Source: Streptomyces sp. SCSIO 75703
Lineage (GTDB): Bacteria; Actinomycetota; Actinomycetes; Streptomycetales; Streptomycetaceae
DNA length: 64,000 nt
Assembly: GCF_036607905.1 (NCBI RefSeq)
Contig: NZ_CP144555.1
Span: 1,116,001 to 1,180,000, forward strand
Direction: 5' to 3'
The notes beneath the pieces were generated by a model. The model was not told the origin of the DNA, did no database searches, and was given only the letters and a program-made list of their open reading frames with translations. Position 1 is the first letter of the stretch. Every line of letters begins with the position of its first letter. Positions 1 to 64,000 of the stretch are shown piece by piece. Position numbers and translations under genes: made by a program.

Positions 1-141
1 ACTGGGGGCCGCGTGCGCGCCCGGAGCCGCCGCCGGCGGGCCGGCCGCGGAGAAGATGACCTCGTTCACGCGTCGGCTAACGAGGCCCCGCGACCGAGGA
101 CACGCCCCGGCCACCCGAGTGCAACGGTGCGCCGGGCACGG

Positions 142-219
142 CCCGTTGGGCGGCACACGCGGGGCCGGGGCACCCCCAGCCCCCGTTGGGCGGCACGCAC
201 GGGGCCGGGGCACCCCCAG
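142..219. repeat. two-copy direct repeat, 38-bp units
   Basis: Two 38-bp copies at 142-179 and 182-219 (40-bp period) differ at two positions near the middle. They begin with CCCGTTGGGCGGCAC and end with GGGGCACCCCCAG. They lie just beyond the 3' end of the ABC permease gene; I see no gene in bases 1-224. Confidence 0.85.
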
Positions 220-224
220 GCCCC

Positions 225-1070
225 TCACGCCCCGGCACCGGGCCGTGACCGTTCCTCCGTGCGGCGCCCGGCCCCGCGCTGACCCGGCAGCGCGGGCCCC
301 CGGGCCCCCGGGCGCCGGAAGGCGCGGGTGCGCAGGGAGAAGAAGAGCAGGCCGGCCGTGGTGCACAGGGCGAACCAGACCAGGCCGCCCGTCGCGTAGG
401 AGGCGGCCCGCTCGGGCGTGAAGGCGGAGGTGTAGGCGAGCTGGGAGGCCGCGTACATGGGCAGGAACCGCAGGCCGGGCTGGTCGGCGAGGGGGTTCAT
501 GCCCGGGTTCTGGAGGGCGGCGTCCACCAGGCTTGTCATGATGATGAGGAAGAAGCCCTCCAGCTCGCCCCGGAGCAGCGGACCGAGCATGACGCCGATG
601 CCGCCGTAGGCCAGGTTCGCGGTGAGGACGGCGAGGGCGAGCTGCCAGAACTGCTCCTGCGGGAAGGACAGCCGCAGCAGCGCGGCGGTGTAGACGGCGA
701 GGACCGCGGCGATGGCGACCAGGGCCAGGACCTTGCCGGCCATGAGGTGGCGGCGCGGGTAGCCGGCGAGGACCAGGCGCCGGTCGAGCGGTCCGGACTG
801 GAACGCCTCCATGAACATCATGAAGCCGACGATCACGGTCACCGCGTTGAGGGCGCTGTTGACCTGGGTGGCGTGGTTGTTGGAGGCGGCGATCTCCCCG
901 CCCGCGGCGTGCACCCGGAAGTGGAGCACGGCGTCGTAGGCGCAGATCCGTACCAGGTGGATCCACAGGGGGATGAAGGTGACGGCCAGCACGAGGGCCA
1001 GCCGGTTGCGGCCGTGTGCCGCGAGGGTGAACCGCAGCGCGGTCGTGAACCCGGTCCACTGCCCGCTCAC
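225..1070 (-). CDS. ABC transporter permease subunit
   Basis: Predicted 281-residue integral membrane protein with about six hydrophobic segments, probably the membrane half of an ABC exporter together with the ATPase encoded directly upstream. The start is a GTG at 1068-1070 (protein begins VSGQWTGF) that overlaps the ATPase stop codon in a GTGA junction, so the two are almost certainly translationally coupled. The last 30 or so residues are basic and Gly/Pro/Arg-rich and look like a disordered cytosolic tail. No substrate signature is visible; the layout resembles ABC-2-type exporters, but family membership is inferred from hydropathy and context. Confidence 0.75.
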   Translation of the reverse strand: MSGQWTGFTTALRFTLAAHGRNRLALVLAVTFIPLWIHLVRICAYDAVLHFRVHAAGGEIAASNNHATQVNSALNAVTVIVGFMMFMEAFQSGPLDRRLVLAGYPRRHLMAGKVLALVAIAAVLAVYTAALLRLSFPQEQFWQLALAVLTANLAYGGIGVMLGPLLRGELEGFFLIIMTSLVDAALQNPGMNPLADQPGLRFLPMYAASQLAYTSAFTPERAASYATGGLVWFALCTTAGLLFFSLRTRAFRRPGARGPALPGQRGAGRRTEERSRPGAGA

Positions 1071-1696
1071 GCGGCCCGCACCCCCTCGTGCAGGACGCCG
1101 TCCCGGAGGTGGTGGACCGCGTCGAAGTGGCCCAGGTCGTGCACCAGGTGGGAGACCACGACGACGGACTGGCCGCGGTCGCGCAGGGCGCGGGCGAGCC
1201 GCCAGAACCGCTGGTGCGTGTCCCAGTCGAAGCCCTGGTAGGGCTCGTCCAGCACGAGCAGGGGCGGGTCGTGCATGAGCGCGAGGACGAGGTTGAGCTT
1301 CTGCCGCGTGCCGCCCGAGAGCGTGCCGGCGCGCTGGTCGAGGCGGTCGGCGCAGCCGAACTCGGCCAGCAGTTCCCGCGCCCGCGTGACCTGGGGCAAC
1401 CGGTAGGCGACGCGGAAGAGTTCGAGGTGCTGGGCGAGGGTGAGCAGCGGGTTCAGGACCGTCTCCTGGGGGCAGTAGCCCACCTCGCCGCCGCGCCGCA
1501 CCTCTCCCCCGTCGGGTGTCAGCTCGCCGACCATGATCCGCAGCAGCGTGCTCTTGCCCGCGCCGTTCTCGCCGACGACGCCGACGAGCGAGCCCGCCCG
1601 GACCGTCAGGTCGACGCCGTTCAGGACGCGTCGGCGTCCGTAGGACTTCGCCACCCCGCTCAACACCAGCCGCGGTTCCCCTTCGGATGCGCGCAC
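1067..1696 (-). CDS. ABC transporter ATP-binding protein
   Basis: 209-residue nucleotide-binding subunit that should power the permease encoded next to it. All core motifs are visible: Walker A GENGAGKST at residues 42-50, Q-loop Gln77, signature LSGGTRQKL from residue 126, Walker B LLVLDEP from 146, and a switch histidine at about 183 (VVSHLVHD). The GTG at 1694-1696 is chosen because a GGGGAGG ribosome binding site sits five bases upstream; a second GTG two codons earlier would overlap that site. The frame stays open far upstream, but that part is antisense to hyi and glxR and has no family similarity. Confidence 0.9.
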   Translation of the reverse strand: MRASEGEPRLVLSGVAKSYGRRRVLNGVDLTVRAGSLVGVVGENGAGKSTLLRIMVGELTPDGGEVRRGGEVGYCPQETVLNPLLTLAQHLELFRVAYRLPQVTRARELLAEFGCADRLDQRAGTLSGGTRQKLNLVLALMHDPPLLVLDEPYQGFDWDTHQRFWRLARALRDRGQSVVVVSHLVHDLGHFDAVHHLRDGVLHEGVRAA

Positions 1697-1912
1697 CGGC
1701 ACCTCCCCACCTGGAGCCTTGTCTACGGCAGGGCTCAACGAGCGGGGCGGCGTCCGGACACCGCACCCTGCGGACGATCTTCCGCAGGTCAGCCGCCGGG
1801 CGGGCGGGCCCGCGCCGCCCCCGGGCGGCGGCGCTCCGCGGGGCGGCCGGGCGGCGCCGCCCGCCCCGGCCCGCTCACCCCCCTTGACAAGCCTGACCCC
1901 CCGGCGGCAATC

Positions 1913-1948
1913 TTCCAGTACGCAGAAATGACTTTCCACGATATGAAA
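1913..1948 (+). promoter_or_regulatory. double operator upstream of hyi-glxR, matching the one at gcl
   Basis: Two imperfect palindromes lie in tandem: TTCCAGTACGCAGAA (1913-1927, TTC-N9-GAA) and TTTCCACGATATGAAA (1933-1948, TTTC-N8-GAAA). The same pair in the same order occurs upstream of gcl on the opposite strand (6539-6575). Sharing between two operons of one pathway argues for a common regulator. An IclR-family repressor such as AllR, known to control allantoin/glyoxylate genes in S. coelicolor, is a reasonable candidate; that assignment is inferred. Confidence 0.7.
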
Positions 1949-1984
1949 TTCGCGGAACTCTCCTGGAAGGGGGCGCGGCATCCG

Positions 1985-2842
1985 ATGCCCGGTATCGCGT
2001 GGAGCACCGCCGCAGACCAGCGCTTCACCGTCAACCTGTCGATACTCTTCACGGAGCTCCCGCTGCTGGAGCGCCCCGCGGCGGCCGCCGCGGCCGGTTT
2101 CGGCGCCGTGGAGCTGTGGTGGCCCTGGGTCGACGCCCCGGTCCCCGAGCGGTCGGAACTGGACGCCCTGCGCGGCGCGATCGAGGACGCCGGCGTCCGC
2201 CTGACCGGGCTGAACTTCTACGCCGGACGGCTGCCCGGCCCCGACCGGGGCGCGCTGTCGATCCCCGGCGCGGAGTCGGAGCGCTTCCGCGCCAACGTCG
2301 ACGTCGCCGCCGATTTCGCCCGGTCCCTGGGCTGCACGGCCCTCAACGCCCTCTACGGCAACCGCGTCGCGGGCGTGGACCCGGCCGAGCAGGACGCGCT
2401 GGCCCTGGAGAACCTGGTGCTGGCCGCGCGGGCCGCCGACCGGATCGGCGCCGTCCTGCTGATCGAGGCGCTCAACGGGCCCGAGTCGCCGCACTACCCG
2501 CTGCTGTCGGCCCCGGCCGCCGTGGACGTCGTCGAGAAGGTCGACCGGGCGACGGGACTCGGCAACGCCCGGTTCCTCATGGACCTCTACCACCTGTCCA
2601 TGAACGGCGAGGACCTGCCCAAGGTGATCGACGCCTACGTCGCGCGCACCGGGCACGTCCAGATCGCCGACGACCCCGGCCGCGGCGCCCCCGGCACCGG
2701 CTCGCTCCCGCTGGAGGAGCTGCTCGGCCGGCTGCGCGCGGCCGGATACGACGGCTGGGTCGGCCTGGAGTACAAGCCGGGCGACCGCCCGAGCGCGGAA
2801 GCCTTCGGCTGGCTGCCCGCCGACGCCCGCGCACCCCGCTGA
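1985..2842 (+). CDS. hyi: hydroxypyruvate isomerase
   Basis: 285-residue TIM-barrel sugar isomerase that interconverts hydroxypyruvate and tartronate semialdehyde in glyoxylate salvage. The metal and acid/base positions known for the E. coli enzyme can be recognised in order: Glu in LLIEALNGP, Asp in FLMDLYH, Gln in GHVQIADDPG, and Glu in GLEYKPGDRP. The ATG at 1985 is preceded by GGAAGGGGG at an 11-base gap. Upstream in-frame ATGs exist, but they fall inside or beside the operator boxes and precede the usual RFTVNLSILFTELP start region. glxR follows 36 bases downstream, so the two form one transcription unit. Confidence 0.92.
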   Translation: MPGIAWSTAADQRFTVNLSILFTELPLLERPAAAAAAGFGAVELWWPWVDAPVPERSELDALRGAIEDAGVRLTGLNFYAGRLPGPDRGALSIPGAESERFRANVDVAADFARSLGCTALNALYGNRVAGVDPAEQDALALENLVLAARAADRIGAVLLIEALNGPESPHYPLLSAPAAVDVVEKVDRATGLGNARFLMDLYHLSMNGEDLPKVIDAYVARTGHVQIADDPGRGAPGTGSLPLEELLGRLRAAGYDGWVGLEYKPGDRPSAEAFGWLPADARAPR

Positions 2843-2878
2843 CCACAGGTTTCGAGAGCAGTGAGAGAGGCACTTCCT

Positions 2879-3769
2879 ATGAGCACCCTCCCCAAGGTCG
2901 CCTGGATCGGGCTCGGCATCATGGGCTCCCCCATGTCCGAGAACCTGGTCAAGGCCGGTTACCCGGTCACCGGTTACACGCTGGAGCGGGAGAAGCGGGA
3001 CCGGCTGGCCGCCGCCGGCGGGACCGCCGCCGCCTCCATCGCCGAGGCGGTACGGGACGCGGACGTCGTGATCACGATGGTGCCCGCCTCCCCCCAGGTC
3101 GAGGCCGTCGCCTACGGTCCCGACGGCATCCTGGAGAACGCCCGCTCCGGCGCCCTGCTGATCGACATGTCCTCGATCACGCCGCAGACCTCGGTCGACC
3201 TGGCCGAGGCCGCGAAGGCCAAGGGCATCCGCGTCCTGGACGCCCCCGTCTCCGGCGGCGAGGCCGGGGCCATCGAGGCCGTGCTGTCCATCATGGTCGG
3301 CGGCGAGCAGGCCGACTTCGACGCGGCGAAGCCGCTCCTGGAAGCGCTCGGCAAGACCATCGTGCTCTGCGGGCCGCACGGCTCGGGGCAGACGGTGAAG
3401 GCCGCCAACCAGCTCATCGTCGCCGTGAACATCCAGGCGTGCGCCGAGGCCGTGGTCTTCCTGGAGAAGTCCGGCGTGGACCTCAAGGCCGCGCTCGACG
3501 TGCTCAACGGCGGCCTGGCCGGCTCGACCGTGCTGACGCGGAAGAAGGACAACTTCCTCGCCCGCGACTTCAAGCCGGGCTTCCGCATCGACCTGCACCA
3601 CAAGGACATGGGCATCGTCACCGACGCCGCCCGCACCGTGGGCGCCGCGCTGCCGGTCGGCGCCGTGGTGGCCCAACTGGTCGCCTCCCTGCGCGAACAG
3701 GGCGACGGCGGCCTCGACCACTCGGCGCTGCTGCGGGCCGTGGAGCGCCTCTCCGGCGCCCAGGTCTGA
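2879..3769 (+). CDS. glxR: tartronate semialdehyde reductase (2-hydroxy-3-oxopropionate reductase)
   Basis: 296-residue member of the beta-hydroxyacid dehydrogenase family that reduces tartronate semialdehyde, the Gcl product, to D-glycerate. The N-terminal Rossmann motif GLGIMGSPM starts at about residue 11. The substrate motif DAPVSGGEAGA lies near residue 120, and the catalytic-lysine motif GSGQTVKAANQ near residue 170 is followed by KDMGI near 240. Length matches the family. It completes the hyi-glxR operon and works with gcl, encoded convergently about 900 bases away. The start at 2879 has a weak GAGAGAGG site. Confidence 0.93.
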   Translation: MSTLPKVAWIGLGIMGSPMSENLVKAGYPVTGYTLEREKRDRLAAAGGTAAASIAEAVRDADVVITMVPASPQVEAVAYGPDGILENARSGALLIDMSSITPQTSVDLAEAAKAKGIRVLDAPVSGGEAGAIEAVLSIMVGGEQADFDAAKPLLEALGKTIVLCGPHGSGQTVKAANQLIVAVNIQACAEAVVFLEKSGVDLKAALDVLNGGLAGSTVLTRKKDNFLARDFKPGFRIDLHHKDMGIVTDAARTVGAALPVGAVVAQLVASLREQGDGGLDHSALLRAVERLSGAQV

Positions 3770-3901
3770 GGCGGGCCCGCACAGACTCCGGGCGGCGGCG
3801 CCGCTGACACCTGTTCAGTCGCGCCCGAGCGGCGGCGCCGCCCGGGAACCACGGCTCCCCGGCCCCGGTGACCCCCCGCGGGCCCGGGACGCGGAGCACG
3901 G

Positions 3902-3965
3902 CCTCGCGGGAGCCGTGTCACCGGCCGGGCGCCGACACGCCCGGCCGGTGACACGGCCCGCGAGG
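3902..3965. terminator. very long GC-rich hairpin downstream of glxR
   Basis: A 20-bp perfect inverted repeat (3912-3931 with 3938-3957) is extended outward by CCTCGCGGG (3902-3910) pairing with CCCGCGAGG (3957-3965). This gives a stem of about 28 bp interrupted by a small bulge, with a six-base loop. It begins 133 bases after the glxR stop. A factor-independent terminator for hyi-glxR is the simplest reading, although the stem is unusually long and there is no T-run. Confidence 0.75.
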
Positions 3966-4299
3966 AGAGGGAGACACCAGCTCGCACACGGGACCCGACG
4001 GGGAGGTCGGGCCCGGGTGCGCTGCCCGCCCCAGCGGGGACGGCCCGGATGAGGGGTGGCCGATCCCCGCCGGAGCGGGCGGGACACGGACCGCGGCGGC
4101 CCGCGAGCCAGTGCGGTGGTGAAAGGAACGGGACTCCTCCTACGACCTGAGGGGAGGGGCCCGCGTTCCCTTCGCGGCCCGCCGCGGTCCCTCCGTCCAC
4201 CGCCCGCCCGTGAGGGCGGGCCCACAGACCCCGTCCGGCGGCGTGGACGATCCGTCGCGCCCGGCCCCGCGCCGCCGGACGGACACCACGTACCCGGAC

Positions 4300-4335
4300 G
4301 AGACGCCGGACGCGGAAACCCGCGTCCGGCGTCTC
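4300..4335. repeat. perfect 16-bp inverted repeat with AAAC loop
   Basis: GAGACGCCGGACGCGG (4300-4315) and its exact complement (4320-4335) are separated by AAAC. It sits in the glxR-gcl convergent spacer and could be a second terminator or an RNA-processing hairpin. Confidence 0.75.
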
Positions 4336-4479
4336 GCGCGTTCCCGGGCCCCCCGCCGCCGCCACGCCGACGACGCCGACGGGTCGGCGCGGCCGGCGGC
4401 AGGGGGCGGACGGGTGCGCGCCCCGTACGGGAGGGACGTGGAGGTGTTCCCCCGGGGGTCACCGGCCGCCTCGCCGTCC

Positions 4480-4519
4480 GGCGGGACGGCGGAACGGCGG
4501 AACGGCGGAACGGCGGAAC
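4480..4519. repeat. 8-bp tandem repeat (GGCGGAAC)n
   Basis: Four perfect GGCGGAAC units at 4488-4519 follow one degenerate unit (GGCGGGAC) at 4480-4487. The period is not a multiple of three and the repeat lies in non-coding DNA, so slippage here would not alter a protein. Confidence 0.85.
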
Positions 4520-4632
4520 GGCGAGGCTGCGAGACAAGGGGCGAGGGGGCCGAGGGGGCCGTGCCGCCCCGGGCCGGTCCACCGCGCCGGGCGGCACGGT
4601 TCCCTCCGGTGGATGCCCCCGCGCACGCGCGT

Positions 4633-4665
4633 AGGGGCGGCCCGTCGGTGAGACGGACCGCCCCT
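4633..4665 (-). terminator. hairpin terminator of gcl
   Basis: AGGGGCGGCCCGTC (4633-4646) and GACGGACCGCCCCT (4652-4665) pair over 14 bases with one mismatch around a five-base loop. It lies 20 bases past the gcl stop codon, the expected position for an intrinsic terminator in this GC range. Confidence 0.8.
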
Positions 4666-4684
4666 CACGGGACCGCGCCGGGCG

Positions 4685-6469
<1,785 letters not shown>

Positions 6470-6538
6470 GGAGTCTCCTGGTCCGACTGCCGGATTCGCC
6501 CTCCCGTCGCGCCCCGCGGTGAGCCAAGTCCGATCGCT

Positions 6539-6575
6539 TTTCCGTATAGTGAAACTGGACTTCTGCTATCTGGAA
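6539..6575 (-). promoter_or_regulatory. double operator upstream of gcl
   Basis: On the plus strand, TTTCCGTATAGTGAAA (6539-6554, TTTC-N8-GAAA) is followed after six bases by TTCTGCTATCTGGAA (6561-6575, TTC-N9-GAA). Read in the gcl direction this is TTCCAGATAGCAGAA, then TTTCACTATACGGAAA, collinear with the element at 1913-1948. It lies 70-106 bases upstream of the gcl start, a normal operator position. Confidence 0.7.
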
Positions 6576-6680
6576 GTAAGGTAAGCGGGCTGATCCCGAG
6601 CCGTCAAGACGCGTACCGGGCCCCGCGCCGAGACCGGGAAGCCGGGGACAACGGAGCACGCCCCGGGGGACGATGGCGCC

Positions 6681-7361
6681 ATGACCGACAGCGTCCTCGT
6701 GTGCTGCGCGGCCTGTGGCCGCCGGCACCGCTACACGCCCCCGTCGTACCCGTGCGTGTGCGGGGCGCCCGTCGCCGCGCCGCTCGACCCGCGCGGGTCA
6801 CCCGCGGCGGTCACCCGCCGGGTCTGGGACGAGGAGTGGGTCGGCGTGCGCTGCGCCGCCTGCGGGACCGAGAGCCAGTGGCCGCGCCCGGAGGTGGGCT
6901 GCCCCTGCGGGACGGTGACGAGCGTCCCGGTCGAGCGGTCGGCGCCGGGGCGCACCGGCCCCGTCCCCGGATCGCGGGTCCCGGCGCACCGGGCGGTGCC
7001 GGTGCGGACCGCGCGGGACGCGGTGACGGCGGCCGTGCTGCACCTGCGCGGGCTCGGCCACCGCGACGTGCGGCGCGCGGACCGGCGGACGGCGCCGGGG
7101 ATCGCGCTCGCGGCACGCGGCATCGTGGCGCAGGTGGACCCGGTGCCGCGCCGCGCGGCGACGGCACGGGACGTGGAGTGCCTGTGGCTGGGCGCCATGG
7201 CGGAGTCGGCGGAGTGCGTCCACTTCTCGCGGGGCGGGTACACCGACGGGGCACTGGCCGGCGCGGACCGGCTGGGCGTCCCGCTGTTCGTCCTCGAACC
7301 GGGCGGGCGGTGCCGCCCGGTCAACGCGGCGGCCGTCACGCTGGACGCGCGGGCGGGATGA
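6681..7361 (+). CDS. zinc-ribbon protein with possible degenerate restriction-endonuclease-like domain
   Basis: 226 residues. The first 75 hold four Cys pairs (CAAC, CVC, CAAC, CPC) that could form two zinc ribbons. The C-terminal half reads GIVAQVDPVP near residue 150, then VHFSRGGYTDGALAGADRLGVPLFVLE. This loosely resembles the core of Mrr-like restriction-endonuclease folds, in which a Q-x-K motif is followed by a strand and a helix; here the lysine position is Asp, so catalysis would be doubtful. It diverges from gcl with about 210 bases between and converges on the acyl-CoA synthetase operon. Fold assignment is tentative; function unknown. Confidence 0.65.
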   Translation: MTDSVLVCCAACGRRHRYTPPSYPCVCGAPVAAPLDPRGSPAAVTRRVWDEEWVGVRCAACGTESQWPRPEVGCPCGTVTSVPVERSAPGRTGPVPGSRVPAHRAVPVRTARDAVTAAVLHLRGLGHRDVRRADRRTAPGIALAARGIVAQVDPVPRRAATARDVECLWLGAMAESAECVHFSRGGYTDGALAGADRLGVPLFVLEPGGRCRPVNAAAVTLDARAG

Positions 7362-7387
7362 CCGGGGCCGCCGGGAGGCGGGCGGAC

Positions 7388-7413
7388 GGTCCGGGGCGCC
7401 GCCGCCCCGGACC
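7388..7413. terminator. bidirectional terminator hairpin
   Basis: Perfect 11-bp stem GGTCCGGGGCG (7388-7398) with CGCCCCGGACC (7403-7413) and a four-base loop. It sits between the convergent zinc-ribbon gene and the acyl-CoA synthetase operon. Confidence 0.8.
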
Positions 7414-7421
7414 CGCTGCCC

Positions 7422-9026
7422 TCACGCCCCGTAGGTCTCCCGCAGTTCGATCTTGCGGACCTTGCCGGAGACCGTCATCGGGAAGGAGTCCAGCACCTGG
7501 AGCCGGCTCGGTACCTTGTAGTGGGCCAACTGCCCGTCGCAGTAGGCGCGCAGCTCCTCCAGGGTCGGCGGATCGGCCGGGTCGGCGGGGATGACGCAGG
7601 CGAGGACCTCCTCGCCGTACCGCTCGTGCGGCACGCCGACGACCTGGACGTCCGCGATCTTGGGGTGTCCGTGCAGGAACTCCTCGATCTCGCGCGGGTA
7701 CACGTTCTCCCCGCCGCGGATGATCATGTCCTTGATGCGGCCGACGATCTCGACGTACCCGTCCTCGCGCATCATCGCCAGGTCCCCGGTGTGCATCCAG
7801 CGTCCGGCGTCGATCGCCTCGGCGGTCTTCTCCGGCTCGTCCCAGTAGCCGAGCATCACGCTGTAGCCGCGGGTGCGCAGTTCACCGGCGGTGCCGCGGG
7901 GCACGGTCACGCCGGTCGCCGGGTCGACGACCTTGACCTCGATGTGCGGCAGGACCCGGCCGACGGTGCCGGTGCGGTGCTCCAGGTCGTCGTCCCGCCG
8001 GGTCTGGAGGGAGACCGGGGAGGTCTCCGTCATGCCGTAGCAGATGGAGACCTCCTCCATGTGCATCTCGGCGACGACCCGCTTCATGACCTCCACCGGG
8101 CAGGGCGAGCCGGCCATGATGCCGGTGCGCAGCGAGGACAGGTCGTACGTGGCGAAGTCGGGGAGGTTCAGCTCCGCGATGAACATCGTCGGCACCCCGT
8201 ACAGGGACGTGCACCGCTCCTGCTGGACCGCCTCCAGGGTGGCCCTCGCGTCGAAGGACGGGGCCGGGATGACGATGCAGGCGCCGTGCGAGGTGGAGCC
8301 CAGGTTCCCCATGACCATGCCGAAGCAGTGGTAGAAGGGGACCGGCAGGCAGACCCGGTCCCGCTCCGTGTAGCCGACCGTACGGCCCACCCAGAAACCG
8401 TTGTTGAGGATGTTGTGGTGGGAGAGCGTGGCCCCCTTGGGGAAGCCGGTCGTGCCCGAGGTGTACTGGATGTTGACCGGGTCGTCGCAGCTCAGCTCCG
8501 CCGCCAGCGCCTCCAGCCGCTCGGCGGGCACCGCGGCGGCGTCGGCGGTCAGCGCGTCCCAGCTCGGGTCGCCGATGTACACGGTCTCGCGCAGCGCGGG
8601 GCACCGGCCGCGGACCTCGTCCACCATGGCGCGGTAGTCGCTGCCCTTGTGGGTGCGGGAGGCGACCAGCATCACCATGCCGGACTGCCGGAGGACGTAC
8701 TCCAACTCGTGTGCGCGGTAGGCCGGGTTGACGTTGACCATGACCGCGCCGATACGGGCGGTGGCGTACTGGACGAGGACCCACTCGGGGCAGTTGACGG
8801 CCCAGATGCCGACCCGGTCGCCCTTGGCTATGCCCCGGGCCACCAGGGCGCGCGCCACCTCGTCGACGGCGGCGCCGAACTCGGCGTAGGTCCAGCGCCG
8901 TCCGGAGGCGACGTCGACCAGGGCCTCGCGGCCGGGGTGGGCGGCGACGGCGCGGGCCAGGTTGGCGCCGATGGTGTCGCCGAGCAGCGGGGTGGTGCTG
9001 GTGCCGTGGGCGTAGGACGGGGTCAC
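7422..9026 (-). CDS. AMP-binding acyl-CoA synthetase (ACSF2/fatty-acyl-CoA ligase type)
   Basis: 534-residue adenylate-forming enzyme that should activate a carboxylic acid to its acyl-AMP and then its CoA thioester. The phosphate-binding loop [11 protein letters not shown] lies near residue 190. Further motifs are YGMTETSP near 335, the hinge [13 protein letters not shown] near 420, and the C-terminal catalytic lysine in [11 protein letters not shown]. Length and N-terminus resemble medium-chain fatty-acyl-CoA ligases. The GTG start (9024-9026) overlaps the stop of the upstream synthetase (GTGA), with GGAGGACTTCC before it, so both are co-translated. The substrate cannot be read from sequence. 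Confidence 0.9.
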
Positions 9027-10696
9027 CGGAAGTCCTCCTCGCGGTACTCGTGGGGCGAGCCGGCCGCCGTGGCCTCCCGCAGCTCGACGCGGCGGATCTT
9101 GCCGGAGACGGTCTTGGGCAGGTCGCCGAACTCCAGGCGCCGCAGGCGCTTGTAGGGGGCGAGCACCTCACGGGAGTGCTCGAACAGCACCTTGGCCGTG
9201 TCCGGTCCGGGCTCCCAGCCGGCGGCCAGGACGACGTACGCCTTCGGCACCGCGAGCCGCAGTTCGTCGGGGGCGGGGACGACGGCGGCCTCGGCGACCG
9301 CCTCGTGCTCCAGCAGCGCGCTCTCCAGCTCGAACGGGGAGATCTTGTAGTCGGACGCCTTGAACACGTCGTCGGCGCGGCCCACGTAGGTGAGGTAGCC
9401 GTCGGCGTCGCGGGCGCCGATGTCGCCGGTGCGGTAGTAGCCGCCGGCCATCGCCTCGGCGGTGCGGTCGGCGTCGCCGTGGTAGCCGGTCATCAGGCCC
9501 ACGGGGCGGTCGGACAGGTCGAGGCAGATCTCGCCCTCCGCGACATTGGGCGCCCCGGTGACGGGGTCGACCAGCACGACGCGGTACCCGGGACTGGGGC
9601 GTCCCATCGAGCCGGTCTTCAGTACCTGGCCGGGGCTGTTGGAGACCTGCACCGCGGTCTCGGTCTGCCCGAAGCCGTCGCGGATGGTCACGCCCCAGGC
9701 GTCGCGGACCCGCTCGATCACCTCGGGGTTGAGCGGCTCGCCGGCGGCGACGACCTCGCGCGGCGGGGTGGCCAGCCGGCGCAGGTCGGACTGGATCAGC
9801 ATCCGCCACACCGTGGGCGGGGCGCAGAAGGTGGTCACCCCGGCCCGGTCCATCTCCGCCATCAGCCGGCCCGCGTCGAAGCGCGTGTAGTTGTGCAGGA
9901 ACACGGTCGCCTCGGCGTTCCACGGCGCGAACAGGTTGGACCAGGCGTGCTTGGCCCAGCCGGGCGAGGAGATGTTCAGGTGCACGTCCCCCGGCTTCAG
10001 CCCGATCCAGTACATGGTGGCCAGGTGGCCGATCGGGTAGGAGGTGTGCGTGTGCTCGACCAGCTTGGGCCGGGCGGTCGTCCCGGAGGTGAAGTAGAGC
10101 ATCAGCGGGTCGCCGGCGGCGGTCGGCCCGTCCGGGACGAAGGCGGCCGGGGCCGCGGCGGCGTCCTCGTAGCGCAGCCAGCCGGGGGCGCCGGTGCCGC
10201 CGACCGCGACCCGCGTGTAGTCGCCGGGCACGCCGTCGAACTTGCCGGTGTCCCCGGCGCGCACGATCACGTGCCGGACCCGGCCGCGGTCCACCCGGTC
10301 GCGCAGGTCGGCGGGGCCCAGCAGCGGGGTGGCGGGGATGACGACGGCGCGCAGCTTCATCGCCGCCAGGGCCGTCTCCCACAGCTCGGCCTGGTTGCCG
10401 AGCATGACGAGGATGCGGTCCTCGGCGCGCACCCCGTTCGCCCGCAGCCAGTTCGCGGCCCGGTCGGAGCGCTCGGCCATCTCCGCGAAGGAGACCCGGA
10501 CCTCGGAACCGTCCTCCTCCACGATGTGCAGGGCGGTGCGGGTGTTGTCCTCGGCGATGACGTCGAACCAGTCCAGCGCCCAGTTGAACTCCGCCGGCCG
10601 GGGCCAGGCGAAGCCCTCGTAGGCGGCCGGGTAGTCCTCGCGGTGCTCCAGCAGGAAGTCCCGCGCCTCGCGGAAGAGCTCCGTCGCCGTCGTCAT
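9023..10696 (-). CDS. AMP-binding acyl-CoA synthetase (medium-chain/acetyl-CoA synthetase-like)
   Basis: 557-residue adenylate-forming enzyme, first gene of a two-gene operon. Core motifs are [11 protein letters not shown] near residue 205, FGQTETAV near 345, YYRTGDIG near 410, and SGKIRRVEL at the C-terminus with the catalytic lysine. The N-terminal FNWALDWFD segment is typical of acyl-CoA synthetases of the medium-chain group. GGAGGACAG precedes the ATG at 10694-10696. It differs clearly from the downstream paralogue, so the pair may act on different acids or successive steps. The divergent GAF-LuxR gene is the likely local regulator. Confidence 0.9.
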
Positions 10697-10761
10697 CTGT
10701 CCTCCTGGGGCCTTGCAGGGCGGCTCTCTGCCATCGTGTAATCCGTGATGCAGGTCTCACT

Positions 10762-10777
10762 ACCCCCGAACGGGGGT
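10762..10777. promoter_or_regulatory. palindromic operator ACCCCCG-AA-CGGGGGT
   Basis: A perfect 7-bp inverted repeat with a two-base centre lies midway between the divergent acyl-CoA synthetase operon (start 10696) and the GAF-LuxR gene (start 10814). This is where a local regulator controlling both directions would bind; the GAF-LuxR product is the obvious candidate, by position only. Confidence 0.65.
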
Positions 10778-10813
10778 GTACGCCTCGGGAGGCGTCGAGG
10801 AGAGGGCGAACGG

Positions 10814-11641
10814 GTGGCGACGGACGTGGTGGAGATCCGCAACGCGCTGGGGCGGATGCGGCGGACGACCGGGCTCCCGGTCGCCTTCGGCGGCCTGGTC
10901 GAGTCCGGGCGGCGGCAGGTGCGGATCAGCGAGCTGAGCGGCACCGCCACCGGCGCGCTCAGCGCCCTCGCCGTGACCTCGGGCAACGGCCTCGGCGGCA
11001 AGGCGATCGCGCTGACCCGGCCCTGCGCCGTCACCGACTACTCGGCCTCCCGGCAGATCAGCCACGAGTACGACCTCCCGGTCGCCGCCGAGGGCCTGCG
11101 CTCCGTGCTCGCCGTACCCGTGGTGGTACGGCGCCGGGTGCGCGGCGTGCTCTACGGCGCCCTGCGCTCGGCGCACCCGCTGGGCGACCGCACGCTGAGC
11201 GCGGCCGTGGACGCGGCCCGGGACGTGGCGGAGGCCCTGCTGCTGCGCGAGGAGGCGGGCGAGCTGCTGGCGGCGGCCCGGCCGGAGCCGGCCCGCGAGC
11301 CGGCGGACGCCGCGGCGTGGGAGCAGGTGCGGGAGGCGCACGCGGCGCTGCGGGCGCTGGCGCCGCGGATCGAGGACGCCGCGCTCCGCGACGAGCTGCT
11401 GCGCGCCTGCGGGCTTCTCGCCGCCGGGCACGGGCCCGGCCCGGGGGTCCGGCTGGCGCCGCGCGAGCTGGACGTGCTCGCCTGCGTCGCCGCGGGCGCG
11501 ACCAACGCCAGGGCCGCCGAACGGCTGGGGGTCGGGCCCGAAACGGTCAAGGGGTACCTGCGTTCGGCGATGCGCAAGCTCGGCGCCGCCACCCGCGGCG
11601 AGGCGGTCGTCGCGGCCCGCCGGGCCGGCCTGCTCCCGTAG
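10814..11641 (+). CDS. GAF-domain LuxR-type transcriptional regulator
   Basis: 275-residue regulator. Residues about 15-150 form a GAF-like sensor domain (GLGGKAIALTRPCAVTDY, then LAVPVVVRRRVRGVLYG). The last 60 residues are a LuxR/NarL helix-turn-helix (LAPRELDVLACVAAGATNARAAERLGV, then ETVKGYLRSAMRKLGA). The GTG at 10814 is chosen for the GGAGAGGG site just upstream; an in-frame GTG/ATG at 10745-10750 would place the palindromic operator inside the coding region. It diverges from the acyl-CoA synthetase operon and probably senses an acyl or CoA-linked metabolite; the ligand is unknown. Confidence 0.85.
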   Translation: MATDVVEIRNALGRMRRTTGLPVAFGGLVESGRRQVRISELSGTATGALSALAVTSGNGLGGKAIALTRPCAVTDYSASRQISHEYDLPVAAEGLRSVLAVPVVVRRRVRGVLYGALRSAHPLGDRTLSAAVDAARDVAEALLLREEAGELLAAARPEPAREPADAAAWEQVREAHAALRALAPRIEDAALRDELLRACGLLAAGHGPGPGVRLAPRELDVLACVAAGATNARAAERLGVGPETVKGYLRSAMRKLGAATRGEAVVAARRAGLLP

Positions 11642-11735
11642 CGGCGGGGCCCCGGTTTTTCCGCCGCGGACATTTGTATTCGCCACCGACAGCGTTGTCG
11701 ATTCCGCCCGCGGGCTCTCCGCTCCGTTATGCAAT

Positions 11736-11758
11736 GGGCCAAAGCCTAATATTGGCCC
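11736..11758. promoter_or_regulatory. inverted repeat overlapping a -10-like TAATAT, upstream of the large LuxR gene
   Basis: GGGCCAA (11736-11742) pairs with TTGGCCC (11752-11758) across a nine-base AT-rich centre containing TAATAT, a good -10 hexamer. It lies 29 bases before the GTG start of the downstream gene, so the repeat could be an operator over the promoter. No clear -35 is visible. Confidence 0.5.
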
Positions 11759-11786
11759 CTACACACCATCGGAGGGAGCGGTCACC

Positions 11787-14591
11787 GTGCGACGGGACGT
11801 CACGAAGTCTGCCGGGAACCGCTCCGACCTGGTCATCGGCAGGGAGGAGCCGTTCGAGGCGGCACGGGGACAGCTCGTCGGGGGCGGCAGTGTGCTCCTG
11901 CACGGCCCGGCCGGAATTGGAAAGTCGACGGTCCTGCGGACACTGGCCGCGGAATACGCCCGCACGGCGAGCACCGTGTTGCGCTGCTCGGCGACCGAGT
12001 CGGAATCCCATCTGCCCTTCCTCGCCCTCGCCGACCTCCTCGGGCTCGTCCTCGACCGGGTCTCCGGCACCCTCCCCCTCGCGCAGCGCACCGCACTGGA
12101 GTCGGCGCTCACCGGGCGCGGCGAGTCCACGCTGCGCCGCGACGGGCTCGCGCTGCGGCTCGCGGTCCTCTCCGCGCTGCGCGCCCTCGCCGCCGACGGT
12201 CCGGTCCTCGTCGTCGCCGACGACCTCCAGTGGCTGGACCCGGCCAGCACCGAACTGCTCGGCTTCGCCGCCCGCCGCCTGGGCGACACCCCGGTGCGGC
12301 TGCTGTGCGCGGTGCGCACCGACGACCAGGAGTACGACCGCCACCTGCGCGCCTGCCCGCCCGACACCCGCGCCATACGGCTGGGCCCGCTGACCCGGCC
12401 GCAGGTCGCGGAGCTGCTGGCCCGCCAGGGCTTCCCGCAACTGTCGCGCTCCACCGTCCGGGACATCCACCGCACCAGCGGCGGCAACCCGCTCTTCGCC
12501 CTGGAACTGGGCCGGGCCCTGGCCGAGAGCCCCACCCCGCCCCGGCCCGGCGAACCGCTGCCGGTGCCGACCTCGCTGCGGGCGCTGGTCCTCAGCCGCC
12601 TGGAGATGCTGTCCCCCGAGGCCCGCCACACCCTCCTGGTGGCCAGCGCCGGCGCCCGGCCCACCCCGGCCCTGCTGCACGCGGCCGGCCGCGAGAACGC
12701 CGAGGCGGAGACCGCGCAGGCCACCGAGCTGGGCCTGCTCGCCTCCGACCCGGAGGAGCCCACCCTGCGCTTCGCGCACCCGCTGATCTCCGCCGCGCTC
12801 TACGCGGAGGCCCCCGCCCCGGAGCGGCGGGCCGCGCACGCGGCGCTGTCCACGGCCGCCTCCGACCCGATCGAACGGGCCCGGCACCTGGCCCTGGCCA
12901 CCCCCGGCACCGACCCCGGCGTCGCGGCGCGGCTCGCCGAGGCCGCCGCGCTGGCCCGGGACCGGGGGGCGCCCTCGGTCGCCGCCTCGCTGGGACTGCT
13001 CGCGGCCCGGCACACCCCGCCGGACGGCGACCCCTGCCCGGACGAGTACCGGCTCCGGGCCGCCGAGGACGCCATCACCGCCGGGGAGGCCGACCTCGCC
13101 CGCGAGGTCGCCCGCGAGGTGCTGGCCCGGGACACCACGCCCGGCCGCCGGGTGCGCGCCTGGATGGTGGTGATCGAGGCCGCCGGGCAGGCCATCGGCG
13201 AGGTCGACGCGGTCTTCCCACAGGCCCTGGCCGACGCGGGCGACGACCCGCGGCTGCTCGCCCTCGTGCACTACCAGCTCGCCTGGCGCGGACTGGTGGT
13301 GCAGGGCGACTTCGCGCAGGGCCGGGAGGAGGCGGCGCACGCGGCCGAGTTGGCGGCGCGGGCCGGCGACCGCCGCACGGAACTGCTGGCGCTCGCCTTC
13401 CAGGCCCAGGCCGAGACGCTGATGGGCCACCCGGACGCGGCGTCGACCATCGAGCGGGCGCAGCGCGAACCGCAGGACCCGCGGGTGGCCTGCCACCACA
13501 ACGGGGCCGGCTCCACCCGGTTCCGCTGGCTGGTGATGAGCGACCGGCTGGCCGAGGCGCGCACCATCCTCACCGGGCTGCTGCGCGAGGTGCGGCGCCG
13601 CGGCATGGCCGAGAGCGAGGTGCACTACCTGCGCTCCCTCGCCGAGACGGAGCTGTACGCCGGGCACTGCGGGCGGGCCCTGGAGCTGGCCCGCGAGAGC
13701 CTGACACTGGCCCGGGACGCGGGCATCGGGGAGGGCGCGGGGGTGATGCTCGCCTCCCTCGCCGAGGCGGCCGGCGGCGACGTGGCCCAGGCGCTCGCCC
13801 TCGGGCACGAGGCGGTGCGCCACACCGAGGCCGACGGCGACGCCGTGTACCTGTCGCGGGCGCTGGCCGCGCTCGGCCACGCCCACCTGGTGGCCGGCGA
13901 GGCGGAGGCGGCGGTCCGGGCGCTGGGCCGGGTGCGGAAGCTGGAGGCCGGCGCGGGCATCACCGACCCGGCGCGGGGGCGCTGGCAGGGCGATCTGGCC
14001 GAGGCGCTGGTGCGCACCGGACGGACCGCCGAGGCGCAGGAGGTCGTCGACACCAGCCGGGCGCAGGCGCTCAGGCTCGGCCGGGAGAGCGTCCTCGCCG
14101 TCCTGGACCGGGCCGAGGCGCTGGTGCGCGCCGCGCGGGGCGAACGCCGGGCGGCCGTCGAGCAGTTGGTGTCGGCGCGGGACCGGCTGGCGGCGCTCGG
14201 GCAGGGGCTGGAGGAGGCGCGGACCGCGTTCGCGCTGGCCGAGCTGGGCGAGGGCCGGCCGGGTCCGGGATCGTACGACGAGGCGGTGCGGCTCTTCCGG
14301 CGCTGCCGGGCGCTGCCCTGGCTGCGGCAGGTGGAGGCCGCCGCCGCGCAGCGGGCCGCCGGGCCGCCCCCGGCGCGGGCCGCCGCGCCGGACGGGCTGG
14401 CCGGGCTCGCCGCGATGGAGCGTCAGGTGGCCGCGCTGGTGATGGAGGGCGCCACCAACCGGGAGGCCGCCGCCCGGCTCTTCGTCAGCGTCAAGACCGT
14501 CGAGGCCACCCTGACCCGCGTCTACCGCAAGCTGGGCATACGCTCCCGGGTGGACCTCGTCCGCCTGGCCGCGGGCCGCCGCGGGGAGTGA
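11787..14591 (+). CDS. large ATP-binding LuxR-family (LAL) transcriptional regulator
   Basis: 934 residues with the standard LAL plan. An N-terminal STAND/AAA-type ATPase has Walker A GPAGIGKST at residues 40-48 and Walker B VLVVADDLQWLD near 135-146. A central helical, TPR-like region of about 550 residues follows. The C-terminal LuxR helix-turn-helix (MERQVAALVMEGATNREAAARLFVS, then VKTVEATLTRVYRKLGI) starts near residue 870. The GTG start follows a strong GGAGGGAG site. LAL proteins are usually activators, often of pathway genes; no cognate cluster is adjacent on this strand, so the target is not evident. Confidence 0.92.
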   Translation: MRRDVTKSAGNRSDLVIGREEPFEAARGQLVGGGSVLLHGPAGIGKSTVLRTLAAEYARTASTVLRCSATESESHLPFLALADLLGLVLDRVSGTLPLAQRTALESALTGRGESTLRRDGLALRLAVLSALRALAADGPVLVVADDLQWLDPASTELLGFAARRLGDTPVRLLCAVRTDDQEYDRHLRACPPDTRAIRLGPLTRPQVAELLARQGFPQLSRSTVRDIHRTSGGNPLFALELGRALAESPTPPRPGEPLPVPTSLRALVLSRLEMLSPEARHTLLVASAGARPTPALLHAAGRENAEAETAQATELGLLASDPEEPTLRFAHPLISAALYAEAPAPERRAAHAALSTAASDPIERARHLALATPGTDPGVAARLAEAAALARDRGAPSVAASLGLLAARHTPPDGDPCPDEYRLRAAEDAITAGEADLAREVAREVLARDTTPGRRVRAWMVVIEAAGQAIGEVDAVFPQALADAGDDPRLLALVHYQLAWRGLVVQGDFAQGREEAAHAAELAARAGDRRTELLALAFQAQAETLMGHPDAASTIERAQREPQDPRVACHHNGAGSTRFRWLVMSDRLAEARTILTGLLREVRRRGMAESEVHYLRSLAETELYAGHCGRALELARESLTLARDAGIGEGAGVMLASLAEAAGGDVAQALALGHEAVRHTEADGDAVYLSRALAALGHAHLVAGEAEAAVRALGRVRKLEAGAGITDPARGRWQGDLAEALVRTGRTAEAQEVVDTSRAQALRLGRESVLAVLDRAEALVRAARGERRAAVEQLVSARDRLAALGQGLEEARTAFALAELGEGRPGPGSYDEAVRLFRRCRALPWLRQVEAAAAQRAAGPPPARAAAPDGLAGLAAMERQVAALVMEGATNREAAARLFVSVKTVEATLTRVYRKLGIRSRVDLVRLAAGRRGE

Positions 14592-15065
14592 ACGACGGGG
14601 CGGCCCGCGCCCTGGACGGCGGGCGAACCGCACGCCCGGTCCGGGGCGGGGCCACACGCCCGGGTCCGGCCGGGGCGCATGCCCGGTCCTGGTGGGCCGT
14701 ACGTCTGGCGCGGGGCTCCACGCCCGGGACCGGTGGGGGCCGCACGGCCGGGTCCGGCCGGGGCGCATGCCGCGCCCTGCTGGGCCGCACGGCCGGCTCC
14801 GGCCCGCCCGCACGCCCGCACGTCCCGCCGGGAAGGCCGCGGCCGGGCCCGGGGAGGCGGGCCCCCGGGGGACGCCGGCTCCCCCTCCCGTGACCGGACC
14901 GAGGGTTTTCCCTGCCCGAACTCCCCTAGGGGACTCCCTCATTGGGCCGCCCGTCGTGCCGGTCATAGCGTGAACACGTGCCGCTCGCCGGGCACACGGA
15001 GGCGGTTCCCGAAGCCTCCGTACCCCCCACGCCCGGCGACCCCCCACCGGCCTTCGAGGAGACCC
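14592..15065. other. intergenic region with imperfect GC-rich repeats
   Basis: About 470 bases without a convincing gene. The first 250 bases are built from recurring CACGCCCGG and CCGGGGCGCATGC motifs. A promoter-like segment with TTGGGC near 14942 and CATAGCG near 14964 lies toward the right end, before the small open frame at 15066. Confidence 0.6.
14661..14771. repeat. 23-bp direct repeat, 88-bp period
   Basis: A 23-bp sequence beginning CGGGTCCGGCCGGGGCGCAT occurs identically at 14661-14683 and 14749-14771, inside a wider imperfect repeat. It is non-coding and downstream of the LAL gene. Confidence 0.8.
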
Positions 15066-15293
15066 ATGTCCGGCCTCACCCGCGCCAGACCGCCCACCGC
15101 CGCCGCGCCGCCCGCCTCCCGGGCCGCCCGCCGCCGGGCGGCGTCCGCGGTGCCCGCCCGCACCGCCCGTACGCCGGGGAGCCGCCCGGCGACACGTACA
15201 CCTGCCAGGACGACAGCGGCGGTTCCCCGGGTTCACGGGGCGTCCTGGCAGGGATCACCCTCCGCACCCCGCACGGTTCCCGTGTCGCCCTGA
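15066..15293 (+). CDS. possible small basic protein
   Basis: 75-codon frame starting at an ATG with GAGGAG five bases upstream. The product is rich in Ala, Arg, Pro and Thr (begins MSGLTRARPPTA), resembles no family I know, and could be disordered or spurious. Points in favour: a promoter-like segment about 100 bases upstream and a strong terminator-like hairpin 20 bases after its stop. Against: composition typical of random high-GC frames, and a 12-bp inverted repeat inside it. Confidence 0.3.
   Translation: MSGLTRARPPTAAAPPASRAARRRAASAVPARTARTPGSRPATRTPARTTAAVPRVHGASWQGSPSAPRTVPVSP
15201..15252. repeat. 12-bp perfect inverted repeat
   Basis: CCTGCCAGGACG (15201-15212) is exactly complementary to CGTCCTGGCAGG (15241-15252), with a 28-base loop. 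It lies within the 3' part of the doubtful small open frame. Confidence 0.8.
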
Positions 15294-15313
15294 GCACCGC
15301 TCGGGCCCAGTCC

Positions 15314-15356
15314 AGGGGGCGTTGCGAGCCACCACGAGCGGCCCGCAACGCCCCCT
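15314..15356. terminator. terminator-like hairpin
   Basis: AGGGGGCGTTGCG (15314-15326) pairs perfectly with CGCAACGCCCCCT (15344-15356) around a 17-base loop. It lies 150 bases upstream of the mgtC start and 20 bases after the small frame at 15066-15293. It could end that transcript or act in the mgtC leader. Confidence 0.65.
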
Positions 15357-15505
15357 CTCCACGTGTCCTCCCTCCCCCGCGCCCGGGTCACGTCCCGGCG
15401 GGGGCGGCCCTGCCGGGTAACACCCGAAGGGGTCCCTCCGGCGTGAGCACCCCCGGTCGCCGCGGGTGCGGTGGGAGGATGGCCCGACTGTGAGGGAGGC
15501 CGTGG

Positions 15506-16234
15506 ATGCGCGACGTGGCGATGGCGCTGTGGGACCTGGACAGCGGGCAGGGCCCGCGCCAACTGGCCGAGCTGGCACTCGCGCTGGTCCTGTCCAGTCT
15601 CATCGGCTGGGAGCGCGAGGCCCAGCAGAAGAGCGCCGGCCTGCGCACCCACACCCTGGTCGGTGTCGCCAGCGCGCTCATGATGGAGATCTCCCAGCAC
15701 GGCTTCTCCGCCGTGCTGGGCATGGAGGGCGTGGGCCTGGACCCGTCCCGGGTGGCCGCCCAGATCGTCTCCGGCATCGGTTTCATCGGCGGCGGGCTGA
15801 TCTTCGTACGCCGGGACGCGGTGCGGGGCCTGACGACCGCGGCCACCATCTGGCTCACCGCCGCGGTCGGCATGGCCTGCGGCGGCGGGCTGCCGATCCT
15901 CGCGGTGGCCGTCACGATCCTCCACTTCCTCGTCGTACGCGGCTATCCGGCGCTGTCCCGACGCCTCGTCAAGACCGTCACCACCACGGTCGAGCTGCGG
16001 ATCACCTATCTCATCGGGCAGGCGCTGCTGCCCCAGTTGATGGAGACGTGCACGCGGCGCGGGTTCCGCATCCTGCGGGTGACCGCCGACCGGCTGCCCG
16101 GCCGCACCGACTCGGCGGCCCGGGTGCTGCTGCGGCTGGAGGGCACCGGCGACGCCGTCCGGCTGACCTCCGACCTCTTCCAGGCCGACGGCGTGCTCGA
16201 CGCCGACATGAACGTCGCCGCCGAGGAGGAGTGA
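15506..16234 (+). CDS. MgtC/SapB family membrane protein
   Basis: 242 residues with about five transmembrane helices in the first 150, including the diagnostic motifs LIGWEREAQQKSAGLRTHTLV and GIGFIGGGLIFVRR, followed by a soluble ACT-like C-terminal domain. MgtC proteins affect magnesium homeostasis, F-type ATPase activity and survival in low Mg; they are not themselves proven transporters. The ATG at 15506 follows GAGGGAGG at eight bases. The pyruvyltransferase-like gene begins 43 bases after the stop on the same strand, so co-transcription is possible although function gives no link. Confidence 0.9.
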   Translation: MRDVAMALWDLDSGQGPRQLAELALALVLSSLIGWEREAQQKSAGLRTHTLVGVASALMMEISQHGFSAVLGMEGVGLDPSRVAAQIVSGIGFIGGGLIFVRRDAVRGLTTAATIWLTAAVGMACGGGLPILAVAVTILHFLVVRGYPALSRRLVKTVTTTVELRITYLIGQALLPQLMETCTRRGFRILRVTADRLPGRTDSAARVLLRLEGTGDAVRLTSDLFQADGVLDADMNVAAEEE

Positions 16235-16277
16235 CCGCGCCGGGGTTGCCCGCGCGGCGCCGGGGAACCCGGGGCAC

Positions 16278-17198
16278 GTGCAGGGACGAGACGCGCCGGC
16301 GGGGCCGCGCACCCTGGTGACCGGCTGGTTCAGCTTCCCGGACGGGGAGGCGACCGCCGGGGACCTGCTGGCGCTCCGGCGGGTGGAGGACCGGCTCCGG
16401 CGCACCGGCACCGCGTACGACGTGGCGTGGAGCCCCGGCTTCCGGCCGGGTGACACCCACCTCGCGGACCTCGACCCGGCCGCGTACACGCGTCTGGTCT
16501 TCGTGTGCGGCCCCGTGCGTGGGCGGCAGGTGGCGGAGTTGCACCGGCGGTTCGCGCACTGCCTGCGGATCGCGGTCGGCGTCTCGGTCCTCGACCCCGG
16601 CGACCCGGCCGCCGCCGGCTTCCACCGGGTGCTGCCCCGGGACGCGCCCCACACCGTGCCGGGCACCGACCTCGCCGCCCACGCCCCCGTGTGGCCGGTC
16701 CCGCCGGTGGCCGGGGTGGTGCTCACCCACGGGCAGCACGAGTACGGGCGGCGCCGACGGCACGGGGCGGTCGCGGCGGAGGTGACCCGCTGGCTGGCCG
16801 GGCGGGACTGCGCCCGCCTGGAACTGGAGACCCGCCTCGACACCCGCGACTGGCGGCTGTGCGCCACGCCGGAGCAACTGGAGGCCGTGCTGTCCCGGCT
16901 GGACGTGGTCGTCACCGACCGCCTGCACGGCCTGGTGCTGGCGCTGCGCGCCGGGACGCCCGCGCTGGCCGTCGACCCGGTCGCGGGCGGCGCCAAGGTG
17001 ACCGCGCAGTCCCGTGCCTGCGGCTGGCCGGCGCTGGTGCCCGCCGAACGGCTGACGGCACACGCGCTGGAACGCTGGTGGGACTGGTGCCTGACCGAGG
17101 GCCGGGAGGCCGCGCGGCACGCCCGGGACGCGTTCCGCGCGGGCGGGCCGGACGCGGCGGACGGGCTGCGGGCGGCGCTCGGGGACCGGAACGGTTAG
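16278..17198 (+). CDS. polysaccharide pyruvyl transferase-like protein
   Basis: 306-residue protein with the C-terminal signature of the CsaB/WcaK pyruvyltransferase superfamily: VVVTDRLHGLVLALRAGTP near residue 220, followed by AVDPVAGGAKV. Such enzymes transfer pyruvate from phosphoenolpyruvate as a ketal onto sugars of surface polymers. The N-terminal half is less conserved. The GTG at 16278 has only a GGGG-rich site. It converges on the heptose/glycosyltransferase operon, so a role in decorating that glycan is plausible but unproven. Confidence 0.75.
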   Translation: MQGRDAPAGPRTLVTGWFSFPDGEATAGDLLALRRVEDRLRRTGTAYDVAWSPGFRPGDTHLADLDPAAYTRLVFVCGPVRGRQVAELHRRFAHCLRIAVGVSVLDPGDPAAAGFHRVLPRDAPHTVPGTDLAAHAPVWPVPPVAGVVLTHGQHEYGRRRRHGAVAAEVTRWLAGRDCARLELETRLDTRDWRLCATPEQLEAVLSRLDVVVTDRLHGLVLALRAGTPALAVDPVAGGAKVTAQSRACGWPALVPAERLTAHALERWWDWCLTEGREAARHARDAFRAGGPDAADGLRAALGDRNG

Positions 17199-17256
17199 CC
17201 CGCGGGCCGCGCGGGCACTCGGCGGAGCGTCGGTCCCCGGCCCCGAGGGAGACACC

Positions 17257-17577
17257 GTGACCATCGGCCGGCTCTCCGCACGCGAGCAGCGCGTCCTCGA
17301 CGAAGTCGAACGGGCGCTGCGCCACGACCGCCGCCTCGACCGGAGGCTGCGCACCATGCGGCTCAGCCGCCTTCCCGACCTGTCGCGGCTCGCGGCCTGC
17401 CGGCCGCGCCCGCTGACCACCGCCCTGCTCCTCGCCGTCTCGCTCACTCTGATGGCCACCGGCATCGCCACCTCCGTACCCGGCGTGATCTGGGCCTTCG
17501 CCCTGTCCTGGCCGGTGACGCTGTTCGCCGTGTTCCGGCTGCTGTGCCGCCGGACCGGCGAGGAGCCCGAGAGGTGA
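17257..17577 (+). CDS. DUF3040 small membrane protein
   Basis: 106 residues. The N-terminus LSAREQRVLDEVERAL is the DUF3040 signature common in actinobacteria. Residues about 53-95 contain two hydrophobic segments (LTTALLLAVSLTLMATGIA and a second through FAVFRLL). GAGGGAGACACC precedes the GTG start. Function of the family is unknown. Confidence 0.85.
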   Translation: MTIGRLSAREQRVLDEVERALRHDRRLDRRLRTMRLSRLPDLSRLAACRPRPLTTALLLAVSLTLMATGIATSVPGVIWAFALSWPVTLFAVFRLLCRRTGEEPER

Positions 17578-17635
17578 CGGCCGCCGCAGCGCCCCCGCGG
17601 CTGCCCCGCGGCGGGCCGGGGAGGAGCGCGCCGGC

Positions 17636-17650
17636 GCCCCCGCTGGGGGC
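17636..17650. terminator. short GC hairpin between convergent genes
   Basis: GCCCCC-GCT-GGGGGC is a six-bp stem in the 100-base gap between the DUF3040 gene and the last gene of the glycan operon. It is a modest terminator candidate for either side. Confidence 0.4.
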
Positions 17651-17677
17651 CGCGGGCGCTGTCCCGGCGCCCGGCCC

Positions 17678-18574
17678 TCAGCCCGTGTAGTCGCGGGCGG
17701 TCGAGGCGCGCTGGGACGGTTCCAGGGCCCGCAGGCGGGCCTCGACCTCCGGCGGGAGCACCCGGCGTTCGCGCAGCACCCAGGGCAGGGCCGCCGCCGC
17801 CTCGGCGAAGGCGCGCAGGGAGGCGCGGTCGCGTGGCACGGTACGCGCCAGGAACAGCGTGCGGCGCAGCGCGCGGCGGGCGGGCCGGCGCAGCCAGGTG
17901 AACCACAGGGTGTTGCGGATGCCGTGCTGCCGGCGCAGCGTGGGATCACGTACGACCGACGGGTGGTGGTGGACCGTCAGCGTGTCGGCGTACGTCAGCC
18001 ACCAGCCGTCCGCCGCCAGGTCGGCGGCGAGCAGTTCCTCCTCGCCGCCCAGCCAGAGCCGGGGGTGGAAGCCGCCCGCCGTGCGGAACGCGCCGGTGCG
18101 CAGCACGGTGGCGGCGGCGAGGAAGGAGCCGAGCGCCGGTCCGGGCAGCCACGCCGGGGCGGGCACGGGCGAGTCGCGCAGTTCGCCGACGATGGGGTCC
18201 TCGGTGCCGTCCGGTTCGACGAGGATGCGGGCGGTGACCGCGCCGAGGGCGGGATACCGGTCGAGCAGGTCGGCGGCCCCGGCGAGGGAGCCGGGCGCCC
18301 ACCAGGAGTCGTCGTCGCAGAAGGCCACGTAGGGCGTGTGGACGTGGCGCACCGCCAGATTGCGGCCGACGGCGCCGAGGTTGCGCCCGGGACGCAGCAG
18401 CCGGACCCGGGGGTGGTGGTGGGCGACGGCGGCGGCGGTGCCGTCGGTGGAGGCGTTGTCGGTGACGATCACCGGGGGCTGTTCGGGCAGGGCGGCGAGG
18501 CGGTCCAGGGTGCGCAGGAGTTCGCGGCGCCGGTCGTGGGTGATGACGACGACGGTGGTCCGGGGATCGGTCAC
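17678..18574 (-). CDS. family 2 glycosyltransferase (last gene of glycan operon)
   Basis: 298-residue GT-A fold transferase. The nucleotide-binding strand is TTVVVITHDRRRELL; DNASTDGT near residue 40 and the metal-binding CDDDSWWAPG near 85 follow. The acceptor region is WLGGEEELLAADLAADGW near 185. It is closely similar to the next gene upstream (same DDDSWWAPG block and spacing), so the two look like a tandem duplication. The GTG start (18572-18574) overlaps the upstream stop as GTGA and has GGAG seven bases before it. Donor and acceptor are unknown. Acts at the cytoplasmic face of the membrane. Confidence 0.88.
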   Translation of the reverse strand: MTDPRTTVVVITHDRRRELLRTLDRLAALPEQPPVIVTDNASTDGTAAAVAHHHPRVRLLRPGRNLGAVGRNLAVRHVHTPYVAFCDDDSWWAPGSLAGAADLLDRYPALGAVTARILVEPDGTEDPIVGELRDSPVPAPAWLPGPALGSFLAAATVLRTGAFRTAGGFHPRLWLGGEEELLAADLAADGWWLTYADTLTVHHHPSVVRDPTLRRQHGIRNTLWFTWLRRPARRALRRTLFLARTVPRDRASLRAFAEAAAALPWVLRERRVLPPEVEARLRALEPSQRASTARDYTG

Positions 18575-19491
18575 GGGGGGTCTCCGTCCAGGAGCCGGGC
18601 GGCCCGCTCCACGTGCGGCGGCAGGGGTCTGCGGTCGCGCAGGGCGGCGGGCAGGCGGGCCAGCGCCTCGCGCAGGGCGTGCCGGGCCTGCCGGTCGCGG
18701 CGGGCGTCGGCGGCGAGGGCGCGGGTGCGGGCGAGGGCGTGCGGCAGGGGGCGGCGCAGCCAGGCGGTGAGGAGTTCGTTGCGCCGGACCCTGGCCGGGC
18801 GGCCGGTGCGCGGCGCGGGGTCGGGGTGGTGGTGGGCGACCACGTCCGGGCAGTGGGTGACCCCCCAGCCGCGGGCGGCGAGGTCGTAGGCGAGCAGGGT
18901 CTCCTCGGCGCCGAAGAAGAGCAGGGGGTGGTAGCCGCCGGCGTCGAGGTACGCCTCGCGGCGGACCACCGAGGCGCAGGCGAGGAAGCCGAGGACCTGG
19001 GTGCCGGGCAGGTCGGCGGCGGTGCCGAGCGGGGAGGCGGCCAGCCGCCCGTTGAGCGGGTCGGCGTCCCGGCCGGGGCCGACGAGGGTGCGGGCGGCGA
19101 GCAGGCCGAGCCGGGGGTGTTCGGCGAAGAGGCGGGCGGCGGTGCCGAGCGCGCCCGGCGCCCACCAGGAGTCGTCGTCGCTGAAGGCCACGTACGGGGT
19201 GTCGAGGGCGCGCACTCCGTGGGTGCGGGCGAGCGCGCCGCGGTTGGACGGCAGCCGCACCACCCGGACCTGGGGGAAGTCGCGGGCGAGCAGGGCGGGG
19301 GTGCCGTCCGTGGACGCGTTGTCGGCGACGACGATCTCGGGGCGCTCGGGCAGGGCGAGCAGCCGGCGCAGGGTGCGGGCGAGGCTCGCGGAGCGGTCCC
19401 GGGTGGCGATGACGACGCCGACGGGGGCGGGGGCCGGGCGGCCCTGAGGGGCGGGGGCCCGGCCGGGCGCGGGGGGCGGGCCGTGGGTCAT
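18571..19491 (-). CDS. family 2 glycosyltransferase
   Basis: 306-residue GT-A glycosyltransferase, paralogous to the gene downstream. A proline-rich N-terminal 20 residues precede VGVVIATRDRSASLARTL; DNASTDGTPAL and SDDDSWWAPG supply the nucleotide- and metal-binding motifs, and FFGAEETLLAYDLAARGWG follows. Both ends overlap neighbours by four bases (ATGA at 19488-19491, GTGA at 18571-18574). The frequent DDD-x-WW signature in this pair is characteristic of a glycosyltransferase subgroup but does not identify the sugar. Confidence 0.88.
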   Translation of the reverse strand: MTHGPPPAPGRAPAPQGRPAPAPVGVVIATRDRSASLARTLRRLLALPERPEIVVADNASTDGTPALLARDFPQVRVVRLPSNRGALARTHGVRALDTPYVAFSDDDSWWAPGALGTAARLFAEHPRLGLLAARTLVGPGRDADPLNGRLAASPLGTAADLPGTQVLGFLACASVVRREAYLDAGGYHPLLFFGAEETLLAYDLAARGWGVTHCPDVVAHHHPDPAPRTGRPARVRRNELLTAWLRRPLPHALARTRALAADARRDRQARHALREALARLPAALRDRRPLPPHVERAARLLDGDPP

Positions 19492-20645
19492 GGGTCCTCA
19501 CCGAGGGCGTCCAGTGCGTCGAGCGCGTCGAGGACGTCGTCGGCGCGCAGGCGCAGCAGCGCGGGGTCGGGCTCGGTGCCGTGCGGGTCGCCGTCCGGGC
19601 CCGGATGCCACAGGACACGGTGGCGGGGGTGGTCCGGCGGGCCCCAGCGGCTCGGCGGGACCGGGCCGAACAGGGTGACGGAGGGCGCCGCGTGGGCGGC
19701 GGCGAGGTGGGCGAGGCCGGTGTCGCCGCTCACCACGGCACCGGCGTCGGCGACCAGGGCGGCGAGCCGGTCGAGGGGCAGGCCGCCGCCGAACACGTCG
19801 GTGTCGGGCAGCCGGGCCAGCTTGGCGAGCCGCGCCACGAGGTCGGCCTCGTCCGCTCCCCCGGTCACCACGACCCGCCGGCCGCGGGCGCGCAGCACCT
19901 CGGCGACGGCCGCGTACCGCTCCACCGGCCAGCACCGGGCGGGGGCGCCGGCCCCCGGGTGCAGGACGACGGCCCCGGGCGCCGGGGACGGCACCGAGGG
20001 GCGGGGCAGCAGCAGGTCGTCGGGGTCGGCGGCGATGCCGTACGCCGTCAGCAGGCGGCACCAGCGGACGCGTTCGTGTTCCTCGGCGTACCAGAGCGGG
20101 CCGTCGATCTCCGGGGTGCCCGGGTGGGCGAACGCCAGCAGCCGGCGCGGCCCGAGGCGCTGGAGCAGCCGGTGGCTGGGCGGGCCGTCGCCGTGCAGGT
20201 CGACGGCGACGTCGGGGGGCGGGCCCGTCCAGTCGAGGGCGTGCGGGACGGCGCGGCCGGGCGCGGAGGCGGGCAGCAGCCGGTCGACGTCGCCGGTGGC
20301 CGCGGCGACGGGGGCGAGTTCGGCCGGGGCGGCGAGGACCAGCTCGTGACCGGGGTGGGACCGGTGCAGCGCCCGCAGCGCGGGCACCCCGGCGAGCAGG
20401 TCGCCGAGGCCGAGGGCACGCAGGACGAGCAGCCGGGGCGCCGTCGTGCCCGGCGACCGGCCCTCCCTCCCCTCCGGCGTGCCCCGGGCGTCGGGCACGG
20501 ACGGGAGGGGCCGGACGGTCCCGGCGTGCGCCGGGTGCACGGGGACGCCGGTGGCCGGCGGCCCTTCCGTACCGGCCCCGGACCATACGCGGGCGGGGGC
20601 GGGGCGGGCGGGAAGGCGGGGCGACGGGGGGTGGGGGTGTGTCAT
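19488..20645 (-). CDS. family 9 glycosyltransferase (heptosyltransferase-like)
   Basis: 385 residues. A disordered Pro-rich leader of about 65 residues is followed by a GT-B enzyme: LLVLRALGLGDLLAGVPALRAL is the GT9 opening, VVLHPGAGAPARCWPVERYA begins the donor-binding half, and VVSGDTGLAHLAAAHAAPSVTLFGPVPPSRWGPP is the family signature. GT9 includes the ADP-heptose:LPS heptosyltransferases, so this enzyme is a candidate to use the ADP-heptose made by HldE, encoded immediately upstream. ATGA overlaps on both sides. Confidence 0.9.
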   Translation of the reverse strand: MTHPHPPSPRLPARPAPARVWSGAGTEGPPATGVPVHPAHAGTVRPLPSVPDARGTPEGREGRSPGTTAPRLLVLRALGLGDLLAGVPALRALHRSHPGHELVLAAPAELAPVAAATGDVDRLLPASAPGRAVPHALDWTGPPPDVAVDLHGDGPPSHRLLQRLGPRRLLAFAHPGTPEIDGPLWYAEEHERVRWCRLLTAYGIAADPDDLLLPRPSVPSPAPGAVVLHPGAGAPARCWPVERYAAVAEVLRARGRRVVVTGGADEADLVARLAKLARLPDTDVFGGGLPLDRLAALVADAGAVVSGDTGLAHLAAAHAAPSVTLFGPVPPSRWGPPDHPRHRVLWHPGPDGDPHGTEPDPALLRLRADDVLDALDALDALGEDP

Positions 20646-22018
20646 GGGGTTTCCTGGGCGGCTCGGGTCAGCAGGGTGGTGGAGGAACGGCCGTCGAGGT
20701 AGGGCAGCAGGACCGCCTGGCCGCCCCACTCGTCGAGCAGCCCGGCTTCCGGGAGGTCGGCGCCCGCGTAGTCGCCGCCCTTGACCCACACGTCGGGGCG
20801 CAGGTCGCCGAGGAGGCGTTCGGGGGTGTCCTCGTCGAACACGGCGACCGCGTCGACGCAGGCCAGCGCCCGCAGGACCCGGGCGCGGTCGGCGAGCGGG
20901 CTGACGGGACGGCCCGCGCCCTTGCGGCGCCGTACCGAGGCGTCGGAGTTGACGCACACCACCAGGCAGTCGCCGAGTCGCCGCGCGGCCTGGAGGAGGC
21001 CGACGTGCCCGGCGTGCAGCAGGTCGAAGCAGCCTCCCGCGGCGACGACGGTGCCGTGCGCGCCGCGGACCCGGGCGGCCACCGCGTACGGGTCGTCCGG
21101 GCCGGGCCCGTCCGGCGGGGGCGCCGCCGGTGCGGCGTCGGCGCGGGGCAGCGCCCCGGCACCGCCCGCGGCGACGAAGGCCCCCGCCGCGCCCACCGCG
21201 CCCTCGACGGCCTCCCCGACCAGCGCCCCGTCGGCGAGCAGCCCGGCCGCCGTCGCCGCGAACCGGTCCCCGGCACCGCAGGCGTCGCCCGCGTGGGCGG
21301 CGGACGCGGGAAAGAGCAGCGGGTGTTCCCCGTACGACAGCAGCGCGCCGCGCGGGCCGAGGGTCACCGCGACCGCGGCGGTCCGCCACCGCCGCACCAG
21401 CGCGGCGGCGTCGTGCGCGGCGGCGCGCAGGCCGCCGTCGGGGCGGCCCTCGGGCGGGGCGAAGCCGTGCGCCTCCTTCTCGGCGGGGGTGACCAGGCGG
21501 GTGCCGGGCACCGGCGGTCCGCCGCGCGGGTGCGGGTCCCAGACGAGCGGGGGCCGTTCGGCCAGCAGGTCCCGCAGGGTTTCGGCGGCGCCCCGCCCGT
21601 AGTCGGAGACGAGGACGGCGCGGGCGGAGCGGAGCGCGGCGCGGGCCTCGGCGGTGGCCTCGCGGGCCCGGCCGCCGCCCCGGTCGAGGCGGACGACGGG
21701 CCGGCCGCTCGCCAGTACCCGGGTCTTCTCGGGCAGCGGTCCGTCCAGCGGGAGCGCCACCAACCGCACCCGGGGAGGGAGCAGTTCGCGCAGCGCACGG
21801 CCCGCCTCGTCGTCACCGGCCCCGGTGATGAGGGTGACCTCGCGGCCGTCGCGGGCGGCGAGGCAGGCGGCGAGCGCGGCGCCCCCGGGGCGCAGGTGTT
21901 CCGCGCACTCGGCGATCACCGGCACGGGCGCGTCGGGCGCGAGCCGGTCGGCCGAACCGGTCACGTCACGGTCCAGCAGGGCGTCTCCGACCACGGTCAG
22001 GGGGGTGCGGTCAGGCAT
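20642..22018 (-). CDS. hldE: bifunctional heptose 7-phosphate kinase / heptose 1-phosphate adenylyltransferase
   Basis: 458 residues. The N-terminal part (to about residue 300) is a PfkB-type sugar kinase, with GAALAACLAA near residue 45 and the anion-hole motif HAGDACGAGDRFAA near 270. The C-terminal part from about residue 325 is a cytidylyltransferase-fold nucleotidyltransferase with the HxGH-type motif GCFDLLHAGHVG and VKGGDY. In Gram-negatives this enzyme converts D-glycero-D-manno-heptose 7-phosphate to the 1,7-bisphosphate and later adds AMP to make ADP-heptose. The ATG overlaps the gmhA end by eight bases. Confidence 0.92.
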   Translation of the reverse strand: MPDRTPLTVVGDALLDRDVTGSADRLAPDAPVPVIAECAEHLRPGGAALAACLAARDGREVTLITGAGDDEAGRALRELLPPRVRLVALPLDGPLPEKTRVLASGRPVVRLDRGGGRAREATAEARAALRSARAVLVSDYGRGAAETLRDLLAERPPLVWDPHPRGGPPVPGTRLVTPAEKEAHGFAPPEGRPDGGLRAAAHDAAALVRRWRTAAVAVTLGPRGALLSYGEHPLLFPASAAHAGDACGAGDRFAATAAGLLADGALVGEAVEGAVGAAGAFVAAGGAGALPRADAAPAAPPPDGPGPDDPYAVAARVRGAHGTVVAAGGCFDLLHAGHVGLLQAARRLGDCLVVCVNSDASVRRRKGAGRPVSPLADRARVLRALACVDAVAVFDEDTPERLLGDLRPDVWVKGGDYAGADLPEAGLLDEWGGQAVLLPYLDGRSSTTLLTRAAQETP

Positions 22019-22628
22019 GCGTGCCCTCGCTCTCCCCGGGCCCGGCGGCCCCGGGCCCCTCGTGCAGGGCCGCGTCGAAGGCCGCGCAGACCATGTGCAC
22101 GGCGACCAGGTGGAGTTCCTGGACGGTGGCCGTCGAGAGGGCCTCGACGCACAGGGACTCGTCGCTGCCCGCCATGAGCGGGTTGGGGGCGCGGCCGGTG
22201 AGCGCCCAGACGCGGACCCCGGCGGCGCGGGCCGCGTCGGCCGCGGAGAGCAGGTTGGCGCTGGCACCGCTGGTGGACAGCAGCATCAGCACGTCGCCGG
22301 GGCGCCCGTGGGCGCGGACCTGGCGGGCGAACACCTCGTCCACGCCGTAGTCGTTGGCGATCGCCGTGGTGCTGGAGGTGTCGGCGTGCAGGGCGAGGGC
22401 GGAGAAGGGCGGCCGGTCGTCGCGGTAGCGGCCGACGAGTTCGGCGGTGAGGTGCTGGGCCTGGGCGGCGCTGCCGCCGTTGCCCGCGGCGAGCAGCCGT
22501 CCGCCGCCGGAGAGGACGGCGGCGAGCCCGCGGCCCCAGTCCTCGGTGCGGTGCGCGCGGGCGCGGAAGGCCCCCAGCGCCTCCTGGAGCCGGTCGCAGT
22601 GCCCGAGGACGGGCGGGTGGACGGTCAT
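22011..22628 (-). CDS. gmhA: sedoheptulose 7-phosphate isomerase (SIS domain)
   Basis: 205-residue SIS-domain protein that should isomerise sedoheptulose 7-phosphate to D-glycero-D-manno-heptose 7-phosphate, the first committed step. LLAAGNGGSAAQAQHLTAELVGRY near residue 45, LLSTSGASANLLSAADAAR near 120, and the C-terminal VQELHLVAVHMVCAAFD are GmhA signatures, the last bearing the metal-site His. GGAGGTGG stands five bases before the ATG, which shares one base with the upstream stop (TGATG). Isomerase, kinase/adenylyltransferase and phosphatase are all in this operon. Confidence 0.92.
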   Translation of the reverse strand: MTVHPPVLGHCDRLQEALGAFRARAHRTEDWGRGLAAVLSGGGRLLAAGNGGSAAQAQHLTAELVGRYRDDRPPFSALALHADTSSTTAIANDYGVDEVFARQVRAHGRPGDVLMLLSTSGASANLLSAADAARAAGVRVWALTGRAPNPLMAGSDESLCVEALSTATVQELHLVAVHMVCAAFDAALHEGPGAAGPGESEGTHA

Positions 22629-23845
22629 CACGCCACCTCCTTCGACAGGGCGTGGTCGGCGACGGTCAGCCGGTAGACCTCTTCGGCTCTGTCGGCGACG
22701 CTCCGCCAGGTGTAGTGGGCGAGGACGCGGGCCCGGCCGGCCGCGCCGTGGCGGCGGCGCAGGGCACCGTCGGCGAGGAGTTCCCGGGCCGCGCCGGCGA
22801 TCGCCGCCGGGTCCCCGGGCGGGACGAGGCGCCCGGTGCCCCGGTCGGCGACGGAGTCGCGGTGGCCGCCGACGTCGGTGGCGACGACGGGCACGCCGCA
22901 GGCCATCGCCTCCAGCGGCACGATGCCGAACGGCTCGTAGACCGGGGTGCACAGCACCAGGTCGGCGCTGCCGAGCAGGGCCGGCATGTCCCCGGGGTCG
23001 ACCGCGCCGAGCAGCCGGACCCGGTCGGCGACGCCGGCGCGGTGCGCGAGGCCGGTCAGCCGCCGGGCCTCGGGATCGGCGCCGAGGTCGGCGGCCGGGG
23101 GCCCGCCGGCGACGAGGAGTTCGGTGTCGGGCAGCGCGGCGAGGGCGCGGACGGCCTGGTCGAACCCCTTGCGCGGGACGAGCCGGCCGCAGGCGAGCAG
23201 CCGGTGGCGCCGCCGCCGCGCGGGGGTGCGGGCGCCGACGGCGCCGGGCCGGAAGTGCGCCGCGTCGACACCGCAGGGCACCACGGAGACCCGGTGGGCC
23301 GGCACGCCCATGGCGGCGAGTTCGACGACCTCGTCGGTGCAGGTGGCCAGGACGCGTTCGCAGCCGCGGCCGAGGCGGCGTTCGACGCCGACGCGCTCGG
23401 CGGGGCTGGTGTCGCGCGGGCCCTGGTGGCGCCGCTTGACGGTGCCGAGGGCGTGGAAGGTCTGCACGAGCGGGATGCCGTGCGGGCGCACCCCGACCCC
23501 GCAGGCCAGGCCGGACATCCAGAAGTGGGCGTGCGCCACGTCGGGCCGCTCCACCGCCCAGGCGCGCGCCAGACGGGCGCCGAAGGCGGGCATGTACGGG
23601 AACAGGTCGTCCTTGGGCACGCCCTCGGGCGGGCCGGCCGGCACGTGCTCGACGACCGCGCCGCCGGGCAGCGGCACCCGGTCCGGCAGGTCCGGATCGT
23701 CCCGGCGGGTGTAGACGGTGACGTCGTGGCCGCGCCGGGCCAGTTCCTCGCCGAGGCGGGCCACGTAGACGTTCTGGCCGCCCGCGTCGACCCCGCCGAG
23801 CGCGGCGAGCGGGCTCGCGTGTTCGGACACCAGGGCGATCCTCAT
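22628..23845 (-). CDS. family 4 glycosyltransferase
   Basis: 405-residue GT-B glycosyltransferase of family 4. MRIALVSEHASPLAALGGVDAGGQNVYV is the N-terminal acceptor-domain start, similar to sucrose-phosphate-synthase/MshA-like members. VPCGVDAAHFRP marks the domain border near residue 205. The catalytic donor motif is TPVYEPFGIVPLEAMACGVPVVATDVGG near 320, with the E-x7-E arrangement. The start overlaps the previous gene by ATGA. MshA-like sequences often transfer GlcNAc, but context here suggests a glycan elongation enzyme. Confidence 0.9.
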   Translation of the reverse strand: MRIALVSEHASPLAALGGVDAGGQNVYVARLGEELARRGHDVTVYTRRDDPDLPDRVPLPGGAVVEHVPAGPPEGVPKDDLFPYMPAFGARLARAWAVERPDVAHAHFWMSGLACGVGVRPHGIPLVQTFHALGTVKRRHQGPRDTSPAERVGVERRLGRGCERVLATCTDEVVELAAMGVPAHRVSVVPCGVDAAHFRPGAVGARTPARRRRHRLLACGRLVPRKGFDQAVRALAALPDTELLVAGGPPAADLGADPEARRLTGLAHRAGVADRVRLLGAVDPGDMPALLGSADLVLCTPVYEPFGIVPLEAMACGVPVVATDVGGHRDSVADRGTGRLVPPGDPAAIAGAARELLADGALRRRHGAAGRARVLAHYTWRSVADRAEEVYRLTVADHALSKEVA

Positions 23846-24792
23846 CGGGCCACCTCCTTGAGCAGCCGCTCCCAGTCGTCCAGGAAGCGGGGCAGCCCGT
23901 AGCGGGACAGGGCTGCGGCGCGGGCCCGTTCGCCGACGGCGCGCGCGTGGCCGGGATCGGCCAGGAAGTCCCCTACGGCGTCGGTCAGGACGTCGACGCG
24001 GTGGGAGACCACCCCCGCGCCGGGGGGCACCGCCTCGGGGACCTCGGTGGTGGCGAGCGCGACCACGGGCATGCCCAGGTGCATCGCCTCCAGCAGGGAC
24101 AGGCCCAGCGAGGTCCAGCGCACGGGGTGGACGTAGACGCGCCGCCGGGCCAGTTCGGTGTGCAGCCGGCTCTGGACGACGTCCTCGGTGCGGCAGCGGT
24201 CCGGGGCGAGGCCCAGGTGGCCGGCGAGGCCGTCGGTGCGCATGCCGAACACGTCGAGCGGGGCGGCCCGCGCGAACTCGGGCAGCAGGTCGGTGCCGGT
24301 GGTCCGGCCGCGCCGCACCGGTTCGTTGACGACGACCGCGGCCCGTTCCAGCTCGCCGGTCCAGCGGTGGCCCGGGTCGACGATGCCGTGCTCGACGACG
24401 GTGGCGGGCGTGGGGCCGGCGTCCCACATCAGCCGGTTGAAGTGGGTGACGTGGACGAGGGTGGCGCCGGGGATGTCCGCGGCGGGGTGACGGGTGCGGG
24501 GCACGTCGCCGTCTGGCGCGTTGTGCTCCAGGTACACCAGCGGCGGTCGGCGGCCCAGCCACCGGTCGACCAGGGCGAGTTCGTGCGGGCGTTGCAGGAC
24601 GACGACGTCGACGTCCGCGTCCCGCAGCCGTTCCGGGGGCACCTCGACGACCGAGTCGGGCCAGCGCCAGGTGCGGGCGCGGCCGAGGCCGTCGGGCCCG
24701 CGGTCGGGGGTGACGGGGACGAGGTAGGTGTGCGGGCCCCGCACGAACGCCGTGGTCCACGAGCCGTGCACGTGCCACAGGAGAATCCTCAT
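23842..24792 (-). CDS. glycosyltransferase (GT-B, family 4-like)
   Basis: 316 residues, starting MRILLWHVHGSWTTAFVRGPH. The N-terminal half contains VVVLQRPHELALVDRWL and LVYLEHNAPDGDVPRT; the C-terminal half ends in a GT4-like donor site, HPVRWTSLGLSLLEAMHLGMPVVALATTEVPEAV. It is shorter than a typical GT4 enzyme but both lobes are present. ATGA overlaps at both ends place it in the operon. The acidic pair of the E-x7-E motif is only partly preserved, so substrate and even activity should be treated with caution. Confidence 0.82.
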   Translation of the reverse strand: MRILLWHVHGSWTTAFVRGPHTYLVPVTPDRGPDGLGRARTWRWPDSVVEVPPERLRDADVDVVVLQRPHELALVDRWLGRRPPLVYLEHNAPDGDVPRTRHPAADIPGATLVHVTHFNRLMWDAGPTPATVVEHGIVDPGHRWTGELERAAVVVNEPVRRGRTTGTDLLPEFARAAPLDVFGMRTDGLAGHLGLAPDRCRTEDVVQSRLHTELARRRVYVHPVRWTSLGLSLLEAMHLGMPVVALATTEVPEAVPPGAGVVSHRVDVLTDAVGDFLADPGHARAVGERARAAALSRYGLPRFLDDWERLLKEVAR

Positions 24793-25778
24793 GCCTCCCC
24801 CAGCAGTTTCTCGACGGCCGCCGCCACGTCGGGGCCGGTGACGGAGTCCAGGCAGGGGTGGCCGGGGACGGGGCACTCCCGGGCCCTGCTGCCCGCGCAG
24901 GGCGCGTCCTGGTCTCCGAGCAGCACGGACGGCACGCCGTAGGGCCGCCAGCGCCCGGCCGGCACGACCGGCGCGAACAGCGAGACGACGGGGGTGCCGA
25001 CCGCCGCGGCGAGGTGCGCCGGTGCCGTGTTGCCGGTGACGACGGCCCCCGCGCCCGCGAGGACGCCGGCCAGTTCCGGGGCGCCCGTACGGCCGCCGAG
25101 GTCGGTGCCGTGCCGGCCGGCGACGTGGGCGGTCAGGTCCCGTTCGCCGGAGCCGCCGGTGACCAGCACCCGGTGCCCGGCGGCGGCCAGTTCACGCACC
25201 GCCTCGGCCGCCCGCGCGGCGCTCCAGGCCCGCGCGGGCACGCTGGCGCCGGGGTGCAGCACGACGTACGGTCCCGGTCCCGTCAAGCGACCGGTGCGGG
25301 GCGGTGGATGGACGCGCAGGCGCCCGTCGTCGGACTGGGGGAAACCCGCCGCTCCCGCGAGGTCGAGCGCCGCCTCGGCCTCGTGGGCGCCGGGGGCCCG
25401 CCGGTGGCGCACGTCCAGCAGGGAGCCGGGGTAGTCGACGCTGTCCGCGGCGATGCGGCCGACGCCGGCCAGGCGCAGCACCAGGGCGGTGGGCAGCGGG
25501 GACTGGTGGAACGAGGTGAGGATCAGCGCCGTGTCCGCGTCGATCCGGCCGACCAGCGCGTCGATGTCCTCGCGGCGGACGAGGGGCGGGTCGAAACCGC
25601 CCCAGGGCGCGTCCCACACCAGCACCTCGTCCACGCCGGGCAGCAGGCGGGCGGCGGGGGCGCCCCGGGGTCCGCACAGCAGGGTGACGTGGTCGGCGCG
25701 GGCGGCGACGGCGCGCACGGCGGGCCCGGCGAGCAGGACGTCGCCGAAACTGTCGAGCCGCGTGACGAGTGCCTTCAT
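24789..25778 (-). CDS. family 9 glycosyltransferase (heptosyltransferase-like)
   Basis: 329-residue GT-B enzyme of family 9, the second in this operon. MKALVTRLDSFGDVLLAGPAVRAVAA is a classic GT9 opening, YVVLHPGASVPARAWSAARAAEAV begins the donor lobe near residue 175, and VVTGNTAPAHLAAAVGTPVVSLFAP near 265 is the family signature. A Cys-containing tail (PCAGSRARECPVPGHPCLDSV) is also seen in bacterial heptosyltransferases. With HldE and GmhA/B in the same operon, ADP-heptose is the most natural donor. Start ATG has GGAGG upstream and an ATGA overlap. Confidence 0.9.
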   Translation of the reverse strand: MKALVTRLDSFGDVLLAGPAVRAVAARADHVTLLCGPRGAPAARLLPGVDEVLVWDAPWGGFDPPLVRREDIDALVGRIDADTALILTSFHQSPLPTALVLRLAGVGRIAADSVDYPGSLLDVRHRRAPGAHEAEAALDLAGAAGFPQSDDGRLRVHPPPRTGRLTGPGPYVVLHPGASVPARAWSAARAAEAVRELAAAGHRVLVTGGSGERDLTAHVAGRHGTDLGGRTGAPELAGVLAGAGAVVTGNTAPAHLAAAVGTPVVSLFAPVVPAGRWRPYGVPSVLLGDQDAPCAGSRARECPVPGHPCLDSVTGPDVAAAVEKLLGEA

Positions 25779-26590
25779 CGAAGCCTCCGGGAGGTCGCCG
25801 GGGGCGGGGTCTGGGGGGCGGTCGAGGGGCGGAGGGTGGTCGAGGGGTGGGAGGGCGTCTCGCCGGGCGCCGTCGGCGTGTCGGCAGTGAGACGGGAACG
25901 GGGAGCCTCGGGCGTGTCGGGCGCCGTCGGCGTGCCGGGGTCGGGGCGCCTCGGCGTGTCGGGCTGCCCCGGCGTGTCGGCGGTCAGACGGAAGCGGGGC
26001 ACCTCGCGCGTGTCGGGCGCCGTCGGCGTGCCGGGGTCGGGGCGCCTCGGCGTGTCGGGCTGCCCCGGCGTGTCGGCGGTGAGGAGGGCGCGTACGGCGG
26101 TCGGCAGGTCCGGGGCGACGTGGTCCGCGGCCGACGTCTCCGCCGGACGGGTCCGGTCGTTCGGGACGAGGACGCCCCGTGCGCCGGCCCGTTCCGCCGC
26201 CTCGATGTCGGCGCCGATGTCGCCGATGACCACACAGTCGGCCGGGTGGACGCAGATCCGCCCCGCCGCCCACAGCACCAGGCCGGGCCGGGGCTTGCGG
26301 CAGTGGCAGCCGTCGTCGGGGCCGTGCGGGCAGACGGCCCACACGTCGAAGGGGCCGAGGAGGTCGTCGACGCGACGGTTGACGTGCCGGACCCCGGCGT
26401 CGGTGACCAGTCCGCGCGCGATGCCGGACTGGTTGGTGACCACGCCGGTGCGGATGCCGTGCGCGCGCAGCAGCGCGACCGCCTCGCGGGCGCCGTCGAC
26501 GGGCCGCACCCGGTCCGGGTCGCCGTTGTAGGGGACGTCGTGGACGAGGGTGCCGTCGCGGTCGAAGAGCACCGCCTTGAGGGGGCTCAT
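25775..26590 (-). CDS. gmhB: heptose bisphosphate phosphatase (HAD family) with repetitive C-terminal tail
   Basis: 271 residues. Residues 1-175 form a HAD phosphatase of the GmhB/histidinol-phosphatase group: FDRDGTL near residue 10 (nucleophile Asp), VVTNQSGIARG near 50, a zinc-binding loop with CPHGPDDGCHCRKPRPG near 88, and VVIGDIGADIEAAERAG near 120. It should remove the 7-phosphate from heptose 1,7-bisphosphate. The last 95 residues are not part of the fold: two 32-residue units beginning LTADTPGQPDTP plus a partial third form a Pro/Thr/Asp-rich tail. Confidence 0.9.
   Translation of the reverse strand: MSPLKAVLFDRDGTLVHDVPYNGDPDRVRPVDGAREAVALLRAHGIRTGVVTNQSGIARGLVTDAGVRHVNRRVDDLLGPFDVWAVCPHGPDDGCHCRKPRPGLVLWAAGRICVHPADCVVIGDIGADIEAAERAGARGVLVPNDRTRPAETSAADHVAPDLPTAVRALLTADTPGQPDTPRRPDPGTPTAPDTREVPRFRLTADTPGQPDTPRRPDPGTPTAPDTPEAPRSRLTADTPTAPGETPSHPSTTLRPSTAPQTPPPATSRRLR
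25856..26083 (-). repeat. in-frame 96-bp tandem repeat in gmhB
   Basis: Two full 96-bp units (26083-25988 and 25987-25892) and a partial third encode the 32-residue LTADTPG repeats at the GmhB C-terminus. The unit is a multiple of three and nearly identical between copies at the DNA level, suggesting recent duplication; copy-number change would keep the frame and the ATGA junction to the next gene. Confidence 0.88.
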
Positions 26591-27621
26591 GCGGCCACCT
26601 CCCGCCAGGCCGGGGCGGCGCGGTACCGCCACAGCCCGCTCAGCCGGTGCCAGGTGGCGGCCGGCGGGATGAGCACGCTGGTGACGACCATGGCGGCGAC
26701 CTCCTCCCGGTTCCGCGGTCCGGGCGCGATGCGGGCCCAGGCGAACTCGCCGGTGCCCGCCGCCCAGCCGAGCCCGGCGACCGCCGCGGCCCGGGGCCGG
26801 CCGGCCGCGGCCAGCACGAGCGCGGCGAGGCCCGCCGCGGTGACGGCGGCGTGGCGGCGGATACGGCCCCGGGGCGCGACCGCCTTGGCCCACCAGTCGG
26901 GACCGTGCAGGCGCCGCATGAGGGCGTCGTCGGCGTTGCCGCGCTGCTGCCGCAGGGAGACCCAGCGGGAGGCGGGCCGGACCGGGTGCCGGGTGGTGCG
27001 CCGGCCACGGCGGATGCGCCAGCCCTGGTCGAGCACGCGCAGCGCGAGGTCGGCGTCCTCCCGGTAGGCCCGGGTGAACCGCTCGTCGAAGCCGCCGACC
27101 TGTTTGAGGACGTCGGTGCGGTAGGCCATGTCGGCGGTGATCCAGCGGGCCCGCGCGAGGCCCGCGGTGCCGCGTTCCCAGTCGGTGGGCCGGCGCTCGC
27201 CGGGCAGCGGCACGGCGATCACGCCCTGGACGGCGCCCGTGTCGGGGGCCACCTCGGCGAGGTCCTGCACCAACTGGGCGCGCCAGTGCGGCCCGACCTG
27301 CACGTCGTCGTCCAGGAAGGCGGTCCACGGCGCGATCACCGCGCGCATCCCGGTGTTGCGGGCGGCGGCGGGCCCCCGGCCCCCGCTGCGCAGCACCACG
27401 GTGCGCTCGCGCAGGTCGCCGAGGACACTCATCGGGTGCTCCAGCGCGGCGGGGTCCTCGTGGGGGCCGGGGCGGTCGTCGACGAGCACGATCTCGTCCG
27501 GTCCCGGTCCGGTCGAGGCGGCCAGCGCGGCCAGGCAGTCGGCCAGCGTGTCCCGTACGAGGGTGGGGATCACCACGGCGTACCCGGTCAGGGCGGGATC
27601 GGTCAGGGCGCGGTCGGTCAT
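26587..27621 (-). CDS. family 2 glycosyltransferase
   Basis: 344-residue GT-A glycosyltransferase. YAVVIPTLVRDTLADCL is the N-terminal strand; VLVDDRPGP near residue 45 and AFLDDDVQVGP near 105 carry the nucleotide- and metal-binding acids. VGGFDERFTRAYREDADLALRVLDQGW near 170 is the acceptor loop with the ED catalytic motif. A C-terminal segment from about 260 has one or two hydrophobic stretches (AAVTAAGLAALVLAAAG) that may anchor it to the membrane. ATGA overlaps both neighbours. Confidence 0.88.
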   Translation of the reverse strand: MTDRALTDPALTGYAVVIPTLVRDTLADCLAALAASTGPGPDEIVLVDDRPGPHEDPAALEHPMSVLGDLRERTVVLRSGGRGPAAARNTGMRAVIAPWTAFLDDDVQVGPHWRAQLVQDLAEVAPDTGAVQGVIAVPLPGERRPTDWERGTAGLARARWITADMAYRTDVLKQVGGFDERFTRAYREDADLALRVLDQGWRIRRGRRTTRHPVRPASRWVSLRQQRGNADDALMRRLHGPDWWAKAVAPRGRIRRHAAVTAAGLAALVLAAAGRPRAAAVAGLGWAAGTGEFAWARIAPGPRNREEVAAMVVTSVLIPPAATWHRLSGLWRYRAAPAWREVAA

Positions 27622-29252
27622 CCGAACGCCCTCCCCCTGCGCACCGCGAACGGCCCGATCGCCAGCAGGTCCACGGGCGCGGACCCGAAGCACTCCAGCG
27701 CGTCGCGCGGGTTGTCGACCACGGGCCGGCCGGCGGTGTTGAGGCTGGTGTTGACCACCACGGGCAGTCCGGTGCGCCGTTCGAAGCCGCGCAGCATGCG
27801 GGCGACGAGCGGTTCGCGGCGTTCCGCCACGGTCTGGATGCGGGCGGTGCCGTCGACGTGCACGACGGCCGGGATGCGGTCGCGCCAAGCGGCCGCCACC
27901 TCGTGCACGAAGAGCATGTACGGGCTGGGCACCGGACCGGCGAAGACGTCGGCGGCGCGGTCGGCGAGCACCATGGGCGCGACGGGCCGGAACTCCTCGC
28001 GTCCCTTGACGTGGTTGAGGCGTTCCAGGTTCTCCGCCCGGCCCGGGTGGGCCAGCAGGGAACGGTGGCCGAGCGCCCGCGGCCCGAACTCGCTCCGCCC
28101 CTGGAACCAGGCCACGACGCCGTCCCGCGCGAGTTCCTCGGCGACCGTCTCGGCGATGTCGTCCGGTTCCTCGTAGGGGACGGCGGCCGTCTCCAGCCGG
28201 GCGCGGATCTCGTCGTCGCTCCAGCCGCGCCCGAGGTCGGCGCCGGGCATGGGGGCGGGGACGGCCTCGTCGGCGGCGAGGTGCAGGGCGCCGCCGAGGG
28301 CGGTGCCGGCGTCGCCGGCGGCGGGCTGCACCCACACGTGCCGGTAGGGGCCGCGGGCGGCGATCGCCGAGTTGGCGACGCAGTTGAGGGCGACGCCGCC
28401 GGCCATGGTGAGGGCGTCGCCGCCGGCCTCGCGGTGCAGCCAGTGCGTGAGGTCGAGGAGGAGTTCCTCCAGGGCGGCCTGGGTGCTGGCGGCCAGGTCG
28501 GCGTGGTCGCGGGTCCAGTCCTCGCCGGGGGCGCGGGGCGGGGCGAGGGCGGCCCAGTCGACGCCGTGGGCGCGGAACCCTCCGTCGCCGGTGGCGTGCA
28601 CGTGCTCGCGCACCCGGTCCAGGAAGCGAGGGGTGCCGTAGGAGGCGAGGGCCATCACCTTGTACTCGTCGCTGCTGCGCAGGAAGCCGAGGTGTTCGGT
28701 GAGTTCCTCGTAGACCAGGCCGAGGGAGTGCGGCAGCGCCTGCGTGGCGAGGGTGTCGAGTTTGCCGTCGCGGTAGCGGCCCGCGAGGTGGGAGGCGCAT
28801 TCGCCGCGGCCGTCCAGGACGAGGACGTCGTTGTCGGGATGGGGCGAGGCCGGTCCGGCGGAGGCGGCGTGCGCCACATGGTGCGGGACGAAGACGACCT
28901 GGCCGGGGTCGAGTCCGGGCAGTGCCTCGGCGAGGAACTCGGGCGCGCGGCGGGCGTACTCCAGCCGCAGCGGGTCCCAGGGGTCGTCCAGCCCCATGGC
29001 CTCGGCGGGCCGGGCGAGCCGCGGGTCGAAGGAGTAGGCGACGGCGTCCAGTTCGCCGGGCCGTACCCCGGCGTGCTCCAGGCACCACCGGGCCGACAGC
29101 TCCGGCATCTCCCACGCGGAGAAGGGCACGGGGCGCTTGCCGTGCTTGCGCCGGCTGAAACGCTCTTCCTCGGCTGCCGCCACGGTTCGTCCGTCGACGA
29201 CGAGCGCGGCGGCCGGGTCGTGGAACAGGGCGTTGATCCCAAGGATGCGCAT
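27618..29252 (-). CDS. carbamoyltransferase (TobZ/NodU/CmcH family), first gene of glycan operon
   Basis: 544 residues. MRILGINALFHDPAAALVVDG starts the Kae1-like N-terminal domain; VPHHVAHAASA near residue 115 supplies the His metal ligands, and DGRGE and AGGVALNCVANS follow. The C-terminal domain from about 360 contains QGRSEFGPRALGHRSLLA and NTSLNTAGRPVV. Family members attach a carbamoyl group, made from carbamoyl phosphate and ATP, to a hydroxyl of a sugar or antibiotic. It is promoter-proximal in the operon, implying the final glycan is carbamoylated. The start has GGAG five bases upstream; the 9-bp repeat and GTTCACA array lie upstream. Confidence 0.9.
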   Translation of the reverse strand: MRILGINALFHDPAAALVVDGRTVAAAEEERFSRRKHGKRPVPFSAWEMPELSARWCLEHAGVRPGELDAVAYSFDPRLARPAEAMGLDDPWDPLRLEYARRAPEFLAEALPGLDPGQVVFVPHHVAHAASAGPASPHPDNDVLVLDGRGECASHLAGRYRDGKLDTLATQALPHSLGLVYEELTEHLGFLRSSDEYKVMALASYGTPRFLDRVREHVHATGDGGFRAHGVDWAALAPPRAPGEDWTRDHADLAASTQAALEELLLDLTHWLHREAGGDALTMAGGVALNCVANSAIAARGPYRHVWVQPAAGDAGTALGGALHLAADEAVPAPMPGADLGRGWSDDEIRARLETAAVPYEEPDDIAETVAEELARDGVVAWFQGRSEFGPRALGHRSLLAHPGRAENLERLNHVKGREEFRPVAPMVLADRAADVFAGPVPSPYMLFVHEVAAAWRDRIPAVVHVDGTARIQTVAERREPLVARMLRGFERRTGLPVVVNTSLNTAGRPVVDNPRDALECFGSAPVDLLAIGPFAVRRGRAFG

Positions 29253-29357
29253 GGAGGCTCCGTCCCGGGCGGTTCGTGGTCCTGCGGGTGTTCGGGTGCT
29301 GCTGCTGGTACTGCGGGGGTTCGGGCGCTGCGAGTGGGGGGCGGGTACCGCCAGCGG

Positions 29358-29420
29358 TTCAAGCCGTTCGAGCGGTTCAGGCGGTTCGAGTTCTTCATGC
29401 GGTTCGAGTGCTTCAGGTGA
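29358..29420. repeat. 9-bp tandem repeat, seven units
   Basis: Seven consecutive units start TTC at exactly nine-base spacing (29358, 29367, 29376, 29385, 29394, 29403, 29412), with consensus TTCRAGCGG. It lies 106-168 bases upstream of the carbamoyltransferase start, inside the presumed 5' leader. Confidence 0.85.
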
Positions 29421-29558
29421 CTCGGGGAGACGGGTGCCGACGGGCGGCTGGTTCAAACACTTGGAGCCAGCCTGGTTCCGGACATGAGAGGACTTGTGAC
29501 CGTGCGTAGGGGTTCGGGGTGGGACGGCAAGGGCGTTGGGCAGCATGGACCGTGGATG

Positions 29559-30168
29559 TTCACGGGTGACGCAGCGGGTGGCCGGGGATGCAGACGGACG
29601 CGCCGTGCGTGAGTTCACAGGAGGCCCGAGTTCACAGCGGCGGCTGCGGGTTCACAGGGAGGGGCGGAGGCCCACGGGCGCGCGGGTTCACAGGAGCTGG
29701 GGGTTCACGAGGCCGCTGCGGGTTCACAGAAGGTGCGGGGTCGCGGTAGGCCGCTTGTGAACGCCGTGCCGCCGGTTCACACGCCCCGGGGAGTTCACAG
29801 GACGCGCGCGCCGGCCCCGCGCGCGGGCCACCCGGCGGGACGGGGTGACGTCACCCGAGTACGACGCCTCGCCGCCGCGGCAGTTCACAGCGACCCGGTC
29901 GATTCACAGACGGCACCGAACCCGAGGAGTTCACACGAAGCGACCGGTTCACACCGGGCGGCGCACGCCTGAAGCAGTTCACATAGCGCGGAGGGTTCAC
30001 AGCCGTGCAGACCTGGCAGAGTTCACATGCAGCGACAGGTTCACAGACACTTCAGTTCACGCGAAGCGGCGGGTTCACAATCACCTCAGTTACACAACAA
30101 GCCGCGAGGCAGGGTGTTTTCAGTGTGAATACTCCGTCACCGATTCACAGCAGGGGCTGAGTTCACAC
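29559..30168. repeat. array of about 23 GTTCACA-type heptamers
   Basis: TTCAC cores on the plus strand start at 29559, 29614, 29631, 29651, 29687, 29704, 29723, 29776, 29794, 29884, 29903, 29930, 29948, 29978, 29996, 30022, 30040, 30056, 30074, 30144 and 30162; inverted copies (TGTGAA) are at 29756 and 30124. Consensus is RGTTCACA followed mostly by G or C. Neighbouring cores are most often 16-20 bases apart. Spacers are unrelated. The heptamer resembles the PhoP direct-repeat core GTTCACC but has A at position 7 and lacks the 11-base spacing. Function unknown. Confidence 0.9.
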
Positions 30169-30245
30169 TCCGCCAGCCCGAAACACCGCCCCGCCCGAAA
30201 CCCCGCCCCGCCCCGCCCCAGCCCCCACGCTCCACCATCCGCCCG

Positions 30246-31646
<1,401 letters not shown>

Positions 31647-31747
31647 GGCGTCCTCCTTGTTCTCGCCGTCGGGTGCGTGTCGGCTGAGTAACCGGAGACG
31701 GCCCCCACTATCCCCGAACTGGCATTCGAGAGGCGCCCGCGAAGCCG

Positions 31748-31767
31748 CTATACACTGTATGTATAGT
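31748..31767 (+). promoter_or_regulatory. AT-rich palindrome overlapping a -10 box (leaderless promoter)
   Basis: CTATACACTGTATGTATAG (31748-31766) has CTATAC/GTATAG arms and is strikingly AT-rich for this genome. Its right arm merges into TATAGT (31762-31767), a good -10 hexamer ending six bases before the ATG at 31774. This is the geometry of a leaderless transcript, with the palindrome placed to act as an operator that blocks the promoter, as for many GntR-type repressors. Confidence 0.65.
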
Positions 31768-31773
31768 CACCGC

Positions 31774-32586
31774 ATGCCTTCGCTGAGCAGGAAGACGATC
31801 ACACTGGGTACGGGGTTGCGTGGCAGCGCGGCTTTCGCGCTGGCAGCGGCATTGGCGCTGCTCCCGGCGCTGACCGGCTGCACACGGCTGGAGACCACGT
31901 CCCCCAGTACCGTGCGGGCCGCGGGCGCCGAGGCAGGTGCCGCCGGCGGCGGTCCCTCGGGGCACGGCTTCGGGACCGTCGACTGCCGCAAGGCGCGGTG
32001 CGTGGCGCTGACCTTCGACGCCGGGCCCAGCGAGAACTCCCCCCGGCTGCTGGACATCCTCCGCGAGAAGCAGGTGCCCGCGACGTTCTTCCTGCTCGGC
32101 AAACGCCACATCGACACGTACCCCGAGCTGGTCAAGCGGATGGCCGACGAGGGCCACGAGGTGGCCAGCCACACGTGGACGCACAGGATCCTCACGGACC
32201 TCGCGCCGGAGGAGATACGCGCGGAGCTGACCCGGCCCAACGAGGAGATAGAGCGCCTGACCGGCACCCGCCCGACGCTGATGCGCCCGCCGCAGGGCCG
32301 TACCGACGACACGGTGCACGACATCTGCCGGGAACTGGGCCTCGCGGAGGTCCTCTGGAGCGTGACCGCCAAGGACTACAAGACGACCGACTCCGACCTG
32401 ATCACCCGACGCGTCCTGGACCAGGTGGCCCGCGACGGGATCATCCTGCTGCACGACATCTACGACGGCACCGTGCCCGCCGTGCCGGGGATCATCGACG
32501 CGCTCAAGGAACGCGGCTACGTCTTCGTGACCGTGCCCCAGTTGCTGGCGCCGGGCGCCGCCGAGCCGGGCGAGGTCTACCGCTGA
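31774..32586 (+). CDS. lipoprotein polysaccharide deacetylase (NodB domain)
   Basis: 270 residues. A signal peptide with a hydrophobic stretch at residues 17-31 ends in lipobox LTGC, so Cys36 should be lipidated. After a flexible linker the NodB domain begins near residue 75: ALTFDAGP (Asp82, with the usual second Asp replaced by Ala83), SHTWTH (His133, His137), LMRPPQGRTDD and ILLHDIYDGT. The family removes N-acetyl groups from peptidoglycan or chitin-like polymers. Loss of the second Asp of TFDDGP alters the metal site, a variant I have seen in other actinobacterial members. No ribosome binding site precedes the ATG, consistent with leaderless translation. Confidence 0.9.
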   Translation: MPSLSRKTITLGTGLRGSAAFALAAALALLPALTGCTRLETTSPSTVRAAGAEAGAAGGGPSGHGFGTVDCRKARCVALTFDAGPSENSPRLLDILREKQVPATFFLLGKRHIDTYPELVKRMADEGHEVASHTWTHRILTDLAPEEIRAELTRPNEEIERLTGTRPTLMRPPQGRTDDTVHDICRELGLAEVLWSVTAKDYKTTDSDLITRRVLDQVARDGIILLHDIYDGTVPAVPGIIDALKERGYVFVTVPQLLAPGAAEPGEVYR

Positions 32587-32659
32587 ACACCGCGCGCGGG
32601 GGCCGCGCCCGGCGGGGCGGGGGCGGCAGGGTGCTGCACCGGTTCCCTACGATCGGGGC

Positions 32660-33100
32660 GTGGTCACCTTCCGTATCGAACGCACGGCGCCGCTCCCCCC
32701 GGCCGAGGCGTGGCGACGGCTCACCCGCTGGCGGCGCCACGGCGACACCGTGCCGCTGACCCGGGTCGACGAGGTCACGCCGCCACCCACCGGCCGGGGG
32801 ACGGTCGTGGTGGCGCGTACCGGGATCGGGCCGTTCGGTTTCGACGACCGGATGGAGGTGACCGTCTGGGAACCGCCGGGCGACGGCGGGGGCGGACGGT
32901 GCCGGCTGGAGAAACGGGGACGGGTGGTCCGGGGATGGGCCGAGATCGAGGTCCGTCCGGGCCCCGGCGGCCGGTCCCGCGTGGTGTGGACCGAGGAACT
33001 GGGCGTGCGCCTCCTGCCCCCGGCGGCCGACGGGGCCCTGCGCGCCGCCGGACGCCACGTCTTCGGCCGGGCCGTCAACCACCTCCTCCGCACCCCGTGA
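32660..33100 (+). CDS. SRPBCC (START-like) family protein
   Basis: 146-residue protein with a polyketide-cyclase/SRPBCC-type pattern: FRIERTAPLPPAEAWRRLTRW, a conserved early Trp/Arg region, beta strands through EVTVWEPP and RVVWTEELGV, and a C-terminal amphipathic helix. Such proteins bind small hydrophobic ligands in a cavity. The GTG at 32660 lacks a strong ribosome site. It follows the deacetylase by 73 bases on the same strand. Function unknown. Confidence 0.78.
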   Translation: MVTFRIERTAPLPPAEAWRRLTRWRRHGDTVPLTRVDEVTPPPTGRGTVVVARTGIGPFGFDDRMEVTVWEPPGDGGGGRCRLEKRGRVVRGWAEIEVRPGPGGRSRVVWTEELGVRLLPPAADGALRAAGRHVFGRAVNHLLRTP

Positions 33101-33277
33101 CGCCCTCCGCGCCCCCTGACCTCCTCCGGCACCCCCTGACGCCCGCCCACCCCCGCTGACGATCGGCCCGCCCCCTCAAGCCCGCCCCTCTGGCTCGTCC
33201 CCTCAGGCCCGCCCGCACGCCGGCCGGCCGACCGGCCCTCACCCCGTACCGGCCCGCCGGCTCCGCCCACGCGGACG

Positions 33278-34435
33278 TCACCCCGGTCGGCCCGCCGCCC
33301 CCGCCATCCCGGCCGGCTCCGGTCCGTCGCGGTGGATGGGGACGCCCGTGCCGGTCAGCGCGGCCCCGCTGCCGCCGTGCCGGGCGGCGACGATCTCCGC
33401 GGCGATGGACAGGGCCGTCTCCTCGGGGGTCCGGGCGCCGAGGTCGAGGCCGATGGGGGACCTGAGGCGGTCCAGTTCCCGGTCGGTGAGGCCGGCCTCG
33501 CGCAGCCGGGCGGTGCGGTCCAGGTGGGTCCGGCGGGAGCCCATCGCGCCGACGTAGGCGACCGGGAGGCGCAGGGCGAGGGTGAGCAGGGGGACGTCGA
33601 ACTTGGCGTCGTGCGTGAGCACGCACAGCACCGTGCGCCGGTCGACCCGCGTACGGCGCAGGTAGGTGTGGGGCCACTCCACGACGATCTCGTCGGCCTC
33701 GGGGAAGCGCTCGCGCGTGGCGAAGACGGGGCGGGCGTCGCACACGGTGACGTGGTAGCCGAGGAAGCGGCCGACGCGGGCGAGGGCCTGGGCGAAGTCG
33801 ACCGCGCCGAAGACGATCATGCGGGGCGGGGGCACCGAGGACTCCACGAGGAGGGTGAGCGGCGCCCCGCAGCGTGAGCCCCGCTCACCGATCTCCAGCA
33901 TGCCGGTACGGCCGGCGGCGAGGAAGGCGGCGGCCTCCGCGGCGACGGTGGCGTCCAGTGCGGGGTGGGCGCCGAAACCGCCCCTGCGGGCGCCGGCGGC
34001 GTCCACGAGCAGCGCGCGCCCCCTCAGTTCCGCGGGTCCGGTGACGACGCGGGCCACCGCCGCGGCCTCCCCGCGCGCCGCGGCGGCCAGGGCGGCGGCG
34101 AGGACGGGGCGGGCCGGGTCGGCGGCCCGGAGCGGGGTGACGAGGACGTCGATGACGCCGCCGCAGGTCAGGCCGGTGGCGAAGGCGTCCTCGTCGCTGT
34201 AGCCGAAGCGTTCCAGGACGGTCGCGCCGTCGTCGAGGGCCTGGCGGCACAGTTCGTAGACGGCGCCCTCGACGCAGCCGCCGGAGACCGAGCCGATGGC
34301 GGTGCCGTCGGCGTCCACGGCGAGGGCGGCGCCGGGGCGGCGCGGGGCGCTGCCCGAGACGGCGGCCACGGTGGCCACGGCGGCGTCGCGGCCCTGCTCG
34401 ACCCACCGGTGCAGCTCTTCGGCGATGTCCAGCAT
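33278..34435 (-). CDS. xdhC: XdhC/CoxI family molybdenum-cofactor maturation protein
   Basis: 385 residues. The N-terminal XdhC/CoxI domain contains VATVAAVSGSAPRRPGAA and SVSGGCVEGAVYE (CVE cysteine motif). The C-terminal Rossmann-like XdhC domain from about 205 has MIVFGAVDFAQALARVGRFLGY, VCDARPVFAT and YVGAMGSRRT. XdhC binds molybdenum cofactor, promotes its sulfuration and inserts it into xanthine dehydrogenase. GGAG sits seven bases before the ATG. It is last in the purine operon, 227 bases after the permease gene, with a 36-bp direct repeat in that gap. Confidence 0.92.
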   Translation of the reverse strand: MLDIAEELHRWVEQGRDAAVATVAAVSGSAPRRPGAALAVDADGTAIGSVSGGCVEGAVYELCRQALDDGATVLERFGYSDEDAFATGLTCGGVIDVLVTPLRAADPARPVLAAALAAAARGEAAAVARVVTGPAELRGRALLVDAAGARRGGFGAHPALDATVAAEAAAFLAAGRTGMLEIGERGSRCGAPLTLLVESSVPPPRMIVFGAVDFAQALARVGRFLGYHVTVCDARPVFATRERFPEADEIVVEWPHTYLRRTRVDRRTVLCVLTHDAKFDVPLLTLALRLPVAYVGAMGSRRTHLDRTARLREAGLTDRELDRLRSPIGLDLGARTPEETALSIAAEIVAARHGGSGAALTGTGVPIHRDGPEPAGMAGAAGRPG

Positions 34436-34477
34436 CTGTCGCTCCTTACGGCGGTGATGGGAAAAGGGTTCCCGCAC

Positions 34478-34546
34478 GGGCGCCACGTGCACGCCCCGCA
34501 GGCTCTCCGGACCGGGCGCCACGTGCACGCCCCGCAGGCTCTCCGG
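34478..34546. repeat. 33-bp direct repeat, 36-bp period
   Basis: Two identical 33-bp copies beginning GGGCGCCACGTGCACGCCCC lie at 34478-34510 and 34514-34546, with a degenerate third beyond. They are non-coding, 43-111 bases upstream of xdhC. Each contains a CACGTG palindrome. Confidence 0.85.
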
Positions 34547-34662
34547 GCCGGGCGGCACACGCACGCCCGGCACGCTCACACCGGGCGGCACACGCGCCCC
34601 CGGCACTCGCTCCACGGGGGCGGCACCGCGCACCCCCGGCCGCGCCGCGCCGCCCGTCCCCG

Positions 34663-36120
34663 CTAACGCACGCCCAGCCCGCTCTCGATCGGGCCGAGGG
34701 CGAAGTAGACGAGGAAGACGGCGGTCAGCACCCACAGGAACACGCCGACCTGCCGGGCCCGGCCCTGGGCGGTGCGGATGGCGACGTGGGACACGACACC
34801 GGCGGCGACCCCGGTGGTGATGGTGTACGTGAACGGCATGAGGGCCACGGTGAGGAAGACCGGCACGGCGGTGCCGGTGTCGGCCCAGTCGACGTGCCGG
34901 GCGTTCCGCAGCATCATGGCGCCGATCACCACGAGGGCCGCGGACGCGACCTCCTGGGGCACGATCGCGGTGAGCGGGGTGAAGAACAGGCAGGCGGCGA
35001 AGAGGACACCGGTGACCACGGAGGCGAGGCCGGTGCGGGCGCCCTCGCCGACGCCGGTCGCGGACTCGACGAAGACGGTCTGGCCGGAGCCGCCGGCGAG
35101 TCCGCCGACCGCGCCGCCGGCGCCGTCGATGAACAGGGCCTTGGACAGTCCCGGCATCCGGCCCTCGCGGTCGGCGAGTCCGGCCTCGGTGCCGACGCCG
35201 ATGATGGTGGCCATCGCGTCGAAGAAGCCGGCGAGGACGAGGGTGAAGACGATCAGGCCGACGGTCATCACACCGACCTCGCCCCAGCCGCCGAACTCGA
35301 CCCGGCCGAAGAGCGAGAAGTCGGGCAGGGAGAGCGCCGAGCCGCGCAGCGCGGGGGCGCCGCCGGCCCACTGGCGGGGGTCGACGACCCCGGCGGCGTG
35401 GAGCAGCGCGGCGGCGGCCGTGCCGGCGACGATGCCGATGAGGAGGGCGCCGGGGACCCGCCGCGCCTGGAGCATGACGATCAGCAGGAGGGTGCCCGCG
35501 AAGAGCAGCACCGGCCAGCCGGCGAGTTGTCCGGCGGGGCCGAGGGTGAGCGGGGTGGCCTCGCCCTGGTGCACGAAGCCGGATTTGTAGAGGCCGATGA
35601 GGGCGATGAACATGCCGATGCCCATGGTGATGGCGTGTTTCAGGGCGACCGGGATCGCGTTCATGATCATCTCGCGGAGGCCGGTGACCACGAGCAGCAT
35701 GATCACGACGCCGTAGACGACGCACATGCCCATCGCCTGCGGCCAGGTCATCTGCGGGGCGACCTGGGAGGCGAGGACGCCGGAGACGGAGAGTCCGGCG
35801 GCCAGGGCGAGGGGCACCTTGCCGACGACGCCCATGAGCAGGGTGGTCAGGGCCGCGGCGAACGCGGTGGCCGTGATCAGCGCGCGGCTGTCGAGGCGGT
35901 CCCCTGCGGCGTCGGCGCCGGAGAGGATCACGGGGTTGAGCAGGAGGATGTACGCCATCGCCATGAAGGTGGTGACGCCGCCGCGCACTTCGCGCGCGAG
36001 GGTGCTCCCCCGGTCGGAGAGGTGGAAGTACCGGTCGAGCCAGGACCGTCCGGCCGGGACGCGGGAGCCCGCGCCCGCGTCCTCGGCGGTGGTCCGTGGC
36101 CCCGTCGACTGCTGGGTCAT
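34663..36120 (-). CDS. AzgA-type purine permease (NCS2 family)
   Basis: 485-residue polytopic protein with 12-14 predicted membrane segments. The signature is LAREVRGGVTTFMAMAYILLLNPVILS at the N-terminus, followed by GLREMIMNAIPVALKHAITMGIGMFIALIGL near 150 and GSGQTVFVESATGVGEGARTGLAS near 325. This is the AzgA hypoxanthine/adenine/guanine transporter family. The ATG at 36120 is preferred over a GTG five codons upstream because of GGGAG eight bases before it. It sits between the xanthine dehydrogenase subunits and xdhC, matching purine uptake for catabolism. Confidence 0.92.
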   Translation of the reverse strand: MTQQSTGPRTTAEDAGAGSRVPAGRSWLDRYFHLSDRGSTLAREVRGGVTTFMAMAYILLLNPVILSGADAAGDRLDSRALITATAFAAALTTLLMGVVGKVPLALAAGLSVSGVLASQVAPQMTWPQAMGMCVVYGVVIMLLVVTGLREMIMNAIPVALKHAITMGIGMFIALIGLYKSGFVHQGEATPLTLGPAGQLAGWPVLLFAGTLLLIVMLQARRVPGALLIGIVAGTAAAALLHAAGVVDPRQWAGGAPALRGSALSLPDFSLFGRVEFGGWGEVGVMTVGLIVFTLVLAGFFDAMATIIGVGTEAGLADREGRMPGLSKALFIDGAGGAVGGLAGGSGQTVFVESATGVGEGARTGLASVVTGVLFAACLFFTPLTAIVPQEVASAALVVIGAMMLRNARHVDWADTGTAVPVFLTVALMPFTYTITTGVAAGVVSHVAIRTAQGRARQVGVFLWVLTAVFLVYFALGPIESGLGVR

Positions 36121-36315
36121 GGTGCCGTCTCCCAAGGGTCACGAGGGCACCCGCGGGCGCCGCGTCGGCGCGCGCGGGGGCGAAGGGATGTGCACGACCC
36201 GGGGGACGGCCCGAGACGAGGGGTGCGGGGGACCGCGAGCGGTGCGGTCGCCGTGGTGCGCTCCGGGCGGCGGGCGGGGCGCCGGGTGGGCCGCTCCCGC
36301 CGTCCGGAGGGCGTC

Positions 36316-38700
36316 TCACGCCGTTCCGGTCAGGTGCTCCGGGCGGACCGGCGTGCGGTCGAGGACCAGTCCGGTGGCGTCGCGGATGGCCGCGAGGACC
36401 GCCGGTGTCGAGGACAGCGTGGGGGCCTCGCCGATGCCGCGCAGCCCGTACGGGGCGTGCTCGTCGGCGAGTTCGAGCACGTCGACCGGGATGGTCGGGG
36501 TGTCGAGGATGGTCGGGATCAGGTAGTCGGTGAAGGAGGGGTTGCGGACCTTGGCGGTCGCCGGGTCGACGACGATCTCCTCCATGACGGCGATGCCGAG
36601 GCCCTGGGTGGTGCCGCCCTGGATCTGGCCGACGACGGAGAGCGGGTTGAGGGCCTTGCCGACGTCCTGGGCGCAGGCCAGTTCGATGACCTTGACCAGG
36701 CCGAGTTCGGTGTCGACCTCGACGACGGCGCGGTGGGCGGCGAAGGAGTACTGGACGTGGCCGTTGCCCTGGCCGGTGCGCAGGTCGAAGGGTTCGGTGG
36801 GGCGGTGCCGCCACTCCTCCTCGACCTCGACGGCCTCGTCGCCGAGCACGTCCGTGAGGGCGGCGAGGACTTCGCCGCCCTCGGTGGCGACCTTGCCGTC
36901 CTCCAGGACGAGTTCGGCGGTGGCCCAGGCCGGGTGCCCCGCGCCGAATTTACGGCGTCCCCGCTCCAGCACCCTCTCCCGGACGAGGGCGCAGGCGTGG
37001 CGGACGGCGCCGCCGGTGACGTACGTCTGCCGGGAGGCCGAGGTGGAGCCGGCGCTGCCGACGCGGGTGTCGGCGGGGTGCAGGGTGACCTGGGCGACGC
37101 CGAGTTCGGTGCGGGCGATCTGGGCGTGGACGGTGACGCCGCCCTGGCCGACCTCCGCCATGGCGGTGTGGACGGTGGCGACGGCCTCGCCGCCGACGCT
37201 CTCCAGGCGGACCCGGGCGGTCGAGTAGTCGTCGAAGCCCTCGGAGAAGCCGACGTTCTTGATGCCGACCGCGTAGCCGACCCCGCGCACCACGCCCTCG
37301 CCGTGGCTGGTGTTGGACAGGCCGCCGGGCAACTGCCGTACGTCGGCGCCCTCGCTGGACTCCCACTGGCGCTCGGGGGGCATCGGCCTCGCCTTGACCC
37401 GGCGCAGCAGTTCGGCGACGGGTGCCGGGGAGTCGACGCGCTGCCCGGTCGGCAGGAGGGTGCCCTCCTCCATGGCGTTGAGCCGGCGGAACTCGACCGG
37501 GTCCATGCCGAGCCGGTCGGCGAGCTTGTCCATCTGGGCCTCGTAGGCGAAGCACGCCTGGACGGCACCGAAGCCGCGCATGGCGCCGCAGGGCGGGTTG
37601 TTGGTGTAGAGGGCGAGGGCCTCGATGTCGACGTCGTCGATGACGTAGGGGCCGGCGGAGAGGGAGGCGGCGTTGCCGACGACGGCCGGGGAGGCGGAGG
37701 CGTAGGCGCCGCCGTCCAGGACGATGCGGCACCGCATGTGGGTGAGTCTGCCGTCCTTGGTGGCGCCGTGCTCGTAGGTGAGGCGGGCGGGGTGGCGGTG
37801 GACGTGGCCGAAGAAGGACTCGAACCGGTTGTAGACGATCTTGACGGGTTTTCCGGTGCGCAGGGCGAGGAGGCAGGCGTGGATCTGCATCGACAGGTCC
37901 TCGCGTCCGCCGAAGGCGCCGCCGACCCCGGAGAGGGTCATGCGGACCTTGTCCTCGGGCAGGCCGAGGACGGGCGCGATCTGGCGCAGGTCGGAGTGGA
38001 GCCACTGGGTGGCGACGTACAGGTCGACGCCGCCGTCGTCGGCGGGGACGGCGAGGCCGGACTCGGGGCCGAGGAAGGCCTGGTCCTGCATGCCGAAGTG
38101 GTACTCGCCGCGCACGATCACGTCGGCCCGGCGGGCGGCGGCGTCGGCGTCGCCGCGCACGATGGGCTGGCGGTGGACGATGTTGGGGTGCGGGACGTGG
38201 CCGGCGTGGTGGTCGTCGCGGTTCTCGTGGACGAGGACGGCGCCGGGTGCGGTGGCGGAGGACTCGTCGGTGACGAGGGGCAGTTCGGCGTACTCGACGG
38301 CGATGAGGGCGGCGGCGCGGCGGGCGGTCTCGGGGTGGTCGGCGGCGACGACGGCGACGGGTTCGCCGTGGTGGCGGACCTTGCCGTGGGCGAGGACCGG
38401 GGTGTCGCGGATCTCCAGTCCGTAGGAGCGCACGTCGGTCGGCAGGTCGTCGTGGGTGAGGACGGCGTGGACGCCGGGCAGGGCGAGCGCGGCGGAGGTG
38501 TCGATGGAGACGATCTCGGCGTGGGCGACGGTGGAGCGCAGGATCTGGCCCCACAGCATGTCCTCGTGCCACATGTCGGAGGAGTAGGCGAACTCCCCGG
38601 TGACCTTGAGGATGCCGTCCGGGCGGAGCGTGGACTCGCCGATGCCGCCCTTGGTGCGCGTGCCCTGGGTGAGGGTGGTGGGTACCCCGTCGGCGGTCAT
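36316..38700 (-). CDS. xanthine dehydrogenase molybdopterin-binding subunit
   Basis: 794-residue large subunit of a xanthine oxidase-family hydroxylase. Motifs in order: KVTGEFAYSSDM, GGAFGGRED (molybdopterin contact), AMRGFGAVQACFA, GQGGVTVHAQIA, and the active-site glutamate in LRGIGEAPTLSSTP near residue 750. It should hydroxylate hypoxanthine and xanthine to urate with the two smaller subunits encoded just upstream. Only one base separates its ATG from the FeS-subunit stop. Substrate is inferred from neighbours (AzgA permease, XdhC, PucR); a CO or aldehyde dehydrogenase is less likely because the CO-specific active-site loop is absent. Confidence 0.92.
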   Translation of the reverse strand: MTADGVPTTLTQGTRTKGGIGESTLRPDGILKVTGEFAYSSDMWHEDMLWGQILRSTVAHAEIVSIDTSAALALPGVHAVLTHDDLPTDVRSYGLEIRDTPVLAHGKVRHHGEPVAVVAADHPETARRAAALIAVEYAELPLVTDESSATAPGAVLVHENRDDHHAGHVPHPNIVHRQPIVRGDADAAARRADVIVRGEYHFGMQDQAFLGPESGLAVPADDGGVDLYVATQWLHSDLRQIAPVLGLPEDKVRMTLSGVGGAFGGREDLSMQIHACLLALRTGKPVKIVYNRFESFFGHVHRHPARLTYEHGATKDGRLTHMRCRIVLDGGAYASASPAVVGNAASLSAGPYVIDDVDIEALALYTNNPPCGAMRGFGAVQACFAYEAQMDKLADRLGMDPVEFRRLNAMEEGTLLPTGQRVDSPAPVAELLRRVKARPMPPERQWESSEGADVRQLPGGLSNTSHGEGVVRGVGYAVGIKNVGFSEGFDDYSTARVRLESVGGEAVATVHTAMAEVGQGGVTVHAQIARTELGVAQVTLHPADTRVGSAGSTSASRQTYVTGGAVRHACALVRERVLERGRRKFGAGHPAWATAELVLEDGKVATEGGEVLAALTDVLGDEAVEVEEEWRHRPTEPFDLRTGQGNGHVQYSFAAHRAVVEVDTELGLVKVIELACAQDVGKALNPLSVVGQIQGGTTQGLGIAVMEEIVVDPATAKVRNPSFTDYLIPTILDTPTIPVDVLELADEHAPYGLRGIGEAPTLSSTPAVLAAIRDATGLVLDRTPVRPEHLTGTA

Positions 38701-38701
38701 G

Positions 38702-39289
38702 TCAGGCCCCCTCGGACTGCCGGGCGGCCGCGAGGCGGACCGCGTCCATGATCTTCTCGTAGCCGGTGCAGCGGCAGAGGTTGCCGGAGAGCGCCTCGCG
38801 GATGTCGGCGTCGCCGGGGCTGGGGTTGCGTTCCAGCATCTCGTCGGCGGCGACCAGCAGTCCCGGGGTGCAGAAGCCGCACTGGACGGCGCCGGCGTCG
38901 ATGAACGCCTGCTGGATCGGGGCGAGTCCGGTGCCCTCGCCGGTACGGGAGTCGGGGCCGCCCGGCTGCCATCGCCGGGCCTCCTCGGGCGGGGTGCCCG
39001 GGGCGTTGCCGGGTCGGGCGCCCGGTCCGGCCGCGCGGCGGGCGGCGTGGTCGGCCAGGCCCTCGACGGTGACGACCTCGCGGCCCTCGGCCTGGCCGGC
39101 GGCGACCAGGCAGGAGCAGACCGGGACGCCGTCCAGGCGGACGGTGCAGGAGCCGCACTCGCCCTGTTCGCAGGCGTTCTTGGAGCCGGGCAGGCCGAGC
39201 CGTTCGCGCAGCACGTACAGGAGGGACTCGCCCTCCCACACGTCGTCGGCCTCGTACGGGCGCCCGTTGACGGTGAGGTGGACGCGCAT
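38702..39289 (-). CDS. xanthine dehydrogenase 2Fe-2S subunit
   Basis: 195 residues with two iron-sulfur domains. The plant-ferredoxin-like first domain has GSKNACEQGECGSCTV and CSCLVAAGQ; the helical second domain has AVQCGFCTPGLLVAADE and LSGNLCRCTGYEKIMDAV. Between them, residues about 85-117 form a Gly/Pro-rich insertion (GARPGNAPGTPPEEARRWQPGG onwards) not found in typical members of about 160 residues. Electrons pass from the Mo centre through these clusters to FAD. The ATG shares one base with the upstream stop (TGATG). Confidence 0.92.
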   Translation of the reverse strand: MRVHLTVNGRPYEADDVWEGESLLYVLRERLGLPGSKNACEQGECGSCTVRLDGVPVCSCLVAAGQAEGREVVTVEGLADHAARRAAGPGARPGNAPGTPPEEARRWQPGGPDSRTGEGTGLAPIQQAFIDAGAVQCGFCTPGLLVAADEMLERNPSPGDADIREALSGNLCRCTGYEKIMDAVRLAAARQSEGA

Positions 39290-40179
39290 CACGCCGCTCC
39301 CTTCGTGGTGCGGCACTCGCCGCGGTAGGAGTCCCAGACCCAGGTGAGCGTCCGGCGGGCCATGACGCCGACGGCGTGCCGGCGGTAGCGCGCGGTGCCC
39401 CGCACGTCGTCGATCGGGTGGCAGGCGCCGGCGCACAGCCGGGCGAACTCGGCGGCCAGGGACGGCGGGAGGTCCTGTCCGCCCTCCCAGAGGCGGCCCT
39501 CGTCGAGGGCCGCCCCGAGGAACTCCTCGGCGGTGTGGGCCCGGATCGGGGTGGGGGCCGCCGAGCCGATGCCGGTGCGGACGGTGCGGCTGTCGGGGTG
39601 CAGGGCCAGGCCGAAGGCGCAGACGGCGATGACCATGGCGTTGCGGGTGCCGACCTTGGAGAACTGCTGGGGTCCGGTGGCCTTCTTGACGTGGACGGCG
39701 CGGATCAGTTCGTCGGGGGCGAGCGCGTTGCGTTTCACCCCGGTGTAGAAGGCGTCGATGGGGATGCGGCGCACCCCGCGCACCGACTCGGCCTCAACCT
39801 CGCCGCCCGCGGCGAGGAGGGCGGGGTGGGCGTCGCCGGCCGGGGAGGCGGTGCCGAGGTTGCCGCCGACGCCGCCGCGGTTGCGGATCTGCGGGGAGGC
39901 GACGGTGTGGGCGGCGAGGGCGAGCCCGGGGAGTTCGGTGCGCAGGTTCTCCATGATGCGGGTGTAGGGCACGCCGGCGCCGAGGCGGACGGAGTCCGCG
40001 CCGGTCTCCCAGGCGGCGAGGTCGCCGATGCGGGTGAGGTCCATGAGGTACGCGGGACGGCGGTGGTCGAAGTTGATCTCGACCATCACGTCGGTGCCGC
40101 CCGCGAGGGGGACGGCGTCGGGGTGCTCCGCCTTGGCGGCGAGCGCCTCCTCCCAGGTAGCGGGGCGAAGGAAGTCCAT
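39289..40179 (-). CDS. xanthine dehydrogenase FAD-binding subunit
   Basis: 296-residue PCMH-type FAD subunit, first gene of the purine operon. MDFLRPATWEEALAAKAE starts the FAD-binding domain; AGGTDVMVEI and SPQIRNRGGVGGNLGTASPAGD are the two FAD-binding motifs. The C-terminal CO_deh_flav-like domain follows. It accepts electrons from the FeS subunit and passes them to NAD or another acceptor. The long upstream extension of the frame would run into the pucR side and lacks similarity. Promoter lies in the 358-base divergent region with pucR. Confidence 0.92.
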   Translation of the reverse strand: MDFLRPATWEEALAAKAEHPDAVPLAGGTDVMVEINFDHRRPAYLMDLTRIGDLAAWETGADSVRLGAGVPYTRIMENLRTELPGLALAAHTVASPQIRNRGGVGGNLGTASPAGDAHPALLAAGGEVEAESVRGVRRIPIDAFYTGVKRNALAPDELIRAVHVKKATGPQQFSKVGTRNAMVIAVCAFGLALHPDSRTVRTGIGSAAPTPIRAHTAEEFLGAALDEGRLWEGGQDLPPSLAAEFARLCAGACHPIDDVRGTARYRRHAVGVMARRTLTWVWDSYRGECRTTKGAA

Positions 40180-40537
40180 GACCGGCTCTCTTCTTCGTCT
40201 CGTGGGCGTACGGATCGAGCCAATCCGGGTGCGGCGGGCAGGGCTCGTTCCTGTGCTCTTCTCACGAAGTGGGCCAAGTACACCGCCCGGTGCACCAACC
40301 GGGTCAGTCGCGGAAACCATGAAGGAGTTGGCTGGCCAGGGCGCACATCTTGTAGATTCGTATGAAAGGAGGGCAGGGGTTCCCTCCGCGTCTTCCTCTG
40401 GAAACGGGCGTTCCGGCCGCGTGACCTGGAACGCGGCCCCTCCGCGGGCGCGTGCCGTCCGCCGGCCCCGGACGGGCTCCCGCACCGGACCTCCACGATC
40501 ACACGGTATTTCGAGACACAGAACGGCGGCGACGAGA
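40180..40537. promoter_or_regulatory. divergent promoter region between xdh operon and pucR-like gene
   Basis: 358 bases with no gene. It contains CCCGGT-GCACCA-ACCGGG (40286-40303, six-bp arms) as an operator candidate. On the plus strand TTGGCT near 40330 and TAGATT near 40355 could be promoter hexamers for the regulator, although the spacing is not ideal. PucR-type regulators usually bind this kind of intergenic segment. Confidence 0.45.
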
Positions 40538-42241
40538 ATGCGGCTGCGCGCACTGCTGGACACCGATGCGCTGGGCCTCAGGCTGCTCGGCGGCGAGGGC
40601 GAGCTGGAGCGTTCCGTACGGGGCGTGATGACCACCGACCTGCGGGACCCCAGCCGCTACCTGAACGGCGGGGAGCTGGTCCTCACCGGGCTGGCCTGGC
40701 GCAGCGGCCCCGCCGACTCCGAATCGTTCGTCCGCATCCTGGTGCGGTCGGGGGTGGCCGCGCTCGCCGCCGGCGAGGCCGAACTGGGCGAGGTGCCGGA
40801 GGACCTGGTGGTGGCCTGCGCACGGCACCGGCTGCCGCTGTTCGCGGTGAACGAGTCGGTGGCCTTCGCCACGGTGACCGAGCACGTGGTGCGCCAGGTC
40901 TCCGGGGAACGCGCCGGGGACCTGGCGGCCGTGGTCGACCGGCACCGCCGGATGATGACCTCGGGACCGGCGGGCGGCGGCCCCGACGTCGTCCTCGACC
41001 TGCTCGGCTCCGACCTGGACCTGCGGGCCTGGGTCCTCTCCCCCACCGGCCGCCTGGTGGCCGGGGCCAGGTCGGCGGGGCCCGCGCTGCCCGCCGAGGT
41101 CCGTACGCGGCTCGCCGCCGAACACCTCGCCGCCTCCCGCGCCGGACGTCCGGCGCCGCACCGGGTGACCGTGGGCACGACGGCGTACAGCCTCTTCCCG
41201 GTGCGCGGCGGCGGCCGGGCGCCGCGCACCGGGCGGGACGCGGGCGAGACCGCGCTCAGCGAGTGGCTGCTGGCCGTGGAGGCGGACGCCGGGGACTGGC
41301 CCGGGGAACGGCTCGACCTGCTGTACGGCGTCACGCAGCTCATCGCCGTCGACCGGGACCGGCGCGACGCCGCCCGCACCGTGCGGCGCCGGCTCGCCCA
41401 GGAGGTGCTGGAGCTGGTGCAGTCCGGCGCCCCGCCCGCCGAGATCGCCGCCCGGCTCCGGGTCGCGGCGCCGGTGCTGCTGCCCGGCCTGGGCGCGGCC
41501 CCGCACTGGCAGGTGGTGGTGGCCCGCGTCGAGTGGGCGGACGGCGGGCGGGACGAGCCGGGCCGGGCCGCGCAGCGGCTGCTGGAGGAGATCCTCGTCG
41601 ACCCGGCGCCGGCCGGGCGGCCCCGCGCCGGCGTCCCGGCGGGGCCCGGCCACGGGGACCGGATCGCGGTGGCCCACGCCGGCGAGGAGGCCGTCGCCCT
41701 CGTGCCGCTGCCCTCGGTCGGCTCCGGGCACGACGGCTCCGCGACCGGCGTCCAGGCCGACGCCCTGCTGGAGTCCGTCCGCGAACCGCTCACGGCCGGG
41801 CTCGGCGACGACGGGCGGGTCACCCTCGGCGTCAGCGCGGCGGTGCACTCGGCGGAGGGGCTGCGCGGCGCCCTGGAGGAGGCCCGGCACGCCCGCCGGG
41901 TCGCCGCGGCCCGGCCGGGCCGGGTCTGCGCGGCGGGCCACCAGGAGCTGGCTTCGCACGTACTGCTGCTCCCCTTCGTCCCCGACGACGTGCGGCGGGC
42001 CTTCACCGCGCGGCTGCTGGACCCGCTGCGCGACTACGACCGGCGCCACCGCGCGGAACTGATCCCGACCCTGGAGGCGTTCCTCGACTGCGACGGCTCC
42101 TGGACCCGGTGCGCCGCCCGGCTCCACCTGCACGTCAACACGTTGCGCTACCGCGTCGGGCGGATCGAGCAGTTGACGGGCCGTGACCTCGCGCGCCTGG
42201 AGGACAAACTGGACTTCTTCCTGGCGCTGCGGATGAGCTGA
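40538..42241 (+). CDS. PucR family transcriptional regulator
   Basis: 567 residues with the PucR plan. The N-terminal PucR domain is at residues 1-120 (LRALLDTDALGLRLLGGEGELERSVRGVMTTDL), followed by a GGDEF-like central region to about 480. The C-terminal helix-turn-helix (FLDCDGSWTRCAARLHLHVNTLRYRVGRIEQLTG) is near 515-550. In Bacillus PucR activates purine-degradation genes. Transcribed away from the xanthine dehydrogenase operon, it is the probable local regulator. The ATG at 40538 begins the conserved domain; longer in-frame starts lack similarity. Confidence 0.9.
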   Translation: MRLRALLDTDALGLRLLGGEGELERSVRGVMTTDLRDPSRYLNGGELVLTGLAWRSGPADSESFVRILVRSGVAALAAGEAELGEVPEDLVVACARHRLPLFAVNESVAFATVTEHVVRQVSGERAGDLAAVVDRHRRMMTSGPAGGGPDVVLDLLGSDLDLRAWVLSPTGRLVAGARSAGPALPAEVRTRLAAEHLAASRAGRPAPHRVTVGTTAYSLFPVRGGGRAPRTGRDAGETALSEWLLAVEADAGDWPGERLDLLYGVTQLIAVDRDRRDAARTVRRRLAQEVLELVQSGAPPAEIAARLRVAAPVLLPGLGAAPHWQVVVARVEWADGGRDEPGRAAQRLLEEILVDPAPAGRPRAGVPAGPGHGDRIAVAHAGEEAVALVPLPSVGSGHDGSATGVQADALLESVREPLTAGLGDDGRVTLGVSAAVHSAEGLRGALEEARHARRVAAARPGRVCAAGHQELASHVLLLPFVPDDVRRAFTARLLDPLRDYDRRHRAELIPTLEAFLDCDGSWTRCAARLHLHVNTLRYRVGRIEQLTGRDLARLEDKLDFFLALRMS

Positions 42242-42297
42242 GCCGCGCGGCGGCCCGTTTCGCCGTCGCCGGGGGTGGCCTGAAGTCCCACGACTTT

Positions 42298-42311
42298 GTG
42301 AAATTTTTCAC
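42298..42311. promoter_or_regulatory. palindrome GTGAAA-TT-TTTCAC
   Basis: Perfect six-bp inverted repeat with a TT centre, AT-rich against the local background. It lies 83-96 bases upstream of the TPR-like gene and 57 bases after the pucR-like stop. Probably an operator; the regulator is unknown. Confidence 0.6.
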
Positions 42312-42393
42312 CCATCCTCTTGGCCGGGCCCGGTGATCCATGCTGAGATGCCGCCACCACTCGACGGCTCGACGGCGTGCTTGGGAGGGCGAT

Positions 42394-43182
42394 GTGGCGC
42401 ATTCCGCCATGGCTGGTGCTGGTTCGGGAACGACCGGTGGGGACGATCCGCTCCAGACCGCGGTATGGCGGCTGCGCTCGCGCGCCTGCTGGGCCGACGC
42501 CGCCGAACTGCTGCGGCCCGCGACCGCCGCCGCCGCGCTGCAGCGGACCGCGCTCCTGGTGGAGCGGTGCCTCTACACCGAGCAGGGCTGGGCCGAGGCC
42601 GAGGAGGCGCTGCGCGCCGCCGAGGCGCTGGCCGACACCGACGACGAGCGCGGCGCCGCCGCCTGCGAACGCGGGCAACTTGCCTACGCCGCCACCGTGC
42701 ACGGCGTACGGGACCGGGCCGACGAGGCGCGGGCCGCGCTGGGCCGGGCGGCGGCGCTGATCGCGCCGGGCGCGCGGGAGCGGGCGGTGCTGGACTTCCG
42801 GCGGGGGCTGCTCGCCGAGAACGTCACGCGTTCCCCGCAGGCGGCGCGGGCCGCGTACCGGCGGGCGCACGCGGCGGCGCTCTCCCAGGGCGATCCGCTG
42901 CTGCAGTCCTTCACCTGGCGGCACCTGGCCGGGCTGGCGCTGCGGGAGGGCGAACTGGCCGAGGCCCGGCACGGCTTCGCCGAGTCGCTGCGGCTGCGCG
43001 AGGAACTGGGATACCTGGTCGGCACGGCGCCCGCGCTGGTGTCGCTCGCGGACGCGGAGACCGAGCCGGAGGCGTCACGGCTGCGGGAGGAGGCGCGCCG
43101 GCTGTTCCGGCTGCTCGGCGGGGTCCCGACGTGGCTGGCCCGCCACCTCGCCCCGCCGGCCGCGGGCGCGGCGACGGCGTGA
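42394..43182 (+). CDS. TPR-like helical repeat protein
   Basis: 262 residues, almost entirely alpha-helical and Ala/Arg/Glu-rich, with helix pairs such as EQGWAEAEEALRAAEALA and DPLLQSFTWRHLAGLALREGELAEARHGFAESLRL that fit degenerate tetratricopeptide repeats. The GTG at 42394 is chosen for the GGGAGGGCGAT site just upstream; an earlier in-frame ATG at 42340 lacks one. It follows pucR but the palindrome between them suggests an independent promoter. Likely a protein-interaction module; partner unknown. Confidence 0.75.
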   Translation: MAHSAMAGAGSGTTGGDDPLQTAVWRLRSRACWADAAELLRPATAAAALQRTALLVERCLYTEQGWAEAEEALRAAEALADTDDERGAAACERGQLAYAATVHGVRDRADEARAALGRAAALIAPGARERAVLDFRRGLLAENVTRSPQAARAAYRRAHAAALSQGDPLLQSFTWRHLAGLALREGELAEARHGFAESLRLREELGYLVGTAPALVSLADAETEPEASRLREEARRLFRLLGGVPTWLARHLAPPAAGAATA

Positions 43183-43229
43183 CCCACGCCGGGTGCCGCG
43201 GCCCGGCTCACGTCCCCGAAGCGATGCCC

Positions 43230-43297
43230 GGCACGCGGGCACGGCCCGGGTCGCCCCCGAGCGGGGGCACACGGCACGCGGGCACGGCCCGGGTCGC
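43230..43297. repeat. 25-bp direct repeat, 43-bp period
   Basis: Two identical 25-bp copies starting GGCACGCGGGCACGGCCCGG lie at 43230-43254 and 43273-43297, in the convergent gap between the TPR-like and Rv1733c-like genes. A third partial match follows. Non-coding. Confidence 0.85.
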
Positions 43298-43378
43298 GAC
43301 CCCGCGGAGGCCGCACCCGGCACGCGGCCGGCACACCCGGCACAGCCCGCGCTTGCCGCGGAGGGGCCGGGGTGCTCG

Positions 43379-44011
43379 TCAGGGGGAGCGGCTCCAGCGG
43401 GGTTCGGTGGAGGCCCAGTCGGTGTCCCAGCCGGTCAGGTTGCGCCGGTGCAGCGTCCGCCCGGTGATCCCGTACGCGGCGAGGCCGGTGAGCACGACGG
43501 CCAGGAGGGCCAGGATCCCCCAGCCCATGGCGCGGCTGCGGATCTGACCGGCGTCCAGCGGCGGTTCGGTGACGCCGCCGCTCCGGTCGGTCCAGACGTG
43601 GACGGTGTTCCCGGCGGTGAGCCCCGGCTCCACCTGGGCGGTGCCGGTGCGGGGCACGCCGTCGGGGCCGGTGAAGCGGACGGTCACCGGATAGCGGCTC
43701 TCGCGCGCCTCGGGCGAGCCGGGCTCGGGGTGGCTCGGCGCGTCGTGGACGAGGACCGCGGGCACGTGGGCGCGGGACCGCTCCTGCCGCTCGGCGGTGC
43801 CGCGGTAGTGCCGGTGGGCGGCGTCGCCGGCGGCGAGGCCGGCGTACGGCGCCACCACCAGCACGGCCAGCGCGAGACCGAGGGCGATCCACGCCTGGAG
43901 CCGGTCGCTGGGCCGGCGCAGGGGGTTGCGCCGCCAGCGCCACAGCAGGGGGTGCGGGCGGGCTCCCCGGCGGCCGGGGGGCGGCGGTGCGTGCGGGGTG
44001 TCGCCGGCCAC
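43379..44011 (-). CDS. Rv1733c-like membrane protein
   Basis: 210 residues. The start VAGDTPHAPPPPGRRG and the RNPLRRPSDRLQAWIALGLALAVLVVAPYAG first membrane segment match the Rv1733c family of actinobacterial membrane proteins. An extracytoplasmic loop of about 100 residues (PVTVRFTGPDGVPRTGTAQVEPGLTAGNTVHVWTD) follows, then a second membrane segment (GWGILALLAVVLTGLAAYGI) and a basic tail. In mycobacteria the namesake is dormancy-associated. Molecular function is unknown. GTG start (44009-44011) with GGAGG upstream. Confidence 0.82.
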   Translation of the reverse strand: MAGDTPHAPPPPGRRGARPHPLLWRWRRNPLRRPSDRLQAWIALGLALAVLVVAPYAGLAAGDAAHRHYRGTAERQERSRAHVPAVLVHDAPSHPEPGSPEARESRYPVTVRFTGPDGVPRTGTAQVEPGLTAGNTVHVWTDRSGGVTEPPLDAGQIRSRAMGWGILALLAVVLTGLAAYGITGRTLHRRNLTGWDTDWASTEPRWSRSP

Positions 44012-44166
44012 GTGCGCCTCCTTCTCGGTCGGGGCAGCCGGAGGGTCGGGGGCTGGTGCTCCGCCGCCGGTGACCAGGGGGGCGCCGGCGGCGGAGCGGG
44101 GGGACGGGGGCGGTAGGGGGCCGGTCCGGCGGGCCGGGCGGCCGGTGCCGTACCGGGCGGGCCGGG

Positions 44167-44991
44167 TCAGCGGCGGGCGGGGTCCGGCGGGTCCGGGTCC
44201 GCGGGGAGGGCGCGGGTGTGCACGGCCTCCAGGAGCTTGGCGGCCCCGCGCACCGCGGCGGTGTGCGGCGCGGGCACGGCGCGCAACGGGGCGTGCAGCC
44301 CGTCGGTGAGGTGGCAGGTGATCTCGGGCCGCAGCGCTCCCCCGCCGGCCAGCAGCGGACCGCGGCCGAGCGCGTCCAGGGTGAGCGAGGTGCCGTCCTG
44401 GCGCAGCATCGAGGTGACCATCTCGACGACGGCCTCGGCGATCCGCGCGGCCGTGGTCGCGTCGTCGAGGTCGCCGGTGCCGAGCGCGGTGCGGCGGGCG
44501 TCGAACACGGCGCCGTCCACCAGCAGCACCACCTCGCTCAGGTGGGCGCCGATGTCGACCACGAGCAGGGGCCGGGACAGGTCCGCGCCCGCCGCGAGGG
44601 CGACGGCGCGGGCGCTGGGCACGGTCAGCACGCTGCGCGGGCGCAGCACCTCCACCGCCGTACGGGCCTCGGTGCGGTAGGCGTACCCGTCCAGGACGGG
44701 CGCGGTCACCACGATCAGGGGCCGGCTGAAGCGGGGCAGGCGGTGGCCGAGGAGCCGGTCGAGCATGCGGGCGGTGCCCTGGGTGTCGACGATGGAGCCG
44801 CGCTGGATGGGGTAGACCGCCCCGGCGCCCGGGAAGGTCACCGTCGGCACGTCGAGGATCATGCCGCGGCCGGCCACCCAGGCGCGGGTGCGGGCGCTGC
44901 CCATGTCGAGGGCGACACCGGTGTACGCGCGGTGCAGGGGCCAGCGCCGGGGCCGGGCGCGGCCGGAGCGGGGCCCGCGGGTCACGGTCAT
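44167..44991 (-). CDS. short MreB-like actin-family protein
   Basis: 274 residues, against about 340 for MreB. Actin-fold nucleotide motifs are present: ALDMGSARTRAWV (phosphate 1), LLVVDIGAHLSEVVLL (phosphate 2) and PLLAGGGALRPEI (adenosine). The missing length corresponds to subdomain insertions, as reported for the S. coelicolor MreB-like SCO6166, which lacks subdomains 1B and 2B (from memory). Without these, canonical filament contacts should be altered. The ATG at 44991 overlaps the TraR-like gene stop (ATGA), linking an actin-like protein to a zinc-finger regulator in one transcript. Confidence 0.87.
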   Translation of the reverse strand: MTVTRGPRSGRARPRRWPLHRAYTGVALDMGSARTRAWVAGRGMILDVPTVTFPGAGAVYPIQRGSIVDTQGTARMLDRLLGHRLPRFSRPLIVVTAPVLDGYAYRTEARTAVEVLRPRSVLTVPSARAVALAAGADLSRPLLVVDIGAHLSEVVLLVDGAVFDARRTALGTGDLDDATTAARIAEAVVEMVTSMLRQDGTSLTLDALGRGPLLAGGGALRPEITCHLTDGLHAPLRAVPAPHTAAVRGAAKLLEAVHTRALPADPDPPDPARR

Positions 44992-45359
44992 CGGCCGGCC
45001 TCCCGCACCTGCTGGCAGCGGGCGCAGTAGCGGGCCTGCGGCACGATGGCCAGGCGGTCGCGGTCGATGGGGCGCCGGCACAGGTGGCAGGTGCCGTAGC
45101 GGCCCTCGGCCAGGCGGACGAGGGCCGCTTCCACGTCGGCGAGGACCATGCGCGCGGAGGCCGCGAGTGTGACCCGGACCTCGGTCTGCGCGGCGGAGCG
45201 CCGCTGGATCAGTTCGTCGGCCCGGGTCGGCAGGCTCGCGATCTGGCGCAGTTGCTCCTGGCGGAACAGCCGCTGTTCGTGCAGGTTCTCCTGGAGTGCG
45301 GCGAGGTCCTCGGGCGACAGGTGTGTGTCGCGGTCGCCGATGGTCTGGTTGTTCACCAC
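44988..45359 (-). CDS. TraR/DksA-type zinc-finger protein (1)
   Basis: 123 residues. An N-terminal coiled-coil helix pair (LSPEDLAALQENLHEQRLFRQEQLRQIASLP) is followed by the C4 zinc finger YGTCHLCRRPIDRDRLAIVPQARYCARCQQ near residues 88-117. DksA/TraR proteins insert the coiled coil into the RNA polymerase secondary channel. The acidic tip residues typical of DksA are not obvious, so function may differ. It lies 46 bases after a second such gene and overlaps the MreB-like gene; start is GTG-GTG at 45354-45359. Confidence 0.88.
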   Translation of the reverse strand: MVNNQTIGDRDTHLSPEDLAALQENLHEQRLFRQEQLRQIASLPTRADELIQRRSAAQTEVRVTLAASARMVLADVEAALVRLAEGRYGTCHLCRRPIDRDRLAIVPQARYCARCQQVREAGR

Positions 45360-45405
45360 GTCACCCCTTGGGCAGGGCGGGAGAGGAAGGCGGGACGGAG
45401 CGCGC

Positions 45406-45738
45406 TCAGGTGGCGCGGCGCTGGCAGCCGACGCAGTACCGGGTGTACGGCAGGATCTCCAGGCGCTCGCCCGGGACCGGCTTGCCGCAGCCGAGACAGG
45501 TGCCGTAGGTGCCGTCCTCCACCCGCGCGAACGCCTCCTCGATCTCCTTGAGCACCCGCTGGATGGCGTCCCGCTGGGCGGACATGAGCTGGTCGTCCAC
45601 CGACAGGGCGCCGGAGTTCTCGCCCAGCGCCTGGAGCTGGGTCATGCGGGTGTTCCGCGCGTGTTCGAGGCGCTGGCGGGCCTCGTGGGCGGTCAGCCGC
45701 TCGGGGCGGGGTTCGATGCGGGAGGCGTCGAGCGACAC
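45406..45738 (-). CDS. TraR/DksA-type zinc-finger protein (2)
   Basis: 110 residues with the same architecture as the downstream paralogue: RLTAHEARQRLEHARNTRMTQLQALGENSG and a helical pair ending at RVEDGTYGTCLGCGKPVPGERLEILPYTRYCVGCQ (C4 zinc finger). The two share the motif order but are not identical, so this is an old duplication. The GTG at 45736-45738 has AAGGA upstream. It is first gene of the traR-traR-mreB-like unit. Confidence 0.88.
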   Translation of the reverse strand: MSLDASRIEPRPERLTAHEARQRLEHARNTRMTQLQALGENSGALSVDDQLMSAQRDAIQRVLKEIEEAFARVEDGTYGTCLGCGKPVPGERLEILPYTRYCVGCQRRAT

Positions 45739-46115
45739 GGTGAGTCCTTCTCTCAGGAGAAACGGAAAGTGGGTACGCGTCAGGCCCCGGGCTCCTGGGA
45801 GGGGGCCCGGGGACGCGTCGGGGTGCCGGAGCCGATAAGGACCGGTCATCCTCAACCATGGACGCCGGCCGCGCGGATTCCCATCGGGCGCAGGCCCCAT
45901 TTGTGCGGGGCTGGAGCATCCACTGCGCCCGGGAGGGCGAGGTGGTATGGGTATGCGGCGCCCCCGAAATGGGGGCCGTGCCCCATCGACCTCGCGCGGG
46001 GGGACATGCAGGGTGGTCGTCGGCTCGGTCGTGATCGAGGACCGCAGCTCCCCGCCGGGGTGCGCGATGACCGACAGTGGAGGCGTACCAGGTCGTGGAA
46101 GGAGGCGTACCCCCG
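45739..46115. promoter_or_regulatory. divergent promoter region with short hairpin
   Basis: 377 bases between the TraR-like operon (minus) and the two-component system (plus). GCCCCC-GAAAT-GGGGGC (45960-45976) is a six-bp hairpin, preceded by TGGTATGGGTATG, which may include a -10-like hexamer. No gene is supported here. Confidence 0.45.
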
Positions 46116-47069
46116 GTGTCCCTGTTCTGGCGGATCTTCGGTCTCAACGCGGTGGTGCTCGGCTCGGCCACGGCGCTGCTGCTGTGGGCGCCGGTGACCG
46201 TCTCCGTCCCGGTGGTGCTGACCGAGGCCGTGATCCTGGTGGTCGGCATGGGGATCATGCTGGTGGCCAACGCGGCCCTGCTGCGCTGGGGCCTGTCCCC
46301 GCTGGACCGGCTGACGAAGCTGATGACCACGGTCGACCTGCTGCGTCCGGGACAGCGGCTGCCGGTCGCGGGCGGCGGCGAGGTGCCGGAGCTGATCCGT
46401 ACCTTCAACGCCATGCTGGACCGGCTGGAGCACGAGCGGGCCACGAGCAGCGCCCGGGTGCTGCTGGCGCAGGAGGCCGAGCGGCGCCGCATCGCGCAGG
46501 AGCTGCACGACGAGGTCGGGCAGAGCATGACCGCGATCCTGCTGGTGCTGGGGCGCTCCGCGGACGACGCCGAGGAGCCGCTGCGGGGGGAACTGCACCA
46601 AGCGCAGGAGATCACCCGGGAGAGTCTGGACGACGTCCGCCGCCTGGTGCGCCGGCTGCGTCCGGGGGTGCTGGACGACCTCGGTCTGATCAGCGCCCTG
46701 ACCTCGCTGACGCACGACTTCGCCACGCACACGGGGCTGCGGGTGGTCCGCCGCTTCGCCTCCGACCTGCCCGCGCTGGACCACGAGACCGAACTGGTCC
46801 TCTACCGTGTGGCCCAGGAGGGCCTGACCAACGCCGCACGTCACGCGGACGCCGAACGGCTGGAGGTGAGCCTCACCCGTGCCGAGGGCGGGGTGGAGCT
46901 GTCCATCGCCGACGACGGCCGCGGCATCGAGGTGGCGTGCGAGGGCGCCGGCATCCGCGGCATGCGGGAGCGGGCCCTGCTCATCGGGGCCTCCCTCGAC
47001 ATCCTTTCGGCACCCGGCGCCGGCACCCGGGTCCGGCTCATCGCACCCGTACCGAGGAAGCAGCCCTGA
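46116..47069 (+). CDS. NarL-type sensor histidine kinase
   Basis: 317 residues. Two N-terminal membrane segments (residues about 5-25 and 30-58) with a very short extracytoplasmic loop are followed by a HAMP-like linker (LSPLDRLTKLMTTVDLLRPGQRLP). The HisKA_3 dimerisation domain contains the phosphorylated His in AQELHDEVGQSMTAILL near residue 140. The C-terminal ATPase has LYRVAQEGLTNAARHA (N box) and IADDGRGIEV. The GTG at 46116 follows GGAAGGAGG. The tiny sensor loop suggests membrane or intracellular signals. It pairs with the response regulator two bases downstream. Confidence 0.92.
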   Translation: MSLFWRIFGLNAVVLGSATALLLWAPVTVSVPVVLTEAVILVVGMGIMLVANAALLRWGLSPLDRLTKLMTTVDLLRPGQRLPVAGGGEVPELIRTFNAMLDRLEHERATSSARVLLAQEAERRRIAQELHDEVGQSMTAILLVLGRSADDAEEPLRGELHQAQEITRESLDDVRRLVRRLRPGVLDDLGLISALTSLTHDFATHTGLRVVRRFASDLPALDHETELVLYRVAQEGLTNAARHADAERLEVSLTRAEGGVELSIADDGRGIEVACEGAGIRGMRERALLIGASLDILSAPGAGTRVRLIAPVPRKQP

Positions 47070-47071
47070 CC

Positions 47072-47809
47072 ATGCCCGACCCGTCCCTGTCCGAGCCGTC
47101 CCCGTCCGGTCCGCCCGGCTCCTGCGAGGCGTCCGCGTCCGGTCCGCCCGAGGCCGGTCCGGCCCCCATCCGGATCCTGCTCGCCGACGACCACGCGCTG
47201 GTGCGCCGCGGCGTGCGCCTCATCCTCGACCGTGAGCCGGACCTCGAAGTGGTCGCCGAGGCCGGGGACGGCGCGGAGGCCATCGAGATGGCGCGCGCCC
47301 ACACCGTGGACCTCGCCGTCCTGGACATCGCCATGCCCCGGCTGACGGGGCTGCAGGCGGCGCGGGAGCTGTCCGCGCTCAAACCGGACCTGCGCATCCT
47401 GATGCTGACGATGCACGACAACGAGCAGTACCTCTTCCAGGCACTGAAGTCGGGCGCGTGCGGATACGTCCTGAAATCGGTGGCCGACCGGGACCTGGTG
47501 GCCGCCTGCCGGGCCGCCATGCGCGACGAACCCTTCCTCTACCCTGGTGCGGTCACCGCGCTCATCCGCAACTACCTGGACCGGGTGCGCCACGGTGAGG
47601 AGACCGCCGACCACATCCTGACGCCCCGCGAGGAGGAAGTCCTGAAGCTCGTCGCGGAGGGCCACTCCTCGAAGGAGATCGCGGAGATCCTCTTCATCAG
47701 CATCAAGACCGTCCAGCGGCACCGCGCCAACCTGCTGCAGAAGCTGGGGCTGCGGGACCGGCTGGAGCTGACCCGCTACGCCATCCGGGCCGGTCTGATC
47801 GAGCCCTGA
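47072..47809 (+). CDS. NarL/FixJ response regulator
   Basis: 245 residues. After a Ser/Pro-rich 30-residue leader comes the receiver domain: LLADDHALVRRG (acidic pocket), LDIAMPRLTG with the phosphoacceptor Asp near residue 89, and LKSVAD with the conserved Lys near 138. The C-terminal LuxR helix-turn-helix is ILTPREEEVLKLVAEGHSSKEIAEILFISIKTVQRHRANLLQKLGL. Its start lies two bases after the kinase stop, so the pair is one operon. Targets are not visible; the disordered membrane protein downstream may belong to the unit. Confidence 0.93.
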   Translation: MPDPSLSEPSPSGPPGSCEASASGPPEAGPAPIRILLADDHALVRRGVRLILDREPDLEVVAEAGDGAEAIEMARAHTVDLAVLDIAMPRLTGLQAARELSALKPDLRILMLTMHDNEQYLFQALKSGACGYVLKSVADRDLVAACRAAMRDEPFLYPGAVTALIRNYLDRVRHGEETADHILTPREEEVLKLVAEGHSSKEIAEILFISIKTVQRHRANLLQKLGLRDRLELTRYAIRAGLIEP

Positions 47810-47917
47810 CCCCACCCGCCCCGAAGCGCCCGGGGCCCTGGTCGTCCACTCCCCGGCCGGCGCCCCGGGTCTCCGTCCGCCACCCGTCCGCGCACCCACC
47901 ACGAAGGGGGACGCACC

Positions 47918-48805
47918 ATGCGCCCCGTACCCAGGGTCCCGCTCCCGGCACGCCCGGGGCCCTCGGCGACGGGTGCGCGCGTCCTGCTCCCTCCGGCCCC
48001 CGGCGGGCCGGAGCGGGGCGCGGCGGGGGCCGTGCCCCAAGCCGCGGTCGGCCGGCCCCTGGCGTACGCCGGCCTGCCGGGCCCGCGGCACGGCGGGGTG
48101 CCCGCCCGCCCACCGGACCCGGGACGGCGGCCCGGCGAGACCGGCACACCGCCCGTCCGGGACACCACCACCGCCACCGCCACCGGCACCGGCACCGGCA
48201 CCGGCACCGGCACCCAGGACGGTGCCGGCGCGCCCGGCGCTCTCGGCGCCCCCCGCGCCCTTCACCTGCCCGGCATGTCAGGCGCCCCCACCCGTCACCC
48301 GATCCGGGTTCGGGCCGGCCACACCGGCCTCGGCGCCCGCACCGCCGCCGCCCGCGTACCCGTACCGGGCCGTCGCCCGGCGGCCGGGCGCGCGCGGCGG
48401 CGCGGCCGGGGGCTCGCCGTGGCCGCGGCGCCATCGGCCGCCGTCGGCACGCTGCTCGCCGTCCTGCTGACCCTGCTTCCCTCGTGGCCCCAGGCCGGTG
48501 CGCGCGTCGCCCCCGGCGGGCCGCTGCCCGCGCACTCGTCGACCGCCGTGCCGCGCCCGGACAGCGGCTACCACCCCGACGACGGCTGCACCGCCACCTG
48601 CGGTGCCCAGGCCCGGCCCCGCCACGACCAGCTCGTGGAGCGCCCGGCCCCGCCCGAGCACCACGCGACCGTCGCCCGCCACCCGGGCAGCGCCACCCGC
48701 GCCGTGCACGGCCGCGGTTCGGCCGCCCCGGTGCCCGTCCCGGTCTCCCCCGGCCGGTCCGCCCACGACCGCGGGCGCGCGCCTCCCGCCCCCTCCGGCA
48801 CCTGA
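47918..48805 (+). CDS. disordered protein with one membrane segment (hypothetical)
   Basis: 295 residues with no family I recognise. The first 160 are Pro/Gly/Arg-rich and include a (Thr-Gly) run near residue 95 made by a (ACCGGC)n hexamer repeat. A single hydrophobic stretch AAVGTLLAVLLTLLP lies near 173-187, with a short Cys-Cys motif (DDGCTATCG) near 225 on the far side. GGGGG stands six bases before the ATG and third codon positions are strongly G/C, both supporting a real gene. It sits between the response regulator and secDF on the same strand. Confidence 0.55.
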   Translation: MRPVPRVPLPARPGPSATGARVLLPPAPGGPERGAAGAVPQAAVGRPLAYAGLPGPRHGGVPARPPDPGRRPGETGTPPVRDTTTATATGTGTGTGTGTQDGAGAPGALGAPRALHLPGMSGAPTRHPIRVRAGHTGLGARTAAARVPVPGRRPAAGRARRRGRGLAVAAAPSAAVGTLLAVLLTLLPSWPQAGARVAPGGPLPAHSSTAVPRPDSGYHPDDGCTATCGAQARPRHDQLVERPAPPEHHATVARHPGSATRAVHGRGSAAPVPVPVSPGRSAHDRGRAPPAPSGT

Positions 48806-48876
48806 GAGAACCCGTCCCTACCCCCAACTCCGCCGCGGCCGCGCAGGCCGCCGCCGTGGCGTGGCCGTCGGAGGCC

Positions 48877-51249
<2,373 letters not shown>

Positions 51250-51266
51250 CGGACCGGCACCCACGA

Positions 51267-51314
51267 CGCGAAGGCCGCGGTCGCGCCCCTCGGGGGCCGG
51301 CCGCGGCCTTCGCG
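51267..51314. terminator. bidirectional terminator
   Basis: CGCGAAGGCCGCGG (51267-51280) and CCGCGGCCTTCGCG (51301-51314) are exact 14-bp complements around a 20-base loop. They lie between the convergent secDF and gntR genes. Confidence 0.85.
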
Positions 51315-51344
51315 GTCACCGCGTCCCGGCGCGGCGACGCGGGG

Positions 51345-52175
51345 TCAGGACATCGGGGCGCCGAAGTGGTCTGCGGCCAGGGTGCGCACCAGGTCCGGGT
51401 CGCCGGCGACGAGCGCGTCCAGCAGGGCCGTGTGCTGGTGGGCGTCGGCGACCAGTTCGGCCCGGGCGCGGGCCGTGGGGGTGCCCGCGGGCGGCCACTG
51501 GGCGCGACGGTGCAGGTCGGCGGCGATGCGGACGAGCTGGTCGTTGCCGGCCAGGGCGAGCAGGGCGTGGTGGAAGGCGCGGTCGGACTCGGCGTAGGCG
51601 ACCGGGCAGCCGGCGGAGGCGGCCCGGACGGTGGCCTCGGCGAGGGGGCGCAGTGCGGCCCAGCGTTCGGCGGGCACGGTCCGGGCCAGCCGCAGCAGGA
51701 CGGGCACCTCGAGCAGGGCGCGGACCTCGGCGAGTTCGGCCAGTTCGCGGGCGCCGCGGAGCACGACGCGGAAGCCGCGGTTGGGGACCACCTCGACGGC
51801 GCCCTCCAGGGCGAGTTGCTGCATCGCCTCGCGCACGGGGGTGGCCGAGACGCCGAACCGTTCGCCGAGCGCGGGCGCCGAGTAGACCTCGCCGGGGCGC
51901 AGTTCGCCGGCGGTGAGCGCGGTGCGCAGGGCCGCGAGGACCTGTCCGCGCACGGAGGAGCGCCGGACCGGGGGGCGCGGGTCGGGCAGCGGCGGTTCCG
52001 CGTGGACGTGTTCGCCGCGGGCGGCGCCGGCCGTGGGGCCCTCGGCGCCGCCCTCGTCGCGGCAGCGGACCGGGCCGCGGTCCGTGGCGCCGGGCTGGGC
52101 CGGGACCCGGACCGGTGCCGGGGTACGGCTCCGCTCGGTCCCCGGCGGGGCGGGGACCTGCGTGCTCGGCTTCAC
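51345..52175 (-). CDS. GntR family regulator (FadR/FCD type)
   Basis: 276 residues. A disordered Pro/Arg-rich leader of about 65 residues precedes the winged helix-turn-helix (RSSVRGQVLAALRTALTAGELRPGEVYSAPALGERFGVSATPVREAMQQLALEGAVEVVPNRGFRV). The FCD effector domain follows to the end (AEVRALLEVPVLLRLA, FHHALLALAGNDQLV, HQHTALLDALVAGD). The GTG at 52175 follows GAGGACGCC; a longer in-frame extension would enter the divergent promoter region. Effector and target are unknown. Confidence 0.87.
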   Translation of the reverse strand: MKPSTQVPAPPGTERSRTPAPVRVPAQPGATDRGPVRCRDEGGAEGPTAGAARGEHVHAEPPLPDPRPPVRRSSVRGQVLAALRTALTAGELRPGEVYSAPALGERFGVSATPVREAMQQLALEGAVEVVPNRGFRVVLRGARELAELAEVRALLEVPVLLRLARTVPAERWAALRPLAEATVRAASAGCPVAYAESDRAFHHALLALAGNDQLVRIAADLHRRAQWPPAGTPTARARAELVADAHQHTALLDALVAGDPDLVRTLAADHFGAPMS

Positions 52176-52285
52176 GGCGTCCTCCTGTGAACGGACGTTT
52201 CGGTACTTGGGGTCATTACGGCGGGTTGTCTCTCCCGCGTCAAGCACGATAAGGGCACGGCGCCCGACTCTTCACCTCGCACGCA

Positions 52286-52311
52286 TTACCGGTAAGGTAA
52301 GGCTTACCTCT
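52286..52311. promoter_or_regulatory. iron box (DmdR/IdeR-type operator)
   Basis: TTACCGGTAA (52286-52295) abuts GGTAAGGCTTACC (52296-52308), giving overlapping GGTAA/TTACC half-sites. TAAGGTAAGGCTTACCTCT (52293-52311) matches the DtxR/IdeR consensus TTAGGTTAGGCTAACCTAA at 14 of 19 positions by my alignment. It lies 78 bases before the FhuF-like gene, so that gene should be repressed when iron is plentiful. Confidence 0.82.
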
Positions 52312-52388
52312 GACTGTCGGGCCTGTCGCCGACCGTCCGTCGTGGTGTCCGTCTGCTCCGTTGCCCCTGACGTGGATCGGTGGTCCGC

Positions 52389-53234
52389 ATGCCTCTCCCC
52401 CGTTCGGCCGTCGCGGCGTCGTACGCGCGCCTGTCGCAGGTGCTGCCGGGGCTGGCCGTGACGGAGCCGGCCGCCGGGGACGCGCTCCCGGCGGGCGGCG
52501 GCTGGGCGGCGGCCGAGGACCTCGCGGCGGGCGGGGCGGTCCTGGAGTCCTTCCTGGCCTGGGACGAGGCCCAGGTGCTGCGGGACTACGGGCGGCGGGC
52601 CCGGCCGGACGTCGTCGCGAGCTTCGGTCTGCACCGGTACGCCTGGCCGGCCTGTCTGCTGATCACCGTGCCATGGTTCCTGCACCGCAGGGTCCCGCGC
52701 TACCCGGTCGCGGACGTGGCCTACGACCGCACCGCCCCGGGCCTCGCGCTGGGCCGGCTGGCCGCGCGCCCGTCCGGCTTCGCCTGCCTGCCCGGCGATC
52801 CGGCCGCCGCGCTGCCCGGCGCCCGGGTGGTCGCCGACGAGGAGGCGCTGCGCGCCGAGGTGCGCACGGCGGTCGCCGAGCACCTGGAGCCGGTGCTCGC
52901 CGGGTTCGGCCCGCGGATGCGGCGGCGGGGACGCGCCCTGTGGGGCATGGCCACCGACGAGGTGGTCGAGGGGCTCTGGTACGTCGCCCACCTGCTCGGC
53001 GAGCAGGAGCGCGCCCGGCGGGAACTGGAGCTGCTGCTGCCGGGGGCGACCGCGCCGTACGTCGGCACGGCGGCCTTCCGGGAGCTGACCGGGCCGGACG
53101 GCGAACCGCTGCACACGCGGGACCGGGCGAGCTGCTGCATGTTCTACACGGTGCGCCCCGAGGACACGTGCGCCACCTGCCCGCGGACCTGCGACACGGA
53201 CCGGGTCAACAAGCTGCCGGCCGCGACCGGCTGA
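52389..53234 (+). CDS. FhuF-like ferric-siderophore reductase ((2Fe-2S)-binding)
   Basis: 281 residues. The C-terminus carries the FhuF [2Fe-2S] ligand pattern CCMFYTVRPEDTCATCPRTC, with the paired Cys and the C-x2-C. The N-terminal domain matches the FhuF/siderophore-interacting fold loosely (ALWGMATDEVVEGLWYVAHLLGEQERAR). Such proteins reduce ferric iron to release it from siderophores in the cytosol. The iron box upstream independently supports a role in iron acquisition. The ATG at 52389 is chosen; a GTG three codons earlier is possible and neither has a strong ribosome site. Confidence 0.87.
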   Translation: MPLPRSAVAASYARLSQVLPGLAVTEPAAGDALPAGGGWAAAEDLAAGGAVLESFLAWDEAQVLRDYGRRARPDVVASFGLHRYAWPACLLITVPWFLHRRVPRYPVADVAYDRTAPGLALGRLAARPSGFACLPGDPAAALPGARVVADEEALRAEVRTAVAEHLEPVLAGFGPRMRRRGRALWGMATDEVVEGLWYVAHLLGEQERARRELELLLPGATAPYVGTAAFRELTGPDGEPLHTRDRASCCMFYTVRPEDTCATCPRTCDTDRVNKLPAATG

Positions 53235-53331
53235 CGGACCCTCGGGTACGCGGGCGGGACCGGGGTCCGCTAGGATCCGTCCGGGTTGTTTCACAACTTT
53301 CCCACGCGTCGCGGGAACTTTCTGCGGAACC

Positions 53332-53348
53332 ACCCGTACGGGTAGTCT
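53332..53348 (+). promoter_or_regulatory. palindrome plus -10-like element upstream of DUF2637 gene
   Basis: ACCCGTACGGGT (53332-53343) is a perfect 12-bp palindrome ending where TAGTCT (53343-53348), a -10-like hexamer, begins; TTTCTG lies 18 bases upstream as a possible -35. The leader to the ATG at 53517 would be about 160 bases. Bases 53235-53516 otherwise hold no gene. Confidence 0.45.
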
Positions 53349-53516
53349 TATTCGAACTCAACTCCCGCCCCTCATGCGGCAGTTCGAGCAGATCGCCGCC
53401 CTGGGCGCCCCCTCGCACCCCCTTGGCGGCCTCTTGTCCCGAAACCCCCTGAGGGCCGGTGGGTTTGGGCCACCATGGCGGGCGTTACGCCCTATCCCAA
53501 TGCAAGGGACCCCCAG

Positions 53517-54569
53517 ATGAGATTGACCGACATATCGCTGAACTGGCTGCTGCCGGGAGCCGTGCTGCTCCTCGGCATGCTGGCGGCGGTGGCGGTGCTG
53601 GCGCGCGGCAAGCGATCCTCGGGCAAGGACGCGGGCGCGGAAGACTCGTGGGAGCGCGCCGAGGAGCGGCGCCGGCGCAAGGAGGCGCTCTACGGCACCG
53701 TCTCCTACATCCTGCTCTTCTGCTGCGCGGCGGTCGCCGCCGCGCTCTCCTTCCACGGTCTGGTCGGCTTCGGCGAGCAGAACCTCGGCCTGAGCGACGG
53801 CTGGCAGTACCTGGTGCCGTTCGGGCTGGACGGAGCGGCCATGTTCTGCTCCGTGCTCGCGGTGCGCGAGGCCAGCCACGGTGACGCGGCGCTCGGTTCC
53901 CGCATACTCGTGTGGACCTTCGCCTTCGCCGCCGCCTGGTTCAACTGGGTGCACGCGCCCAGGGGTCTCGGGCACGCGGGCGCCCCGCACTTCTTCGCGG
54001 GCATGTCCCTCTCGGCGGCGGTCCTCTTCGACCGCGCCCTGAAGCAGACCCGCCGGGCGGCGCTGCGCGAGCAGGGCCTGGTGCCGCGCCCGCTGCCGCA
54101 GATCCGCATCGTGCGCTGGCTGCGGGCCCCCCGCGAGACCTACCGCGCCTGGTCGCTGATGCTGCTGGAGGGCGTGCGCAGTCTGGACGAGGCGGTCGAG
54201 GAGGTGCGCGACGACCGGCGCCGCAAGGACGAGGACCGGCAGCGCCGGCGCGACCACGAGCGTCTGGAGCGGGCCCGCATCAAGGCGATCAGCCGCGGCC
54301 ACCGGGGCTGGCCGGGCCGGGGCGGGCGCCAGGTCGAGGTGGAGGTGCAGGCGGTGGAGCGAGGCTCGGACCGCACCGCAGCGGAGCCTGCCATACAGGC
54401 GTCCGAACAGCTTCCGCCCGTACCCCAGCGTCCCTCCCTCCAGCCGGTGCGCAGCGGAGCCGCTGACGCCATGACCGTCGACCTCACCGCGGAGGACGAC
54501 ACCCAGGCCCTGCCGCGCCTGGACTCCCTGGAGCGCAAGCTCAAGGACCTGGAACAGCAGTTCGGCTAG
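53517..54569 (+). CDS. DUF2637 (SpdB-like) membrane protein
   Basis: 350 residues with four to five membrane segments: residues about 9-29, then a basic linker, then YGTVSYILLFCCAAVAAALSF, LVPFGLDGAAMFCSVLAV and VWTFAFAAAWFNWVHAP. This is the DUF2637 pattern of actinomycete proteins related to plasmid spread proteins (SpdB). The C-terminal 150 residues are charged (DDRRRKDEDRQRRRDHERLERARIK) and end in a short coiled coil (LERKLKDLEQQFG). No plasmid genes are nearby, so a chromosomal role is likely. An ATG at 53475 is an alternative start without a better ribosome site. Confidence 0.82.
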   Translation: MRLTDISLNWLLPGAVLLLGMLAAVAVLARGKRSSGKDAGAEDSWERAEERRRRKEALYGTVSYILLFCCAAVAAALSFHGLVGFGEQNLGLSDGWQYLVPFGLDGAAMFCSVLAVREASHGDAALGSRILVWTFAFAAAWFNWVHAPRGLGHAGAPHFFAGMSLSAAVLFDRALKQTRRAALREQGLVPRPLPQIRIVRWLRAPRETYRAWSLMLLEGVRSLDEAVEEVRDDRRRKDEDRQRRRDHERLERARIKAISRGHRGWPGRGGRQVEVEVQAVERGSDRTAAEPAIQASEQLPPVPQRPSLQPVRSGAADAMTVDLTAEDDTQALPRLDSLERKLKDLEQQFG

Positions 54570-54610
54570 GACGACCCGGCGGCGACGTCGCCGCGCACGG
54601 CCGCCACGAG

Positions 54611-54635
54611 GGGGCGTGACCACCTGTCACGCCCC
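54611..54635. terminator. bidirectional terminator
   Basis: GGGGCGTGAC (54611-54620), loop CACCT, GTCACGCCCC (54626-54635): a perfect ten-bp stem between the convergent DUF2637 and RsbW-like genes. Confidence 0.85.
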
Positions 54636-54656
54636 TTCGGCGTTCCCGGCCCCCGG

Positions 54657-55073
54657 TCACGGGGCCGGTTCCGGCTCCGGTTCCTCCGGGTCCAGTTCGA
54701 ACCAGACCGACTTGCCGACCGGATGCCGCCGCACCCCCCAGGAACCGGCGAGGGAGCGCACCAGCACCAGTCCCCGTCCGCCCGTGCCCTCGTGGGGTCC
54801 CGCGGGCCGGGGCCGGGGCGGCGCCCCGGCGAAGTCCCGTACCTCCACCCGCAGTCCGCGCGGGCCGACGGCGGCCGTGAGCACCGCGTCGTCGCCGGTG
54901 TGCACCAGGGCGTTGGTGACCAGTTCGCTGGCGAGCAGTTCCGCCGTCTGCGACCGGCCCGGCTTGCCCCAGTGCCGCAGCAGTTCGCGCAGCGCCCGGC
55001 GGGCCTCGGGCACCGCCCGCGGGTCCTCCCGGCCCAGTCTGCGCCTGAGGTGTGCTACCGCCTGCCTCTCCAT
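54657..55073 (-). CDS. RsbW-like anti-sigma factor ATPase
   Basis: 138-residue GHKL-type ATP-binding protein. SQTAELLASELVTNALVHTG supplies the N-box Glu/Asn, RVEVRDFAGAPPRP the G1 box and GTGGRGLVLVRSLAGSWGV the ATP lid. Streptomyces carry many such small kinases, which bind sigma factors or anti-anti-sigma factors or modulate signalling; the partner is not encoded alongside. The ATG at 55073 with a GGGGGAC site is chosen; the frame continues upstream without similarity. Confidence 0.85.
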   Translation of the reverse strand: MERQAVAHLRRRLGREDPRAVPEARRALRELLRHWGKPGRSQTAELLASELVTNALVHTGDDAVLTAAVGPRGLRVEVRDFAGAPPRPRPAGPHEGTGGRGLVLVRSLAGSWGVRRHPVGKSVWFELDPEEPEPEPAP

Positions 55074-55299
55074 GTCCCCCGTCCGCGTGGCGATGTCGGT
55101 GTCCCTTCTCGTCGGCCTCCCCGGGCCCCGGGGTCTCCCGGACGCCCTCGGAGTTCGTCGGGTCCTTCTCGAACTCGTACGCGTACCCGGGGAGATCCCT
55201 GCCCGAAGCGGGCGCCCGGCAGTCCTGCCGGGGCGGCGGCACACGTTTGCTCGGCCACGGCCGGGGCGAAGTGGCCGGTTCCGTGCGGTGCCGGCCCCG

Positions 55300-57042
55300 C
55301 TACGGGCGCGGTACGTGCCGGAGGTTGGAGCGGGCCATCTGGAGCATCCGGCCGACCCCGCCGTCCAGCACGATCTTCGAGGCGGAGAGGGCGAACCCGG
55401 TGACCATCTCGCTGCGGATCTTCGGCGGGATGGACAGCGCGTTGGGGTCGGTGACGACGTCCACGAGGGCCGGGCCCCGGTGCTTGAACGCCGCCTTCAG
55501 CGCCCCGGCCAGTTCCTTGGGCTTCTCCACCCGCACGCCGAAGGCGCCGCACGCCTCGGCGACGGCGGCGAAGTCGGGGTTCTTGTTGACCACGCCGTGC
55601 GAGGGCATGCCCGCGACCAGCATCTCCAACTCGACCATGCTGAGGGAGGAGTTGTTGAAGAGGACGACCTTCACCGGCAGGTCGTGCTGGACGAGGGTGA
55701 GGAAGTCGCCCATCAGCATGGTGAATCCGCCGTCCCCGGACATCGAGACGACCTGGCGGTGCCGGTCGGTGAACTGGGCGCCGATCGCCATCGGCAACGC
55801 GTTCGCCATCGAGCCGTGCGAGAAGGAACCGATCACCCGGCGGCGCCCGTTGGGCGAGATGTAGCGGGCGGCCCACACGTTGCACATGCCGGTGTCCACG
55901 GTGAACACCGCGTCGTCGGCGGCGACCTCGTCGAGGACGGCGGCCACGTACTCCGGGTGGATCGGCACGTGCTTGTCGACCTTGCGGGTGTACGCCTTGA
56001 CCACGCCCTCCAGCGCGTCGGCGTGCTTCTTCAGCATCCGGTCGAGGAAGCGGCGGTTCTTCTTCTCCCTCACCCGCGGGATCAGACAGCGCAGGGTCTC
56101 CTTCGCGTCGCCCCACACCGCGAGGTCCAGCTTGGACCGCCGCCCCAGGTTCTCCGGCCGCACGTCGATCTGGGCGATCTTCACGTCGTCGGGCAGGAAG
56201 GCGTTGTACGGGAAGTCGGTGCCGATCAGGAGCAGCAGGTCGCACTCGTGGGTGGCCTCGTAGGCGGCGCCGTAGCCGAGCAGTCCGCTCATGCCGACGT
56301 CATACGGGTTGTCGTACTGGATCCACTCCTTGCCGCGCAGGGCGTGGCCCACCGGGGACTTGATCTTCCCGGCGAACTCCATCACCTCCGCGTGCGCGCC
56401 CGCGGTGCCGCTGCCGCAGAACAGAGTGACCTTGTCGGCATCGTCGATGAGCCGCACCAGCCGGTCGATCTCCTCGTCTCCGGGGCGGACGGTGGGCCGG
56501 GAGGTGACGAGCGCGGTCTCGGCGGACTTCTCCGGCGCGGGCTCCCCGGCGATGTCGCCGGGCAGGGAGACGACGCTGACGCCGCCCTGGCCGACCGCGT
56601 GCTGGATGGCGGTCTGGAGCAGCCGGGGCATCTGCCGCGGGCTGGAGATCAGCTCGCTGTAGTGGCTGCACTCGCGGAAGAGCTGGTCGGGGTGGGTCTC
56701 CTGGAAGTAGCCGAGGCCGATCTCGCTGGAGGGGATCTGGGAGGCGAGGGCGAGCACCGGGGCCATGGAGCGGTGGGCGTCGTAGAGCCCGTTGATGAGG
56801 TGCAGGTTGCCGGGGCCGCAGGAGCCGGCGCACGCGGTCAGCTTCCCGGTGATCTGGGCCTCCGCGCCGGCGGCGAAGGCGGCGGTCTCCTCGTGCCGCA
56901 CGTGCACCCATTCGATGGCGGGGTTGCGGCGCACGGCGTCCACCACCGGGTTGAGGCTGTCGCCGACCACCCCGTAGAGGCGTTCGACTCCGGCACGGGT
57001 GAGGATGTCGACGAACTGTTCCGCGACGTTCTGTTTGGCCAT
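55300..57042 (-). CDS. poxB: pyruvate oxidase (pyruvate:quinone oxidoreductase, PoxB type)
   Basis: 580-residue thiamine diphosphate/FAD enzyme that oxidatively decarboxylates pyruvate to acetate. RLYGVVGDSLNPVVDAV and WVHVRHEETAAFAAGAEAQITG (catalytic Glu of the PYR domain, present here unlike in Gcl) lie in the first 70 residues. The TPP site is VSMSGDGGFTMLMGDFLTL near 430, with NNSSLSMVELEM beyond. The short C-terminus after the PP domain lacks an obvious amphipathic membrane-binding helix. The ATG at 57042 has only a weak AGGGG site. Transcribed alone. Confidence 0.9.
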   Translation of the reverse strand: MAKQNVAEQFVDILTRAGVERLYGVVGDSLNPVVDAVRRNPAIEWVHVRHEETAAFAAGAEAQITGKLTACAGSCGPGNLHLINGLYDAHRSMAPVLALASQIPSSEIGLGYFQETHPDQLFRECSHYSELISSPRQMPRLLQTAIQHAVGQGGVSVVSLPGDIAGEPAPEKSAETALVTSRPTVRPGDEEIDRLVRLIDDADKVTLFCGSGTAGAHAEVMEFAGKIKSPVGHALRGKEWIQYDNPYDVGMSGLLGYGAAYEATHECDLLLLIGTDFPYNAFLPDDVKIAQIDVRPENLGRRSKLDLAVWGDAKETLRCLIPRVREKKNRRFLDRMLKKHADALEGVVKAYTRKVDKHVPIHPEYVAAVLDEVAADDAVFTVDTGMCNVWAARYISPNGRRRVIGSFSHGSMANALPMAIGAQFTDRHRQVVSMSGDGGFTMLMGDFLTLVQHDLPVKVVLFNNSSLSMVELEMLVAGMPSHGVVNKNPDFAAVAEACGAFGVRVEKPKELAGALKAAFKHRGPALVDVVTDPNALSIPPKIRSEMVTGFALSASKIVLDGGVGRMLQMARSNLRHVPRP

Positions 57043-57107
57043 GACTGTCCGTGTGCCCCTTCGGTCGCCGTCGATCCCCCGGCTCCATGGAGGCACAGCG
57101 GCAGGCG

Positions 57108-59315
57108 TCACGCCTCCCAGAGCGCCGCTGCCGTGCGGTCGTCGGCGTGGCCCTTGACCCGTACGCCGGTGTCGGCGAGGAAGCCGGCGAGGCCGGGCGG
57201 GGTGGGCGCGGACCATCGCCGGGCGAGGAGTTCGCGAAGTTCCGGCTCGTCGCGCAGGGGCTCCGCGAGGCCCGCGCCGCACATCAGCAGGACGTCACCC
57301 GGGCGGGCTACGGAGGCGCGGAACCGGAAGGGCACGCGGGGCGGGGGTACGGCGGGGCCGCCCGGCGGTGGCGGTGGGGGCGGGGGCGGGGCGAGACGCG
57401 GGTCGCTGCGCGGCCGGCCGTCGCCGGGGGTGCCGGCGGGAGTGGCGGGGGACGGTTCCAGGTCCCGCCAGGCGCCGTCCCGCAGCCGGAACAGCCCGCC
57501 GTCGCCGACGCCGAAGAACACCCGCGTCCGGCACGCCGGGTCGGCGGACAGCAGCAGACAGCGCAGGCTCGCCGTGTACTCCTCCGGGTCCAGGCCCTGT
57601 TCGGCGGCGCCCGCGCGGAGCCGGCCGAGGCTGCGGTCGGTGAGGCGGTGCAGGCCCGACTTCAGGTCCCCGCGGCGCGCGGCGCGCAGGTCCTCGGCGA
57701 GCCGGGCCTGGCTGTGCCCCACGGCCCGGCCGATCCACCGGCACGCCTCGGCCGCCGCGAGGTGCGCGACCCCGCAGGCGCGGGTGCCGCTCGCCATCGC
57801 CACGAGCAGCAGCCCCTGCTCGCCGGCGCCGAACCGGGCGACGAGCAGCGCGTCGCGCCGCGGGACGCCCCGGTAGCGGGCGGAGTCCCCGCGCACCGAG
57901 ACGGCCCGCAGCGTGCAGGGCCCGTACCGGGCGCCGTCCAGCACCGTGTCCGGCACCAGGGTGTCCAGGTGGTCGGGGTGGGCGGGCGGCAGCGCGGTCG
58001 GTTCGGGGTCGTAGGTGGGCGGGCCGGACCCCACGTGGTCCCGTCCCCGCACGGAGGCCGGGCCGCCGGCGGCGGGGGGCGCGGGGGCCTGGGCGGGCAC
58101 GAACGGGGGCGGCGGGGGCGGCAACGGCGGCCCGGCCTCCGGCGGCGGCACCGGCGGCCCGCCCCACACCCCGAAGGCCCGCGGCGGAGTGGGCCCGGCA
58201 CCGCGCGGCGCGGGCGCGTCCGCGGGGGGCGGGGGCGCGTCCGCGGGAGGCGCGTCCGCAGGGGGCGTCTCGGGAGGTGGCCCGGGGCTTCGGGGTGCGT
58301 CCGCGGGACGGGCGTCCGCCGGGGGCGCGTCGGGGCGGGGCGCGTCGGCGGGCTTCGGGGTGGGGCGGGCCGGTGGACGGGTGCCGTCGTCGGGGAGGCG
58401 CGGGTCGGTGAAGGCGGGCGGTTCGGGCGTCGCCCACCAGGGCGGAGCGCTGTCGGGCGCCCCCGGCGCGTGCGGCGGCTCGCCGCGCCCGGCCGGGTTC
58501 CCAGCGGCCGGGGCGGGCGGGACCGGCCCGGTCCGGGACCCGCCGGGAGACGGAACCGGCCCGCGCGGGTCCGGCGGGCAGGGGGCGTCGTCGCTGCGGC
58601 CGTCCGGTGCGGGGGCGGCGGCACGCTGGTCCGTGGGCAAGGGCGCGGCGCCGTGCCGGTCCGTCGGGTAAGGGGCCGCGGCACGCCCGGCCGGCCGGGG
58701 CGGAGCCGGGTCGTCGGGGTCGCCGCCGGGCCGGGGACCGGCCGCCCCGCCGTCACCGGGTGAGTGCGGCCCGGCCGTCCCGTTCACGCGGAGCGGCCTG
58801 GCGTCCTGTCGCTCGGCGGACGGCCCCGCCGCACCGGGACGGTCGGCGGCCGGAGCCCCGCCGGGGCGCTCCCCGGGAGCCACCGGGCCGGCCCCGTCGC
58901 CGGACGGCGCGACCTCACCGGCCCGCTCCACAGCCGCGTCCCCGCCAAGGCGGTCGACCGGCGGAGCCACCGGGCCCGGGTGGGCGGCGGGCGCCGCCGC
59001 GTCGGGGTGGGCGTCGCCGGGCGGCCCGGCCGGGCCGTCGCCGCCCGGCGGAACGGGTGGCCGCGCCCCCGGCGTCCCCCTCGGCGACGGCGCCGGCGGT
59101 GTGCTCGGGTCCGCGTCCGCCGGGCCGGCGCCCCGCGCGGCCGCCCCCGTACCGGAGCTTGCCCCGGCCGGGCGGACCGTGCGGGACGCCGAGGTGAAGC
59201 GGTCGTCGAGCGTGTCCGGCGCGGGCGTGGGGCCCGTGTCACCGGTGGAGTCGTCGTACAACCGCGTCCACCAGTCGTCCGCCGGACCGGTGGGCCTTCC
59301 CCCCTGCTGGCTCAT
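57108..59315 (-). CDS. PP2C-type serine/threonine phosphatase with long Pro-rich N-terminal region
   Basis: 735 residues. The N-terminus MSQQGGRPTGPADDWWTRLYDDSTGDTGP is a short conserved module followed by more than 400 residues dominated by Pro, Ala, Gly and Asp, clearly disordered. The C-terminal 270 residues form a PP2C-like domain: SVRGDSARYRGVPRRDALLVARFG, LLLVAMASG, and RPGDVLLMCGAGLAEPL. The metal-binding Asp of the usual GDG/DG motifs is poorly conserved, so catalysis is uncertain. ATG start 59315 faces a regulator gene across a 258-base divergent gap. Confidence 0.75.
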   Translation of the reverse strand: MSQQGGRPTGPADDWWTRLYDDSTGDTGPTPAPDTLDDRFTSASRTVRPAGASSGTGAAARGAGPADADPSTPPAPSPRGTPGARPPVPPGGDGPAGPPGDAHPDAAAPAAHPGPVAPPVDRLGGDAAVERAGEVAPSGDGAGPVAPGERPGGAPAADRPGAAGPSAERQDARPLRVNGTAGPHSPGDGGAAGPRPGGDPDDPAPPRPAGRAAAPYPTDRHGAAPLPTDQRAAAPAPDGRSDDAPCPPDPRGPVPSPGGSRTGPVPPAPAAGNPAGRGEPPHAPGAPDSAPPWWATPEPPAFTDPRLPDDGTRPPARPTPKPADAPRPDAPPADARPADAPRSPGPPPETPPADAPPADAPPPPADAPAPRGAGPTPPRAFGVWGGPPVPPPEAGPPLPPPPPPFVPAQAPAPPAAGGPASVRGRDHVGSGPPTYDPEPTALPPAHPDHLDTLVPDTVLDGARYGPCTLRAVSVRGDSARYRGVPRRDALLVARFGAGEQGLLLVAMASGTRACGVAHLAAAEACRWIGRAVGHSQARLAEDLRAARRGDLKSGLHRLTDRSLGRLRAGAAEQGLDPEEYTASLRCLLLSADPACRTRVFFGVGDGGLFRLRDGAWRDLEPSPATPAGTPGDGRPRSDPRLAPPPPPPPPPGGPAVPPPRVPFRFRASVARPGDVLLMCGAGLAEPLRDEPELRELLARRWSAPTPPGLAGFLADTGVRVKGHADDRTAAALWEA

Positions 59316-59400
59316 GTCCCTGATTGTCCACCGCGAAGGCGTCCGGAAAACCGGCATCGCGAAATCCGGCCGGACTTCCCCGCCGGCCGGTCGTACACGG

Positions 59401-59444
59401 GGGGCCGGGCGGCCCCACCCCCCACGGGAGGACCGCCCGGCCCC
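59401..59444. repeat. 12-bp perfect inverted repeat in divergent region
   Basis: GGGGCCGGGCGG (59401-59412) and CCGCCCGGCCCC (59433-59444) are exact complements around a 20-base loop. A second repeat CCGTGGC/GCCACGG (59501-59507, 59516-59522) follows. Both lie between divergent genes, so they may be operator or leader structures rather than terminators. Confidence 0.75.
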
Positions 59445-59573
59445 GCCACCTTGGCAGAGTGACCACCGGTACGGCGATGATGTCCATGGGCGGGTTTGCG
59501 CCGTGGCCGTTTTCCGCCACGGTGGCCGGCGCGCCCGTACGGATCATGGGCTTGTCGGGAGGGACGTCGCCGG

Positions 59574-60557
59574 ATGCTGGGAGTGCTGGGGCTGGAGGAC
59601 GCGCACGAGTCGGCGTACCGGGCGCTGGTGTCCGTGGGGGCGGCGGACGTCTCCGACCTGGCGCGACGCCTGGCGCTCGGCGAACGGGACACCGAGCGGG
59701 CGCTGCGCCGGCTGGAGCAGAGCGGGCTCGCCGCGCAGTCCCCGGCCCGGCCGGGCCGCTGGGTGGCCGCTCCCCCGGGCGTGGCGCTGGGCGCGCTCCT
59801 CACCCAGCAGCGGCACGAACTGGAGAAGGCGGAGCTGGCGGCGGCCCTGCTGGCGGAGGAGTACCGGGCGGTGGCGGCGGAGCCCGCGGTGCACGACCTG
59901 GTGGAGGTCGTGGTCGGCACGGCGGCGGTGGCGCGGCGTTTCCTCCAGCTCCAGTTGGGCGCGAGCGAGGAGGTGTGCGCGCTGGTCACGGGTGACCCGG
60001 TGGCCGTGACCGGGGTGGAGAACCACGCCGAGGAGCAGGCCGTGGGGCGCGGGGTGCGCTACCGGGTGGTGGTGGAGCGGGACGTGCTGGACCAGCCGGC
60101 GGGCATCGCGGAGCTGACGGCGGCGCTCGACCGCGAGGAGCAGGTACGGGTGGCGGACCGGGTGCCGACCAAGCTGGTGATGGCCGACCGTGCGCTGGCC
60201 CTGGTGCCGCTCACCACCCACTCGGCGGAGCCGGCGGCACTGGTGGTGCACGCGGACGGGCTGCTGGAGCTGCTGTCGGGGCTCTTCGAGGTGGTGTGGC
60301 GGGACGCGCTGCCGCTGCGCCTGGGCGCCTCCGGCCTGCGCGAGCAGCGGCCCGAGGGGCCGGACGGCACGGATCTGGAGATCCTGTCGCTGCTGCTGGC
60401 CGGGCTGACGGACGCGAGCGTGGCCAAACAGCTCGACCTGGGACTGCGGACGGTCCAGCGGCGGGTGAAGCGGCTGATGGAGCTGACCGGGGTGACCACC
60501 CGGCTCCAGCTCGGCTGGCACGCCTACGAGCGGGGCTGGGTGGCCCGGGGCCGCTGA
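59574..60557 (+). CDS. TrmB/LuxR-type helix-turn-helix regulator
   Basis: 327 residues. It opens with a TrmB-like winged helix (LGLEDAHESAYRALVSVGAADVSDLARRLALGERDTERALRRLEQSGL). A phospholipase-D-like central region follows (AEEQAVGRGVRYRVVVERDVLD, LVMADRALALVPL), and the protein ends in a LuxR-type helix-turn-helix (EILSLLLAGLTDASVAKQLDLGLRTVQRRVKRLMELTG). This two-HTH layout is common in Streptomyces regulators. The ATG at 59574 has GGGAGGG about 11 bases upstream. Target unknown. Confidence 0.86.
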   Translation: MLGVLGLEDAHESAYRALVSVGAADVSDLARRLALGERDTERALRRLEQSGLAAQSPARPGRWVAAPPGVALGALLTQQRHELEKAELAAALLAEEYRAVAAEPAVHDLVEVVVGTAAVARRFLQLQLGASEEVCALVTGDPVAVTGVENHAEEQAVGRGVRYRVVVERDVLDQPAGIAELTAALDREEQVRVADRVPTKLVMADRALALVPLTTHSAEPAALVVHADGLLELLSGLFEVVWRDALPLRLGASGLREQRPEGPDGTDLEILSLLLAGLTDASVAKQLDLGLRTVQRRVKRLMELTGVTTRLQLGWHAYERGWVARGR

Positions 60558-60627
60558 CCCGCCCCCCGTGCCCGCCGGGGCGGCGGCGAGTTCTGCGGAG
60601 CGGGCCGGACTCGGGCACCCTGGACGG

Positions 60628-61110
60628 ATGGGAGCGTGGGACCTCCTGCTGTCCGGCCTGGTCATCCTGCTCGGCCTGTGCGGCGTGCTGCTGCCCGGCG
60701 TGCCGGGGGTCTGGCTGGTGTGGGCCGGGATCCTGTGGTGGGCGCTGAAGGACCCCCGGACGCTGTCGTGGACGGTGCTGATGGGTTCGACGGCGGTGCT
60801 GCTGCTGGCCCAGGCGGTGCGCTGGACGCTGCCTCCCCGGCGGCCCCGCGGCCGCCGCCTGACACCCCGGGTCTCGGCGTACGCGGGAGCGGGGGCGGTG
60901 GTCGGCTTCGTGGTCGTGCCGGTCCTCGGGGCCGTGCCGGGCTTCCTGGGCGGCGTCTACCTCGCCGAGCGGCTGCGGCTGGGCGGGCACGGCGAGGCGA
61001 TGGCGGCGCTGCGGACCGCGATGCGCTCCGGCGGCCTGCGGCTGCTCACGGAGCTGTTCGCGTGTCTGCTGGTCACCGGCGCGTGGCTGGGGGCGGTACT
61101 GGCGGGTTAG
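60628..61110 (+). CDS. DUF456 membrane protein
   Basis: 160 residues with four hydrophobic segments (DLLLSGLVILLGLCGVLLPGVPGVWLVWAGIL, VLMGSTAVLLLAQAV, AYAGAGAVVGFVVVPVLGAVPGFLGG, and a C-terminal LLTELFACLLVTGAWLGAVLAG). LPGVPG and the GAVPGFLGG repeat are DUF456 signatures. Function is unknown. Its 3' end overlaps the convergent ogt gene by 38 bases. Confidence 0.82.
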   Translation: MGAWDLLLSGLVILLGLCGVLLPGVPGVWLVWAGILWWALKDPRTLSWTVLMGSTAVLLLAQAVRWTLPPRRPRGRRLTPRVSAYAGAGAVVGFVVVPVLGAVPGFLGGVYLAERLRLGGHGEAMAALRTAMRSGGLRLLTELFACLLVTGAWLGAVLAG

Positions 61111-61618
61111 CCTCCAGCGCCAGGAGGCGGGTCTTGCGGTCGAGGCCGCCGGCGTAGCCGGTCAGGGAGCCGTCGGCGCCGATCACCCGGTGGCAGGGGC
61201 GCAGGATGAGCAGCGGGTTGGCGCCGATGGCGCCGCCGACGGCCCGTACGGCGGCGCGGGAGGCGCCCACGCGGGCCGCGATCTCGCCGTAGGTGGTCGT
61301 CGTGCCGTACGGGACCTCGTCGAGGGCGGCCCAGACGCGTTCGCGGAAGGCGGTGCCGCGTCCGCGCAGCGGCAGCCGGAACCGCTTCGGGTCGCCCGCG
61401 AAGTACGCGGCGAGCTGGGCCTCGGCCTCCCGGAAGGGCCCGGGGTCCCGGCGGGCGCCGGTGAGGTCGGGGACGGTCCTGCCGCCGGGTACGGCGAGCG
61501 CGGTCAGGGCGCCGTCGGGGTCGGCGGTGAGCAGGAGCCGGCCGACGGGGCTGTCGGTCTCGGTCCAGTACGCCGTGCCGGGTGCGGGTGGGGCCGGGGT
61601 GGCGGGGGTGCGGGTCAT
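61073..61618 (-). CDS. ogt: methylated-DNA--protein-cysteine methyltransferase
   Basis: 181-residue O6-alkylguanine alkyltransferase. The active-site motif LRPCHRVIGADGSLTGYAGGLDRKTRLLALE near residue 140 contains the acceptor Cys, and VPYGTTTTYGEIAARVG forms the DNA-binding helix-turn-helix. It suicidally removes O6-alkyl groups. The listed ATG (61616-61618) has GGAG 11 bases upstream. An alternative ATG at 61699 overlaps the ada stop by ATGA and would add a repetitive leader; coupling with ada is likely either way. Confidence 0.9.
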   Translation of the reverse strand: MTRTPATPAPPAPGTAYWTETDSPVGRLLLTADPDGALTALAVPGGRTVPDLTGARRDPGPFREAEAQLAAYFAGDPKRFRLPLRGRGTAFRERVWAALDEVPYGTTTTYGEIAARVGASRAAVRAVGGAIGANPLLILRPCHRVIGADGSLTGYAGGLDRKTRLLALEANPPVPPPATRR

Positions 61619-61652
61619 GGTCTCGTTCGCTCCGGTCGGGTGGGTCGGGTAG

Positions 61653-61688
61653 GTCGGATGGGCCGGATGGGCCGGATGGGCCGGATGG
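61653..61688. repeat. 9-bp tandem repeat (GCCGGATGG)n
   Basis: Three perfect GCCGGATGG units (61662-61688) plus one variant (61653-61661), with degenerate units before. It lies between ada and ogt; if ogt starts at 61699 it encodes a PAH-type tripeptide repeat. Confidence 0.85.
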
Positions 61689-61695
61689 GACGGGT

Positions 61696-63105
61696 TCATG
61701 GCGCGGGGCGCGGTGCCGGGGGCGGGTCCCGCCGGTTCCGTTCGGTGCGCAGGTGGCGGACGGCGTAGGAGCGCCAGGGGCGCCAGGTGTCGGGGACGTC
61801 CTCGCCGGGCGGGGCGACGTCCGGGTCGCCGAGGGCGCGGGTGCGGATGACGGCGGCCGTGGCGGCGTCCAGCCCCGGCAGCACGAGCAGGGCCCGGGTG
61901 CTCTCCTCCCGGTCGGCGCCGGGGTCGAGGCGGACGGTGCCGTCGGCGAGGGCGGCGGCGAGCGCGCCCAGGGTGCCGCGCTCCCCAGCCAGGGCGACCG
62001 GATCGGGGAAGAGGTGGGTGAGGGTCCCGTCGGGCGCGTCGAGCCGCTTGCCGTGGCGGCGGACCAGGCGTTCGGCGCCGGCCCGGCCGGTGAGGGCGCG
62101 GACGGCGAGTTCCTCGGGGTCGGCGGTGCCGGGCGAGCGCAGTCCGGGGCGGGCGGCGACCAGCGGGGCGAGCCGGGGGTCGGCGCCGAGTCGCTCGTCG
62201 ACGGCGTACGGGTCGGCGTCCAGGTCGAACAGGCGTCGCAGCCGCCGGACGGAGGCGGTCAGATCGCGCGGGTCGGTGAGGTGGAGGCGGGCGTCGAGCC
62301 AGCCGCCGGTCCGGGCGGCGGGGGCGGAGTGGCGTTCGTCGACGGCGGCGGTGCCGGTGCCGTGGGGCAGGCGCAGGGTGCGCCGGTAGGTGCGCCGGCC
62401 GGGCGGGCCGGTGACCTCCTCGATGCCGGGGACGGCCTCGCGCTGGAGCAGGTCGAAGACGGGTCCGGCCTGGTAGGGGCCCCGGTGGGCGAGCCGCAGC
62501 GGGATGCCGGCGGCGGGGGCGCCCGCCCGGCGCCGGTCGCGGGCCGGGGCCCCGGCCCGCAGCCCGCTCGGGGTGGTCGCGTACACGGCGCGGACGGTGT
62601 CGTTGAACTGGCGGACGCTGGCGAAGCCCGAGGCGAAGGCGATCTCGGTGACCGGCAGCGTGGTGGTCTGGAGCAGGATGCGCGCGGTGTGGGCCCGCTG
62701 CGCACGGGCGAGGGCGACAGGTCCGGCGCCGACCTCGGCGGTGAGCTGGCGCTGCACCTGGCGGGCGCTGTAGCCGAGGCGGGCGGCGAGACCGGGGACG
62801 CCCTCGCGGTCGACGACGCCGTCGCCGATGAGCCGCATGGCCCGGCCGACGGTGTCGGCGCGGGCGTCCCATTCGGCGGAGCCGGGCACGGCGTCCGGAC
62901 GGCACCGCCGGCAGGCCCTGAAGCCCGAGCCCTGCGCGGCGGCGGCGGTGCGGAAGAACCGTACGTTGTCCCGTTTCGGGGTGACCGCGGGGCAGCTCGG
63001 CCGGCAGTAGATGCCGGTCGTCCGCACGGCGAAGAAGAACGCCCCGTCGAAGCGGGCGTCCCTGCTGCGTACGGCCTCGTACCTGGTGTCCTCGTGCTGC
63101 GTCAC
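61696..63105 (-). CDS. ada: Ada/AlkA-type bifunctional alkylation repair regulator-glycosylase
   Basis: 469 residues. The N-terminal Ada zinc domain has GIYCRPSCPAVTPKR (methyl-phosphotriester acceptor Cys) and FRACRRCRPD; an AraC-type helix-turn-helix follows (VQRQLTAEVGAGPVALARAQRAH, then EIAFASGFASVRQFNDTVRA). The C-terminal 270 residues are an AlkA-type 3-methyladenine glycosylase (LPGLDAATAAVIRTRALGD with HhH). No alkyltransferase domain is fused; that activity is the separate ogt downstream. The GTG start has a GGAGGG site. It senses DNA methylation and should activate its own operon. Confidence 0.93.
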   Translation of the reverse strand: MTQHEDTRYEAVRSRDARFDGAFFFAVRTTGIYCRPSCPAVTPKRDNVRFFRTAAAAQGSGFRACRRCRPDAVPGSAEWDARADTVGRAMRLIGDGVVDREGVPGLAARLGYSARQVQRQLTAEVGAGPVALARAQRAHTARILLQTTTLPVTEIAFASGFASVRQFNDTVRAVYATTPSGLRAGAPARDRRRAGAPAAGIPLRLAHRGPYQAGPVFDLLQREAVPGIEEVTGPPGRRTYRRTLRLPHGTGTAAVDERHSAPAARTGGWLDARLHLTDPRDLTASVRRLRRLFDLDADPYAVDERLGADPRLAPLVAARPGLRSPGTADPEELAVRALTGRAGAERLVRRHGKRLDAPDGTLTHLFPDPVALAGERGTLGALAAALADGTVRLDPGADREESTRALLVLPGLDAATAAVIRTRALGDPDVAPPGEDVPDTWRPWRSYAVRHLRTERNRRDPPPAPRPAP

Positions 63106-63279
63106 CCCTCCAGTCTCCGCCCGCCGGCAACCCCCGGCTGGCGGAATTCGGACATCACACTGCCCCGGCCCGGAGAGACCGGCGCAGTCGTGGCCCCGGG
63201 GGCGGCACCGAGCGGCGGGGCACAGGGCACCCCGGAGACGGCCGGGGCCGGACCGACGGCCTCCGGGCCTGTCGCGGCC

Positions 63280-64000
63280 CTAGTACCGGAGGTGCCCCCT
63301 CTTGGCCGCGAGGGCGGCGCGGCCCTCGGCGTGCCGGCGCTTGCCCTCCTTGCGGATCTCGGCCCGCGTGCGGGCGTCGGACTTGGCGGCCATGCGCTGG
63401 TTCTCCCGGACCAGCTTGCGGTAGCTGTCCAGCCGTCGCGGCGGCAGCCGGCCCGCGTCGACGGCGGCGAGCACCGCGCAGCCGGGTTCGCCGGTGTGGG
63501 CGCAGTCCTGGAACCGGCAGCGGCCGGCCAGTTCCTCGATCTCGGCGAAGACCTGCCCGACGCCGGCGCCGGCGTCGAAGAGGCCGACGCCTCGCAGTCC
63601 GGGCGTGTCGATGAGGACTCCCCCGCCGGGCAGGGGCAGCAGGTTCCGGGTGGTGGTGGTGTGCCGTCCCTTGCCGTCGACGTCGCGGACGCGCCGCACG
63701 GTCTGGGTGTCCGTGCCGAGCAGCGCGTTGGCGAGGGTGGACTTGCCGGCGCCGGACTGGCCGAGCAGCACGGTGCTGCTGCCGGTGACGACCGCGGACA
63801 GGGCGTCGAGGCCCTGCCCGTGTTCGGCGCTGACGGGCAGCACCGGCACGCCGGGCGCGCTGGTCTCCACGTCCCGCACGAGGTGCGCCAGGGTGACGGG
63901 GTCGGTGACCAGGTCGGCCTTGGTGAGGACGACCACGGGCCGGGCGCCGGACTCCCGGGGATCCGGTGCCTTGCGCAGCAGTGCCTCACCCGTCGAGCAG
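63280..64000 (-). CDS. rsgA: ribosome small-subunit-dependent GTPase A (5' end outside window)
   Basis: The C-terminal 239 or so codons are visible; the start lies beyond 64000. Circularly permuted GTPase motifs appear in the order G4 VVVLTKADLV, G1 GQSGAGKST and G3 DTPG. The zinc-binding tail CRFQDCAHTGEPGC and a long basic helix follow. RsgA/YjeQ helps mature the 30S decoding centre and releases RbfA. The frame is open to the window edge, reading CSTGEALLRKAPDP upstream. Confidence 0.93.
   Translation of the reverse strand, partial: CSTGEALLRKAPDPRESGARPVVVLTKADLVTDPVTLAHLVRDVETSAPGVPVLPVSAEHGQGLDALSAVVTGSSTVLLGQSGAGKSTLANALLGTDTQTVRRVRDVDGKGRHTTTTRNLLPLPGGGVLIDTPGLRGVGLFDAGAGVGQVFAEIEELAGRCRFQDCAHTGEPGCAVLAAVDAGRLPPRRLDSYRKLVRENQRMAAKSDARTRAEIRKEGKRRHAEGRAALAAKRGHLRY

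Follow-up and report, generated by a model that had tools for sequence, protein, structure and literature searches.

What reads the dense array of GTTCACA heptamers that lies between two genes of Streptomyces sp. SCSIO 75703, and does it serve the glycan genes beside it? The window, i.e., the whole stretch of 64,000 nucleotides analysed here, was scanned throughout and holds 17 exact copies (boxes) within about 555 bases (29613–30167), 16 on the plus strand and one on the minus strand. When one mismatch is allowed, 23 boxes are found in 29558–30167, 21 direct and two inverted, the same count that the initial annotation had given. Its judgement that the density is far above chance is borne out by dinucleotide shuffles, which predict a mean of 2.1 and a maximum of 8 copies for the entire 64 kb; outside the array, the window contains a single copy, at 52186. 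The GC content of the array region is 67%, instead of the 73% on which that judgement had been based.

Table 1. Coordinates of boxes, neighbouring genes, further arrays and the DISARM-like island.
Feature	Coordinates	Strand	Remarks
Exact GTTCACA boxes, window	starts 29613, 29630, 29650, 29686, 29722, 29775, 29793, 29883, 29929, 29947, 29977, 29995, 30021, 30039, 30073, 30161	+	
Sole exact minus-strand box, window	29756	−	
One-mismatch boxes, window (six in 29558–30149)	29558, 29703, 29902, 30055, 30143	+	
One-mismatch box, window	30124	−	
Degenerate GTTCNNG 9/18-bp repeat, window	29353–29415	+	TRF; weaker than array
Carbamoyltransferase gene, window	27618–29252	−	PF16861, PF02543; 361 bases downstream of array; heads the glycan gene row
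Further predicted glycan genes, window	22011–27621	−	GT2, HAD hydrolase, GT9 (heptosyltransferase family), two GT1/GT4, SIS-domain genes
NAD-dependent epimerase/dehydratase gene, window	30246–31160	−	PF01370; upstream of array, same direction
Array L021, own genome	2528004–2528487		Upstream of tadA-type gene
Array L023, own genome	2989259–2989508		Inside DUF2637 gene
Array L024, own genome	3388030–3388477		Inside 696-codon open frame without assigned function
Array L025, own genome	4151130–4151434		Inside HTH/methyltransferase-like gene
Array L027, own genome	6655632–6656016		Non-coding by gene calls
DISARM-like island, genome G097	L425:1890–3605, L425:6454–13994, L427:11725–15543		

The boxes are arranged with some regularity. 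The commonest spacing between adjacent plus-strand boxes is 18 bp (6 of 20 spacings; P = 0.0004 against random placement), and 7 of 14 exact same-strand spacings are multiples of 9. The weaker GTTCNNG repeat possibly represents weak boxes in the same register as the array. TRF detected degenerate periods of 36 bp at 29613–29741 (73% match) and of 34 bp at 30020–30096 (76% match), which indicate that duplication helped to build parts of the array. The earlier statement that the heptamers are not products of slippage thus requires qualification: the flanks outside the heptamer are low in information across the boxes of the window and of array L027, except for a G bias at position −2, whereas the two degenerate periods speak for some duplication. 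These periods, together with near-identical-unit repeats of 14–27 bp that contain GTTCACA in other genomes, could be taken to mean that minisatellite expansion produced the boxes by chance and that they have no reader; such an origin is unlikely, since the window flanks are so poor in information, arrays unrelated to one another share this one heptamer, and arrays in coding sequence keep avoided codons in three readings, as described below.

The seventh position of the box is restricted as well, with A following GTTCAC in 17 cases, G in three, and C or T in none. The PhoP unit is GTTCACC at 11-bp spacing, and although GTTCACA is one base off this unit, the array has zero copies of GTTCACC and no box pair 11 bp apart, so that binding by PhoP or a PhoP-like response regulator is extremely improbable; the initial annotation had likewise set the array apart from the PhoP unit.

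The array occupies the gap between two co-directional minus-strand genes, which encode the epimerase and the carbamoyltransferase, and the gap measures 993 bp between called genes. Of 80 orthologous loci, 50 have the epimerase beside the carbamoyltransferase and were compared (the other 30 were excluded); here the gap spans 34–432 bp from match end to match start and contains no box in 48 cases and one box in two. None of the 50 has an array, an outcome that the initial annotation had named as refuting. Across all 80 loci, at most two exact boxes occur in the upstream 1.5 kb (a shorter stretch in L083 and L148), the set consisting of named records with a carbamoyltransferase identity of 93% at best; nearer relatives may lie outside it. 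The short gaps with 0–1 box mark the array as particular to this lineage and not as an ancestral control element, and the proposal that it controls the heptose/carbamoyl operon as such is not supported; a lineage-specific effect on the glycan operon is possible. Searches of the locus returned no RNA family at gathering threshold in 29000–30400, no sigma-70-like promoter (the promoter type covered) or intrinsic terminator in 29200–30300, and, with regard to a mobile origin, no match of 29300–30240 in plasmid or phage collections. Three-box patterns are frequent among the matches listed for viral contigs, an observation that weighs neither way.

A genome-wide scan for GTTCACA, which had been set beforehand as a refuting check, also went against the operon-bound view: five more arrays besides that of the window are present in the same genome (Table 1). 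The genome holds 50 GTTCACA pairs with 5–30 bp gaps, compared with 0 for a reversed-word control, and tops 392 genomes of the genus in this respect, the next being G207 with 22. Spacings at multiples of 9 make up 11/11 in L021, 8/8 in L023, 14/14 in L024, 9/9 in L025 and 1/7 in L027; in coding arrays they are only partly informative, because spacings there must be multiples of 3.

In the coding arrays, the boxes are read as Val-Asn (VN) and Val-His (VH) in L025, as VN in L023 and as Phe-Thr (FT) in L024. Among 38,537 codons of this genome, GTT serves for 13 of 3373 Val and ACA for 13 of 2277 Thr, and T-ending codons amount to 1.4%. Nevertheless, in L025 GTT is used in 9/9 VH and a T-ending codon precedes 5/5 VN; in L023 such a codon precedes 9/13 VN, and in L024 ACA is used in 15/16 FT. 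Across another 26 orthologs of the gene that holds L025, all those taken having an HTH identity of at least 84% and the own copy being left apart, a T-ending codon precedes 92/125 VN (background, 111/3458 codons), and GTT is used in 44/60 VH. Boxes thus occur in three reading frames with different readings and with codons that are otherwise avoided (GTT, ACA, T-ending), which argues that the DNA word itself is selected. Protein repeats as the cause of the coding boxes are ruled out by codon use and the differing readings. A DNA signal is therefore kept inside coding sequence against codon preference.

The gene that contains L025 recurs elsewhere. The first nine arrays retrieved from other genomes include eight that sit in this one chromosomal gene, hereafter the home gene, whose copy in the own genome spans L025:8628–11390; these nine loci, and 16 later ones, were chosen for showing box pairs. 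Its product comprises an N-terminal helix-turn-helix (HTH), a low-complexity linker whose coding sequence carries the boxes, and an N6_Mtase domain (PF02384). Downstream lie a conserved unknown gene and then a Ser/Thr kinase-TPR gene (L163–L168, L025); the kinase matches PADLOC PD-T4-6 models, which may merely reflect the kinase fold.

Upstream of the home gene lies an element that reads TGTGAACCGAGTCAAC (TGTGAAC-CGA-GTCAAC), followed by RTTCACR and, 18 bp on, by GTWCACG. By majority, RTTCACR stands at +19 and GTWCACG at +37, forming a direct box pair at 18 bp, the unit that recurs in the window array. The element was surveyed at 77 loci. From the HTH search, the 30 loci returned were taken along with 20 regions of close and 20 of distant matches, a selection from those listed; L169 and L184 were dropped as repeats of L161 and L025, and L166, of another genus, gave no HTH hit. 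With at least 11 of 13 fixed positions, the element is present at 58/58 loci with an HTH identity of at least 66% and at 9/19 more distant loci, one of which adjoins a DISARM-like cluster. Linker arrays of at least three boxes occur at just 18/77 loci, eight of them picked for arrays, and the array is thus dispensable, unlike the upstream element.

The window heptamer, in its 17 exact boxes, is identical to the half-site TGTGAAC of this conserved element. The full element TGTGAACNNNGTCAAY is absent from the window array, the best match in 29200–30300 reaching 11/16, and the array is hence classed as a half-site cluster and not as an operator copy. In the own genome, TGTGAACNNNGTCAAY occurs twice, once upstream of the home gene and once where the L021 array borders on its surroundings. 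The latter is a near-copy of the element (L021:8996–9011; 15/16) and precedes the gene for a tadA-type secretion ATPase by about 80 bases, so that the tadA-type operon may belong to the regulon.

TGTGAAC is also a half-site of the operator of Rex, an NADH sensor, and an excerpt of PMC5355995 gives the S. coelicolor consensus TGTGAACNNNTTCACA and reports binding to some half-sites. The Rex operator is a close inverted pair with a short spacer, whereas the window boxes are mostly direct, 16–20 bp apart and commonly spaced by about 18 bp. The palindrome TTGTGA-N6-TCACAA (at most two mismatches) is absent from the array and found in the window only at 42296, and A follows GTTCACA in 2/17 boxes. 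Binding of the boxes by Rex is accordingly very unlikely.

The element follows the HTH family across genomes. When an HTH hit counts as strong at an E of at most 4.4e-30, 53 of 101 genomes have one; TGTGAACNNNGTCAAY is present in 50 of these and in 7 of the 48 others (p = 3e-17, ignoring kinship), and five of the seven have a weaker HTH hit. Box pairs track the gene far more loosely. With the own genome excluded, the mean per genome is 2.6 in 52 genomes with the gene and 1.5 in 48 without (one-sided p = 0.049, ignoring kinship), and at least six pairs occur in five genomes with the gene and one without. The small excess of pairs in genomes with the gene is held against its product as the reader, as is a 9-bp box tandem in G094, which has no HTH hit. 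Another factor might read the boxes, the methyltransferase-like gene being merely its most conserved target; this would account for boxes in genomes without an HTH hit and for the weak tracking of array counts, but it is made rather doubtful by the recurrence of the element at the 9/19 distant family members, which stand in other gene contexts, and by its co-occurrence with the HTH family across the 101 genomes. G410, G403, G182, G045 and G094 carry GTTCACA within tandem repeats whose units, of 9 to 26 bp, are nearly identical; these may be plain minisatellites or further arrays.

With the home-gene product as candidate reader, its domains can be compared with known systems. The predicted N-terminal fold is MerR/BldC-like by model; the match is modest, as Foldseek gave no hit with an E below 0.001 and BldC scores no better than TniQ and other winged helices. 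BldC, whose winged-helix fold the candidate may share according to the model, reads direct repeats in a 9-bp register, as described in a section of PMC5859096. It is, however, a 68-residue protein recognising AATTXXXX(C), whereas the candidate would recognise the TGTGAAC box and has a fused methyltransferase-like domain. For N6-adenine DNA methyltransferases, motif IV is given as [SDN]PP[FYW] in a passage of PMC10853773. The own protein and 54/54 loci with an HTH identity of at least 70% depart from this motif, with HPPF for the catalytic NPPF, and judging by this substitution the protein is probably inactive as a methyltransferase. By analogy, M.SsoII offers a precedent in kind for a methyltransferase as regulator: the N-terminal region of M.SsoII and M.Ecl18kI binds a promoter-region site apart from the methylation site and represses the own gene, according to part of PMC3978073. 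These two are active as C5 methyltransferases and have a single 15-bp quasi-palindrome, in contrast to the N6-type domain with HPPF, the composite operator and the multi-box arrays of the candidate.

A possible origin of the conserved copy is indicated by genome G097, in which a member (L222) lies near genes for a SNF2-type helicase and an Eco57I/MmeI-type methylase and a DrmA gene (PADLOC E 2e-297). This DISARM-associated paralog has the same HTH family and TGTGAACNNNGTCAAY elements as the home gene and differs from it in that NPPF is kept, a linker array is lacking, and elements (TGTGAACTRAGTCAAY) precede the DrmA gene, and likewise three more large called genes, by 54–237 bp. The DISARM-like island and its elements form a possible defence regulon, and G032 and G130 have similar elements before large genes. 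These findings suggest that members of the HTH family may control defence islands, from which the conserved copy would have been domesticated.

Taken together, the window array is predicted to be a lineage-specific cluster of GTTCACA/TGTGAAC half-sites that would be bound by the winged-helix/methyltransferase-like regulator, a reading to which we give an even chance. The absence of the full element from the array, its loose 9-bp register, the modest fold match and the dispensability of linker arrays count against it. Mechanistically, the MerR/BldC-type winged helix at the N-terminus would read the box, and protomers would assemble head-to-tail on a 9-bp register, with a preference for boxes paired at 18 bp. 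The regulator's own gene might receive feedback from both promoter and gene body, and the N-to-H change may have produced a transcription factor that does not methylate DNA and perhaps senses SAM. In the window, protein coating the array would form a block that separates the epimerase gene from the carbamoyltransferase operon, which could damp transcription into this operon and draw it under the regulator; the array might also titrate the regulator.

More tentatively, and as a proposal that we consider possible but not probable, Streptomyces may have domesticated a phage-defence-type DNA methyltransferase, turning it into a transcription factor that senses SAM without methylating and polymerises along a DNA code with a 9-bp register, whose tracts spread lineage-wise through intergenic DNA and coding linkers, override codons and rewire operons such as the glycan cluster. 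If the array is indeed read by the predicted regulator, it would give a testable example of regulation evolved from a restriction-type enzyme, might supply an operator code for DISARM-type islands, and would make visible how new genes acquire arrays of binding sites.

The initial annotation had proposed a selected high-copy site for an undescribed factor, and this idea stands with a candidate factor now named. Searches of open-licence PMC papers brought up nothing on GTTCACA arrays, the element or the regulator, the Rex paper apart; a strange non-coding array is hereby tied to a conserved regulator family undescribed in that literature, and the upstream element of the family is supplied.

Further arrangements of the heptamer were observed. 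In the own genome, at about 4.747 Mb (L026:8358–8990), non-coding GTTCAC...GTGAGC pairs follow an RNA methyltransferase gene in an arrangement unlike that of the other arrays. In G111, an array in a called reading frame (L248:3957–4152) contains the exact 16-base element TGTGAACCGAGTCAAC, with boxes at multiples of 27 bp. Finally, G123 (L246:4024–4086) and G111 (L247:4005–4249) have a common array between convergent genes, with GACCGGTCG as its repeated spacer; it appears to occupy one intergenic site that both species share.
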